64,000 bases of DNA, taken from Panorpa germanica. Lineage: Eukaryota; Arthropoda; Insecta; Mecoptera; Panorpidae. The notes below the pieces were generated by a model. The model worked only from the letters and a program-made list of their open reading frames with translations. It made no database searches and was not told where the DNA came from. The stretch lies in NCBI GenBank assembly GCA_963678705.1, contig OY783221.1, positions 8,556,001-8,620,000 of the forward strand. The letters run 5' to 3'. The translations under genes were made by a program, and so were the position numbers. Positions 1-64,000 of this stretch are shown piece by piece. The stretch's first letter is position 1. Every line of letters begins with the position of its first letter.

Positions 1-1567
1 CACACACTGGTTTTCTTGTAAGCGCCTTGTTCTTTCGTTCCTCTCTATTTCTTTTTCACTCATACATTAGCTATTGTGTAGTGATTTAGCTTTATTGGCT
101 GCTCTATCTCTTTCTGTGAGAAGAGGTATCTTACATAAGAAAGGAGCAAGAAGACGGTTAAATCCATTTTCAGAAGTAGTGGCTTCAAAAATATCGATGT
201 TTGGTACCCGGCGTTTATCGGTGCAAAGTGTTAAATAACTAACTAAATAGGTAACTAAGGGCCTCCGCACACGAGTCAACTGATTGCAAACTAGTCGAGC
301 CGTGTTTCGTGACTATAGAATGTTTAACAATAGCTTAATTGTTGATTTTATTATGTCGTACTGGTATGTATGTATTCAAATATTTTTGAATAGTATTTGT
401 CTACATCTCTGCTCATGATGTCACTATCTAAAGTATGCAATCAAGCATGCCCTGCGGCATAGAAATACAGTCGCCCAAAACCAATTTAGTTTCTCTCACA
501 AACAACGCAGTTGCATTCTCATTCGATTTGGGCAGATTCGTTGCGATAACTATGATTACACAACCGGACCTAAGGGTTCTAACATAACTAAAATTTCCAG
601 CACTCTTGTGAGGAGTGAAACGATATTTATATTTCATATTATCGTTAACATCGATGTTTTTTAAATATATGTACATCCCTATTCAAAACTCAGCCAATTC
701 TGAATGTAACAGCGTAAAGTGGTTCCACAAAACAACTCTTTGTGCATTGTACATAAATAAAAGACACACACACACACACATACACATACATATACACAAG
801 ATCTACTAAAGTAATTTAAAAACTTATGTAGCTTAAAAAAGTTTTTTGCCAAACATTTGAACTTATTTTATTTGGTGTCTAGAATGTGATATTTCCGTAT
901 ATAAATTGTTTTCATTTTTCATTATTTAAATTTTTATCTGTTTCATAATGTGAGTATCGGATACAGTTTGTAAAAGTTTTATGAACATTAAAACTTTCAA
1001 CTTTATTTAAAATAACAGAAACTACTCGGTTAATGTAATTGTAGATAAAAACTTTTATTTTATGTACAATCTGTTTTTATTTATTGTAATTGTTTTATGT
1101 TTTTAATACGTAATAATTTTAAGCTTAACTGATATAAGTAAAAACTATTTTACAAGCTGAGAATCTTGTATAATATGCTCACTATTATATCAATAAGAAG
1201 AAACATAAATTTATGTTAATTTTAATATATAATTTGCACTACAAGTCTTGACTTTTTTAATATTGTTTTACGAAGAGACATACTAAAAACTTTAAGACAT
1301 TAGTAATACACATTTGCGTTAGCACATAGAGCGATGCGATTCAGGCGGACGGACACATGAACTACGCCAAAAGCGTCATAATAAACGAGTCCGTTGACAG
1401 ACCTGTGTTTCGGGGTCAACCCCCGTTTTAGATACACATTTTTAAATTGTTTGTGGATCTTATTGGTGGCCATCATTAATTACGTTTCACGCAAGAGGAA
1501 ATGGGGGTCTTCAAAGTGTGATATACCACGTCTAATCTGAATTTGACTTAAAAGTAAATATAGTTAA
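1..1567. other. non-coding stretch, probable sbb 5' intron
   Basis: I see no coding exon here. The short open frames have no recognisable motifs and no splice context. A (CA)n tract lies at about 764-782. The segment 1313-1440 is less AT-rich than its surroundings and contains a small palindrome around GGGGTCAACCCCC. I cannot assign it to a known family. Confidence 0.5.
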
Positions 1568-1768
1568 AGTTACGAGAGTTCGGCGGCGACTCGTACTTAA
1601 AACAAGTTGTGGGATACATACTGTCGATATAACTAAAAAGCATTGACTCACTTATTTTTCTATAATGTATATAGAAACGAATAAGATAAAATTCATTATC
1701 ATATTATAGATTTATACAGCTCTTATAACCTCTTTTAAGTATAAGTCGCCGCCGAACTATCGTGATTT
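1568..1768. mobile_element. palindromic MITE, copy A (ACGAGAGTTCGGCGGCGACT termini)
   Basis: The element starts with TACGAGAGTTCGGCGGCGAC and ends with the inverted form GTCGCCGCCGAACTATCGTGA, about 200 bp in all. It has no coding capacity. Near-identical elements lie at 63457-63658 and 24855-25050, with degraded ones at 8331-8538 and 28331-28443. The inner part is shared with the other copies, including a conserved stretch near AGTGAGTCAGTGCTTTTTAG. This identifies a non-autonomous terminal-inverted-repeat family. I could not fix the superfamily or the target-site duplication. Confidence 0.8.
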
Positions 1769-2701
1769 GGGCTGGAATAAGGCTACACAATTTTTTTTCA
1801 GAGCTTCACAATAAATCGACAATGTCTGATACGACGTAACTATGGGGATGGGAAGAGATTATAAAAACATGAAATTTGTGTAAATAATTTACGGATGACC
1901 ACTTGCACTTCTTCTAAATTTTAAATTACTAATCCATACATCATTTTTTATAAAATTTTCGTTTTAAATTGTAATTAATAAAACAAAATTGTTTTTACAA
2001 GTTCATAAAAGATATTTCAAGCAAAATACATACGATTTAAATCATAAAATGTAATTACTGGTATCTTATGCGAATAAAATACATATCTGTATTCAGTATT
2101 CGTATTTGCATATTTATTTATTCGTTTTATTTTTATTCATTCATTTATTACCTCAGTCCCAGTCAGTCCGTGGTCGTTCGTTCATTTCTATATGCAAATT
2201 TAACGATAATTGGTCGTGTTGTGTTATATTGTGTTCGTTACGTTGTCAGTCGGTGATCTGCGATAAATTGAATATAGAAAGGATTTTTTATTTCATTGAA
2301 TACATAAAATAAACTATATTTTATTCATTTAATATTAAATTATTCCATAATTATATAAAATCAGGTCACAATGGTTCTTTGTTGTAAATAAACAATGGAT
2401 TCATTGATTGCATTACAAAATTATGATCATAAATGTTTAATTATCACTTTTTATTTTGTATATATCTTGAGGTTTGTTGTTCCGTTTGTATTCAACACTA
2501 TTTTCACGCTAGTTTGTTTCGATACTGACATTTTGTTTGTACGTTGTGAATTTCAATTTATTATTTAGTTATTTATTTAAAAATATGTACTATTCAATTT
2601 ATAAATGACAGCTTTGTAAGCAGTGCTGCAATTTTGCGTCTAGATACAATTTTAGATATAGATACAGAGTACTAGATACGTTTTTATATATAGTAAAAGT
2701 A

Positions 2702-3030
2702 TTTAAATGATTAACGTATCTAGATACATTAGAACACTGTTGTTATAAGTGACAATCATTCGTTTTATTATGTTTTCCATTACTTTCGTACATAATATGA
2801 GGATAAAACATCGAATATTTTGTTTGAGCTTGATAAGTCAATGTTTTAGCAACTAACATTTACGTATTTACATGATTAACATATCTAGATACATTAAAAA
2901 ACTGTTTGTAAGTGACAATCATTTGTTTAACCATGTTTTATATTTCTTTTATATATAAATATGACGATAAAACACCGAATATTATGTTTAAGCTTAATAA
3001 ATCAATGTTTTAATAACTAACGTTAACGTC
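2702..3030. repeat. tandem duplication, two units of about 163 bp
   Basis: The unit beginning near 2702 (ATGATTAACGTATCTAGATA) is repeated from about 2866. Both units share TAAGTGACAATCATT, a GATAAAACA run and TCAATGTTTTA followed by AACTAACRTT. The copies differ by substitutions and small indels, so the duplication is not recent. The preceding 2640-2700 region has further GATAC-rich pieces that may be older unit remnants. Confidence 0.75.
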
Positions 3031-6000
3031 AGTTTTACATATTATTACCAGATGTAGAAATTTTTAACGTTATGAATTTAATTTATGGTTAATAACGTTT
3101 TTTACGTAAGACATTAAAAATCTATATCTGGCAACATTATTCTTAATCGAACATTAATGGTCGTCGATAAATAGTTAGAGTATGGCTACAACTACAAGGA
3201 CCTTGCAAATTTATTAAGATAGACTACTTTAAATGATATGTCGAAGTGCAACTATAGGTTCAATAGTCAGTCAAACTTCAGTTATGACCTAACTGAAATT
3301 AAACGGTGTTTCAAATCTAATTTTGTCGAAAACTGAGCACAGTTAATTAATGAAAAATATAATCTAGATATTTTCCTTGGTTAAGCTACAGTTATGTTCG
3401 ACTAGAACATATATGAAAGCTGATATATAAAAGTATTAGTCAAGGTGTATAATAAACCACAATTAATGGAGGATTGAAAAATCTGCCCTCAAACAAAATT
3501 CGAATAAATAAAAGAAAGAATATACGTTAGCTATATGAATATGCGTTGTTATACTGTATAGTCATTCATTATGTGACTATCTCCCGTGCTTCTAGTTTAC
3601 ATATTTTAAATTTCGAAGGTCATCTCTTATTATCAATTAAAAAAATAAATATGCAAATTAACATATGCCACTCTATTTAAATAATATTGATTCTCATAAT
3701 TTATATAAAACATACAATAATAAATGAACACCAAAACATTTATTAAATAAATACTATACTTGTTATTATTAACATAAAATATTTGTGAAACAAATTCAAT
3801 ATGTACTTTATAGCTAAATCAATACAATAGATATGACTGTATGTGTACATATATGTGTATCATTTGAATTGATGATGTATCAGTATTGATTCTTTATTTA
3901 ATTACTTTAAATCCATAGTGAATATCAATAAAACAATATGAGTCATTGAAATACGTAATAATTTCATTAAATATTTGTATGCGATGGTATCACATCGTAC
4001 GGTATTTATGCATTCGTTCTATGTATATTTATACAAGCGGTGTACTATCAGTTTTATATAAACTAAATAAATTATATTTGTCGATTTTTTTCATTATGTT
4101 TGTTGTATTTTAATATACACACATCATTTAATATTAGACTAAAATAATAATTGTACCAATTATTTATGCGCAAAGGTAGGTGTTCAGATATATTCGCACG
4201 CTAAATATAACAATTACAGACATTTTGTGATTTTAATAACAACCAAATTAGGTTTTTTTATACCAAGCAGAAAATTAATTTCTTAGAATTATCTTGCAGA
4301 GCTTGCTAGCTTGTCACAAGGTTCGTGTTCTAATTCTCATATGCAAAATCAAGTTTCAAACTTGTTAGAGTGTTATATTTTCTTATTGTGATGTAGAAAT
4401 AGTTTTGAAAGCCTTCTTTAACGTAGTTTTTTTTTATCTACATCATGTCGCTAAAGATTTTCTAGAGCTTATGTCTTCTTTCAGACTTTTCTGCATTCCT
4501 TCCTTCGGCCGATTTGTTCCCTCACTTTCGTACCCCTTGTTACGCTCTTCCAGAAGTTTTTAGTCCAATTGCCGATATCTGCCATATTTTTCCATAGTTG
4601 TTCTTATTCTCCACTGTCCCTTTTCACATATTGCATAAATGTTTCTTTCCCAAATCCGCAAGAAGTCACAAAACTCTTCCTCAAACTCTCAAGTCTTCGA
4701 ACCATATGATAAAACAGATATTATTAACGTTCAGCTTGCATTTATTTCTATTTTTCTTATGACATATTCTAGATATCTATTAATTAGTGCGGTTGGCAAT
4801 GAATCTTCTTGCTTGAGGCTCTTTTAATTTAAAATTCCTTAATGGTATCATTTTACTGTCTCACCCAGTTAACTTTTTAACGTTTTAACTTTTTATATGG
4901 ATTTGAAATTTCAAAATTAATTTTAATTATCTGTTGCAGTTTGTGAATACTATACAAATTTAACCAGTGTACACTAATCGCAACATGTGGTATCGATAAC
5001 TTAAGATAATAGTATTATTGTTTTATGTCCAATTATGATACGCAAAATAAAGTTAGCCAACCGACTCCTGTTGTAGAAAGAGTGTTAAAATGACACAACG
5101 CCGTGTTAATATACCAAATCGGTAATTTCAGCTATTTGGTAAGATCGTGCTGGTTATTAAATTATAAATGTTATTATAATAAACTTATAATTACACAATA
5201 TCATATAAAGTTAATTACAAATATAATGATATACTTCTATCTCCCTTTACTAATAAAGTAAAAAAGAGATGGACATTTCTATTCTTAATATTTAGATATT
5301 TAATGAATCATTTCTCTTTTTTTTATTATCACGATTTTCTTTTAAGTTTAATTTAATTAAAAATATTATTGAATGTTTAAAAGGTTATAAATGGATATTA
5401 AGTTACATATATTAAGAAATTATTGTATCGATTAGACTACCATATGTTTAGAAATTTGAATTTATTGATTGGGATGATGATTTTGTAATTTTATACGGTT
5501 GTTTACTAAATTAACATTGAGTAACATCGGGCTTGAGTTGAGTATTTACCAGATGTTTTATAAAATCATATTTAGCTGTATTTTGTACAAAACATCTGTT
5601 AGATAATATTGAAAATATTAAATATACGCACGATATGATTTTATTGTTAGTGAAAATAACATTATGTCAATTAAAATTAAACTAATTAAACTTTCCTCTC
5701 GGTCCTAAGTTTTTTTTTATTGACATCGTAGAATTTTACAATCTATCCATTAGGATATTTAGTAATTGCCAAATGAATCCTTACATCCTTCAGTAAGTCA
5801 CATAGTAATTTTTACAGTGTGTTTAGAATTAGACTAGCTTATGTAAAACTCCGCCACTGATATTATTACTATTTTATTATACTACTATATTATTATTGTT
5901 GTTTATAAATCATAAACAATGATTGTTTATGATAATAAATACAATAATGTTATCATAAATTAATATATAATGTAATAATGGCTATTGAATATATACTTTA

Positions 6001-7460
6001 CATTTGTATATAACATAGAACATTATTACCAGCTATAAAATCCGATCTTTTCAAGTGTAAAACTATCGACATGTGATAATAACTTTATTGCAATATTTTA
6101 TTATTTAATTTAACTGAAACTAATCATAGAAATATAGTTTGTTGAGTTGAATAATAGCTTATCGTACTTTACAAGAAAAACATGTTTTGAGCTTAAAATG
6201 TACTTTAGAATATAATTTAGGTCAAATTTATCCAATCTTACTTGATTTAATCTAATCAAGTGTTATAAAATTGCATTTTTAAATAATTTCTAAAACCACT
6301 GAGGTTCCATAATCATTCTTTCCTTCAAAAAGATCTAAAACCTTTAGAGATATTTTGAATATTTAAAAATTTGAAACAACACACCACAATTTTCTACCTT
6401 ATTTTTTTTTTTTAATAATTTTTTAAAGAAAATTCAGTTTTCGTATGTTTGTGCTCTCAAAACTCGAAATATAGTACAACATTGCATTCGAACACGCGCG
6501 TGGTTTTTAAAACCGAATTTGTTTCTTTCACTTCTTTCCAGTTGATCGTCGTTTATGTTTTGACAATGCTCAAGGACATAAAAACATTCATCCTTACAAT
6601 TCTAATTAAAATTTGTTTACTCATTACGAAAAAGAGAAAGAAAAAAGCTATTCAAAAAAAAATAAAGTAATCAATCTCATTTTTATTAATTAACCATTTT
6701 CATTAATTTTCTATTCAATATTTATTTATTTTTTAAATTAAAAGTTAATTTAAAACCCTGTCATCGAGATAATTTTCAGCTCTCATTTAACACTTTGCCC
6801 TCTGGAGTATTTGTTTTGTTCGTAATGCCACTCGGAGTTCCCTTTTACTAGGTTCTACTTCATCCCCTTCTCCAACCTCATTCTACTTATTCCTTTGTGA
6901 GAGATTCGGGGTGTGTTATTAGAGAACTGATGATAGGGGTGGCCAGGGCATGAACCCCTAATCATATTATATAGCTTTATAAATCTTCTGCTGGGTGGTT
7001 AATACTCTGCCTTCCGGAATATGAGTATTTAACAAAAATATGAAAAATAGGATTTTGGAAACTTTTAATTTGATGGACACGTAACATCTTCTGCTTTCTA
7101 AAATACGAGTAAGTTTCGAGACTATTAAATTGAAACAAATAGCTTTATCTAGTCTAGTGACTTTGTATTAGATTATTAAATATTGCTATTTTGTTGTGTA
7201 CAGGTTTATAGTAAATCTATAAATATGATTGATGCAAAAATCAAAAGAATATAGTCTTATCTAGTACGTAACTTTAACATAGTACGAAAAATTCATTTAG
7301 TACTAATTTTAGTCTTACAAGATAGATTATTCTCTCGAAGTATTAAATTACTCCGGAAATCATGGCCTTCACATCCTGAAACGTCCCCCAGAATAGACCT
7401 ACCGCATCCTGTTCTCTTATTTATTCCTAGTTTCCATTCTATCCCGTGTTATTTTATTAT
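3031..7460. other. AT-rich non-coding stretch
   Basis: There is no convincing exon, RNA gene or terminal-repeat element here. The segments 4420-4800 and 6790-6960 are less AT-rich and look unlike their surroundings. On the minus strand, 4420-4650 contains scattered open peptide stretches that could be an old retroelement relic, but I cannot name a family. Confidence 0.4.
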
Positions 7461-7466
7461 AGTATA

Positions 7467-8323
7467 ACTGGACGCTGTTATGCATTCATGTGTCAAGCGC
7501 CAAAATATTAAAAATTGAGTTAAGCACGAAATGTTGTTTCTTATACAATAAATAAAAAGATTTTTTATGAACTATGTCATAAAAAAATTTGCATTCGATG
7601 TAAAAGCTTAAACTTATTATTACAATATCTCAATGCAGAATTCTCGTTTTGCAAAAATGGTTCATCCGCCTAAAGCATTAGGAAACACATTAGACTTCGC
7701 CATTGATCCTGATGATGAAGATGAGAATCAGTAATAATAAATCAAAAAGAGCACTAAAAAATAATATTACCTTAAATAAATAAAAAATAATAATTTTTAT
7801 TCACGATTTTCATATTATTATTTAGAAATTTATTGATGAGAAATTTGTTATAACTTCCGTTTTAATGTTAGAATATATTAATATCACTTAAAAACTATTG
7901 ATGTAATTTTGATAAAAAGTTCGTATGTCACTGTTGATAAATTTAATAAAAGAATAATTCCAATAAAAATCCAATTCTAATTTGTGAAGTATAAACCTTA
8001 AATTATTTTATTAATATAAATAGTCCATAAGTTAATTTGCTTTTATGTGTCAAGAGACTTTGAAACATTTTTACAAATTTAATTAAGCATATTGAATTTT
8101 GCAATAATATTTTTTTATATTTTATCAGTTATTCTTTAAATTTATGATATTCTAATGAATAATTCATGAATATCTGTAATAGTTCTAATATTTACTTGCT
8201 TATATGATAAAAATAATTCTAATTATTCTTATTTGAACAATTTGAATTAGAAAAACTAGAATGTTAATTTTCTCAAATCCCAGTATCTGGCGCTTGACAC
8301 ATGAATGCATAACAGCGTCCAAC
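7467..8323. mobile_element. 857-bp TIR element with 36-bp inverted repeats, TA-flanked
   Basis: The left end ACTGGACGCTGTTATGCATT and its continuation to 7502 are matched in reverse by 8287-8323, which ends GCATAACAGCGTCCAAC. A TA dinucleotide lies immediately outside both ends, as expected for Tc1/mariner/pogo-type insertion. The interior is AT-rich. Its only notable frame is a 33-codon plus-strand frame at 7635-7736 that begins MQNSRFAKMVHPPKA and ends in an acidic DPDDEDENQ tail. This could be a leftover of a transposase C terminus, but that is inference. The element is non-autonomous as it stands. Confidence 0.8.
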
Positions 8324-8330
8324 TATAGTT

Positions 8331-8538
8331 CAAATTGCGATGTTTGGATGTGACACATGCATAAAATAAGTTATAAGAGACGTATAATTTTACATTACGA
8401 TTGTGAATTTTACCTTATTCATTGCTATATACATCATAAAAAAATTATTAAGACCGTGCTTTTAATTGTATCTGCGATTTATACGGCATAAATTGTTTTA
8501 GCATGAATCGCCGCCGAGCTCTAGTAATTTAAACTAAA
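8331..8538. mobile_element. palindromic MITE, degraded copy D
   Basis: This is a diverged member of the GTTCGGCGGCGACT family. The right end reads GAATCGCCGCCGAGCTCTAG, and the inner part keeps AGTTATAAGAG, TTATTCATTGCTATA and GTGCTTTTA...TTTATACGGCATAA in the family's order. It abuts the 857-bp TIR element that ends at 8323. The two MITEs are therefore side by side, or one inserted at the edge of the other. Confidence 0.6.
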
Positions 8539-9607
8539 TATAATTTTGTAACATAGTATAATTTTGTCAAAGTTCTGAAGTTTCAGGCAAAAGTTATATC
8601 TCGGGCAACGTTGCCCGTTGAAATTAGGCTTTGATCGCGAAGTTCTTGTTTTCAATCACCAGATTCGCGTCGACCTATCTCACTTTTGTAATATGACGTA
8701 AATGAACACGTTGGCGATATCTAACCTAATTTTTGGTAAGTGTGTCAAGTTTTTATGGATATAAAAATAATTAATATGCGAAGAACTAGCAGTGTACCGA
8801 GTTGAGAGTTGGTTAAATTGTCTAAAATTCATTTCATTAAAAAATACTAATTAAATGTTAATTTTATTCCCCAAAATAAAACAATAAACATATAAAATAA
8901 AGGTTTTATGAAGTTCCCCACTACGTAAAAACTCAAATCATTTTGATGTAACGATACAATATGTAATATAATAATATGCCTGGGTTATAAATCTAATATT
9001 ATATGAATAAATTTCCATAATCGTGTTCTAAGTTACCGTCAAGTGCGCTTCAGGCGATATGCTAATGAGACGATATTAATGCCGCGCAGGCGAAACCAGT
9101 GCACCTTATTAACACGTCATTAATGTCATTATTTTGACTTCCCAGACATTATTATATAGAAATTTAATAATAAATAATTCTTCACCTAGTTAGATATATG
9201 TCAAGTTATCCTTGTTTGCTATATATTGTAAGTTCGTATCATTTTTTACAATGAGTGTTATATCATTGTCTTGTTTTCTCTTATGTTATAGTGTATTGGA
9301 AATGTGAGATACATATATTGTGTTGTACTTTAAGAGTATCTATATAAAATAGAATAAGGTCAATTTAAAGTCATGCGTTATAGTTTTTAGCATGTTATAT
9401 GAATACAACTCTTTGATATACATTCGCTGAGTTGAAGAAAAAAAATTCTTTATCACTTTTTAAGAATTTAACTATTAGTCTCAAAAATAATTATGATTTA
9501 CTAATTACAAATCATAGCCATTTATAATATTGGTACAATATTATTTATTAACAAATATAGAAACTGTATACAATGCAAGACTAGATGTAACTATTGACTG
9601 TAATATA

Positions 9608-10115
9608 GGGTTTTTCAACAAGAACTTTGTTTTTTAAAACAAAATAAAACAAGGAATTTAGATGAAAATGATTCAAATTTTTATTGTATTAGAAAGACTA
9701 ATGTTATATCAAAATCTTCAATCACTTTCAATCACAATCGAAAAATAACGGCCCAATCACGCCTCCAGACCACATAGGGCACCATACAGTAACACGTTGA
9801 GTATGCAAAGGCTCCTCAACAATATCTCTTGGGATTTTCAGAAGCCCAAATGCGGCAATTTTGCTTGCTAACGGATTCAGACAAATGAAAATGGGCTTTG
9901 CCTGATAATATCACGAATTTTACGAAATGTTACTTTTACAGATCCACCCTTTTCATAGTGGATGTTTATTATTTTAATTTTAGCGATTTTCGAGCGAAAT
10001 TGAATTCATTGTAACAATTGCTAAACCATCTACTACTCATATGTCAAAAAATTAAATGTCAAAACTGTCATGTTGTTGCCCCTATTGAAAAAACAAAGTT
10101 CTTGTTCAAAAACGC
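9608..10115 (-). mobile_element. degenerate Tc1/mariner-type element with transposase remnant
   Basis: About 30-bp terminal inverted repeats (GGGTTTTTCAACAAGAACTT on the left, the reverse of GAACAAGAACTTTGTTTTTT on the right) are flanked by TA on both sides. Between them the minus strand (about 9750-9915) translates in two frames to pieces of a DDE transposase: KAHFHLSESVSKQNCRIWAS, then after a frameshift EEPLHTQRVTVWCPMWSGG. The HFHL...KQNCRIW and RVTVWC..WSGGVIGP motifs are typical of transposases common in insect genomes. Frameshifting and the 508-bp length show a dead, internally deleted copy. Confidence 0.75.
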
Positions 10116-10589
10116 TATATAATGACAGTCCTAGACTGAGATCAAGGTTACTACACACTCTCTCGTTCCCAGGAATACTTAGCAATAGTCCTATCATCCA
10201 GGACTCATTCTCATCATTATTTATGTTGATATAAGCCTGAAGCAGGTCTGGCGTTCTTACCAGGGTTGTACCGGGAGTCTCACAGCGAAATATCACGAAC
10301 ATTAGGGTTCACTATTCTCAATGACACACACACGCACATATATATTGCCGCCTGTGTTTCTATACATTCTTTAGTAATCATTACATCACGCTGTTATTTG
10401 TGATAATGCTATAGAATTTATTGCTTTCGAACGGTTCAATGACTCCCTATTCAATAAAGCCTACTCGTTCATCTACGTCTATATCTATTCTATGAAGAAA
10501 TAAAAATAAAAATTCATTCTCAACAGTTATTAGTATTTATATTTTCTTAAATGTATTCTATGTAATTACTCAGTCATTTATTTGAGTAT

Positions 10590-10690
10590 TGGTTGAGTAG
10601 CTTAGTGGTTTGATAGTATTGTCTGTACTATAACCAGCTTTGATGTGGTATAGACTCGATGTAACTTCACTAGGATACTTACAAAACTAT
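10590..10690 (+). repeat. possible tRNA-derived SINE head
   Basis: The segment GTTGAGTAGCTTAGTGGTTT resembles a tRNA 5' half with an A-box-like TAGCTTAGTGG. A weak B-box-like GACTCGATGTA follows about 50 bases later. There is no clear cloverleaf and no A-rich tail, so a functional tRNA is unlikely. It is best read as a short decayed SINE. Confidence 0.3.
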
Positions 10691-11222
10691 TCAAGCGGAA
10701 TAAACGAATGATTATCACTGTTAAACCACCATTTACTAGATAATGCGACATCAAATAGGTTTTATTGAGCTAGTAACATTCAGTTTTTATTCTTTATTTT
10801 GTTGCTTGCACTCTTACAAATATGTTGAAAGATTATTATTAAATATATATTCAATTATGTCAGATTGTACGAGTATTAAAATTGTACACGATCTCTCAAT
10901 TGAAATAAATAACACACTCAATGTATATAGTAAAAATGTATGTACTATATATACATATATATAACACACTCAAAAATCGATTCATTGTTCTTGAAACCTT
11001 TTTAAATATTCGTATATACTAATGTCAGGGAGTTTTCTTCAAGATTAACAATAATTCCAAAGAATAAAGAAATCTAACACTTATACCTAGTAATGGATAG
11101 TTTTTTTCAAGGGTCATAACACTTGCTATTTTTATTAGGGTCCATTTTTAATTAAATACTACCTGTAATCCTTAAAATAAATCTTCATTTAACAGTACTT
11201 ATTATAATGCAACATAGTACAC

Positions 11223-11600
11223 TTTTTTTTTATTTGATTATTAAAGATTATTACAATCTGTCTTGTTTAGAGGACATTCAGTGATAGGTATATCTAAATA
11301 AAGTGTCTTGAGCAGGATGTGCTAATCGACTCATCCCTCAATTTTAATAGATTCTGTTCAGTTGGCTAATAGGTCTTGAGGTACTTTCTTTTTTAGTCTG
11401 CGTACTGCGGAAATATTGGACATTAGACAGCTGGCCAAATTGTTTAGATGTTCAAGTATTTTCTCTTTGTATGCTTTGATTCTAAGCACTATTTCTTCAT
11501 TTACTGTGGGTATATCCAGATCCCGATGTATTATGTTCGTGACAATCCTTAGCATTTTGGACTGAAATCTTTGGATTGTGCACTTAACTAAAGAATAATA
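11223..11600 (-). mobile_element. 5'-truncated LINE 3' end (reverse transcriptase C terminus)
   Basis: On the minus strand, about 11594-11358 encodes the extreme C terminus of a Jockey-like non-LTR retrotransposon reverse transcriptase. The phrase MLRIVTN is followed by IHRDLDIPTVNEEI and a basic RRLKKKVPQDLL end before a stop. Downstream on the same strand is a short 3'UTR that ends in a poly(A) run (plus-strand T tract at about 11223-11232). The 5' part is missing, as is usual for incomplete reverse transcription. The family call rests on the IHRDLxIPTVxEEI motif. Confidence 0.75.
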
Positions 11601-13137
11601 ATGATAATAACCATAAAACCTTTTAACTAATTAATTAATAATCAATAATCATCCCACACATAAATATAATTTGTGATTATATTTATGACAATAACAGATA
11701 ATAATAAATTTAAAAAATGAACATTTTGATTTATATTACATTTTATAATTAATAACATTTAATATTTCATATATAATAATGAGAATTGCAAATCTATAAA
11801 TAATTAATTACCTACTATGACGTTTTTATTGATACGAATATTTATTATGATTATTTATTATACATTTTATTTATTATTATAAAAGTAATAACTAAATAAT
11901 TAATTTTAATTTTAAATTGCTACATCAATGTTTAAACTAAAAATAATATTTTTTTGATTTGTTGAAATATTTCACTAAATTGAAACAATCTAATTGCAAA
12001 AATGAATTACTGGCATATTTCCACAAAACACGAAACATGTTTGCTTAAACAAAATCTTGTAACATTTAATCTAAAAGAATCTAAATTTTATACTGTTGTA
12101 TTTATATTGTACTGTCATGTTATATTGTATTGTAAGTTCATTTAGCTATAACAAAGTATTTACTTCATATACCATTGATAACAAAGTTATATTATCTTAA
12201 AGTACAAGGTTAACTATTAAGGTCAAGTAATTTGTTTTCAAAAACTTGTCTATTGTCTAGCTATTGAAATTCGTTAAAATTAACTTGCCCTACTTTCAAA
12301 ATAAACCACGTATTGTTAGCGTTAACTCGCCCTTTGATTCCCTTTATAATATTGGACCTACCTGAACCTAAACATATGTCTAACAATATTACGCAATGTA
12401 TTTCTAAGAACTACAGCTCTTGACATTAATTACATAACAGTCAAAGTCAACACAATATATTGTATACCACTTATATAAGCGGTTTACAATTTGTAATTAA
12501 TAAATCCTAATTATTCCTGACAATATTTATTTCATCCTATATTATAATGTTCCAACTGAAAGTGTATATGTTTATTTGTTTATATGTTTACGCGATTCGT
12601 ATAGTGGCTCAAAAACGGCTGCGCGCATTTTCCTGAAAATTGTCTATTTCGTAGAGAAGAAAATTCTAAGACTTTTGGCGCACTCGGATTTTCCCCTGAA
12701 TTTCCTGGAAACCCATAATTTTGAAAAAATTAATAAAAAATTTTTACTTTTTACTCTATAACTTTTAATTCATAAAAGATGAAAATGAAAAGAATAAATT
12801 AAATTCAATGCCCACACAAAAGAAAGTCGTCGCTTGCGACGGGGATAAACTCCAGTTTATAATATAAATCTAAAAAGAAAACAAATTTTTTTCTTTCTAC
12901 ATATATAAAACAATAAAACAGGAAGCACTATTACTGTAATTGGACTACTCTACAGAGAATCAATTGCACTCAACGTTTAAATTAGCTAAATTAATCAATT
13001 CTCGAATTTACCGGTTTTGTAAACGTATTTCAGTTCGATAATACGATGGTGTCACAAAAGCCAATTACGTTTTGTTAATACCATACGATTAGTACAAAAC
13101 GAAATACAATACAAAGGTTTTATGGTGTTAATATATA

Positions 13138-13236
13138 TGTGTGTGTGTGTGTCTATATCAGAGAATGATCATTTAACACCACATAAAAACAAGCTTATGT
13201 CGTATAGGTATCGTACGTAGGTAGGTAGGTAGGTAT
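13138..13236. repeat. microsatellites (TG)n and (GTAG)n
   Basis: A TG run lies at about 13138-13152, and a GTAG run of four to five units at 13216-13235. They are simple repeats in non-coding DNA. Confidence 0.85.
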
Positions 13237-15131
13237 AAGTTATATACGGGCTGATTACCGGTTCTTATATTGGATAAATAAAGCATTACAAAAAAAAGAG
13301 GGACAAAAAACTTTGAACAGGAGAAACACGTTATCTCTATCATAACAAAACAAGTAATTCTATACTGCTCTCCGTATAACACTTAGTGGCATAAGGTGTT
13401 CACAAATATTTCTAAAACACGTCACTTTATTATGAAGTGTGGTTTGTGGAAAGTTTTTGATGTATCATGTTACCCTCGTCTGTGCTAGGTAAATCGGCGT
13501 CGCTATTAAAGCTATATTCAGCATTAATATGAAAGTAGAGTTAGTTATTTAAAAGAAGTTTTTTGGATATGTTTTGTAGGACGTATTCCACTGATACATC
13601 ATTCAATATTTAATAGGGTTATAAAGTTCCTAATGTCAGGAATAATTAGGATTTACTAATTATAAATCATAAGCCAAACATAATATTGGTGCAATAGTAT
13701 TTTTTAGCAAATTTTAGAACTGTATATAATGACTGTTATATATCGAAGGACTATTATATATATATTAAAGGTCTAACCGTTTCCAAAGTTCAGATTACGT
13801 CACTTTCTCAGGCAGAGTAGATCAATGTGAATTCCAGAGTTGTTTATGTTACGATAAGGTTGAAGCAAGAATAAAACCAGGGTTGTACTTAAGAGGCTAG
13901 CACTAAGCATAAGTAATATATATTGAAATAATGTATTTTAAAACTATCGAAATTAGTATTTTCTACTTATAAGCTGCATATAATGCAAGAATTCATTATA
14001 ATAAGATATAATGAGATTCAAACAAGCTTATCCGTCTTATATTTGGTCCCGTAAACAAGCATTATCCGTCCCATATTTGCAACAGTATTAAATATTTTCT
14101 TTTTAACATACTGTTCCATATATGGTTTCAAATACCTTAAAAGAAAATATTCAGTATCTTTTCAATCAAAAGCGGAATTAAAATCTATTAATGAAAACAT
14201 ATGCAAAGTAGCAAATTTAATTAACTAAGACAAAATTCAACCGGGTACGGAACGAGTACAAAAGTTTTCATTAAAAATAAAATAATTATTCGCATGCCTC
14301 CATTACTCCACGTTTCTCGTTTCTGTATCACCCCTAACTTCTCAACTCCAACATCCCCTACAGAAGGAGCATCCCCTTATACAAGTATTCTGACTAACAC
14401 TTATATCCTCTAAACTCGTGAACGAAAATCCAGAGATAATAAATACATTGTGATTCTATACAGAGGCTTACAATTCGTTCTGAGATTAGCCAGCGATGAA
14501 TTTGTTGATGTAATTCCAATTATATTAATTCATTCCGTTATAATAAATATTACCCAGCCTATCAAAGTCTAAACTTTTAATTAGAGAAGTGTTTTTAAGT
14601 ATTGTAATTATTATTTTTAATTATATTTTATATATAAAGATTTATATTTATAATTTTTTTTATTTTTGCAAAGAACAACATTATTATTTGGTATAGTGAA
14701 CATTAATGCACTTAAAAACAAGTAATACTAAATAAAAGCAGCCATTTTGTGTTTTCTTTTATTATATTTCTATGAAGTCGTTTGAATCTGCATCAAAATA
14801 TGCTAATTTTAACCGCAAGGCTTTAATGTTACAAACAGAAAATTAGCAACAATTAAATTTAAGTATTTTAATAACATAAACAAGCTGTTGTTATGATTCT
14901 TGAATCTCCGGAATGATTTCATTGGCTCCTACCAAGCGTTTTGGCAAAGTGCACTGAGTAATAAAGTTGCACATTTCATAATTATGTATGTGTACGTTCG
15001 TTTACAATGTTATACTTAAGATGTATTGAGTTCAGCTTATTATACGAACGATTTAAACAAGCACAGATGTTTTTCATGATCCATTTACTAGAATACTTTG
15101 TTCTGCAGAACTGTAAATCGTTAATATATGT

Positions 15132-15634
15132 AATGGGCTTGTGAACCATGTTTAATTTCTATAAACTGTACTTTATATTGATAAAGTTGGCTACCAGAAC
15201 CTCAAATATTCAATTATTTTTTAATAACTCCTTATATTTAGGAGATTAACATTTAAAAATATATTTTTGCTTCAATTATTAAAGGGATCCAATATAGAAA
15301 ATTCCATTACGTCATATGTAGCAAATCTCTCATACAACAAAGACGCTTACGAGTGTGTGTGTGTGTGATACGTCATTTACTACTAACAGCTGGGGTTGTA
15401 CGTCCCATGAAGTATTATGTTACGAAGGTTGTCAAGTAAGAAAATAATCTCGATTATTTATTACTGCTTATTTCTTGTAAAACAAGCGACAAATTTGATG
15501 TAGCTACATCTATAACTCCGTAAACATTTGGAAATTTAAAATAATAAAAACGTCGTTATACGTACATATATTAATATTTATTTCAATCAAAATTTAAAAA
15601 TACGAGCCCTAAAAAATGGGATCATAAGCCCATT
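15132..15634 (+). mobile_element. MITE of the AATGGGCTTGTG family, older copy
   Basis: It starts AATGGGCTTGTGAACCATG and ends ATCATAAGCCCATT. The body shares TTAATTTCTATAAA, TATTGATAAAGT, ACCAGAACCTCAAAT and a CAATTATTAAAGGGATCCAA block with the copies at 55175-55590, 55610-56133, 59508-60137 and 61510-62100. This copy is more diverged and contains a (TG)n run. It lies in the presumed large 5' intron of sbb and has no coding capacity. Confidence 0.8.
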
Positions 15635-16412
15635 CAAACATTAGAAATAGAAAATCTAATGTTTCACTCTCTATATATTCTAATAAACGCCTCATTTGAG
15701 GTATCTCTTAACGAGATTACGAACTATGTAATTTATCGTTACCTAACCTAAAATAGCAGAAAAATTGTCCATCCCACTTCTGATTCGTAAGATTTCTGTA
15801 TTCGTATTATATATTACATAATATACACAGGTATATATTTTAGAGCTATTTGTATATTCCATTTACGGTGAAGTATCTTCAACATTTTCATTATGATTAT
15901 ATATCTGAAGAACTTTATATACTACCGTTCCATTTTCCTGAAACTCGGAACATAATTTTCCAACAAATATACTATATATGTTATATAATGGTCGTGTTTT
16001 GTATGTTCTAGATAAATGTCATTCTCTGCTATATTCTCATATCATACACACATATATGACTACAAACATGTACAGTATATAATATACGACGTAGTACATA
16101 CGAGGGTATCATCCCGAGGAATATGTTACAATTCTTGTTACGTTTTCTGTGTTACGGGAAAATGTACAATCGTTATTTTATTCCCATAAAAGAAAATACA
16201 TATTTAACGTAACTTGTAGTTTACTAGTAATGAAATATCTGCCATGATATCATTCAATTGCCTTTTGATGTTGACCGAAGTTATTTATACTATTTTTGTT
16301 ATATCAGTTTTTATCTTCAACCATAAAATTAATATCATTAATAATATTATATTATTTCCGTTGGCATTTAGTTTTTAATTTCTAAATTTCAAAAATTCAT
16401 GCAATAATAAAA

Positions 16413-16477
16413 TGTATACCAGGTATAAACTGATGATAAGCCTGTCCGAACGGGCTTTATATCTGGTATAAATTTTA
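16413..16477. repeat. short hairpin-forming palindrome
   Basis: TATACCAGGTATAAA and TTTATATCTGGTATAAA face each other, with an inner GCCTGTCCGAACGGGC hairpin. The whole is about 65 bp. It could be a solo MITE core or a simple cruciform. No other copy is evident in the window. Confidence 0.45.
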
Positions 16478-17431
16478 TAACAGGTTTATTTGTAAGACGG
16501 TAAATGTTTCACTATTAGATTGATAAAATAATTTAAGCTAAATAGTATATAAACTAATCGATGTTTATTTATAGCATAACACTGTCTCCCTCCCACACTG
16601 TCTTTATCGTTTAACCGATTTAATTATTAATTAACAACATATCCCCGGCTTCTGATTGTACCGTTGATAATCACTATCACCATCAGCATCCGCATCTATA
16701 ATTAATCACTCAGAGCGATAATTCTAAACGGATTACATTCCGACAACCCACATTTTTTATATCTGTTTCAATCGATTTATACGCCCGACCGGAACTCGGT
16801 AATATGTTAAAATAACATCAGACTTATTCAACTTTAAAACAGTGTTGTTTTTTTATTTATGAAATGTTAACTTTTTCAAAGAGGTAGAGGAAGCTATTCA
16901 TTATATAATTATAATAAGTTGAATTTATCTTTCTGGTATACAGATAGTTTCATTAATGTGTAGGTTGTTTATAATTTGTATCATAAAAAAATCTATGAAT
17001 GTTTTTAAATAGGTTTTAAATACATCTGTTAATTCTATTTTGAAATAGAGTGTGGTGTTTGCTGTATTTTTAGTACCGGACATGTGTTTCGATTATATCT
17101 ATCAAATATTATCGGTTTTATTAATATTTCCTATAGATTTAGTTATCTTTGTAATAAAAATATGTTTTGTTTTATCTCCGATAATCATTTATCAGTTTTT
17201 CAAGATGTTTCGAGGATAAAACATAACAATTATAGATAAGATATACGCATCCAATGGCGGGTTTACGTATAGACGATAAATACGGTCATCAAAGTGTCAG
17301 ATTAACTCTAGGTACTAGGCTCTAGGTTTTTTTCATTTATTATTTGCTAACATGTCTCAAGTAGCTCTTATTCACCTATACAACAAAATCTATTTCAATT
17401 ATATATTTTAATACTATTTCTTATTTATTTG

Positions 17432-17945
17432 GCCTTGACTTTTATTCGTCATAGCCACCATCAAACATTTTTCATATACAGGGAGTTTGGTAGCTAGGTG
17501 CAAGGCCTTAAGGGGATGATAGTTGACACCATTTAGAACATTTTGAGCCATACATGTCTTAGCCGAAGTCTGATTATTTATTTTTTACTGCTATTTTTAT
17601 GTTATTTTAAAAAAAACTCAATTTCTGACATTTAAATGCCAGCAGTGGCCCAATTTAAGTTGGTATGTTAATTATTTTATTTTTTGGCGTTTGTCAGATG
17701 TGTACCTAATCTAATATACCAAGTTTCAAGCATCTGCGCTAAATGGTGTCAACTATCATCCCCTTAAGGCTTTGCACCTTGCTACTAAACACCCTGTATA
17801 TTTATCATAAAATTTATAATTCTATTTTACAATTTTCTAAATATTTAAATAATTCACTAATTAATTTTGAATCACTTAATAAAAATTTAGAATTAACAGA
17901 GAAAGTTTTAAACTATTTCTTATTAATAAATTAAATATATATTAT
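17432..17945 (-). mobile_element. LINE 3' fragment split by a MITE
   Basis: On the minus strand, 17935-17815 encodes FKTFSVNSKFLLSDSKLISE and continues to ...LENCKIEL before a stop. This matches the C terminus of the better-preserved LINE fragment at 26713-27165. The 3'UTR continues after the MITE insertion: the plus strand 17432-17475 (CTTGACTTTTATTCGTCATA) equals 26746-26790 of the other copy. The fragment is 5'-truncated, carries an internal stop and is dead. Confidence 0.8.
17477..17798. mobile_element. 322-bp MITE with about 60-bp TIRs, TA-flanked
   Basis: Left terminus TACAGGGAGTTTGGTAGCTA and right terminus (inverted) TACAGGGTGTTTAGTAGCAA stay complementary for about 60 bp, with a shared inner block GGGGATGATAGTTGACACCA. 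TA lies directly outside both ends (17475-17476 and 17799-17800). The interior does not code. The element sits inside a LINE 3'UTR whose uninterrupted version is at 26713-27165, so both ends of the insertion can be confirmed within this window. Confidence 0.9.
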
Positions 17946-19579
17946 TCTAAAAATTACTGTGGCACGGGTAGAAATCTTTTCCTTTTCCTGAATAATGTAT
18001 TCACATAGTCCTTCACGATTTTCTCACTTCGTATCAATATTTTGTAATCCTCAAAATGTTGGATAACTATATCTGTTTTAAAAACAATCCTTTCCCCGAT
18101 GTTAAGGTCAGACTTCCATTATGTGGTTAACCGTTTCTACTGCCGTATCACATAGATCACTTTTTCTATTCCCAAATTGCATAACTTCTCCTTCTAGTCA
18201 TTGCCTTATCTATAAGATTTGTAGACTGTGAAACTAGTGGTAGCTGGATTAAATTTAATTTGTCGGCACTGATGATCGAAAAAATATTACATCAAACATC
18301 TTATTTTTGTTCATCTTTGTCTTTGTTTGATGTAATAGTCACTTGAACAGTATGAGGCGCATTCAAAAAATAATAATAACGACAAAAGTATTAAAAGAAA
18401 CAATTCCGCAACATTGCAGAGGTAATATTGTCGGTGAATCTTAGTCACAAATTAGTAAAGAAATTATTCAACATTCTTAAATATTCTCTACCACAATGTT
18501 AAAAACATTTATTCAAAAAATTACAAAGTAAAAACATCTACAATAGATTCTTTATTTAATTTACAAGTATAAATAGCCCCATGTTCGATTCTCTTTGTTG
18601 TTATCACAATTAAATTGATTGATCATAGCATATAAGTACATATGTATAAACATATATAAAGTCATAACACAATAACAGAAATAAGACTCATCATCGGAAA
18701 AACTACGACATTAAATTAACGAATAAATTTGACTCCCTCCTTAAAAAGATATTCGCAAGGTGGATTAAATTATAGCGATAATAATAATTAATAACATTAA
18801 AGTGCTCTCATTTAATAATATAATTACATAATTATAAAATCAATAGCGTGTACAGCTTATTTTCTTTTGCTTCATTTATTTCTAGAGCTATAATTTATTT
18901 ATTTATAACCCACTTTGCGGTTCATATTCTCCGTCTATTCATCTAACATACATTTATTATTTTCGTATTTATACTTATAAATAATGCATTTATTTATATA
19001 AACATTCAAGATAGTATAATGTATTCAAAGAGTAAGAAATTTCAATTTAAAATGTTGATTGAATGTATCAATATCTATATATAAGTAGTCTATGACTTAT
19101 ACGAGTATATTAAATTTTTAAATACTAGTTCAATGACTATTCTATTTACTAATGGTATATCGAGTCGAGAATCAAGTATCGAGTTAATTTCAGCATATCG
19201 TCATCAATACAGAGAGACAATCTATCTTTGCTGTTATCGTTTAATAATGTAATAAAAATAATTATTATTTCGTGAATCGTGAACAATCTTCTATCAACTA
19301 TTTGTGAAGAGGTTTTGTTTTGTTTCGTAACACAATTTTAACTATAAATGAAGTTGTTAATAATGAATGTTTTCTCCAAACTTTATTAGTACAACATATA
19401 ATTTAAATAAAATTACATTACTAATTACATATCTTATAAAAACATTAACTTCTTAATTGCTCTTTGTTTTCTATTACATCACTACCATCATTGTACAAAA
19501 CATGATGTGGTGTAGCACATCGCAAAACAACAAGCTGGACGCCCTTTTATTCATTGTTTGTTTTTTTATTTCGTTGCAG
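17946..19579. other. AT-rich non-coding stretch before sbb exon
   Basis: There is no gene in this stretch. It ends with a pyrimidine-rich tract and TTTCGTTGCAG, the splice acceptor of the first sbb exon in the window. It is therefore intron. Confidence 0.6.
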
Positions 19580-19703
19580 GACATGCTTGACGTGTGTGTT
19601 GGGACCAGTGTAGGCACCATCACGGAACCTGATTGCCTGGGGCCGTGTGAACCTGGTACTTCAGTCACGCTCGAGGGTATCGTATGGCACGAGACGGAAG
19701 GGG
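19580..19703 (+). CDS. sbb: sbb coding exon a
   Basis: This exon begins in phase 0 after TTGCAG and ends with one base of a split glycine codon before GGTAAGTT. It encodes [20 protein letters not shown] and then [20 protein letters not shown], the start of the conserved domain shared with vertebrate ZNF609 ([11 protein letters not shown]). In-frame reading upstream of the acceptor meets intron sequence, so a start codon here is unlikely. Confidence 0.92.
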
Positions 19704-22700
19704 GTAAGTTCTGTTCATCTTTTAACACCCTCTATTTGGTTATAGCTAACATGTTATTTAAGTTGGTTAACGATTACATGATAAAGGTAAACAGTAGAAT
19801 AACAAAGACGGTTCTAGGACACTTTTGCTTAATTGTTTTTAATAACGTTTTCTATTGAAGAGTCTTGTTTGATTGACATATTTATTTTCAATGAACTAAA
19901 GTAAAGCTACTTCTCTTTTATTAGCCATTATGATGCTATTAGCAGTAGATTGGTTATCTTTTTCTTCTTTTCAATGTCTACTTTAAAATATGTTTGTTAA
20001 ACATTTCTCTGCGAAATATGTATCACTCAATGTAAGCTTAGGTAACCACAAACCATGACTCACAACCACTCGACGCAACCCTTGGCATTGTTGTAAATCT
20101 ATTGAAAGGGTGGGGAACTTTATATTCGCAGAAATGTTAGAAAAACTTTATATATTGAGAAATATATTATCTATGGTCCTGAATTGTATTTTCTTAATTC
20201 TCAATCAAGTTATTTTTTTGCTCTCACACCAAATTCAATTTAAAATCATCAGAGGATTTATAAGTTATTGAACAATTACAAAGGATATCATTATCTTTAT
20301 CCTGAAAATTTGAAGTAGTTTACCGTTTCTGACTCGACATAAATTGGATCAAAAGTCGAATCATTTGCAACGATAGCAAGGATAAGCAATAATAAAACAA
20401 ATCGATACATTTCTCAATAAAAATAACTTGGAATAGAAGAATATTTTTTCCGTATTTATAAAAAAGAAAAGAAAAATATTGGCCTTCTCGTTATGTACAC
20501 AAGAAAACGTAAAGTTAAAAGTTCTATTAATAACTGAACATACCGTACTTGTGCATACCAGTTTTGTATATGTAAAGACTCTACCGGTACAAACTTTAAC
20601 TAATATTTTGGATTATTTATCTATAAGTTCTTTCACTTTTACGGAGCAAAACTTTTGGGTCTTATAGTACGATAAAAATCTGAATCTTATCTTAATCAAT
20701 GTATCTAATTTAATCTCTATATTTTAAATACCCATAATCGAATTTATAGACTACAAATTAGGTATTACAAATGTTTATAAATGTATATATTGTTTTAAGA
20801 GCTAATAACTATCGAAAGTTGGTGCACTTAAATAAAAATTTAAAAAAGGGTTCTATATAATTTCTTTTAATTTAATTTTTTACGGGACACCTGTGTAATC
20901 CATAGCATTAATTAATAAGCGCTGCGTTAAATACTTAAGAACTAAATAAATTAAATAAACTGAAAATGAATATTCGGAAATATGTATTTTTTTTATTCTT
21001 TCAATAAATTCACAGCAGGTGTTAAAAATATCAAAGCTGACTTTTGTTTTATTATAAAAACAAAGTTACCTTCTTGATGCGTTATTCTTTTTATGCTAAT
21101 ATACATTTTCAATTTTTCTTCGTTTCCTATATAACTTTGTTTAGATTATTATCATTTATTTTGGAAAATATATATATAGCGTTTGTAATATGAATGAATG
21201 TCAAAGATAAAAATAAAATCTGAAATAATAATCATCTATATCAGTAGGAAAGATGAAGAAAGATTTTATAATAATAAAAACGATATCCAAAGAAAGTTTT
21301 CACAGAAAGCATTAAAAAGACTTTCAAAAGAAACGATTCTAATTCCCTTTTGGAAACAGTCACACTGTTATCTTTATTTTGTATTATTTTTAAAATATAA
21401 TATTTTCGTAAATACTAGCACAATTACAGATTTTAAATTATCATGTGTTATATCAATATATTCATAGCGAATTATTCAATTTTGACATTTTGACTTGAAC
21501 TTAAAAAAATTTGAGTTGAGCATGCAGTTATATGTAAAATTGTATCCTCGATCTTATTCAATACTCACGTAACTCATAAATGCAACCAAAATTATAGTGC
21601 AAATTAACCTCGAATACATACAACTCGATTATTGTTTTCGTCGTTCTCAAAAGTCAATATTCGGATATGTTTCACAAATGAACGGTGAAGATCAACGTGT
21701 GAAAAGTCTAATTAAATAATATACTATTATGATATGTCCATGAAATACCTGATTTATATATCTAAACAACAAAAGTTAAAGAATAAAGTAATAGCAAATC
21801 TAATTTTAAAACATCACGATCAATTGTTTCTAATAAGTATTTAGATAATCTTAAAATAATCTTTTGCTTCCACAACCTCTAACATAAATTATTTTACTAA
21901 ATATTGTGTGACAGTGTATATATTAAACACAAAACTTCCATTCGAATAGTACAAAGATAGAAGTAATATTTAAAGACTAAAATTTTCTTTTCTCTCTTTT
22001 ACACACATTAAAAATATAATATTTATAAAGTTCTAGCTGTTTCTTTCAAGCTCATGCAGCCATACGACAACGTAGAAAATCTGGTGAATAAAGAAAAAGG
22101 GAGGGTGGTAACATCTACCATATCTTCTATACTTTTCTTTTCCTCCCCTACAGCGTTGAATTTTATGGATGTAGGGTGAAATAAGGAGCTTGTTTAAATG
22201 GTTAGGGTCTTTTGAGGTAGGGGTTGGGTGTTGACTACGACTAAAAGCTATTGAAACCGTAATATACGAGAATCTTCCGCTTGAAAAGACCTAAGGAATT
22301 GTTATACGTATTTTATATAGACCAAAAAGAGAAAGGATATTATAGTGGAAAGAGATAGAGATAGTAAGATGGTATAGAATAGAATAAGTTCCAAAACACC
22401 CAATCTTAAAGACCGCAACTTGCCTGCTGGATAAACGTATAGTCCGTGTTCTGAGAGCATTAAACGACTGACTTGGGACAATAGACAAGGAATAAATTGT
22501 AAAATGAAACAAAGGGTTGAACCCGTTGATATCAGTATTGGGTTTCAGCGAAAATGAGTTTCATTTTCATAAACAAGGAATGACAAAAATTAGATGTTCT
22601 CAGCTACCCTATTAACAGCAGAACTTATTCTCCCTTATTTATCGTGTTCTGTATATATGTATAATCAACATCCATTAAAGCTGCTTTAGAGCTTTTAACA

Positions 22701-25700
22701 AGTTTATGATTACGTTTAAAAGCTTCTTTGAAACACGTTGCAAAATGTTTTGTTGTTCTTTATAAGCTTTTTCTTTTTATTGGCCATTTAAAGATGTTAT
22801 TAAATTCATCCTTAAAAGATGTGTTTGTCCTTGACAGATAAGCTGCAATTATTTTCTAATAAATACGGATCCTGAAACTGAAACTGCAGCTTATATACTG
22901 CTCATCATACAGCAGAACTCTGATACTTATTAATTACAGATTTTAACATTGCATATATAAATTTCTGCACACATTTTATGAAGTTATAAGACGGTGTGAC
23001 GACTGATATTCGTATTGCTTCTGTAACTTATCTTTACGTCCGTTTCTTTGCTTCGCCGTCTTCGTCCCGTTGGGTTATTGACCTAGCTGCTGCTCATGCT
23101 CTTTCCTCAATTCATTTCATATATACTCGACATATTACATTTGTATTTCAAGTATACTGTACATACGTGTACGTATAATAAAAAAAACTACTCAAAAACA
23201 AACACACTTACGTTTTTATAGGAAATAGAAAACTATTCTCTGACATAACAGTCATTTAATTCAGTTTGTTTGGCTTTTATTTGCTGTATCCGTAAACTAT
23301 TTGTCATTTTAATATTTTACAGTTACTCTAACACGTTTTTAAGATACTACAAGTCGTCGGCAACGTTGCTAACTTAAATAAAACATAGTAAGAGTAGATC
23401 TGTGATTATACTTAGGGTGGTAAAGTAAAGCGTAGTTACATGACATGACATTTTCTTTATGTTTTTGTTTAGTTTAGGTAATTATTCAATATAGCTACAC
23501 CTTTTGTTTTGAATCTTAAAAAAACTATGTTTGCCTAAAACTTGTTTAGGTTGCCCAGCGCGGTTGTAGACGTCAAAGGCACTAAACTTTGCATCGCTAG
23601 GTATAGTTACTTTCAACAGTGGTCACCAGCAGTTATTTATCAAACTATAAGGCGCTAGCATCTAAAATGAGAGTACCTAAAATGGGAGTCAGTCTTGGAA
23701 TAACCAACAATGCAAAACCATAACGATTTTCCCATCACGAAACCGTAAAAATATAATAAAGAAGTCTCAAGCACAAACTGTTTATATAGTTTGAAGAAAT
23801 CTAAACCAAAAGTCAGGCACATAAATCCACACATTTCCAAATGGTTTCAACCACCATAATTTTAAGGGGATAACCACTTACAACATAGAAATAGAATTTT
23901 CTTCTATATCATCACTTCATTTTATCATAACACTCGTGTCATATGACAGAACATCCGCTAGAACTACTTGAAAGTAAAAAGGAGAACAATATGAAAATAG
24001 CCGCAGCGTGTAAAAGTTTTTTATGGGGTAGCTAATCCCTCTGCATTGTGTAATCCATCCACCCTGTTGTCGTTCATACCATAATACTAAAATCATTTTA
24101 AAAAACATGGCGCCATTAGATTTGATCGAAGACAGAATAGTAAATATATTTTCTAGGTTTGTATGTTATAGATATAGACAAGTCAACATAATACTAATGT
24201 ACAAAGTGATATCTTACTAAAAGATTTATTCGCTTTTTTCGTTGCTTTAGCATTTATATTTCAAATGATATTTCTTTGGAATGATTTATTATTATTTTGG
24301 TACGGGTTTCTTTTTGAATTTAAGAGATATAAAAAAAATTAAGTATAAATTTATGATTTATTGTTATATTCTGTTAATGGCGAATAATGTTTTTGAAATA
24401 TGTGTGGCAATGTTATAAATGATTGATAAACATTTATCTGCAGAATACTTAAGATTCAGTATACATACTTTTGGACTACACCGTGAGCAAGAGCATTAGG
24501 TTCTATCTCCGGAACAGCGTTTTGATTATATTCTGGGTTTGGTTCTTATCAAGTTAAATTGATTATGCACATACATAATAACAACTTTATCAAGCAGCGG
24601 TGTTGATCACAGGTGTGAGGCCACGCCACTACAAAAACTGGCAACACAGTAGTAAAATAGACCGACTCTTCATAAATTATTTACAATTTTATTAGACTAT
24701 TTCCTAATTCTATGCTTTGCCTATGTCTCATTATCGTTGTTATTAGTTGATGTAGTGTGTTATATTTTATTTTGTGTGTTTTGGTAGAAAAAAGTGGGTA
24801 AAAAGCACTGCTTTGCTATGGTGATGTTTTAGATAAAAATATATATGTATAGTCCAAATCACGATAGTTCGGCGGTGACTTGTACTTAAAAGAGGTTATA
24901 AGAGCGGTATAAATCTATAATACGATAATGCATTTTATCTTATTCGTTTCTATAAACATTATATAAAAATAAGTGAGTCAGTGCTTTTTAGTTATATCGG
25001 CAGTTTATACCCCACAACTTGTTTTAAGTCTGAGTCGCCGACGAACTCTCATCTGTGTTGTGCAGCATGCACCTATAGAATTATGTCTTTCAGTAGTCTG
25101 TATTTAATTTTAAAAAGTAGGCTATCGTATGTGTATTGTCACAGGCGTCGTATTGGTGGATTCGGATTCGTGTCCTCAGTTTTATTATAGTTTTCATAAA
25201 TAATGAGTCAGTTTCTTCATGTAGTAGTAGTTATTAACTTAGTAGTTAGTTAGAAGTTGTAAAACTCTTTAAGATTATTGTGCTAAAGTCTTAGTGGAAA
25301 TTAACTAGTTGAAATAATAACGTTTATGTTATATTTAGTTAGTGCTACCATAGATGTTGATTATATATTTTGGTATTTGTTACTTTTTATCACTTCTCTG
25401 GTGGTTAAAGAATTGTTTACAGTGTAAAGCGTATCACACTTCAAACATTGTTAAATTCAATTACAGAAAACACATCTGTCGGTTCAATTAGACCCCTTTA
25501 ACCACCAACGAGTATATACAACGTGCTCGTTCGCATATTGTAGCCTGTAGGAAGTAGGACGTAGGTATACATTATTCAATTATCCATTAGTGTGTTTCAG
25601 TATACTCCTCTGAACCTCATAATTAAATACAAGTTTATATTATTACTTGCTTATTCCAATTAAGTTTATTATATTCCAACCACTTCCAAATATCTCCCAA

Positions 25701-28700
25701 AACAATTACATAATTACATTATAATTTTACAATACAAAGTCATAGAAATCCTACTAAGAGAACATAAACAGAGAGAAGATACCATTCATGATGTAAGAAA
25801 GAGATGCATTTACGTGAATTTCAGTAGGAGTGAATGAAACAGTTGTATTATAAAGTGCTGACGCTTCTCGGACGGGCACTGAAGCTTAATGTAATTCTTG
25901 TATGTTGGAAAACCACCGGAAACATACTACTAGTCTCTACAGGCTAAACCTTCACCCACACCAACTTAATTCTTTTGTCATTTTGATATCTTGTATCTCG
26001 CTTTATCATATATATTAACAGTATTAGAGTAAATGAGATAGAATACTTATCATATATATTATAGAGAAACCTTTTGAAATACATGTTACGACTCCCTTTT
26101 AATACCAGCCAGATGTAAGATTGTACAAGCTATAAACAAAAATGAACGTTGGGGGGTTAAGGGAAACAGTGGATAAACAGAGAGGGTTGGAAATACCCAA
26201 ATTGGTTCTTCGACACCTAACACTTTAGGAGGTTCATATATTTTGCAGAGAGATGGCGCTAATGAGACGGTTTACTGAGTAAATTAACTAAAGATAAGTA
26301 ATTACAAGATGTCGATTAGATAATTGGCGGTTATTTGTTAAAAGATAGATTGGAATTCAGTTTAGTTCTTTGATTAAATCAATTCTTGCAATACCTTATC
26401 TATTGATTATAGAAACACTTCTCATGAGTGAGAATCACGACGTTTTCTAATGTGATAACTCAAAACTAGCTTCTTATATATTTCTAGTTTACTTGGAAAG
26501 CGTTATATTCTGTTATTTCTGTTACTTACCTAATTAAATACATCCTCCGATTATTAATAACAACTTTATGGTGTCGAAGCCTCAGATATGTATATGAGCT
26601 TCATAATATATATCGCATTATTCCAAGTTTTAATGATTGATTGATAATTATAATATATTATAATTAGAACAGTAGTTCTATTCATCTCTCGAGTTAATTG
26701 AAAAATTCATAATTTTTTTTTTTTTTTATATTTATTTTCTTCTTTGCCTTGACTTTCTTTCGTCATAGCCATCATCAAACATTTTTTATACATCTTTTAT
26801 AATTTATAATTCAATTTTACAAATTTCTAAATATTTCAATAATTTACTAATTAATTCTGAATCACTTAACAAAAATTTAGTATTAACAGGAAAAGTTTTA
26901 ATCACATCTAATATATCACTATTCAATTTTGATCTTTCTAAACTATAGTTTATGCATTCAAATATAATATTATCCGAAGTTCCTTCTTCACCACATTGAC
27001 ATCTATCGTCGGATTTAATATTAATTTTGTACAGGTGAGCTGGAGTTTTGCAATGATTACTTCTGATTCTGATTATAGTCGATATAATTTTGCGGGACTC
27101 ATTTCTAAACCATCTCTTCTTACTTAAATTTGGCTGTAACATATAATAATCTCTTCCTTTTGTATTTGTATTTGTATTTAATCAATTAAATATTAAGCAA
27201 AGTATTATTATGCATACATTGAACAACTACCTTAATAAAGATACGTTCCATACCGCATGCTTTTCATAGACATATATATATATAATAACTTATATGGAAG
27301 TAAAAAAGTGGTTTTAAAGATAAAGACATGTAAAGAATTATTCTGTTTAGAATTTATATTAAAATATACAAGTCAAGAACATGTTTCAGTAATTGCTTTC
27401 CACTGAATAAAAAGTTGCTTATTCTTGTGATTGACGCTGATAGCATGTATTATTGCTTATTGCTTGGTAATCCATCGATCCAATCACAACTCACAATCAT
27501 ACTTATATACATAGGCGTCCGCAGATAAATTGATATACAAGAATAAAGAACCACTTTCCGTTTACGTCTATTATCGAACGCCAATGCTCATACGTATATA
27601 GTTTATTACAAAAACAAGTTATTATTTCCACAGTCGAATCGTGAGCAGATTTATTAAGCTGAATAATTCATATTTGTAATTTAATATTGCATCTGCTTTC
27701 ATATTTTAAAGCTATTCAATTGTTTTTTTTACTGAAATGTAGTTACAGTTGATTTAATAACAACACTAGCGCCCTTCTAATTGTACTTTACTATTAAACA
27801 GTGTTGCCACCTACTTATCAACTATTTAGTGTTGTCATATGATAATCTTTGTCTCATACGTACCAATACAATAATCAAAATACATTGACATTGATTAAAA
27901 TATAATTTCATTACTGATCCGTTGATACCGCAATCAATTACTTTGTTTTAGTAACGGGCTCTGCAACACAATTATTTTTAGCTCTGGTCAATCGTTTGTT
28001 GTTTAGTTTTAATTTGGCTTTGGTAATTACATATGTGTTGGTATCATGTATTTACAAATGGTTGATTATTTTCCAATTGACAGTTTACGGGATTGGCTAA
28101 ATTCAATACACACAGCGTGACTTTTTATTGATTTGTCTTATACAATGGCAATCGGTAATATTAAAATGAGTATCTAGCAGAATAACATTTCCATATAATT
28201 TTTAATAAGTGTTGCAATCGTTGTTTTTATTTGTTTATTCATCAAAATATCAATTTTAATTTTTCCTTGATGTTTTAATGTTCTTTCTTCTCAACAAAAA
28301 TTGTATGTATCTTTTTACATTATTCTTGAAATAGTTCAAATTACGAGAGATATAATTGTTACTCATGGTTTAATATAATTCAGCATACCATCTCTTGTAA
28401 CCCCTTTTAGGCATAAATCACCGCCCAGGTTTCGTAATTTGAACAATAAACCATAATGCTTTTTGTATTTTGTTGTTAAATATAAAAATTTCCTTCTTGT
28501 GTTATCACTTCTTTTATTATACGTTATCTGCCAGGCTTCTACACACATGTAGAAAATTAATCTTGGAATTAGCTTGTAACTAGCTTGAAACTGCACCGCG
28601 TTACAATTTTCTATAGGAAAGGTAAAGTGACAGTTTTTTTTTTAATTATTAATTTGACCTTCATTGTCCATCTCAAATCTCTTTTATTTCACTACTAGCT

Positions 28701-31700
28701 GACCCGGCGAACTTCGTACCGCCTAACAGTCAATGAATGTCGTGTTACCTTTTAGCTGAACTAATTTAGGCTTTGATGAACGTAATACAATGATACAAAA
28801 TAATATTTATTAATATAGATAGAAAAGTATTTTATTATGATGAATAATAATAAAAACATACAGAATGAGAATAAAAATTAAAAAATTAATAATAATTAAG
28901 TAATTCAAACTCATGTCAGAAAAAAATGAGTGAAACCTATGTTGTGCAGATTGGAATACACTCGGATTAATTCAATAATGGGATTTTCATTCAAGCACCT
29001 TGTGGTAAACGACATTCTTTGTTTTTTGGTCAGGCGCAAGAACAAATAAAGCGGATGGTTTGCCGACACGTGAGCATGCCACGTACAATTGACCATGAGA
29101 AAAACATGCATTTTCTAGATTGAGGCCACAAATAGTCAAGGATTGGCCCTGTGATTTGTTAATCGTTATGGCGAAGGCAAGACGAATCGGGAATTGAATT
29201 CGTTTAAACTCAAATGGCATATCCGTTGGGATCATCGGAATTCTTGGAATAAGAACTTCCTCATCTTTAAATTTTCCTTTAAGTATCGACGCGTGAATCA
29301 CATTGCTCATCAGTTTTTTTATTACCAAACGCGTTCCATTGCACAGTTTTGGTTGGTTTAAATTTCTAAGCATGATGACTACCGAGCCAACCTTAAGTTT
29401 TAAATTGTGCGGTGGTAAACCAGGCACATCCAAGGAGTTTAAAAATTCACTTGGATAATTAGTGGCTTCTTCTTCGTTTGTTACACAGTCGATAGATTTG
29501 AATGAATACAGAGTACCTACGATTTGATTTTGAATTATAAAATTGAGGTCATCTACATCTTTATTTTTAGCTGCCAAAATTGCTCGCTCACTTAACCATA
29601 TAGTATTTTTGTGGTTAGCAATGATATCCGGGAATACTTTGTTGATAAGCTCGTCTTTTGATGATACAAAATTGCAAACATTTGGAGGAAATGAAATCAA
29701 ACCGCTCGATTTGTCAACAGGAACACGGCCATTACCGATAGTCAGCAATTGCTTCGAGAAATCATCAGCAGATAGATCGTTCAACAATGCAACTCTCATA
29801 TTTACAGACAGTTGAAGTTTCTTTACATATCGCCACAGATTTGATGCTTTGAGGCAAGCGTTTATTTCGTCGGCAGCAGTAGATCTTGGAATGACTGGTA
29901 GTGTTTGTCGGAAATCGCCAGATAATAAAATCATTGCACCACCAAAACATCTCGAGTCATTGCGCAGATCTTTTAATGTTCGGTCTAGTGCTTCCAATGC
30001 GCGTTTGTGCGCCATTGTGCATTCGTCCCATATGATGATTTTTGATGCTACTAAAACTTTGGCCATTGCGGAGTGTTTCGAAATGTTACATGTCGGTTGT
30101 TCAGTAGTTTGAAGGTTTAATGGCAATTTTAACGCTGAGTGAGCCGTACGGCATCCGTCTAACAATGTGGCCGCTATTCCAGAAGAAGCAATTGCTACCG
30201 CAATTTCGGATCTCGCACGTACAGTGGCCAAAATCAATGACATGAGGAATGTCTTCCCAGTTCCACCGGGGGCATCTAAAAAAAATAAGCCGCCATTTCC
30301 ATCATCAATTGCATTAATCAGTAAATCATAGACTTCCCTCTGCTTAGGATTCAACAGAGGTACATTCGTTTGGACTGATTGGATTAGTTCATGTGGATCA
30401 TATTCACGTTCACGTTCCAATTCTCTATTAAATGCGTCATTCATTCCGCGATCTGGCGCTGGCATTCCTAACCTAACTAACAAACTGCCGCACATGAGGT
30501 AACACATATCTTCGATCAAGAGCAAAGTCTGGTTATGCATCTCCTCATTCACCTCAAGATCGGAATTTCTTGAGCTGACGCGAATTCGATGTAAAATATC
30601 TTCAGACATGTTATCTTTGTATTTGTTCCATAGGTCACGTGGGTTCGATGGGAAGCATGTCGAAATGATGATAGCAAATAATGTGCGTATCTGACTTGGA
30701 GATGCAGAAATAATTGCTTCAGCGATTGTCGTGTCCCAATGAGTATCGTTTTCAAGCAAATTCAGCTCTTGACATGCTGCACGAAATGTGGGGCACACTA
30801 TACCATTAACAGTTCGTAGTGATTCAAATGATGTTGGCCCTCGAACATGTACCAGCAACAACCGCAAATAGAAACATTCATCATTCTTCGGATGAACTGT
30901 GTAAATACGACCAAGAGCATCAGTAGAATGCATATCTGGATAACCAGGAACTGCCGTCTCTGCCGTCAATTTTCGTGGATACCGTTTGGAACACTTGCCG
31001 TCGACCATGCACGGTGATTGGCGGTTGATAGTGCCACACGGTCCATGAATCATATTCGTGATTACAACATCATGTAGGTCTGGATCGGTTTCAGGAGCAG
31101 GAATCTCCGCACATATGATGTCATCTATTTGATCTGGCCGAATTCTTTCGACTAACCAAATTAGAATGTGAGCATGCGGCAGGCCTCGTTTTTGCCATTC
31201 GATTGAATACATCCAGCATCGAGTATTCCCAAAGACGTGTTGCTTAACAATGTAATTCATTAGTGACCGAATTTTTTGCCTGAAAACACGTGCGGTGATG
31301 TCGTGTCGATCACTTGATGTTTGTCCGGGAAGCAGCAATTGAATAATTTCTATCCATTTCGGATTACATGTAAATGTAATGAATAGATCTGGCCGACCAT
31401 AATGACGAACATATGTCATTGCATCTTGCGCATATTCATGCAAATGACGCGGGCTACCTGTGTATGTCGCCGGTAAAATAGTCAATCGACCAACATTTTC
31501 TGAATCTCCTTCTGTGCTAATTGCATCGCGTAAATGAATATACTCTTCTGAACGCAATTTAACTTGATTCAACCGAATGAAAGTCAGGCGCTCCGTTTCG
31601 ATTTTAACGTACATGTCAACGCAATATTGTTGAAGCAGTCGACGAAATCGCAACAAATAATTGTCAGAATTTTCACGAATCATCAAACGGTATGCGTAAT

Positions 31701-34700
31701 AATTCATTGAACTAACCTTCTTGGTAGTTTCCTCACCTGGAACAAATGCAGTAAAAATTGTATTTTAGAATCCCTAATAGGTTAACGACTCTTACAGCTA
31801 CTCTCTACTAAATTAGAAATTACAACTTTTTTTGGGTACTAAAAGCAAACAGAATAAAATGTATATCAAGTTTAAATGAAAACAACAATATTAATCTTAC
31901 CATTCAATGGATTAATCATTTTGATATTAAAGTGATATCCATCGTCTCCTTGCCAAAACATCAGCGGGTATTGTAACGTGTCATATGAACGGTGTGTTTC
32001 ATATATTCTTTGTAGTTGCCCAGTATTGCGCCGTGTAAGTACAATATCACGTGTTTCCAAGTTTTCACCAACAATCAGGATTGCCACTTCATCGATTGTT
32101 GGAGCATTAAATGTGCGTTCATGTGTTCCAGCTGGTCTTTTATCTGCTCTGATCACAACTTTATAGTCATCACTTGGCATGCGCTCTAATGCAGTCTTGA
32201 ACAGCCTGACCAATGCATGATGTTCATGAAGCATTTGCTGCAGATGTTGGAGAATTGCTCTTTTCGTAGCTGTGTTGATCCCTTGACGCCGGTCAAGTTG
32301 TTCTTCCATATTGCCCATGAAGTATATTTGCAAGAATTTATGCTGTGCATCTTCTATAGGTTGCAATGATCCAATGCGATGGCAAATCTGGCCTTGAATC
32401 TGTGAAGTCAAAGCCATAGTTATAGTTAGATTGACAAACACTTTTTTTACAAACACTTTTTTTTTCAAATAATAACATGCCATTTTTATTTCAGAGACAA
32501 ATACAGAAATCTAACAAACTACATTCCAGATTTTTTTTACAATCATAGAAAATATAGTTTTTAACGTAAATTACCTTAAATGTCGGATTATATCCGTGTT
32601 CTTCGATAATTTCCGCCCCAAATGAAGTCATTTGGAAACAGACATTGTATTTTTGAGTGTTCGCTAGAAAATGTCGTGATTCTAGTGTTTCGCCATAAAG
32701 CAGGGAGCACAATGGCTCTGGTGGCGGGACCAATGATGGCAATTTCACTTTACCACTAAGGCAGCACAAACCAGGCGTTTCACCAGCAAACCTCAATGCT
32801 CCACAATGCTGGCAAACAACGTCCATTGGACCAATGCAAACTAAACGATGCAAGCTGTAGTCGATGGTGCAATCATATAGAAACGCTGCTCGATTCAAAT
32901 CAATACTTGAACCATTTCTTCTTGCACTTCGAAGATTATTCCTCTGTTCATCTGTACGATAAGCTCGACGATTCCTCGTTTCTAACCTAGCCGTTTCACG
33001 GGCTACCTCTCTTTGCTCTTGTGTTTGAGAAGCACGAATTAAGGCCCTTCTTTGCTCCATACTAACGCGGTGCTCTTCTCGTGCAATTTCTCGTTCTTCA
33101 TCAGATAATTGACTCGCGATATTCCGTTGCCTAATTGCATTACGGCTCCGCTGGGAAAGATTAGATCTTCTAGGACGCGGCATAGTTATTAATATAAATA
33201 CTGAATGTGCACTCGCATAAAACCACAAAAAACCACTTTCGAGATATAGACAATAGCTCAAAGAGTATATAAGCACTACATATGAATAGCTTATCAAGAA
33301 AAATTATAGTTATAGATAACCTATAAAAAGACATTTACACTTTTGTTAACGTGTACAATAAATCTTAGGTATTATTTTCTGAAATTAAAAATTAAATAAT
33401 TAATAAATAATTTACACAAATTAATGTCTAAAACAAACAAATATAACAGTACCTGAACTTTCGACACATTTTACAAAAAATAAATTTCTGAACGCACATA
33501 TGAATAGTTGTTACATGTTGTCATGGCAACAAATGTTTGACATGAAATAAACAAATGAGCATTTATTGAAATGTTTAAGTATCGAGTTTTCATTGTCGAG
33601 TTTTTTAAATTTCGAATTTTCATTGTTGTAACAAACCCGTCTTTGTTTTATATATTTTCATTGTTTTTAAGATGTATTATGCTATTCGGGGCGAAGACAA
33701 ATCCAACGAATCAATAACCATGAATATTGGTTCAGCAGATCTCGAGTTATAAGTGTTGCAACAAACCCGTCTTTCTTTTATATATTAAGATTATGTAAGC
33801 TTCTTTGGCAAGTTTATGAAATACTAAAAGAAGTGACCCTTTTTGATTGAGAAACCGAAATTTATAACAGCTGTGGCTATGAACAGATCATTCTTGTTGT
33901 CGGGATACAAAATTTAGTTAAAGTAAAATTAAAGTTAAAGCAGAAAATTATTATGGGCGATAAAAGGCTACGTGCCTATGAAGCCCGAGACCTAGGTACA
34001 AGATGTAACACTGTAAGTAGTTTGTTTAACGCTAGCAGGTGTAAAATTGCACTTTAATATGAAAATGAAACTTGAAATGAGCTTGTAGCACGCTAATAAA
34101 TGTGAAATTAGCAGTGCAAAGTAATTTTCCACCTCAGGATCTTTAGCGCGATAAGTTATTTTAAAAATCCAGCGATTTAAAGTAAACGATGATACCATTA
34201 TATACCAAATAAGCTGTTAGCGGTAAAGAAGTGATTTAACTCGTATGGATCGTATAAACTATAAACCCTAAAGGTCTAAGGGGTGATGGTTCATAGTTGT
34301 CAGTGTTGTCAGGGTACGCAACCCCTCATTCTTCAATCTGAATTCCATCCCTTCTTATGAACATGTAATGTCCCATTTCTGTATACCTTAGCTTCTTATA
34401 CTCTTCGTATCTCATGCTACCATGTTCTCATTTTGTCATTTTATAGACGCAAATAAAGTCCCGACCGTCGCAATTTAACGATTACTTTCTGGAATATTCA
34501 CCTCGGAGTGGGGTGAGTGAGAGGTTTCCTCCAACCATGACACAGTTCGCTCCGGGAGCTTTAAAAGCTCCATGGAGAAGGTATAATACGCGATGTTTAT
34601 CGAGAAATAAAAATTAATTAAATAGATTGTAATGAAATTATATAAAACGGTTTTTGATATTTTATTTTTCCTATTGTATAGCTTTATCCGTGTTTGTTTT

Positions 34701-37700
34701 AGGGTATTTTGCCCTTTGCTTGAAAGACTTACAACCCTCTAAAATTGTAAATGTCAAAACGTATATTAGAAGGAATTAAAAAAAATGTTACTAAATTCTA
34801 ACCTTACTAGCTAAACCCAGGCACGCTTCGCTGTTACTGTCAAATATAAAATAAATAGTAAAGTAAATAAAAGACACATGTACATAAACAAAGACGACGA
34901 TCAACTGGAAAGAAAAGAGAGAAATGAATTCGATTTTCAAAATCAACGTTTTGACAAAATTTCAAGTCAATCGACCGACTACTTTCCGAGTTTTGAGAGC
35001 ACAAACATTTGCAGGCTGAATTTTTATATGTAAAGCTCTTCACAAATTGATTTTTGTCTTACTGAAATTTGTTGATACTTCATTAACAATGAATAGATGC
35101 ATATGGATATAACTCTTTTTCCGCTCTATTTTTACAGCGAATTTAGGTCCTATCCGTTGTTCTTTTTTTATATTTTGTTCATCAGGTCTGTCTGTCTACA
35201 TCTTGATCAAATTATCTGTAATAGTGCTACAGACTTCGCAGACGCTTCCTGTTAACACCGCCTTTTTAATTGAGAAACCGAAATTTATAACAGCAGTGGC
35301 CATGAATAGATCATTCTTGTTGTCAATATATAAAGTATAAGAAAAAGCAGAACATTTTTAGGGGCGATAAAAGGCTACGTGCCTAGCAAGCCCGTGAAAT
35401 AATATATATATAAAAAAAAATCATCTGTCCATAGTTTGTCATTTCAAACGTTTTTCTCAGATTTTTGCAGGATATCAATAGATATCGATCTCTTATTTGA
35501 TAATAATATGTATATTTATGTTGATATGTATTGATACATAACAATTGAATTGATAACAATCAATCGGCGAAAATAAAACGCTGATTTGTGAATCGAACCT
35601 AAAACACAGCTGTCTGTCATGAATCAGTAACGCCTTCTGCTACTGCGCCGTCAATTTAAAATGGTCTTATAACATGCTTATAACATGGTCATAAAAACAT
35701 GCAGTTTTCTTATTAAAATCTTATAATTTTGTAATATTATATTTAGTCACAGTTAAGACGATGTTTTGGAAACTAAAAACGACGTGATAGTCCAATTCAT
35801 TTTTGTATCTCTCTTAATTACTAATACCTTCTTTAATATTAAGACAAATTCTGGTGGAGTACTTTATTTTTTTCATTTATTTTATTGAACATCGACCTAT
35901 TTCCGATACTGAGTCTTATCACCGACGATAGAGAACTTTATTATTATTCAATTTTAAAAATTTAATAAATTAGATAGCCCATTAACACACATAAACGAAA
36001 ATCGCCTTGTTATATATATATATATATATATATATTAGGGTGAAATATCTGAAAGGGAGGCATTTTCTTTCAACACAATAATAATTTTGTTCAAAATATA
36101 ATTTCATGAAACAAACAATTTTTTATTATATAAAAAATACAGTCACATATGCCTGTATAAAAAGTCAGAAGCCAAAGTGCACATTACGGGGGTGCCTTTG
36201 GTTACAATGACTCTGTAGGGGTTGTCAAGGGGTCCCTAGAGGTTCGCCACATGGTTCAATCTTACCCCATAACATTACACAAAAAGTTAGGGATGGAAAT
36301 AGACTTGTATAACGTTATACTCGTATTCACATAGGAGCGCACAGGTAAAACTATATATAAATTTATATTTAGTAATAATTGTATCCGGTCACAATTGTTA
36401 TTAAGCTGAAAACACCCTAAACTTACGAGGGCATGGATAACACCCCTTCTTACTAAATATTTTCATGTTTGTCTAGTAAATTGTACAGCAGACTTATTAA
36501 ACAGTAGGTTTATTTGACATAAAAAAGTTTACCTGTTACGTAACATTTACCTAACCTCATATCATATTCATAACTTCGGCCTACGGTAAATGAAAGAACA
36601 GTATAAGTAAAAATCATATGACACGGCATATGACTGGCATATAACACGCATTCTGTTAAATCAGATTTTTAATTCTGCATTCAATTTGGTAAATGATATT
36701 ACGTTAAATAAAACATGAGTTTACGTTTTGTATTTAGCAGATTAATTAATCGAACAACTGATATAGTGGTTATAGCAAAACTCATATTGCAGAGCTTTTA
36801 AAACAATTTTTTATCTATTGTATAAAATTGAAATAAAATAAAAACCAATGTTTTAAACAACAACAGACAAACCTAGTTATATATGTATATTTAAATAATC
36901 AAATAAATCTATTTTTATATAAACTAAATGTATATTTTATAATATGGTTATTCATATTTATATTCATGTATATATTTCACACATATACATGTGCAAGTAT
37001 ATGCCTCCAATATTCGTTTGCACATATGTCATTCGATACGTATATAAAAAGTATAACGTATATAGGATCGTGGATTCCCATGTAACAGCAATATGGTTCA
37101 GTGTTCGCTTTAGCCATCCCGTGTCGATAAAATAGGATACCTACTATTCCCTTGGGGCCTCTGAGATACCCTTACCCAGGGAGTCGGTTTAACGTGGCGG
37201 AATAGTGGAATACTCCAAGTCCCTGATGAAATATGCATGAGGTATTCCTCTCACAATTGTGGTTTTTATTTGTGTCTGTGTATATTCTGTTTTCAAATAT
37301 TGTGTTTGAATATTTTGTATTCTTCACATCAAATTTCTCGCTTTATTAAATCGTATAAATCATGTTTTGTTTTATACGTTGACATGTTATGTATTTTCTA
37401 GGTAATTTATGTTGATTCATTAAGAATAGGATTCTTAGACTAGGTCCTCAGTGAAAATAAAACTGCCTGATATCGGAATATTGCAAAATGTAATCTCTGC
37501 ACTAAAAAATACATTAGTTTATTAAGGTGCGAAACGCCTACTATGCTTGCAACACTTTTTACATTATTAAATGTAAAACTCTTTTAACGACAGAATTTGG
37601 AATAGAAACATAAAAATACGATATTATTGAATTTCAAAATGTTTAGAATAATTTTATTTTTACGGCTAAAGTTATTTTTAACCTGCAGTAAGTTTTCAAC

Positions 37701-40700
37701 GTACACTTTTCCTTATATTGCTACAAATTATGTGTTGAAATATTAAATAAAATATTTCCAAAAGTTGATACAATTACAAATCCATTATAGTGAAAACAGT
37801 TCAAACTTGACTAAGCATGAAAAGCGTGAAAAGAGGAAAATAATAAAAAGATTTCCTTTGAATTCCTTTGTTCATTTCTAACTATCTATATATCTCATTC
37901 TATCACATGTATTATATATATATTTTTTTCAACCAGTTGTAATATACTTCGTCTTCTGTACTATACTATTGATTTTGTACAAGTGAATTGTTCCTATCTC
38001 ACTTCCACTAGTCATAAACTCATATAAATGTATTTGTTATCTATCTCTTTCAGTTTTATTGCTACATTCTATAAACTGACTTTTTTCACGTTTGATGCTT
38101 GGATTTTTTTTTTTTTTTTTGTTGGAACATGATAATAAATAAAATCTAATTGTGGAATTTATCATAACGGTTTTCGTTGATGGTTTTGGGTTTATGATAG
38201 GGTCCTAAAATAATTGTACTGTGTAATGTTATCATTAGACTTAATTGGGGCGTCGAATAGAAAAAGCTACGAATGATTTAACAGATATAATCGTATATCA
38301 TGTAATCGTTTTAAAACCTACTCGATTTGAGACGAGAATGTTAACATTAAAACGAAACAGAAAAAAAAACAATTTATTATTTTTAAGAGCATAGACATTT
38401 TTAATAATATCTTGTTTGGTAATGGGCTTGTGTCCTCATTTTTTAGTGGTCAAATTAATACATAGGACACAAGCCCATTTGTTAACTGGAAGTTTTAATT
38501 TGGTAGCGCTGGTTGTGATTGAGAATAAAAAGACTTATGAGATTAACAATTTTGTTTCTTTATTTTTCAGGAGTACTTGTTGTAAATGTAACATGGAGAG
38601 GTAAAACTTACGTAGGAACATTATTGGACTGTACGAAGCACGACTGGGCGCCCCCTAGGTAAGCATATCATTCATTATTACCTTAAAGACTCTCACGCTC
38701 ACGATAGTTAGAGGTCTCCAACTACTACCCATACCATTCTTAAGTAAGGGGTGGTAAGGTCAAAACGATAATCAGAAACTTTGTTATTTTAAAATACGTT
38801 AAAATAAAAAAGTAAAAAAGACTCGACAGCGTTACCTCGGCATTTATGTAAAGAAAGAATGTGCAAAATTTCAAAAGAATCGGTCCAGTAGATTTTGAGC
38901 TAGAGAGAGCACCGACTCTGAAAAAGCTAAGTGTGAGAAAACGCATTTAAAAGTTTCAAAGTAACACAAAAGCAGACCAAAGAGGTGAAGACTTAAAACT
39001 CTATATCTCCGACAGTTTTACTTCAATCGACTTCAAATTACACAATAAACTTAATATGTTGTACAATAATATAAATAAATAAAAGAAATGAAAAAAAAAA
39101 AAAGTTTAAACCTTAGCCGCCCCCCCTTAAAGAAGTATCACTTCAGAAAATATGTTTGTATTGTCCAAATATACCATCACATAATACGTGTAGTAAGGAA
39201 ACATTTAAAGCTTTAATCTAAGTAATATTAAAGTTATAATAAAAGAAATAGGCTATTTCATTTTTTTTAAAAGTTTGTAAAACGATTTTATTAAAATATG
39301 ATGAAATAACAATTTTGTGAACAGTTACTATCGTTTAATAACAGTCATCAGTTTATAGAGGAATGATATACTCGTGGTGTCGGGTTCGGTTTCCATTGGG
39401 TTCCATATAATACGTGAGAGACCGACCGACCGGCTAGATGAGTCCACTAACCGTCAAGATTCCATACAACTTACACTATCTCGGAAATTATGTGGTACAT
39501 GAGTTCGCGCTCCCGAGGCGAGGCTGTCTGAGTAACTATCGTGCCACACACGTTGTTTCTTGCTGGTTGCTGCATGTAGCTTGAATAAGAACATTATTTG
39601 TGAACCGAGCTAAGCACTGTAAAACCTTTCAATTTATCTTAAAACATATCGTTACAATGAAGGTCGTCTACAAACTGTAGTAACTTTTGAATTAGAACTT
39701 ATCCAAACCCAATGAGAAGAAAAACGTGACACTTTTTGTTGTAAAATATAATTTTAGGTTAGGTTTGAATTAGTATGGAGCTTTTCCAAAATAATTGGTA
39801 CAAATTGTGTTTACATGAATTGTTTTCGCTAATTTAAGTCTTTGTTACAGATTTTGTGACTCTCCGACTGAGGATTTAGACGCGAGGGCTCCTAAAGGTC
39901 GAGGAAAACGAGGTCGAGCAGCCGCAGCAACAACCCCAGGAAATGATTTAAGTAATTTCACAGAAACTCGTTCATCGGTACATAGTAAACTAAGAAATGG
40001 TGGTGCAAAAGGTCGTCGAGGAGGTGGTGCTGCAAGTACAACAACCCGGGAGACTGCAACAGCATCACCAACTCCTTTTGTGCCTCCAAGACCAGAACCA
40101 ACAACAAAAAGAAAAAGTAGAGCAGGTGAAGAAGAGCCTACTACTCCACAAAGTGGTGGAAAGAAATCTAGGTTATCATCTCAACCTCCAACACCAATAC
40201 CTCCGACTCCTGCATCAATATCAAGTCCACCTCCTTCTCCAGTGTTATTAGAATGTCCTGAACCAAATTGTTCGAAGAAATATAAACACATAAATGGTCT
40301 AAAATATCATCAGAGCCATGCACATGGATCTGCTGATGATGAAGATACAAAGGATGTCACATCAATGTCAGAAAACGACGAATCAAATATCGAAGCACCG
40401 AGTCCAGCAACGCCGGTCAAATCTCCAGAAAAGGTTTGCTATTCCAGCTGTATTACTCAGCAAACATTTTGGAGTCAATTCTATTTCATATGTATTAATT
40501 TTTATAAGATTTTTGTTATGAACAGTTCTTCTGTTCTGTCGTTCTTGCTCATACTATATCAGATTTTATTTCACTTTGAAAAAGTTGATGCGAACTACAT
40601 GCGATTTGTGTGTTGTTGTCCAACTTGTAAAACGATAGAATTAAAATGTACGAGTGACTAAAACTTCACCTAGCGATCTATTTGCCAAAATGTTTACTGC

Positions 40701-42424
40701 GATACTCACATTTGTGTGACAGCTATTAAGTTTTAATATACTCATATGTTTTTTTCTTTATAGCCTTTGTTGATAGAACCTTCAACACCACAAAAGAAAG
40801 AAGAGATTGTTCCAGTAATTCCTCGACAGGAAACTCCACAACCCGCTAGTATATTACCGGATGTGCCAAGTCAACCTGCTACTCCACGAAGTACTGCAAG
40901 TCGACCACCAACGCCTGCAACGCCGCAACAAAACGTGCAGCCACCACAAGAAACAACACCTGTAGCGCCTCCACCAGTTCCTGTGGTTGATGGGAAGAAT
41001 GTAGTGAAACCCGGCGTGCTACGATTTGGACCACAGGAGGAGTTTCCTCTGGCTGCTTTCGGTACTACAAAGCCCACATCAGCTACTGGTGAGTAATTAA
41101 TAAAAAACGATAAAATTTATTCTAGGAGCATGAGCATTATTTTTATTTATTCATAACATTTGTTATTTATAGGAACGCCATCCACAGCGTCGAATAACGC
41201 AAGCGCAGTTTCTGGTATTAGGACAGTTAGTGCAGCGATGGCGCCTAACTCTGGTCCTCCAAGTACTCCAGAATCAGCACATCAGCCGTCATTCCCGAAT
41301 CACGCTCAGGGTCCACCAATGCCTCCTTCCCCTGTACAAATGCCAAATCTTCCACCGGGTCCCGCTGGAGCTCAAGCAGTTCCTGCTCTTCAAATGGTTC
41401 AACCAATTGTAAATAACCATACGAATCCTCCACCACCTCAAAGTATAGTAACAAGTGGACAAAAACCACTCCCACAATTTAAAGTAAAACCGACAGCAGC
41501 ATTAATGCCGGATGAAAAGAAAGATAATAGAAATATTAAACCACCTGGTTACAAAAAGAAAAATCGTAAGTCGCCTGCAGGAAGTCCACATCCACCGCCA
41601 GAACAACCAAACTTTGGAATGGATCAGCCTGGAAGGGAGGAGGTTCAGAGCCCGGCTTACTCAGACATTTCTGATGATGCTGCGCCTATACTGGACGGGG
41701 TAGAACTAGGAGACAAATCTAAGAGTTCGGATAAGAAAACGGAAACTACTGCTCCTTTAACACATGCGATACCACAATATGGTATGTATCCATATTATGG
41801 CCAGTCTCAATATTTAGTGGCATCAGGACCAAGTCAACCAAACTCGGATAGTGTTAAAAATAAAGAAACAGAAAAGTCTATTGAAAAACAATCTGGAGAA
41901 AAAGAAGTTATTAAACGAGAAGTGCAAGAAATTCCACAAAAGATATTACCGCAACATTTTTATCCTTATGGATATATTCAACCGGGATATACGTACAACG
42001 TGGACCCAAACTATCCACAAGTGGGAGCACTTATACCAGAAGAAAAAATTAAAGAAGAAAGGACAAAGGAAACACCTAGTCCAGCAGATCATAGTGTGAA
42101 ACCTCAACCACTTACAATACCAAATTCAATTTTAGTTTCAACGCCCGGTAAAATTAAAACCGAACCGCCTAGTAGTAAGGAACAGAAACATCAAAATGAA
42201 AATCATCAAATTCTCAAGGAAAGTATTGAAATGAAAAATCAAATGACACCTTCCTACCTTTACCAAAGGCAACAAACCCATCATCAACAACAAAGTCAAC
42301 AACAACAAGTGCAGCAACAACAACAACAACAAGCCCAACAACAGGCACAGGGACAACAACAGCAGCAGCAGCAACAACAACAGCAGCAGCAGCAGCAACA
42401 ACAGCAACAGGCGCAACAACAAGC

Positions 42425-42466
<42 letters not shown>

Positions 42467-42487
42467 GCAGCAGCAACAGCAGCAACA

Positions 42488-42553
<66 letters not shown>

Positions 42554-44923
42554 CCAACAACGAGAGGAAGAAATGAGGAGGTATGTTTTTAATAAAGAGT
42601 TTCGTTTTGTAATTGTTAGTATTAAAGGTTAGCTATAAAAAAATAATTTTGTTTTAGGTACTATTTATATTCTGATCAACAGAGAAGAAAGGAAGGTTCG
42701 GAACAAGGTCCTGTTAAATCGGGCAATCCTCCAAATAAACAATCACAGTCAAATAAACATGGTTCAAATAAAGACAATAAAGTACCTGAAGATTTCTCTA
42801 AAATTAAAGAAGAAAAACCAATAAAACAGGAAGGTCAAAAACCAACAATGGAAACCCAAGGCCCTCCTCCCCCACCAACGTCACAATACGCTTACATTCA
42901 TCCTGGGTACATGCAACCCCCTCACTATGGAGCGTTACCATTTGATCCAAATCATCCGATGTATCGAGGTATGATAGTACCAGGAGCGTATGGAGGCAAC
43001 CCTTACTTACACCCGTCTCAGATGCCTCGTTACCATGCCCCTGAAGATTTATCCAGACCTCCCCAAGTTCCATCTAAGGCGATTGATATATTGCAACACC
43101 ACGCGAATCAATATTACACGTCACACAAAATTCACGAGTTACAAGAACGTGCGCTAAAATCACCTACTCCGAAATCATCAGCAGCAAATGCTAGTCCTAG
43201 CAGTAACAATGGCGGTCCACCACAGGGGCCCCCACCTTCTACACAGTCAGGAGCACCTGCAGCACATCAATCGGGACCTCCGGGTACGCCTGGTGGTAAA
43301 CAAACACCAGGTGATGGAAAAGATTCAAGATCACCACCGCCACAAAGACATGTACATACGCATCATCATACACACGTGGGGTTGGGATACCCTTTGCTAG
43401 CGGGACAATATCCGGCGACGTATGGAGGTAAGCCTCTTGTTAGACCTTGACAATAAGGCACATGGACATGTGGTTGTTAAATATTCGAACTGAAATTATA
43501 TATTACGTTTATTTAGGGAACAGATTTGTTGTTAATGGTAATTTCTAGTACGCCATATTGGTGATTCCATATTTGATTACATGCGGTTTGTTGTAACATT
43601 GTTAGAGCACAATTAATTATATCTTAAAATAGCATAGAATTATTCGAATACAGTAACGCCTCTATGATTGAACTGAAAGTAATTTGTAGGTTATATGTGT
43701 CACCATAAACACAGCTACCACGTGTAACAAGTTTTGTATAACATAGAGACCGTTATATTACAAATAACGTGTTTTAAATGTTACGTAAGTGTGATGAATA
43801 TGTTCTCTATATTTTACGAAACTGTTGCATACTATAATTGTGTTTCCGTGAAATTTGATTGACTATCAAAAATGAAAGAAGACATATAATCCTACATTCT
43901 ACAAAAGTTATTTTAAAAACTCGTTATAGAAATGTTACTGTATTTTTAATAAACATGTAAAATATCTTTAAAAAACGTAAATTGTGTCGCAAAGAAATAC
44001 GCTTTTATTTTTCTCTTGTATGGGTGAAAATACTATTATAAAAACTACGATATTTAACATGTATTTTAAACAAACATGTCTGTGATATATCATAGTTTTC
44101 TTTCATTCAAAAGTAAATATTTTTCATTTTCAAGTAAAAACATTTGTTTTATAAACATCAGATATTGTTGCACGGATGAAATTCTAGTTTTTAATTGTGT
44201 GCTTTATTCATTATTTAGTCTTCCACATATTTATTATTGAGTTTCGAAATATTGTTGTACGTGAGATGTTGCTATTGCAATTAAAATTTTAAGACAATAT
44301 TTATATGATTAGTGCTTGGTAAGAAATATTGTTTACGTTTTTTAAATCGCTAGCTCATCCCGAAATTTTTATAAAATCTAAACTTTAATATGCAATACGT
44401 ATACAAAAGAGCAATATTTGTTTGTAGTATTTGCAACGCCTCGTAGTTATATATTTAAGCACTTTAAAATTATGTGGTAAATATTTTGCGCTAAATTAAA
44501 TATAAATAGAAGCTTGATTACTAATTTAACTTACTAAATGTTTTGTTTTCAAGCTAAGTTATATTTATTTTTAGTTAAACACTCTACTCAGTAAGCACAA
44601 TACGTTACACATAACGTAAAATATATGGCTCATTTACGTAACATTAATGTTCACGGCAGATTTTTAATATTTGTCGGGCAAAATGTTGCTCCATGAGTAA
44701 ATTGTGCATTTGACCTACACGAGTACGTGTTAGATGTATTAGACACCCTGTATGTAGATATAAGTAGATAGTTTTGTAATGGGGAGTAATTTAGTGTGAA
44801 ATTGGGATTATTGGTTGACAATTTTTAAAAGTCTGACGTGGCTGTTTCTTGGTTGCAGCCGCAGTGCTGGCGAGCCAGCAAGCAGCCGCTGTGACGGTTC
44901 TCAACCCGTATCCGCCAAAATGA
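19580..44923 (+). CDS. sbb: Scribbler/Brakeless (ZNF608/ZNF609 family) transcriptional cofactor, 5'-partial
   Basis: Seven exons splice in frame: 19580-19703, 38571-38658, 39851-40433, 40764-41088, 41173-42580, 42658-43427 and 44859-44923. All introns are GT-AG. The 1120 residues present end in LNPYPPK at the TGA at 44921. Residues 1-70 hold the family signature ([57 protein letters not shown]). A single C2H2-like finger ([19 protein letters not shown]) is at about 206-229. Long Pro/Ser/Thr-rich disordered regions and a polyGln tract at about 745-836 follow. The conserved C-terminal [15 protein letters not shown] block, then ASQQ, ends the protein. Family members are nuclear; fly Brakeless is a co-repressor (with Tailless) needed in photoreceptor axon targeting and larval behaviour. 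The N-terminal exons lie before the window or were not detected. Confidence 0.93.
20688..20790 (+). repeat. dispersed repeat, uninterrupted copy
   Basis: CTAATTTAATCTCTATATTT and the following roughly 75 bases, through TTATAAATG, match 61430-61514 with scattered substitutions. In the 61-kb copy the match stops where an AATGGGCTTGTG MITE begins. The repeat itself is not assigned to a family. Confidence 0.65.
24490..24650 (+). repeat. SINE-like fragment (TTCTGGGTTTGGTT family)
   Basis: TATCTCCGGAACAGCGTTTT followed by TATATTCTGGGTTTGGTTCT aligns with 60485-60540 (CCCCGGTATATTTTCTGGGT) and, inverted, with 62265-62320. The latter reads CCGGATCAGCGCTATATATT followed by CTGGGTTTGGTTGTG on the minus strand. 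The segment just upstream in the 60.5-kb copy is a perfect B box. This suggests that these are bodies of a tRNA-derived SINE with the head lost here. Confidence 0.5.
24855..25050. mobile_element. palindromic MITE, copy B
   Basis: It runs from ACGATAGTTCGGCGGTGACT to GAGTCGCCGACGAACTCTC. The body (AGGTTATAAGAGCGGTATAA, then TTATCTTATTCGTTTCTATA) is the reverse complement of the matching part of copies A and C, so this copy lies in the opposite orientation. It lies in sbb intron 19704-38570. Confidence 0.8.
26713..27165 (-). mobile_element. 5'-truncated LINE with terminal ORF2-type C terminus
   Basis: A minus-strand open frame (start codon at 27142, stop at 26804) encodes 112 residues. These include [33 protein letters not shown] and a cysteine cluster [16 protein letters not shown]. 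That is the usual CxCG...FEC zinc-knuckle-like end of non-LTR retrotransposon ORF2 proteins, with Asn where His is normal. A short 3'UTR (AAAGTCAAGGCAAAGAAG) and a poly(A) run (plus-strand T tract 26713-26727) follow. The frame remains open upstream for several codons (KGRDYY) and then ends in TTTGTATTTGTATTTG, where truncation probably occurred. It is not a host gene. Confidence 0.82.
28331..28443. mobile_element. palindromic MITE, internally deleted copy E
   Basis: CAAATTACGAGAGATATAAT and CACCGCCCAGGTTTCGTAAT keep the family's outer termini. AGCATACCATCTCTTGTAAC and CCCTTTTAGGCATAAATC match the right half. Most of the left half is missing. Confidence 0.55.
28706..28723 (-). terminator. Helitron 3' hairpin
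   Basis: GGCGAACTTCGTACCGCC forms a short stem (GGCG with CGCC, nested GAA/TTC) a few bases inside the CTAG end. In Helitrons such a hairpin marks the end of the transferred strand. Confidence 0.75.
28987..33183 (-). CDS. Helitron RepHel protein (HUH endonuclease-like plus PIF1-type helicase), catalytic-tyrosine region missing
   Basis: Exons 33183-32575, 32399-31901 and 31736-28987 join in frame to 1285 residues. The start MPRPRRSN was chosen at 33183. Both introns are GT-AG, and splicing restores family continuity (NPTFK to [16 protein letters not shown] to [10 protein letters not shown]). Residues 380-660 are Rep, with FTCNPKW near 491-497 and the HUH motif [11 protein letters not shown] (His 557 and 559). 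Residues 820-1285 are a complete helicase: Walker A GGTGKT (860-865), [22 protein letters not shown] and VACSRV. Between [17 protein letters not shown] and [11 protein letters not shown] the usual roughly 200-residue stretch with the two active-site tyrosines (KYxxKYxxKG-like) is absent, yet the frame is kept. The protein could unwind DNA but should not nick and join it. It is probably a dead or dependent copy. Confidence 0.85.
33630..33790 (-). repeat. duplicated Helitron 5' terminal block
   Basis: AACAAACCCGTCTTTGTTTTATATATT (33632-33660) and the copy ending at 33786 are near-identical and lie in the same orientation about 125 bp apart. Either a second Helitron start was acquired upstream, or one end was duplicated. 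Confidence 0.65.
33800..33990. repeat. dispersed repeat, copy 1
   Basis: TTGAGAAACCGAAATTTATA followed by ATGAACAGATCATTCTTGTT and GGGCGATAAAAGGCTACGTG matches 35270-35393 in the same order and orientation. The 3' block can fold (GGCTACGTGCC...AGCC). I cannot assign a family. Confidence 0.7.
34807..35400 (-). mobile_element. possible non-autonomous Helitron
   Basis: The plus-strand motif ACTAGCTAAACCCAGGCACG at 34806 parallels the 3' end of the coding Helitron (ACTAGCTGACCCGGCGAACT): CTAG followed by T on the minus strand, with a GC-rich block just inside. The hairpin is weak. The upstream limit is unclear and may coincide with the TATATATA stretch near 35400. No protein is encoded. Confidence 0.4.
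35265..35395. repeat. dispersed repeat, copy 2
   Basis: This is the partner of 33800-33990. The shared blocks are ATTGAGAAACCGAAATTTAT, TCATTCTTGTTGTC and GGGCGATAAAAGGCTACGTG. It diverges between the blocks. Confidence 0.7.
35574..35656 (-). repeat. tRNA-derived SINE head with A and B boxes
   Basis: On the minus strand, GACGGCGCAGTAGCAGAAGG provides an A box (GGCGCAGTAGCAGAAGGCG), and about 45 bases later GGTTCGATTC is a perfect B box. The roughly 75-base span is the size of a tRNA. The acceptor stems do not pair well and no anticodon stem is obvious. I therefore read it as a SINE promoter region rather than a functional tRNA gene. The downstream body (CAATACATATCAACATAAAT) is AT-rich. Confidence 0.6.
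36011..36035. repeat. (TA)n microsatellite
   Basis: Twelve or so TA units in sbb intron DNA. Confidence 0.9.
36040..38420. other. non-coding intron stretch
   Basis: There is no gene in this stretch. The segments 36160-36280 and 37070-37240 are less AT-rich than the rest but give no recognisable protein or terminal repeat. A T-tract of about 18 lies near 38107. Confidence 0.45.
38421..38479 (-). mobile_element. TIR-only remnant of the AATGGGCTTGTG MITE
   Basis: AATGGGCTTGTGTCCTCATT plus TTTTAGTGG, then after a few bases ACATAGGACACAAGCCCATT. These are the right and left termini of the 520-630-bp elements at 55-62 kb, joined with almost the whole interior deleted. The 59-bp result is nearly a perfect palindrome. 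It lies about 90 bp upstream of an sbb acceptor site. Confidence 0.85.
38571..38658 (+). CDS. sbb: sbb coding exon b
   Basis: It completes the split glycine and encodes [20 protein letters not shown] followed by TKHDWAPPR. This is one of the most conserved stretches between insect Brakeless and vertebrate ZNF608/609. It ends in phase 2 before GGTAAGCA. Confidence 0.95.
39360..39640 (+). promoter_or_regulatory. GC-richer intronic segment, possible internal regulatory region
   Basis: Within the 1.2-kb intron between exons b and c, this stretch is clearly less AT-rich than the flanks and non-repetitive. It has GGTTTCCATTGGGTTCCATA, ACCGACCGACCGGC and GCTCCCGAGGCGAGGC. No open frame or splice pair is convincing. 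An internal promoter or conserved enhancer of sbb is possible, but this is inference from base composition only. Confidence 0.25.
39851..40433 (+). CDS. sbb: sbb coding exon c, zinc finger exon
   Basis: It encodes [20 protein letters not shown], then basic and Ser/Thr/Pro-rich linkers ([16 protein letters not shown]), then the single zinc finger [24 protein letters not shown] at 40254-40326 and an acidic tail. It ends in phase 0 before GGTTTGCT, a non-consensus but acceptable donor. If the donor is not used, translation continues into intron sequence for about 75 residues to a TAA-class stop near 40660. This would truncate the protein just after the zinc finger. Confidence 0.93.
40764..41088 (+). 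CDS. sbb: sbb coding exon d
   Basis: It encodes [20 protein letters not shown] and a proline-rich linker, then [20 protein letters not shown], a conserved block of the family. The exon ends in phase 1 before GGTGAGTA. The next intron is only 84 bp. Confidence 0.93.
41173..42580 (+). CDS. sbb: sbb coding exon e, polyglutamine exon
   Basis: This is the largest exon (1408 bp). Conserved islands include [40 protein letters not shown] and a tyrosine-rich [13 protein letters not shown] stretch, separated by charged and Pro-rich disordered sequence. The 3' end holds a tract of about 90 residues that is almost all glutamine (42286-42560), encoded by mixed CAA and CAG. It ends REEEMRR in phase 2 before GGTATGTT. 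Confidence 0.95.
42286..42560 (+). repeat. sbb: polyglutamine-coding CAA/CAG repeat
   Basis: About 275 bp of interleaved CAA and CAG codons lie in frame, broken only by rare Ala, Val, Ser, Gly and His codons. Codon mixing makes replication slippage less likely than in a pure CAG run. The opposite strand is open as poly-Leu, which is a shadow. Confidence 0.95.
42658..43427 (+). CDS. sbb: sbb coding exon f
   Basis: It encodes [13 protein letters not shown], a Lys/Glu linker, a tyrosine/proline-rich region ([20 protein letters not shown]), the conserved [20 protein letters not shown] helix, and the signature [20 protein letters not shown]. It ends in phase 1 inside a glycine or alanine codon before GGTAAGCC. 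Read-through of this donor gives KPLVRP and a stop at 43448, a possible short alternative C terminus. Confidence 0.95.
43428..44858 (+). other. sbb: sbb intron or alternative 3'UTR
   Basis: No gene of its own is present. If the donor at 43428 is skipped, translation stops at 43448-43450. An AATAAA near 43948 could serve as a polyadenylation signal for that form. Otherwise this is an intron ending in CTTGGTTGCAG. Confidence 0.55.
44859..44923 (+). CDS. sbb: sbb terminal coding exon
   Basis: It encodes [21 protein letters not shown] and ends at TGA (44921-44923). The ASQQ...YPPP-like ending matches the C terminus of vertebrate ZNF609. A second acceptor-like CAG lies 6 bases downstream (TTGCAGCCGCAG), which could remove two alanine codons. 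Confidence 0.88.
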
Positions 44924-44973
44924 GACGCGACTATCAAGACGCAGGATTCAATAAAGAAATTACAGGTCTCCAG
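44924..44973 (+). other. sbb: sbb 3'UTR start with possible donor
   Basis: After the stop, 50 bases lead to CTCCAG|GTAAAAC, a good donor that could splice to the exon beginning at 48262. The frame overlapping the stop is open here but is not the sbb frame. Confidence 0.4.
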
Positions 44974-44989
44974 GTAAAACATTCAAACT

Positions 44990-47490
44990 GTCTATTTAAT
45001 AAGTAAAGTAAAGCTTTTAAAATTATATCATTTTGATAAGTTCAATACACTGTCAACTAAATATGACATTTTATTTATTTGACAAATAATAATTAACGTT
45101 TTTATAAAGGCAGACGTAATTTTCTTAGTGATTTATTAATTATCTTCTTAATTATAAATATATTGGTATACACATATTTAACAGAGAGAATTGTATAATT
45201 TAGTTTTACATATTTTTCGACACGTTTTTCTTCTTCCCTCGAAATTTGTACCTCTCATTCTCACTAGTAGTGACTTTTCCAAAATATTTCAATGTTAACA
45301 ATAGCTTCTTACTGTTAGCTATAGATAAAGGCACCAATATTGTAAATAGTTCCTCTTATTTATGAGTTCCAACAACTATAAACCAAAGAAGTTACAAATT
45401 GTCTTTCACAAAATTTAATAAGCTCAAAGATTTAATCAAATTATGTAACATTTACGTAATCTTAACGTCATAATACGTCTTTGAGTAGTTTTTGGGTATA
45501 GCAAAATAACAAACAATATTTTATTAAGTGTCATACTAAAACCGTTAATTATTATTACATTTCATTAATGAAATTTTAAGCAATTTCTAATATTTTTCGA
45601 TTAACAGTGCACGAGAAATCAAAAAGAATACCAATACTATTAATGTGTTTAATAAAAATCAAATAAAAAATGTGTATAGTTAGTTTATATTCAATAATAT
45701 TTATTGATAAACAACTTGATGAAATAAATACTAAATAAAAAGAATTAGAAAAATATAATGTAATAAATAATAATAAAAACAAACAATTTTTAGAAGAGGA
45801 CTGCAGTGTATAAATAATTATAATTATAAAGCCTTAAGTGTTTTAATAAATATATTAAAATATGCATTTAAATATTAGTAGTGCATCTATCCATTAATGA
45901 ATGGTATGATGTGTTGTACTTCATTTTACAAAACAAATTAAAGATGGTTGGTTCATCATGGTATTCGTATGTTTTAGTTATTAAAGCTTTTTATTATTAA
46001 AATGGTTTTGAACATGAAATAACTTTAAACATTGTCCATGATAACGTTTTTTGCCTAAACGCCTACTAGAATACTGTATACAATTTGCATTCCAAAGCAA
46101 TGTCAATCTTAATGTGGTGTTAACACTATATTCATTAATTTAAAGGCAATTTATTTTACAATTACTTTAAATATTATGCTTCAAAAATAATTAAATATAT
46201 AAATAAAGTAAATTTAATGTCTGCTTTTTTTAAATCTAAACTTTTACATCTTAAAAATATTGTATGGTGATGAGTTTTAAATATTTTAAGGAGAGTAAAT
46301 ACAGCTTTTCAGTAAATGTGACATAAACACAGTCACTGTACTGATACAAGCTAACAACATTTATGCAGTAAATACGTAATATACTTACAATTTGTTTAAA
46401 ACTGCATCAGAAACTAGAATTTCTTTTTTTCTATGTTAATAGTTTACTTTTTTATGTATCTGGTGAAAATATATTTAAAATAATTGAAGTAGTTTTAGTA
46501 GTATTAGTCTTGAAATGGAATTAATAACGGGTAAACATTATTTTTGAAATAATTTAGGTGTTTTGTAAAATTCATTGCCTTTGAAAAGTACTTAGTGCTC
46601 ACGCACAGATGCACTCAGCCGATTAATTGTCGATTTTCGAATATCGAATGTCCAATGTCGAAATTTGACTAAAATATATTAAATAAAATATAAAGTTAGT
46701 TATTTTTAGAAGTCCCTTTATATCACGGCTGTATTGTATAACGCAAATGCAAAACAATTTAAAAAAATAATAAAATGACATAAAAATAATTATTATATAA
46801 AAGTAATAATAAATTTAATTATATAAGAACACTCCAGCAATACAGTGGTCTGGAGTGACTTCAGTTAGGTTTAAGTAACAATTTTGTGTATATAGTACGA
46901 AGGCATTGATATTGTCTTTTTTGGAGTCATAGTTATTATAAAAATATTCATGTAGACTGATTTAAGCGTATGTGTGCGTGAACGTGAACGTGAACATGAA
47001 CGGTGCGTGCACGTGTGTCATTATGACACTTATAAATAGCGTATGATAAAAAAGGTATAAAAACAAAAATTTAACTGTGTATTTTTTAAATGTGTAAAAC
47101 TTAACAATTTTTGATTAGATTTTTTTAGAAAATAAAACTTTTGTGTTAATTACTAGAAAAAATATTTCTCTGAAAACTATTATAATGTACCATATTATCA
47201 TTTTTTATTTTTATTTTTAATAATGAATAGTATTTGATTAAACAAATGTTTAAAACATTTGAAATTAAATATAAATATAAATGGTTTGAAACTTTGCTTA
47301 GTCAATAACAAAAGCACATATCATTCAGTTAAAACAGGATTAATTATATTACAAAAATACAATTAAACTTGAAATTGTTACATTTAGAGGACAAGAACAA
47401 AATTTGTAAAATATTGACGATAATAAAATGAAATATAATAAATCTTTATATTTTTGTATTATAATTAAACTTTCTAAACCAGTCACATTA
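44990..47490. other. AT-rich stretch, sbb 3'UTR or 3'UTR intron
   Basis: There are no coding or structured RNA features here. The motif GTGTGCGTGAACGTGAACGTGAACATGAACGG at about 46970-47002 is a short GTGAAC hexamer run. Confidence 0.5.
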
Positions 47491-47496
47491 TTACTG

Positions 47497-47497
<1 letters not shown>

Positions 47498-47587
<90 letters not shown>
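47498..47587. repeat. (TA)n microsatellite, about 45 units
   Basis: Ninety bases of nearly perfect TA, with one AA interruption near 47561. Such tracts can extrude as cruciforms and often vary in length between individuals. Confidence 0.95.
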
Positions 47588-48261
47588 TTAAAAATTTATT
47601 AACTCGGTTTACATTATAGTTTATATATTTTTTGAACATTTCTTTTCATATACGTTTAATAAATAATGGTACGAAATAATTACAATTGAAAAAAATTGAG
47701 TTTTTTTTACAATCCCCTTCTTAAGTATAATTACATATTGTTTCAGCATGGTATCGGGTTACCATGTATGCATTATTTTTTTTTATCCTTTTTCTATCGA
47801 AGAATTACCAACTTTCTTATGATTCTATTGTAAATCTTATAATTATGAAATCTTAGTTATGTAGTGCTTTAACAGAGAGTTTAGAATTCACATAGATTTT
47901 TAAAATGGAATAAATTAAATGTATCATTTACTTGATCTGTAATTATTTAACAGTGTGGGTGCAAATATATGGTGTTCAACAGCTGCCATCTATTTTTACA
48001 CACACTACCTATACAATGATTCTATTCATTAATAGATGGCGCAAAAAGCACGTTAGAATTGTTGTATTATATCAGGCGCACTCGAATATGATTTTCTTTA
48101 ATTAAATCCTATTTGTTTAACAATTTCACCTATTTTACACCAAACGGTACACAAGAATAACATTTTAACTTTGTAAGATACTATTAGAAGAACCAATTCT
48201 ATATTCATTTTCTTTCAATATGAAGCAAAATGTATTTATTGTGTTATTTATACTTTTGCAG

Positions 48262-48450
48262 AAAGAAGGAAAAGGAAAAATAAGAGAATAAAGGAGGTGA
48301 AACGTAAAACATTGGATAACCTTCAGTAGCATCAGAATTGCTGATAATTAACTGAGATAAAAACTGATAATTAAAAATGTAATGTATTGTACGAACTCGA
48401 TTTTATAATATCTTTTTGTAAATAAAGTAAAATAATAAATTTAATAAACC
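48262..48450 (+). other. sbb: possible sbb 3'UTR last exon
   Basis: A pyrimidine tract and TTTTGCAG precede AAAGAAGGAAAAGGAAAAAT. AATAAA signals follow at 48421 and near 48443. This may be the terminal non-coding exon of sbb, spliced from the donor at 44974. RNA evidence is needed to decide between this and termination before 48 kb. Confidence 0.4.
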
Positions 48451-48623
48451 AAAAGCATTTTTTTATTTACTTGATGTCTATATCTTCTACTTGTCTATTC
48501 TTTTACTTTTTAGATGCAGTTATGTTCATTATGTTCTATAATAACGAAGTATTTAAATACATTTTAAATGTCTAATGTATGATTTTGACTATTATGAAAT
48601 GCCTTATTGTTTTAATAACTGGT

Positions 48624-48700
48624 GTAACTTAGGTTGCAATCTGTCTAGGCGCAAAGCCGGATAGCTTAATGCGCCATCTGCTAAACGAATCCTTAATAAT
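48624..48700 (+). repeat. left flanking direct repeat of the palindromic array
   Basis: GTAACTTAGGTTGCAATCTG followed by TCTAGGCGCAAA and GCGCCATCTGCTAA resembles 51288-51345 (GTAACTTTTGTTGCAGATTG, TTTAGGCGCAAA, TGCCATCTATTGAA) in the same orientation. The pair brackets the array at 48840-51065. Confidence 0.6.
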
Positions 48701-48839
48701 TATCTAAATCAATCAAGATAACGCTGATAGATCAGATATTGAATGAATATGATGTAAGTTCAATGCGATTTGGGCTGTTATGCGACCTTTTTTAAATTCG
48801 TGGACATTTTTATTTAAAGAAAAATTACATTTCTTTGAA

Positions 48840-51065
48840 ATTTTTTGATGCAGTTATGTTCGTTATGCTCTGTAAAGATAAACTGCTTGAGTACATTTTA
48901 AATATTATGCGACCTTTTTTAAATTCATGGACTTTTTTTCTAAAAAGAAATTTTACATTTCTTTGAATTTTTTGATGCAGTTATGTTCATTATGCTCTAA
49001 GAAGAAAAACTGCTTCATTACATTTTAAATGTCTAAGCGGTTTTGGATTTTAAGCGACCTTTTTTAAAGCTATGGACACTTTTTTCTAAAAAAAAAATTT
49101 ACATTTCTTTGAATTTTTTTATGCAGTTATATTCTTTATGCTCTAAGAAGAAAAACTGCTTCATTACATTTTAAATATCTAAGCGATTTTGGCTTTTATG
49201 CGACCTTTTTTAAATTCATGGACATTTTTTTTCTAAAATTTTTTTTTTATTCTTTGGAATATTTTGATACAGTTATGTTCCTTATGCTCTAAAATAAAAA
49301 ACTGCATCATTAGATTTTAAATATCTAAGCGATTTTGGCTTTTATGCAACATTTTTTAAATTCATGGACATTTTTTTCTAAATTTTTTTTTTGATTCTTT
49401 GGAATATTTTGATGCAGTTATGTTCCTTATGCTCTAAAATAAAAAACTGCATCATTAGATTTTAAATATCTAAGCGATTTTGGCATTTATGCGACCTTTT
49501 TTAAATCCATGGACATTTTTTTTCTAAATTTTTTTTTTGATTCTTTAGAATAATTTGATGCAGTTATGTTCGTTATGCTCTGAAATAAAAAACTGCATCA
49601 TTAGATTTTAAATACCTACGCGATTTTGGCTTTTATGCGACTTTTTCTATTTTCATGGACATTTTTTTCAAAAAGAAAAAATTGCATTTTCTTGATTTTT
49701 TTTATGCAGTTATGTTCGCTATGCTTTAAAATAAAGAACTGCATCATTAGATTTTAAATATGTACGCAGGAACTCAAAAAATTGCATTGCTCTTAAAATC
49801 ATAAAAGTGAACCTTTTCATCATTTTTAACAAGATTATAGCCTTCTTTCATTGAAAAACTGAAGAAGAAAATATGTTATTTTTATAACGATTTTTTATAT
49901 AATTTTGAATGCTGATTTTAAAATTGTAATTAATTTTTAGATAAGTCTTTTGGTTTACGAGATATCGCCATAAAAAGTCGAACAATTTTTATGAAAAGTA
50001 AGAAGACTATACTCTTCTTACTTTTCATAAAAATTTAAGAAATATATATGTAATTTTATAACGGATTTTAACTTAACTTTGAATGCTGATTTCAAATTTA
50101 TAATTCATTTTTAAATAAGTATTTTAGTTTATGATATATGAATATATTAAATCTCTATATAGAAAGAAGACTATAATCTTGTTAAAAATGATGAAAAGGT
50201 TCACTTTTATGATTTTAAGAGCAATGCAATTTTTTGAGTTCCTGCGTAGATATTTAAAATCTAATGATGCAGTTCTTTATTTTAAAGCATAGCGAACATA
50301 ACTACATCAAAAAAATTCAAGAAAATGTAATTTTTTCTTTTTGAAAAAAATGTCCATGAAAATAGAAAAAGTCGCATAAAAGCCAAAATCGCGTAAGTAT
50401 TTAAAATCTAATGATGCAGTTTTTTATTTTAGAGCATAAGGAACATAACTGCATCAAATTATTCTAAAGAATCAAAAAAAAATTTAGAAAAAAAATGTCC
50501 ATGGATTTAAAAAAGGTCGCATAAATGCCAAAATCGCTTAGATATTTAAAATCTAATGATGCAGTTTTTTATTTTAGAGCATAAGGAACATAACTGCATC
50601 AAAATATTCCAAAGAATCAAAAAAAAATTTTAGAAAAAAATGTCCATGAATTTAAAAAATGTCGCATAAAAGCCAAAGTCGCGTAGGTATTTAAAATATA
50701 ATGATGCAGTTTTTTATTTTAGAGCATAAGGAACATAACTGCATCAAATTATTCCGAAGAATCCAAAAAAAATTTTAGAAAAAAAATGTCCATGAAAATA
50801 AAAAAGGTCGAATAAAAGCCAGAATCGCTTAGATATTAAAAATGTAATAAAGCAGTTTTTTATTTTAGAGCATACCGAACATAACTGCATCAAATTATTC
50901 CAAAGAATCAAATAAAAATTTTTGAAAAAAAATGTCCATAAAAATAAAAAATATCGCATAAAACCTAAAATCGCGTAGGTATCTAAAATCTAATGATGCA
51001 GTTTTTTATATTAAAGCATAAGGAACATAACTGTATCAAAATATTTAAAAGAATGAAAAGAAAAA
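48840..51065. repeat. giant palindrome of about 146-bp tandem units
   Basis: In the left arm the phrase GATGCAGTTATGTTC...TATGCTCT recurs near 48848, 48974, 49120, 49267, 49411, 49557 and 49703, giving a period of about 146. In the right arm the reverse form GCATAAGGAACATAACTGCATC recurs near 50288, 50434, 50579, 50724, 50870 and 51016. Each unit also holds GCGATTTTGGCTTTTATGCG, ATTCATGGACATTTTTTT and an inner inverted pair (ATGCAGTT/AACTGCAT). The two arms meet around a perfect core hairpin at 49988-50036. A further fragment of the unit lies near 48512. Open frames here are shadows of the low-complexity sequence. Confidence 0.92.
49988..50036. repeat. core hairpin of the palindrome
   Basis: TTTTTATGAAAAGTAAGAAG is followed, after a few bases (ACTATACT), by CTTCTTACTTTTCATAAAAA, a near-perfect 20-plus-bp stem centred at about 50012. 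On either side lie two direct, not inverted, copies of an AATATATG...TTTGAATGCTGATTT block. Beyond those the long inverted arms begin (TTAAAATCATAAAAGTGAAC on the left, its complement on the right). Confidence 0.9.
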
Positions 51066-51287
51066 ATTAAAAAAAGGGCCATGAACTTAATTACTTACGA
51101 GCAAAATTTACAGTACAAGAAAATCATGTATTTTGCTATTATTTTCTGACAATAATTACAGACGAAATATAACAATTAATTGAAGGCGGAAGGAATATTC
51201 CTTTAAGACACTCATGTGCCTTAGTTTATCATTAAAAATTCAAGGTTTTTATCAATTTTAACAAGAAATGTGTTGTGAAGCTAATGT

Positions 51288-51345
51288 GTAACTTTTGTTG
51301 CAGATTGTTTAGGCGCAAACAAATTGGTCTGCCATCTATTGAATA
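51288..51345 (+). repeat. right flanking direct repeat of the palindromic array
   Basis: Partner of 48624-48700. It starts GTAACTTTTGTTGCAGATTG and includes TTTAGGCGCAAA and GCCATCTATTGAAT. Confidence 0.6.
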
Positions 51346-51457
51346 AATATTTAACTACACAATTATTTTAGCTACATTTTGGCTACAATATATAATGCAT
51401 AGATGATAGATGGATAATAGGCAATAAAACAAATGTGTTTTGCTTAATATAATACTT

Positions 51458-51463
51458 TTTATT
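51458..51463 (-). terminator. polyadenylation signal of the SLC5 gene
   Basis: AATAAA on the minus strand, about 70 bases after the stop codon at 51534-51536. Confidence 0.6.
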
Positions 51464-51533
51464 CCATAATTTTTTATATTATCTACCTTATAAATTAAAT
51501 ATATTTTATTTTACGAGGATATTAGGGAAAATT

Positions 51534-54500
51534 TTAACAGTTTTCTTTGGTAATAGCATGGCTTGTGAGTTCAATATCTCCAATCTGAAAAAGAAACAGC
51601 TATAGTTTATGGACAGATCTATTTAATAAGTACAATACTAGTAGATGGATATACTGTTACCCCAGGTCCACACATGCATGTACACATTTATGTATCTGTA
51701 TACGAACATCACACATCAAAGTGTACGAATATGCCAATCTTCAAAGAACACGAATAGGCGAACATGCGTGTGAGTGTGTGTCTACTAGGTTCCAGATACC
51801 ACGTTTCATAAACAAAGTTATTTTGCTATGAAACTAATTCTAGTTTATTTTGTCACTTACTGTCTTTTCGATTGTGGGTCCATGTTTGTCTTGGGAACTA
51901 TCCACGGTGCTTGTTTCTGGGAGCCATCTATACAAAAAGAGATTTATAATAAATAAAACAACATTTCAGATACACAGAAGACGTTTATTTTGAAGTTCGT
52001 CAAAATCCACCATTCGTCAAAAAGAACTCTTTGGGTAACATACTAAAAAATATGGTGAGAAATTGATTTAAAAGTATTCTTATTTTATAATCACCTGTGA
52101 ATCACAGGTGTTAACAGGTCCTTGTGAATTGTCTTCGGATTCGTAGGACCAGTTAAGAACGAAACAATTAACCCAACAATTAGCGCCGTGGAGGCTCCCA
52201 CTAGAGTGTAGTACAAATATGAAAGACGATACAAAGCGAAAGGTGGAGGCCTGAAACAATGTGTACATTTAATAAACAATTGTTAAAAACCTTTTAAAAT
52301 TACATTATAATGAGTCGTTGAAATTTGTCATTAAACCGCCCAAAATACACAGTTGCCCTTTTTAAATGATGAATTAAAGGAACGAATTTGAGTTAACAGC
52401 GACTTCACTATTAGTACAGCAAAGATACTTACAACGGTTCTTCCAAAATCGGCGTTTCCGTAGAGCTGACTTTGAGATAGTGATTAACCAGCCAATTGGC
52501 TGCGCATCCAGCTATCGACACAGGCTTTGTAGGAAATTTAATAAGACCCTTTGCCATTGCTGCCTGCGTGCCGAAAGACATCCACCCAACCAGACACACA
52601 CTAGTTATTCCACCCGCTAAAGCACCCTGAAATTGTCAACAAATTCAACTAAAACAATTTCAATTTGCACCCCAAACTATATTCAATATTTACCGTTGAA
52701 TTCGCCCATGGGAAAAACATCCCTAATGAGAAAATTCCCAGAAGGCTTCCAGCTGTTATTCCAGACAAACTTTTACCAGCTTGAATTAAAGCACCCATTT
52801 TTTCAACAAGGAACACTAAAGCCACGCAAATTGTCCCAATGATTACAACCATTACCTAAAATACAAATGTGTTTAAAGTTTACCAAAATATCTAACCCCT
52901 TCCTACTAGTATAAGGCAGATACCTTCATGATAAAACTAGCTCTTCCTTCAGAAATTGGTTTCTTGTACATTGGCTTTATCAGATCTTCAAAAATAATGC
53001 CTGTCATGGAATTTAGTCCAGTTGACATCGAGCTAACATGAAGAATAGAAACATGAAATATGAATATTTGTTCTTAATTTACAAAAGAGGCATTAGCAAA
53101 CCTTAATGCCGCGCTGAAAACTCCGCTGACAAAAAGTCCTGGGAGTCCGGGAACGTTTCCGGCAATCTCCATCACAAAATATGGAAGCAATTGATCAGAT
53201 TTGGCAATAGCTCCAGTAGAAACCGGATCGCAGTCGAAGAACGTGGCATAAATAACCAATCCAGTGTAACAACTCATACCCACAATGGCGGTAATTCCCA
53301 CAGCCAGGATTATTATTGTACTGTAATGGCCATTTCATTATTGGGATGTTATTAAACTGATGTTTTCTTTAGCTACTTACATGTTGGCAGTTCTGATTGT
53401 TGGCATGGCAAGACATCTTTGAACCATTGCTTGGTTTACGGAGCAAGAAGCCAACCAGTTGAAATAATTTCCGATTGAAACCGTCCAGAAGGTATGACGG
53501 ATAGTTGGATCCCAATCCATACTAAAATCGAGTGGTATTTATCATTTTTTTTAAATTCAGTAGAAGCTAATAAGAGTGAAATTACTAAAGGCTATTGGTA
53601 AAGAATCATTTACTTACTTAAAGAATTCTAGTCTTCCACTTTCGTAGTTTCTTTCATAAACAACAGATGGTCCTCCAACTGCAACTGTTCCTAATATCAT
53701 GACAATAATAACGCCACCGAACATGACGATCGTTTGAATCGTATCCGTCCACACAACTGCTTTTAATCCTCCCTAAAAATATAGCAGACTTTAACTACTT
53801 GCATGCTTAAACGATGTTCTAATATCGTTGGCTTTTGTTCCAAAAATCACTCACCAATGTTGTGTAGAATATACAAACAATGCATACAATTGGAGTCACA
53901 AGATGTAAATTAATGCCAGTAACTGAAAAAAATACATATCATTAACTCCTGCAAGTATAAGTTAGGCAACTACTATAACTTCCTACAACTCACCTTGACT
54001 GAAAGCTAATGCTGGAACGTATATAACCATTGGAATATACAGTAACATTTTTATAATAAATATAACTGATCCTAGTAGACGAACTGTCTGGTTGAATCGC
54101 AGCTTTAAATACTAAACAAATACAATACTGTTAGAATTTATCAATATTATAGAATTCCAATGTCAGTCTAGAATGTTGTTGGTTGTTGACATATGACTTT
54201 TAAGGTTATGTAAGTTACTGGTAAGTTTTGTAGATAAGGAATTGAAAAAATGTCACATGGTTGTTAGGAATGAACATTCTTGAATTTTAGTAAATAAAAC
54301 AATCTGTATTATGTTATTAGCATCTTATTATTTCTATAAATTTGCTTGATCTTTAACTAGCGTGTCTGTTAATACGTATACCCAGTAAACATTTTGGAGT
54401 CACTTTGACATCATATTGAAGATGCGTCATGATTTTTTTTGTCATAAAAGAGTTCATTTATAGTTCAGTTTCTCAAATTTTTCATATAAAATGTCTACTT

Positions 54501-57500
54501 TATCGGCTACAGATGACGGAACCACTCCACCTGTCGGAATACAAATGAAGATAAAGTTGATGCGAACTATAATTGAAGTGAAATAGTGATAGAAACGTCA
54601 CTAAATAGGGCACTTCACCAAATTGTTTACTGGGTAACCTAAAAAGACACCCACGTTCTCGCAAATTAAATATTACAATAAATCGTATTAATATAAATAA
54701 TGAATGTGTCATCTACGTAACATTTACATAGCAAAACAAACGCGGTATATTTTTCCACATATTTTAATTGACGTAAATTGCGTGGGGTTACACGAGGTCG
54801 ATGATTTTTCAGGCTCACAAACCTATGAAAGAGTATAATTCATTTAAGCTTTTTAAAGTTATAATTAAGATGGATTAGTCAAGGTCTTACATTTGTAAAT
54901 TTAAACTAAGTTAATAAATTAAGTGCGTTGTATAATTTTATCTAGTTTAAGTACAAGGTCATTTTACGAAGTAAACCAGTAATAGAATATTTCCGAGTTT
55001 TAGTCAAATTTCAGCCAATTATACTGTTTAAATATTTTGTTCAAATTTTACATATATAATTATGTTAACATACTTATGCAATAACGATGAAGAAGGAAAG
55101 GAAAACAATGTTTTCTATAATTGGATTTTTGATTCATGTACCCATTTAGCAAGTGTAAATATGCATTACCACGCAATGGGCTTGTGAACTCATTTTCTAG
55201 GGATCGTTTTTTTTAAATTTTCTATTGAAATATCCAAAAGTTGACGAAGTTATAGCTATATCAAATTTGAATTTCAGTTTTGCTGATGAAATTAATAATC
55301 GAGCTTATTTTTCCTTTTTCACAACCATCCCAATTTATTAGTTGATGGAATACACAACTCAGCCGTTAGTAGTAAATGACGTATCACACACACACACTCG
55401 TATGCGTTTCTCTTGTATGACAAAGAGTAGTACCATGTCTTGGAATGTTCTATAATGTTGGATCCCTTTAATAATTGAAGAGACAAAATGACTTTTTGGA
55501 TAGTTAATAGCTCCTAAAATATAGCGAGTTCTGGTAGACTTTATCAATATATAGTTTTATAGAAATTAAGTAATGATTCACAAGCCCATTTCTGTAGTAG
55601 AAACCCTGCAATGGGCTTGTGTCCTATGTCTTAATTTCTATAAAAGTGTACTATATATTGATAAAGTGGGTTACTAGAACCTCAAATGTTCAATTATTTT
55701 TTAATAACTCCTTATATGTTAAGAGATATTAACAAGTCATTTTGTCTCTTTAATTATTAGAGGGATTCAACGTTGTACACATTCCAAATGCATGTGACAT
55801 CACAATCGCTGTCAACCTTACAGCTCATAAATCTCTGCTATATGTATTTATATATCAAAATATCAAATATTATTTACAGCTATTTCAAGTAACAATCAAA
55901 TTTCAATATTATGTCTGCCTTAGCAGGGTTAAATGAAATAAAAACTTATTATTCTTTGATTTGACTTGATTATTTGACTACCAACAGCTACAGAACATTA
56001 CCACAGCACTGACCTACTCAATAAATAACTGACGTTATTTAATAAAATAGACACGCCAATACACATTTATTAACATCAATTTCAATAAACAATTGAAAAA
56101 TCGACCACTAAAAAATGAGGACACAAGCCCATTAGCTTGTGACAAGTGTGAATCTTGCATTGCAAGACGGCGTTCTGTCAAAACAAAATAAATAATTGCC
56201 ACTGAACGCTGTTATGTATTGCATTGTATGTATTTATTGGAGGAAATGCATTGTGTAACATCAAACGCTATATGCAATTAAATGACACTGCATAAAAATA
56301 TAAACATAAACCAGGGTCCACAAATGCGTGTTCACTTATTGGCGCTCTTTTCCGATTCGTACGCTTTGATGTGTGTTGTTTACCGCTTTTCATGTACAGA
56401 TACTGGATACATGAATGTTTGCTCTGCTTGTGCGAACAATCGGACACGAGCACGCTTGTTTGGACCCAATATAAGACCAATGTATGTATCTATTCAATAA
56501 GATGAAAAATCTTGAAAACAATAATAAAATTACCTCATAACTTGAAGTAATCTGTAGTTTATAAAATACAGGCAAATAAACGAAGGCCATCGTAACGGAA
56601 ACCAGACATTCGGAGCACACGATCATCCAGTACTGTGTCCCATAAGTGTACATCTCTGCCGGAAGTCCCAGGAGCGAAATTCCGGATATGTAACTGGAAA
56701 AGCCAAATAATGATTACCATCAAATAATGTAGGTATCAATTCTTTTTTGGTAAACAATTTTGGGAAGAAAGAAAGTAAGAATTGATTTATAGCCGATTTA
56801 GTTTTTGAGATAGAAGCTAATTTGATAAAAATGATCAGATATCCCTTTGAACAGCAAAATGGACATGCAATATTTCTTTGTTTTTTATGTCTTTGTCAGA
56901 AATGTCATGATTTAAAGAAATCAATATATACTTAACGAACCTTTCTCCTTGAATCTTTGAATCATGACATTATTGATAAGTAAAGACCAATTTCGGTCAA
57001 CCCAGTGCTGATTCTTAACCTTGTTGCCTCAAAGACATACAAAAAATTGAAATTTTATATGTTCACTTTGCCATCCAAGTAGCAACTGGACCAAGTTGGA
57101 CCAATCAAATTAGTTAAATCACGTTACTCTGTATCTCAGAAACTAGCCCTGATAGATCAAATTGGATGGCTCTTTTCATTCTGTGCCCAAAAGTTACTCA
57201 AAAATAGTCAAGAAATGGCAAAATTTTGTGTGGATTAGTGTTCTCTATCTATATAATTAAAAATTAAATGCTGTTCTTGGTAAACGCACCACTTGAAAAC
57301 GGCTGGACCGATTTGTCTTCTTTTCTTTTTTTAATGTTCGTAATAGTCTGCATAAAAGTTGCTCGGAAAATCAGAAAATTCTGGAAAAACTGAAGGTGCT
57401 TTTTTGGTGCTATAAGATTTCCCTACTAGGTGCAGTTGAATTGTGAAAATATTTATTGAAATTTGGACAGGACAATATTTGGCGGGTCTACTAGTATATT

Positions 57501-58646
57501 ATATACAAAAAAAAGATATTATAGTATATACATATACCGGTCTGGTAATCTGATCAAAATATTTATGTCATTATCTTGGCAGAATGTAAATATTATTTTC
57601 GTTTGATTATGCACTGAAATCTCAACATGGTGCATCAATGATATTAATAGCAATAAATAAAAATAAACATACGTAATATTTAGTTTATTGAATAATTGAA
57701 TGAAAATAGAATTTACATCAATATAACATGTGTAAAAGAATGTATTAATATCGAGATAAGACCGCGCATTCTTAAACACTGACTTTTCAAGCAGAGTGAA
57801 GAAAAGGACCCTTTTATATGGGTAATTTAACAATAAAAAAAATCATCCCTGTAAGTCTGGACAACCCCTTTACTAGATCCAGCTCTTTCCAACAAGTTTA
57901 TCTGCAATATATTTTTGTTTGGTTGTATTTATGAGTTGTCTGAGTATAGATTCAGATAGAGAATGCAATTTTACATATAACAGTATACTCAACTCAAATT
58001 GCGGAGTAGTCTCACTAATGAATTGGACTATATCAGAGCATCATATGCCCAATAACTTTTTAATTCGTCAAATGATATTATTTCGGCTATCCTACCCGTT
58101 TAATTATCGTCTGCGAAAGTAAATGCCGCTCTGCAATTGTTTTTGCAAATAAACAACCACCCAAAAAAGAAAAGAAATACACGCCAAACTTTAAATGACC
58201 TTTTTAACTTTCCCGCGAAAACGCCTCTGGATATTAAAATTATTTTTAAATTGCTTGCATTGGCCACGTAAAAACCATTTCAAATTATAATTATCACCGT
58301 TAACTAAAAGGTACAACCACAAAAGTAAAAACCACAGCAAATGCGAAGCACATATTTTACGTAAATGTTACATAAATATGCATTTAAATATGTCATACAA
58401 CATACACCATACGTTGATGCTTACAAGGAAACAAGTTATTGTATATTAAAACATTTACCTGGCAATAAGCGACATCGAAATTGGAAAAATTCCCATTGTT
58501 TTTCCACCCATCAGATATTCAGATGTTGTATTTTGCTTTTGTTTAGCGAAGAATGCAAAATAAACACCTATCATAGCTGATATAATCAACATAACAGCAA
58601 ACACTAAGTAATCTATCCAATCAAACAGCTTCTGATCTGGCGACAT
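51534..58646 (-). CDS. SLC5-family sodium/solute symporter (SMCT/SMVT-like), complete, 13 exons
   Basis: Exons (5' to 3'): 58646-58459, 56693-56534, 54111-53994, 53922-53855, 53772-53618, 53521-53381, 53320-53102, 53032-52924, 52855-52694, 52626-52433, 52250-52095, 51927-51861 and 51584-51534. All splice GT-AG in frame to 595 residues, the usual size for this family. It is a plasma-membrane transporter that couples Na+ entry to uptake of an organic substrate, probably a monocarboxylate or vitamin. Evidence: [20 protein letters not shown] (TM1) followed by [57 protein letters not shown] (179-191); the serine-rich SSMSTGLNS (350-358) where SLC5 proteins place the second Na+ site; and about a dozen hydrophobic segments. 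The start is the first Met before TM1. Substrate cannot be read from sequence. Introns 1 and 2 hold MITEs and a Helitron piece. Confidence 0.93.
55175..55590 (-). mobile_element. MITE of the AATGGGCTTGTG family, inverted copy
   Basis: The termini are AATGGGCTTGTGAACTCATT and TAATGATTCACAAGCCCATT. Read on the minus strand, its body matches the 15-kb copy (TTAATTTCTATAAA, TTGATAAAGT, AATTATTAAAGGGATCCAAC, ACGTCATTTACTACTAACGG). It lies 19 bp from the next copy, in opposite orientation, within intron 2 of the SLC5 gene. Confidence 0.85.
55610..56133 (+). mobile_element. MITE of the AATGGGCTTGTG family
   Basis: It begins AATGGGCTTGTGTCCTATGT and ends ATGAGGACACAAGCCCATT. The body shares long near-identical blocks with 59508-60137 and 61510-62100 (AAAGTGGGTTACTAGAACCT, GGGATTCAACGTTGTACACA, GTTAAATGAAATAAAAACTT). 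It lacks the CAAATATGGCCGACCATT block present in those two. Confidence 0.9.
57248..57494 (+). mobile_element. short non-autonomous Helitron
   Basis: It starts TCTATATAATTAAAAATTAA after an A and includes GAAAACGGCTGGACCGATTT, a phrase typical of the 5' region of insect Helitrons. It ends GGACAATATTTGGCGGGTCT ACTAG followed by T, matching the usual GGGACAACG...GGGTCNGCTAGT Helitron 3' end. At 247 bp it has no coding capacity. It lies in SLC5 intron 1. Confidence 0.72.
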
Positions 58647-59507
58647 CTTGATTTTATATTAACACAAAAATTACAACAAAAAACTATATTACTTTTAAAC
58701 CAAATATAACACTTCAAAAAACGTTATTTATTGTTAACACTTTCGCACATTTTTGAGGTTATAATTTCACTTTAAGTTTAGTCAATTTTCTTCATGTTTT
58801 TCACTTTAAAACAAAGTCTTTTTTAGACCATTTTTTATATTATAGAGTAGCGTATTACTTCCGTAGGTAGAAACTATCTGAGATTATGTTTTTCTAATGT
58901 TTCATTCTACGTTGGTTTATTTAATATTTATGCATTACATTAATAACTCCGAAAATATGTAAATGCTAAACAACAAACAATATGGTTGCATGACAGATAA
59001 TAGGTACTACTGATTGAATATTATGGATATTTGAATATGTGATTACATTTCTAGTGAAACGAAGGATTCAACGTGAAACTTTCTTGGGGTTTTTAATTTA
59101 AAACTACATAACATAATGTTATGCGATAGTAGTTTGACAGTTGTCAGTCCTCATAAAGAGGTGGCGCTAATATAGTAAGTAAGTTTAATAGTGTTGCACG
59201 ATTTCATTTTCAGTGTTTGACAGCCACCAAAAAAACATTGTTCTATGGCAAGACTTGTAACACCATTCATTAATTGTTTTGATTATCATTAAGGTTAATT
59301 AGCAGAATATACATTATTGACTATCCTTAAAGAGTAAATCTAGGATTGAAAGTTACAAAACTGAGATTTTGACGTTCTGAAGACTGGCTAAGAAGTTCGC
59401 GAGTCAAGATATTCGAGATAAAAGGTCACAAAAATCCGTTTTTGCAAATATCTCGCTTTCTATACACCGTATGTCATTGGAGGATATAATAAAACTTGCA
59501 GATCTTA
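58647..59507. other. upstream region of the SLC5 gene
   Basis: This stretch would hold the promoter and 5'UTR of the minus-strand transporter. No TATA box at a convincing distance or other element stands out. There is no other gene. Confidence 0.4.
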
Positions 59508-60137
59508 AATTGGCTTGTGTCCTATGTCTTAATTTCTATAAAAGTGTACTATATATTGATAAAGTGGGTTACTAGAACCTCAAATGTTCAATTATTTTTT
59601 AATAACTCCTTATATGTTAAGAGATATTAACAATTAAAAAAGTCGTTTTGTCTCTTTAATTATTAAAGGGATTCAACGTTGTACACATTCCAAGTGCATG
59701 TGACTTCACAATCCTTGTGTAAGGTTACCAACCTTACAGCTCATAAATCTCTGCTATATGTATTTATATATCAAAGTATCAAATATTATTTACAACTATT
59801 TCAAGGAACAATAAAATTTCAATATTCAATAGCAGGGTTAAATAAAATAAAAACTTATTATTCTTTAACTTGACTTGATTATTTGACTACCAACAGCTAC
59901 AAAACATTACCACAGCACTGACCTACTCAACAAATAACTGACGTTAAAATGCATTTCACGTCATACAAATATGGCCGACCATTCCTAGCGCTAAAACTAC
60001 AATTCAAACTTTTAATTGCTATATCTCCGTTAACATTTAGATATTTAATAAAATAGACACGCCAATACACTTATTAACATCAATTTCAATCAACAATTGA
60101 AAAATCGACCACTGAAAAATGAGGACACAAGCCCATT
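59508..60137 (+). mobile_element. MITE of the AATGGGCTTGTG family, longest copy
   Basis: It starts AATTGGCTTGTGTCCTATGT (one mismatch in the terminus) and ends ATGAGGACACAAGCCCATT. It contains the ATGCATTTCACGTCATACAA ATATGGCCGACCATT block shared with 61510-62100. There is no reading frame of note. Confidence 0.9.
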
Positions 60138-60469
60138 CACCCAAGAATGTGCTGGAAGTTGAAAATCTGTATTAAACCTTTCACATTGAACATTTTAGGA
60201 TTATTATTTAACGATCTACAGAATTAGTAGACGTTAAGAAATGTAATTTAAGTACAAACCAGACAAATTCGAAAACAACTTTTATGGATCTTATGTAAAC
60301 AAGCTGTTAACAATGAAATTTCTTTAGCAAAATATAACCTATAAAATCACATTAGAAATGTAATCAATTTAATTAAAAAAATAGAGCTCCAATTGTAACT
60401 AGGTTCACCATCAGGTCACCATTGTCTATAACCAATGTCACATAAAAGAAATAAAATTATAAATGTTTC

Positions 60470-60642
60470 GCCTGGCAATTATGTCTTCGGGTTCGATCCC
60501 CGGTATATTTTCTGGGTTTAGTTGTTATGATTATGTTAAACTGATGATGTGAGAGCTCACAAATACCATAAAGTTATGGTGGTGTAGCCTATATATACGA
60601 GTCCGACGATAAATAAATATATTTAAAAAAAAATGGTGATCT
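60470..60642 (+). repeat. tRNA-derived SINE with intact B box
   Basis: GGGTTCGATCCCCGG (60489-60503) is a perfect B-box/T-arm. It is followed by TTCTGGGTTTAGTTGTTATG, shared with copies at 24490 and 62260, and by an A-rich tail at about 60623-60634. No A box is recognisable in the 60 bases before it, so the head is truncated or decayed. Confidence 0.6.
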
Positions 60643-61429
60643 CACATTAAAAAAAACACCCTGTGCGGTGAAACAGTTATTCTTTAATTTATTCGTAATT
60701 AATCGAAGATAACAAATCATATTTAAGATGACGTTGCTAGATTCAATTATCAGTAGTTCTTGTAGATGTTTTTTGTAATAATAATTATCAATTAACATCT
60801 TATGAATGAGGTTATTATTTACTCGCACTTAAATCAAACTGCGTTATTAATTTAGAATATTATTTGCGCCGTATGGAAACAAATTTAAAATAGAATTAAC
60901 CGTCAGAACAATTATTAATTATTGTTTATTTTTGTGTGCAAACCATCGAACGATACCTGCATGTTACGGCATAAATTATTATGTATTAGGTAATTCCTTT
61001 TGCTAAATTAAGTTTGCGATATGGTGACAGAAATATTCCAATTTGTTATCAAAGTGAGGTTATGTTCATGTTTTCTTAATGCGCGATATATATTATAGAT
61101 TACTTATACATAGTTTTAAATAATATAGAAAAAAACACACAGAATGGCCGGGATAATTTTCGCTTAATGTCAGATTGCTGTATCTTCGACTATGATTCAC
61201 GAACAAACGATACATTTTCTTGTATTGATTGTTATCAGAATTAATTTGATTATAAGCTCATAACTACAAAATTTACAAGGCAGTGGTGTAGCACACACAT
61301 ATATATATATATAAGACCATGACACAATAAAATGTACCAAAATTATAAAAGATTGTCGCTGATAAGACCCAGTATCGGTGGCTGTTAAATAAAAGAAAAA
61401 TACAAATGTTACATTATTGACTATATTAA

Positions 61430-61509
61430 TGAATCTAATTTAATCTCTATATTTTAAATATCCATACCCGTATTTATAAAGTATAAATTATGTACTAGAA
61501 ATGCTTATA
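61430..61509 (+). repeat. dispersed repeat, copy interrupted by a MITE
   Basis: AATCTAATTTAATCTCTATA and the following bases to CTTATA match 20696-20780. The match ends at the start of the MITE at 61510. Confidence 0.65.
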
Positions 61510-62100
61510 AATGGGCTTGTGTCCTATGTCTTAATTTCTATAAAAGTGTACTATATATTGATAAAGTGGGTTACTAGAACCTGAAATGTCCAATTATTTT
61601 TTAATAACTCATTATATGTTAAAAGATATTAACAATTAAAAAAGTCATTTCATCTCTTTAATTATTAAAGAGATTCAACGTTGTACACATTCCAAGTGCA
61701 TGTGACATCACAATCGCTGCCAACCTTACAGCTCACAAATCTCTGCTATATATCAAAATATCAAATATTATTTACAGCTATTTCAAGGAACAATCAAATT
61801 TCAATATTATGTCTGCCTTAGCAGGGTTAAATAAAATAAAATCTTATTATTCTTTGATTTGACTTGATTATTTGACTACCTACCTACTCAACAAATAACT
61901 GACGTTAAAATGCATTTCACGTCATACAAATATGGCCGACCATTTCTAGCGCTAAAACTACAATTCAAACTTTTAATTGCTATATCTACGTCAACATTTA
62001 GATATTTAATAAAATAGACACGTCAATACACATTTATTAACTTTAATTTAAATGAACAATTGAAAAATTGACCACTAAAAAATGAGGACAGAAACCCATT
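61510..62100 (+). mobile_element. MITE of the AATGGGCTTGTG family
   Basis: It begins AATGGGCTTGTGTCCTATGT and ends ATGAGGACAGAAACCCATT (two changes in the right terminus). The body is nearly identical to 59508-60137, apart from small deletions. It lies upstream of the SLC5 gene. Confidence 0.9.
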
Positions 62101-62259
62101 ATATATGTACTCAAATAAACATTTAAAAAAAATATCAAATTTAAAAAAAGTGATATAACTGTTTATTCTCTACTTTGTGTATATACTGGGTATATATTTT
62201 AATATTATATGGAGTACATCGCTGCCTTATAAATGAATGTTTATATTACGTAAATAATA

Positions 62260-62325
62260 AATGAAACACAACCAAACCCAGAATATATAGCGCTGATCCG
62301 GGAAATTAAACTGAAAGCTTGACAG
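62260..62325 (-). repeat. SINE fragment, minus strand
   Basis: On the minus strand it reads TTCCCGGATCAGCGCTATAT followed by ATTCTGGGTTTGGTTGTG, aligned with 24505-24545 and 60496-60525. Confidence 0.5.
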
Positions 62326-62349
62326 CCACGGTGTATCAAATATAATTTT

Positions 62350-63456
62350 AATATTTAATGATTTTTATCAAATCTAAATATTTCATATAAAACTAATTTT
62401 GTACCAAACGCACATATGTTACCAAATTCATATAATATTTTACTTTATTAGCTAAACATAATAATATTGTATCTGAAATATTTTATGATTCTATTAAGTC
62501 AATCACAAAATGTTGTATATTAGTTAACATCGCTTCCGTAAAAGGTAACTTTTGTTATGTTATATAACACTTAAATACACGTAACCATGAACATCATATT
62601 TATGTAGCCAACATGTATTTATGTAACATAACATGTATGTAAATTAAATGTAGCACATAGTACACAACTCTGATTAGTGGACAATAAATTTTAGCTGTTA
62701 TTATAATTAACCTTACTTTTAAAAATAAAATATTATGGTGCCGAATATAAACTACTGTTTCTGTGCAACTAAATATGGGAACTGTGGGGGATGTGATAAA
62801 ACAAATATTTCAAATATTGTATATTATTGAACACAACTTTGTTATTTTATATTACACATTACCATTTTACACATATAATATTTTTATACATACTATATTT
62901 ATAAGAAATATGATTTAGTTTATGTTTAGCCGTTTTTTATAAGTATATTTATTCACTAAAAGCAAAGTTTAGTGATTTTCCCGTAATTCTACGCGAAGGG
63001 TATAATACGTGTAAATAAATTTTCTTTAAATTTACAAAATTTAATATTATTTTACTTGTAATATATTTAGCAATGATCTTGTTTCAAGATTTGAGAACAA
63101 CTGAATTATTATATATTTTTATGTTACACCTATATGTCTATGAACGATAAATGACATAAGTGAATTAAGCGAAAACTAGAGAAGAATTATTAAAAGTTCC
63201 TCTAAAGCGCCTCAGGACCTAATTAAATGATATAATAAATAGATACGGTTTTGTAATTCAAGACATACTGTTATATTTTAATAAAAACCTATTTTTAATT
63301 AAAGTATGGATTTAAACCGCTCTTTCTTAAGTTTGAAATCACATATTCAATATTCTGGGGCCTATTTACCATTGGGTAATGTGGTGTATATGACCAGTCC
63401 GCCACTGCTTGTAAGAATTATATTTAAGATCGTTAGAAATCAATTTTTATAGTTCA
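62350..63456. other. AT-rich non-coding stretch
   Basis: There is no gene and no repeat with recognisable ends. Short ATGT/ACAT-rich pieces occur at 62570-62660. Confidence 0.5.
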
Positions 63457-63658
63457 AATTACGAGAGTTCGGCGGCGACTCATACTTAAAACAAGTTGTG
63501 GAGTATAAACTGCCGATATAACTAAAAAGCACTGACTCACTTATTTTTCTAAAATGTATATAGAAACGAATAAGATAAAATTCATTATCGTATTATAGAT
63601 ATTTACCGCTCTTATAACCTCTTTTAAGTATAAGTCGCCGCCGAACTCTCGTAATTTT
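63457..63658. mobile_element. palindromic MITE, copy C
   Basis: CAAATTACGAGAGTTCGGCG and CGCCGAACTCTCGTAATTTTG are nearly perfect inverted termini, and the body is about 95% like copy A by eye. This is the best-preserved copy and is useful as a family consensus. Confidence 0.85.
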
Positions 63659-64000
63659 GACTATATTTAAGAAAAAGATTACCTTTCTATCTCCTTCGGC
63701 TTTCTCTATATATTCTTTCTTGCTCTTTCATTTTCCTTTTCATCATCATTTTATGCACTTCCTTCCCCATTCATAATCTCTATAATCTTACAGGAGCTCT
63801 TCGCCGGGCCGCATTAAGCCTCCAGAGGACCATAGGCTGAGAATCAATTGTATCTAACCACAGTTACCTGCCAGCCTAATTAAAATTATCTATCACCTTA
63901 GAGTATATATATATATATGTAGAGTAAATAGTCTTTATTTCCTATAGACTAAAAATGTGGTCAAAATGTGTGCGAGAGAGAAAGTTATATATTCCTATTT
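63659..64000. other. non-coding tail of the window
   Basis: I see no gene. A short AT run lies near 63905-63918. Confidence 0.5.

Follow-up and report, generated by a model that had tools for sequence, protein, structure and literature searches.

What forms the large inverted repeat that lies between two genes of the insect Panorpa germanica is the question raised by the 64,000-nt stretch of contig OY783221.1 (by contig order, probably chromosome 18) analyzed here (hereafter the window). An earlier note, made from the sequence alone, had described the feature as a palindrome of about 2.2 kb built from 146-bp units and had named a fold-back transposon among its possible sources. Pfam analysis identified the gene on the right as a sodium:solute symporter encoded on the minus strand. 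The gene on the left, which we take to be sbb, includes two frames that had no Pfam match and contains a long CAA/CAG run encoding glutamine (42285–42561). The window also contains Helitron-type replication/helicase frames on the minus strand (28987–33303, with Helitron_like_N and PIF1 domains in 28987–31764), a run of approximately 45 TA pairs (47498–47587), and a repeat of approximately 600 bp that occurs three times in the transporter gene region (55611–56133, 59512–60137, and 61511–62100) and is also present at another locus, L017. None of the open reading frames longer than 81 aa in the window overlapped the palindrome.

Tandem-period analysis and a unit profile demonstrated that seven 146-bp units run head-to-tail on the plus strand in the left arm (48780–49767) and that six units run in the reversed orientation, on the minus strand, in the right arm (50244–51090), with a tandem period of 145–146 in both. 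Inverted-repeat analysis showed 89% complementarity between the arms across up to 586 nt. Every unit contains a small internal inverted repeat, TGATGCAG...CTGCATCA, as the earlier note had recognized. The 477-bp core between the arms (49768–50244, assigned to neither strand) was recognized by the unit profile and core comparison as an imperfect inverted dimer akin to a 165–174-bp satellite monomer. Two perfect copies of a 49-nt box were located in it by sequence reading and box matching, one on the plus strand (49792–49840) and the other on the minus strand (50171–50219). At the center of the core is a hairpin with 23-nt arms and a 6-nt loop (49984–50035), in which 49984–50006 pair with 50013–50035 both by sequence reading and in an RNA-mode fold; the earlier note had placed a strong core hairpin near 50012, and this was confirmed. 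The fold of 49634–50378 had an energy of -372.8 kcal/mol, whereas 20 shuffles averaged -122.7 (sd 5.6). According to the unit-profile annotation, the core is only approximately 71% self-complementary. The window feature is therefore two inverted arrays flanking an imperfect core, not one continuous palindrome; the opposed head-to-tail arrays of the original description stand, and its continuity does not.

The edges of the feature, first placed at 48840 and 51065, were moved outward to 48780 and 51090. Farther to the left, a partial 146-bp unit on the plus strand (48498–48575; direct-repeat family D4, unit-profile span 48504–48575) is the left remnant of the array, and an insert of approximately 160 bp on the same strand (48600–48759, edges approximate), to which no kind was assigned, lies within the left array. 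Both are also present in L017. The insert is distantly related to 51272–51420, in the same orientation on the other side of the palindrome, and similar pieces were observed beside L017 and other copies. On the right, comparison with other copies revealed a truncated A module, a transposon end region, on the minus strand (51090–51261, end approximate), and a further A-module fragment of the same transposon family was observed at 12580–12773. The window copy thus has neither terminus: it breaks off in the partial unit at approximately 48498 on the left and retains only part of the A module on the right, its terminus missing.

A genome search with the 2226-bp feature gave at least 251 matches, with the best 40 of 1635 candidates scored. 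Units on the plus strand, a core, and units on the minus strand were identified by the unit profile in the window and in 27 of the 27 other loci fetched with the palindrome query. These 27 loci are the best matches to the window (from the best 40 of 1635 candidates scored), a choice that inflates their similarity; whole-genome counts and the copies retrieved with the A module provided a check on that bias. Since these loci share the structure and the assembly was built from 52-fold HiFi reads (464.2 Mb, 20 autosomes plus X; PMC11464959), an assembly artifact is very unlikely to be the source of the palindrome.

The copies varied considerably in their arms. Between 3 and 13 full units were present per arm, units of different elements differed by a mean of approximately 16–17% (11% for the innermost units), and 25 aligned cores, excluding the rearranged cores of L025–L028, differed by a mean of 4.9%. 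The core was symmetric, enlarged, or rebuilt in L025–L027, L038, and L039. Opposite arms of one element were separated by a distance of 0.151 (0.120 at equal position) versus 0.169 (0.157) between elements. Selection on arm pairing was rejected, since the two arms of an element are, on average, only a little closer to each other than arms taken from different elements. Together with the variable unit number, this small difference speaks against the palindrome itself being under strong selection. In some elements (L015, L020), the arms were homogenized with each other, but in many others they were not. The core had the same orientation relative to the A end in 11 and the opposite orientation in 5 of the 16 copies in which both could be read, as expected if the inverted arms recombine.

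Sequence beyond the arms was common to many copies and was defined as the A module (approximately 680 bp). A genome search with this module alone gave at least 53 matches, with the best 40 of 4632 candidates scored. In all 13 A copies fetched, a selection from the 53 listed matches in which the inner A end (query 704 or 711) is always included, the array directly followed this end; the junction fell at unit position 10–13 in eight copies and within approximately 12 nt of A in five further copies. The inner A end resembles a Helitron end, with a 3' hairpin and CTRR, but a Helitron reading of the A module was rejected, since the array adjoins this end in 13 of 13 copies and target duplications flank the full copies. 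On the side opposite to A, part of the copies carry a B module (approximately 340 bp), and part finish in other sequence, termed module D. Inverted CAGTGGCGGCC repeats bound the element on the outside, and A and B carry CAGTGGCGGCCTTAG at their outer ends in mutually inverted form. The A terminus was recognized in 8 of 10 fetched A copies, all except L042 and L043, and its first 17 nt matched 808 genome sites with at most one mismatch, compared with 0 for the reversed control.

These ends decide how far the element can be regarded as a classical foldback, in which the long inverted arms would themselves be the ends. Tandem repeats within inverted arms, as in the foldback transposon Tetris, were present in the window and in the 27 fetched loci. 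However, where the ends of a copy were located, its arms stop internally at A and B, which showed no mutual match in the module scan and are alike only in the first 11–15 nt or so; long terminal inverted repeats reaching the ends were absent. On the evidence of these copies the classical foldback was rejected, and we regard it as highly improbable. A fold-back transposon was still the closest of the earlier guesses: a transposon with inverted tandem-repeat arms is indeed present, but its arms fall short of the ends, and these are formed by short inverted repeats of hAT type flanked by 8-bp target duplications.

CAG ends together with 8-bp target duplications are a hallmark of hAT transposons. 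Short terminal inverted repeats starting with CAG were present in the family and absent from the window copy, whose ends are lost. CAGTGGCGGCCTTAG and its inverted counterpart were found in the four copies with both ends located, and all four were flanked by 8-bp target duplications matching at 7, 7, 7, and 6 of 8 letters, none of them perfect. Random pairs of 8-mers reach at least 7 matches at a frequency of 0.0023 and at least 6 at 0.0154; when flanks were deliberately mismatched, 6 of 8 letters agreed in 1 of 12 pairs. Short derivatives with both ends were also identified, one of 337 bp with the A and B ends and no arrays (L007, 92–428) and another of 1174 bp with two units (L045). We conclude that the window feature is very probably an old, end-truncated copy of a high-copy, non-autonomous hAT-type transposon family in P. 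germanica. The family is a dispersed, end-defined, and apparently non-coding element with inverted satellite arrays.

Some copies have evidently multiplied together with their surroundings. L023 comprises two copies in tandem, and the closest relative of the window copy among the core matches is L017, which lies on the same contig at a distance of 110 kb, has a core identity of 99%, and shares left-flank sequence. Moreover, five B ends (L004, L011, L018, and two in L023) adjoin one stretch of an 87-bp repeat; these are therefore not independent insertions, and duplication with flanks multiplied some copies. Together with the regional clustering of sites described below, these observations would be expected if the feature were not a transposon and an inverted satellite had spread by segmental duplication alone. 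Against this explanation stand the defined, inverted termini, the presence of target duplications where flanks differ, and the short derivatives that have both ends, and we consider it improbable.

A hAT transposon that cannot move by itself would depend on a transposase supplied elsewhere. hAT transposase domains gave at least 150 matches in the genome (892 candidates), and two of the four hAT loci fetched (L052 and L053) had exact 8-bp duplications with CAG ends. Both contain hAT elements with long open frames and DUF4371 and hAT dimerization domains (L053, 1096–3528; L052, 608–3540), the latter presumably sitting inside an apparent copia-type frame. An autonomous partner with matching ends was not found, as none of the four fetched hAT loci has the ends of the family. 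The end of L052 resembled the A end to a degree that 4 of 1000 shuffles equaled, which is only suggestive. By position, the best candidate for such a partner was L055, which was rejected because it is a short A–B copy adjoining a separate hAT element.

In the hAT-type reading, a full copy consists of the terminus CAGTGGCGGCCTTAG, A (approximately 680 bp), several 146-bp units, the core, reversed units, B (approximately 340 bp), and the inverted terminus, with 8-bp target duplications outside; the core would be an inverted dimer of a 165–174-bp satellite. The ends, the target duplications, the dispersal, the variable unit number (3–13 full units per arm), and the two orientations that the core takes with respect to the A end are visible in the anatomy of the copies. 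The element may have been moved in trans by a hAT transposase, whereas unequal exchange would have grown and shrunk the arrays and recombination between the inverted arms would have flipped the core. Additional spread may have occurred through duplication along with flanking DNA. The core box would have stayed nearly unchanged since the copies separated, through either selection or ectopic conversion.

The uniformity of this box, present in two copies in the core, was evaluated at several scales. Among genome-wide 41-mers with at most 3 mismatches, 1158 of 1579 were perfect for the box; the arm unit had 178 perfect matches among 2505 and the mid-core 25 among 113, although these two are single consensus words of subfamily-bearing variable regions, which lowers their perfect share. 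Backward controls gave 0 for each of the three. In the fetched palindrome and A loci, 66 boxes were perfect over 49 nt, 15 had one mismatch, and 4 had two, and the next match had 8. Singletons occurred in 3 of 2253 cells of the box versus 91 of 7275 cells of the mid-core (23 cores, without the near-duplicates L017 and L023b; Fisher P 6e-8). Across 86 arms of 39 loci, diversity per 10-nt bin was mostly 7–38% in the arms, 3–7% in the 30 nt that end the innermost unit, save for the junction bin (11–12%), and 0.2–0.9% in a 40-nt stretch of the outer inverted repeat of the core; upstream bins used 84 of the 86 arms, and left and right halves are mixed inside the core. Copies fetched through the A module, of which 11 of 12 have a core, matched the consensus at 67–72 of 72 and 73–75 of 75 positions in the outer core repeat arms and at 94–129 of 134 and 109–131 of 140 positions in two mid-core segments.

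The box was also found outside the element, in tandem arrays of 165-bp monomers (L047) and 172-bp monomers (L048) that have the box in common and differ in the rest of the monomer. This marks the core as a relative of that satellite, arranged as an inverted dimer. Box segments were far more conserved than the remainder of the monomer, and local homogenization within arrays may account for some of the uniformity across the genome. Rfam gave no match in the window at the gathering score and only three matches with E values up to 1 in 49600–50400, all far below that score; an exact 27-mer of the box gave no match in viral_contigs.

The distribution of the box along chromosomes was assessed with one box variant, which has 94 exact sites, or 59 loci after merging within 100 kb. 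On the 10 chromosomes with at least three loci, its sites spanned a mean of 0.305 of the chromosome, below all 20,000 uniform simulations. The variant was absent from 7 of 21 chromosomes, of which C9 and C19 nonetheless carry cores. Exact A-terminus sites were less concentrated, with a mean span of 0.514, and 17 of 20,000 simulations were as low. The simulations used approximate guesses for the lengths of C16, C17, and C20 and took in 90 of the 91 exact terminus sites, two neighboring ones having been merged. Variants of the mid-core 41-mer looked chromosome-specific among the listed places, for example on C9 and C16, suggesting local multiplication. In the related genus Cerapanorpa, C-bands are described mostly at one end of the bivalent, and male meiosis as achiasmate (PMC5495786). 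A link between box sites and heterochromatin would be plausible.

The box seems to have been retained after insertion, because it has stayed intact while the target duplications decayed, with 5 of their 32 letters differing. Two explanations, which we consider about equally likely, may account for this. The box may, as one tentative reading, be under purifying selection in each copy, as a putative protein-binding site in a dispersed satellite or as the template of a satellite small RNA, for which the palindrome could supply a double-stranded precursor. Its excess of perfect 41-mers and scarcity of singletons relative to the mid-core, its stability next to decayed target duplications, the sharp inner boundary of the conserved stretch, and its presence in two arrays of otherwise differing monomers are consistent with selection. 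On the other hand, individual selection on more than 1000 copies would be unusual, the words used for comparison come from variable regions as stated above, and the window has no Rfam match at the gathering score. On the outer side, conservation climbs within the 30 nt of the innermost unit that adjoin the core, which fits conversion tracts equally well. Held as tentatively, the second explanation is that ectopic gene conversion, or repeated exchange among copies and satellite arrays, keeps the box uniform without any function. The pure 165- and 172-bp arrays, the homogenized arms of elements such as L015 and L020, the seemingly chromosome-specific mid-core variants, and the regional clustering of sites all point in this direction. 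Such conversion, however, would need to stop sharply at the inner side of the box, leaving the mid-core and arms unequal, and to act across chromosomes.

A more specific scenario appears rather doubtful. A hAT transposon would have captured and dispersed a functional satellite whose box is selected as a putative binding site for a chromosome protein, or as a small RNA from the double-stranded transcript of the palindrome, with approximately 1500 close copies concentrated in particular regions of many chromosomes of a scorpionfly, an insect group in which male meiosis is achiasmate. Small-RNA processing, as suggested earlier, would mainly concern the conserved box. The other earlier suggestions, a nucleosomal unit length, cruciform extrusion, and a boundary role, gained no support from the analysis.

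Short segments conserved among diverging satellite monomers have a precedent in the CENP-B box of alpha satellite. The tapiR satellite of Aedes likewise has a short conserved segment among diverging monomers and is described as the source of satellite-derived small RNAs (PMC9962485). The Panorpa box differs from both in its length of approximately 49 nt, in being found not only in arrays but also, as two inverted copies, in the core of a transposon, and in having no known function. In architecture, the nearest known element is Tetris of Drosophila virilis, described as a non-autonomous DNA transposon with opposed tandem-repeat arms of variable number (PMC4079207). Its repeats are reported to be approximately 220 bp long and to form longer satellite arrays as well, with target duplications of 8–10 bp (PMC4079207). 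In that account, the arms belong to long terminal inverted repeats that also include an outer domain, and Mutator is the affiliation suggested by the authors (PMC4079207). In contrast, A and B of the Panorpa element differ, its ends are short and of the hAT CAG type, and its core derives from a second satellite with a nearly invariant box. It shares CAG-type termini, 8-bp target duplications, and short internally deleted derivatives with other non-autonomous hAT elements but differs from them in that inverted satellite arrays make up approximately two thirds of a full copy. No description of the element was found by title or abstract in the open-access literature on foldbacks with tandem repeats, hAT elements with internal tandem repeats or satellites, insect satellite boxes, and Panorpa repeats, which leaves uncontradicted the original impression that it belongs to no named family.

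The element indicates that inverted satellite arrays are not confined to foldback elements, the type in which they were described before: here, two satellites are carried in this arrangement by a transposon whose ends are short and ordinary. Within it, one short sequence resists change amid decaying surroundings, and the idea of selected satellite boxes thereby becomes testable in an insect with a chromosome-level genome.
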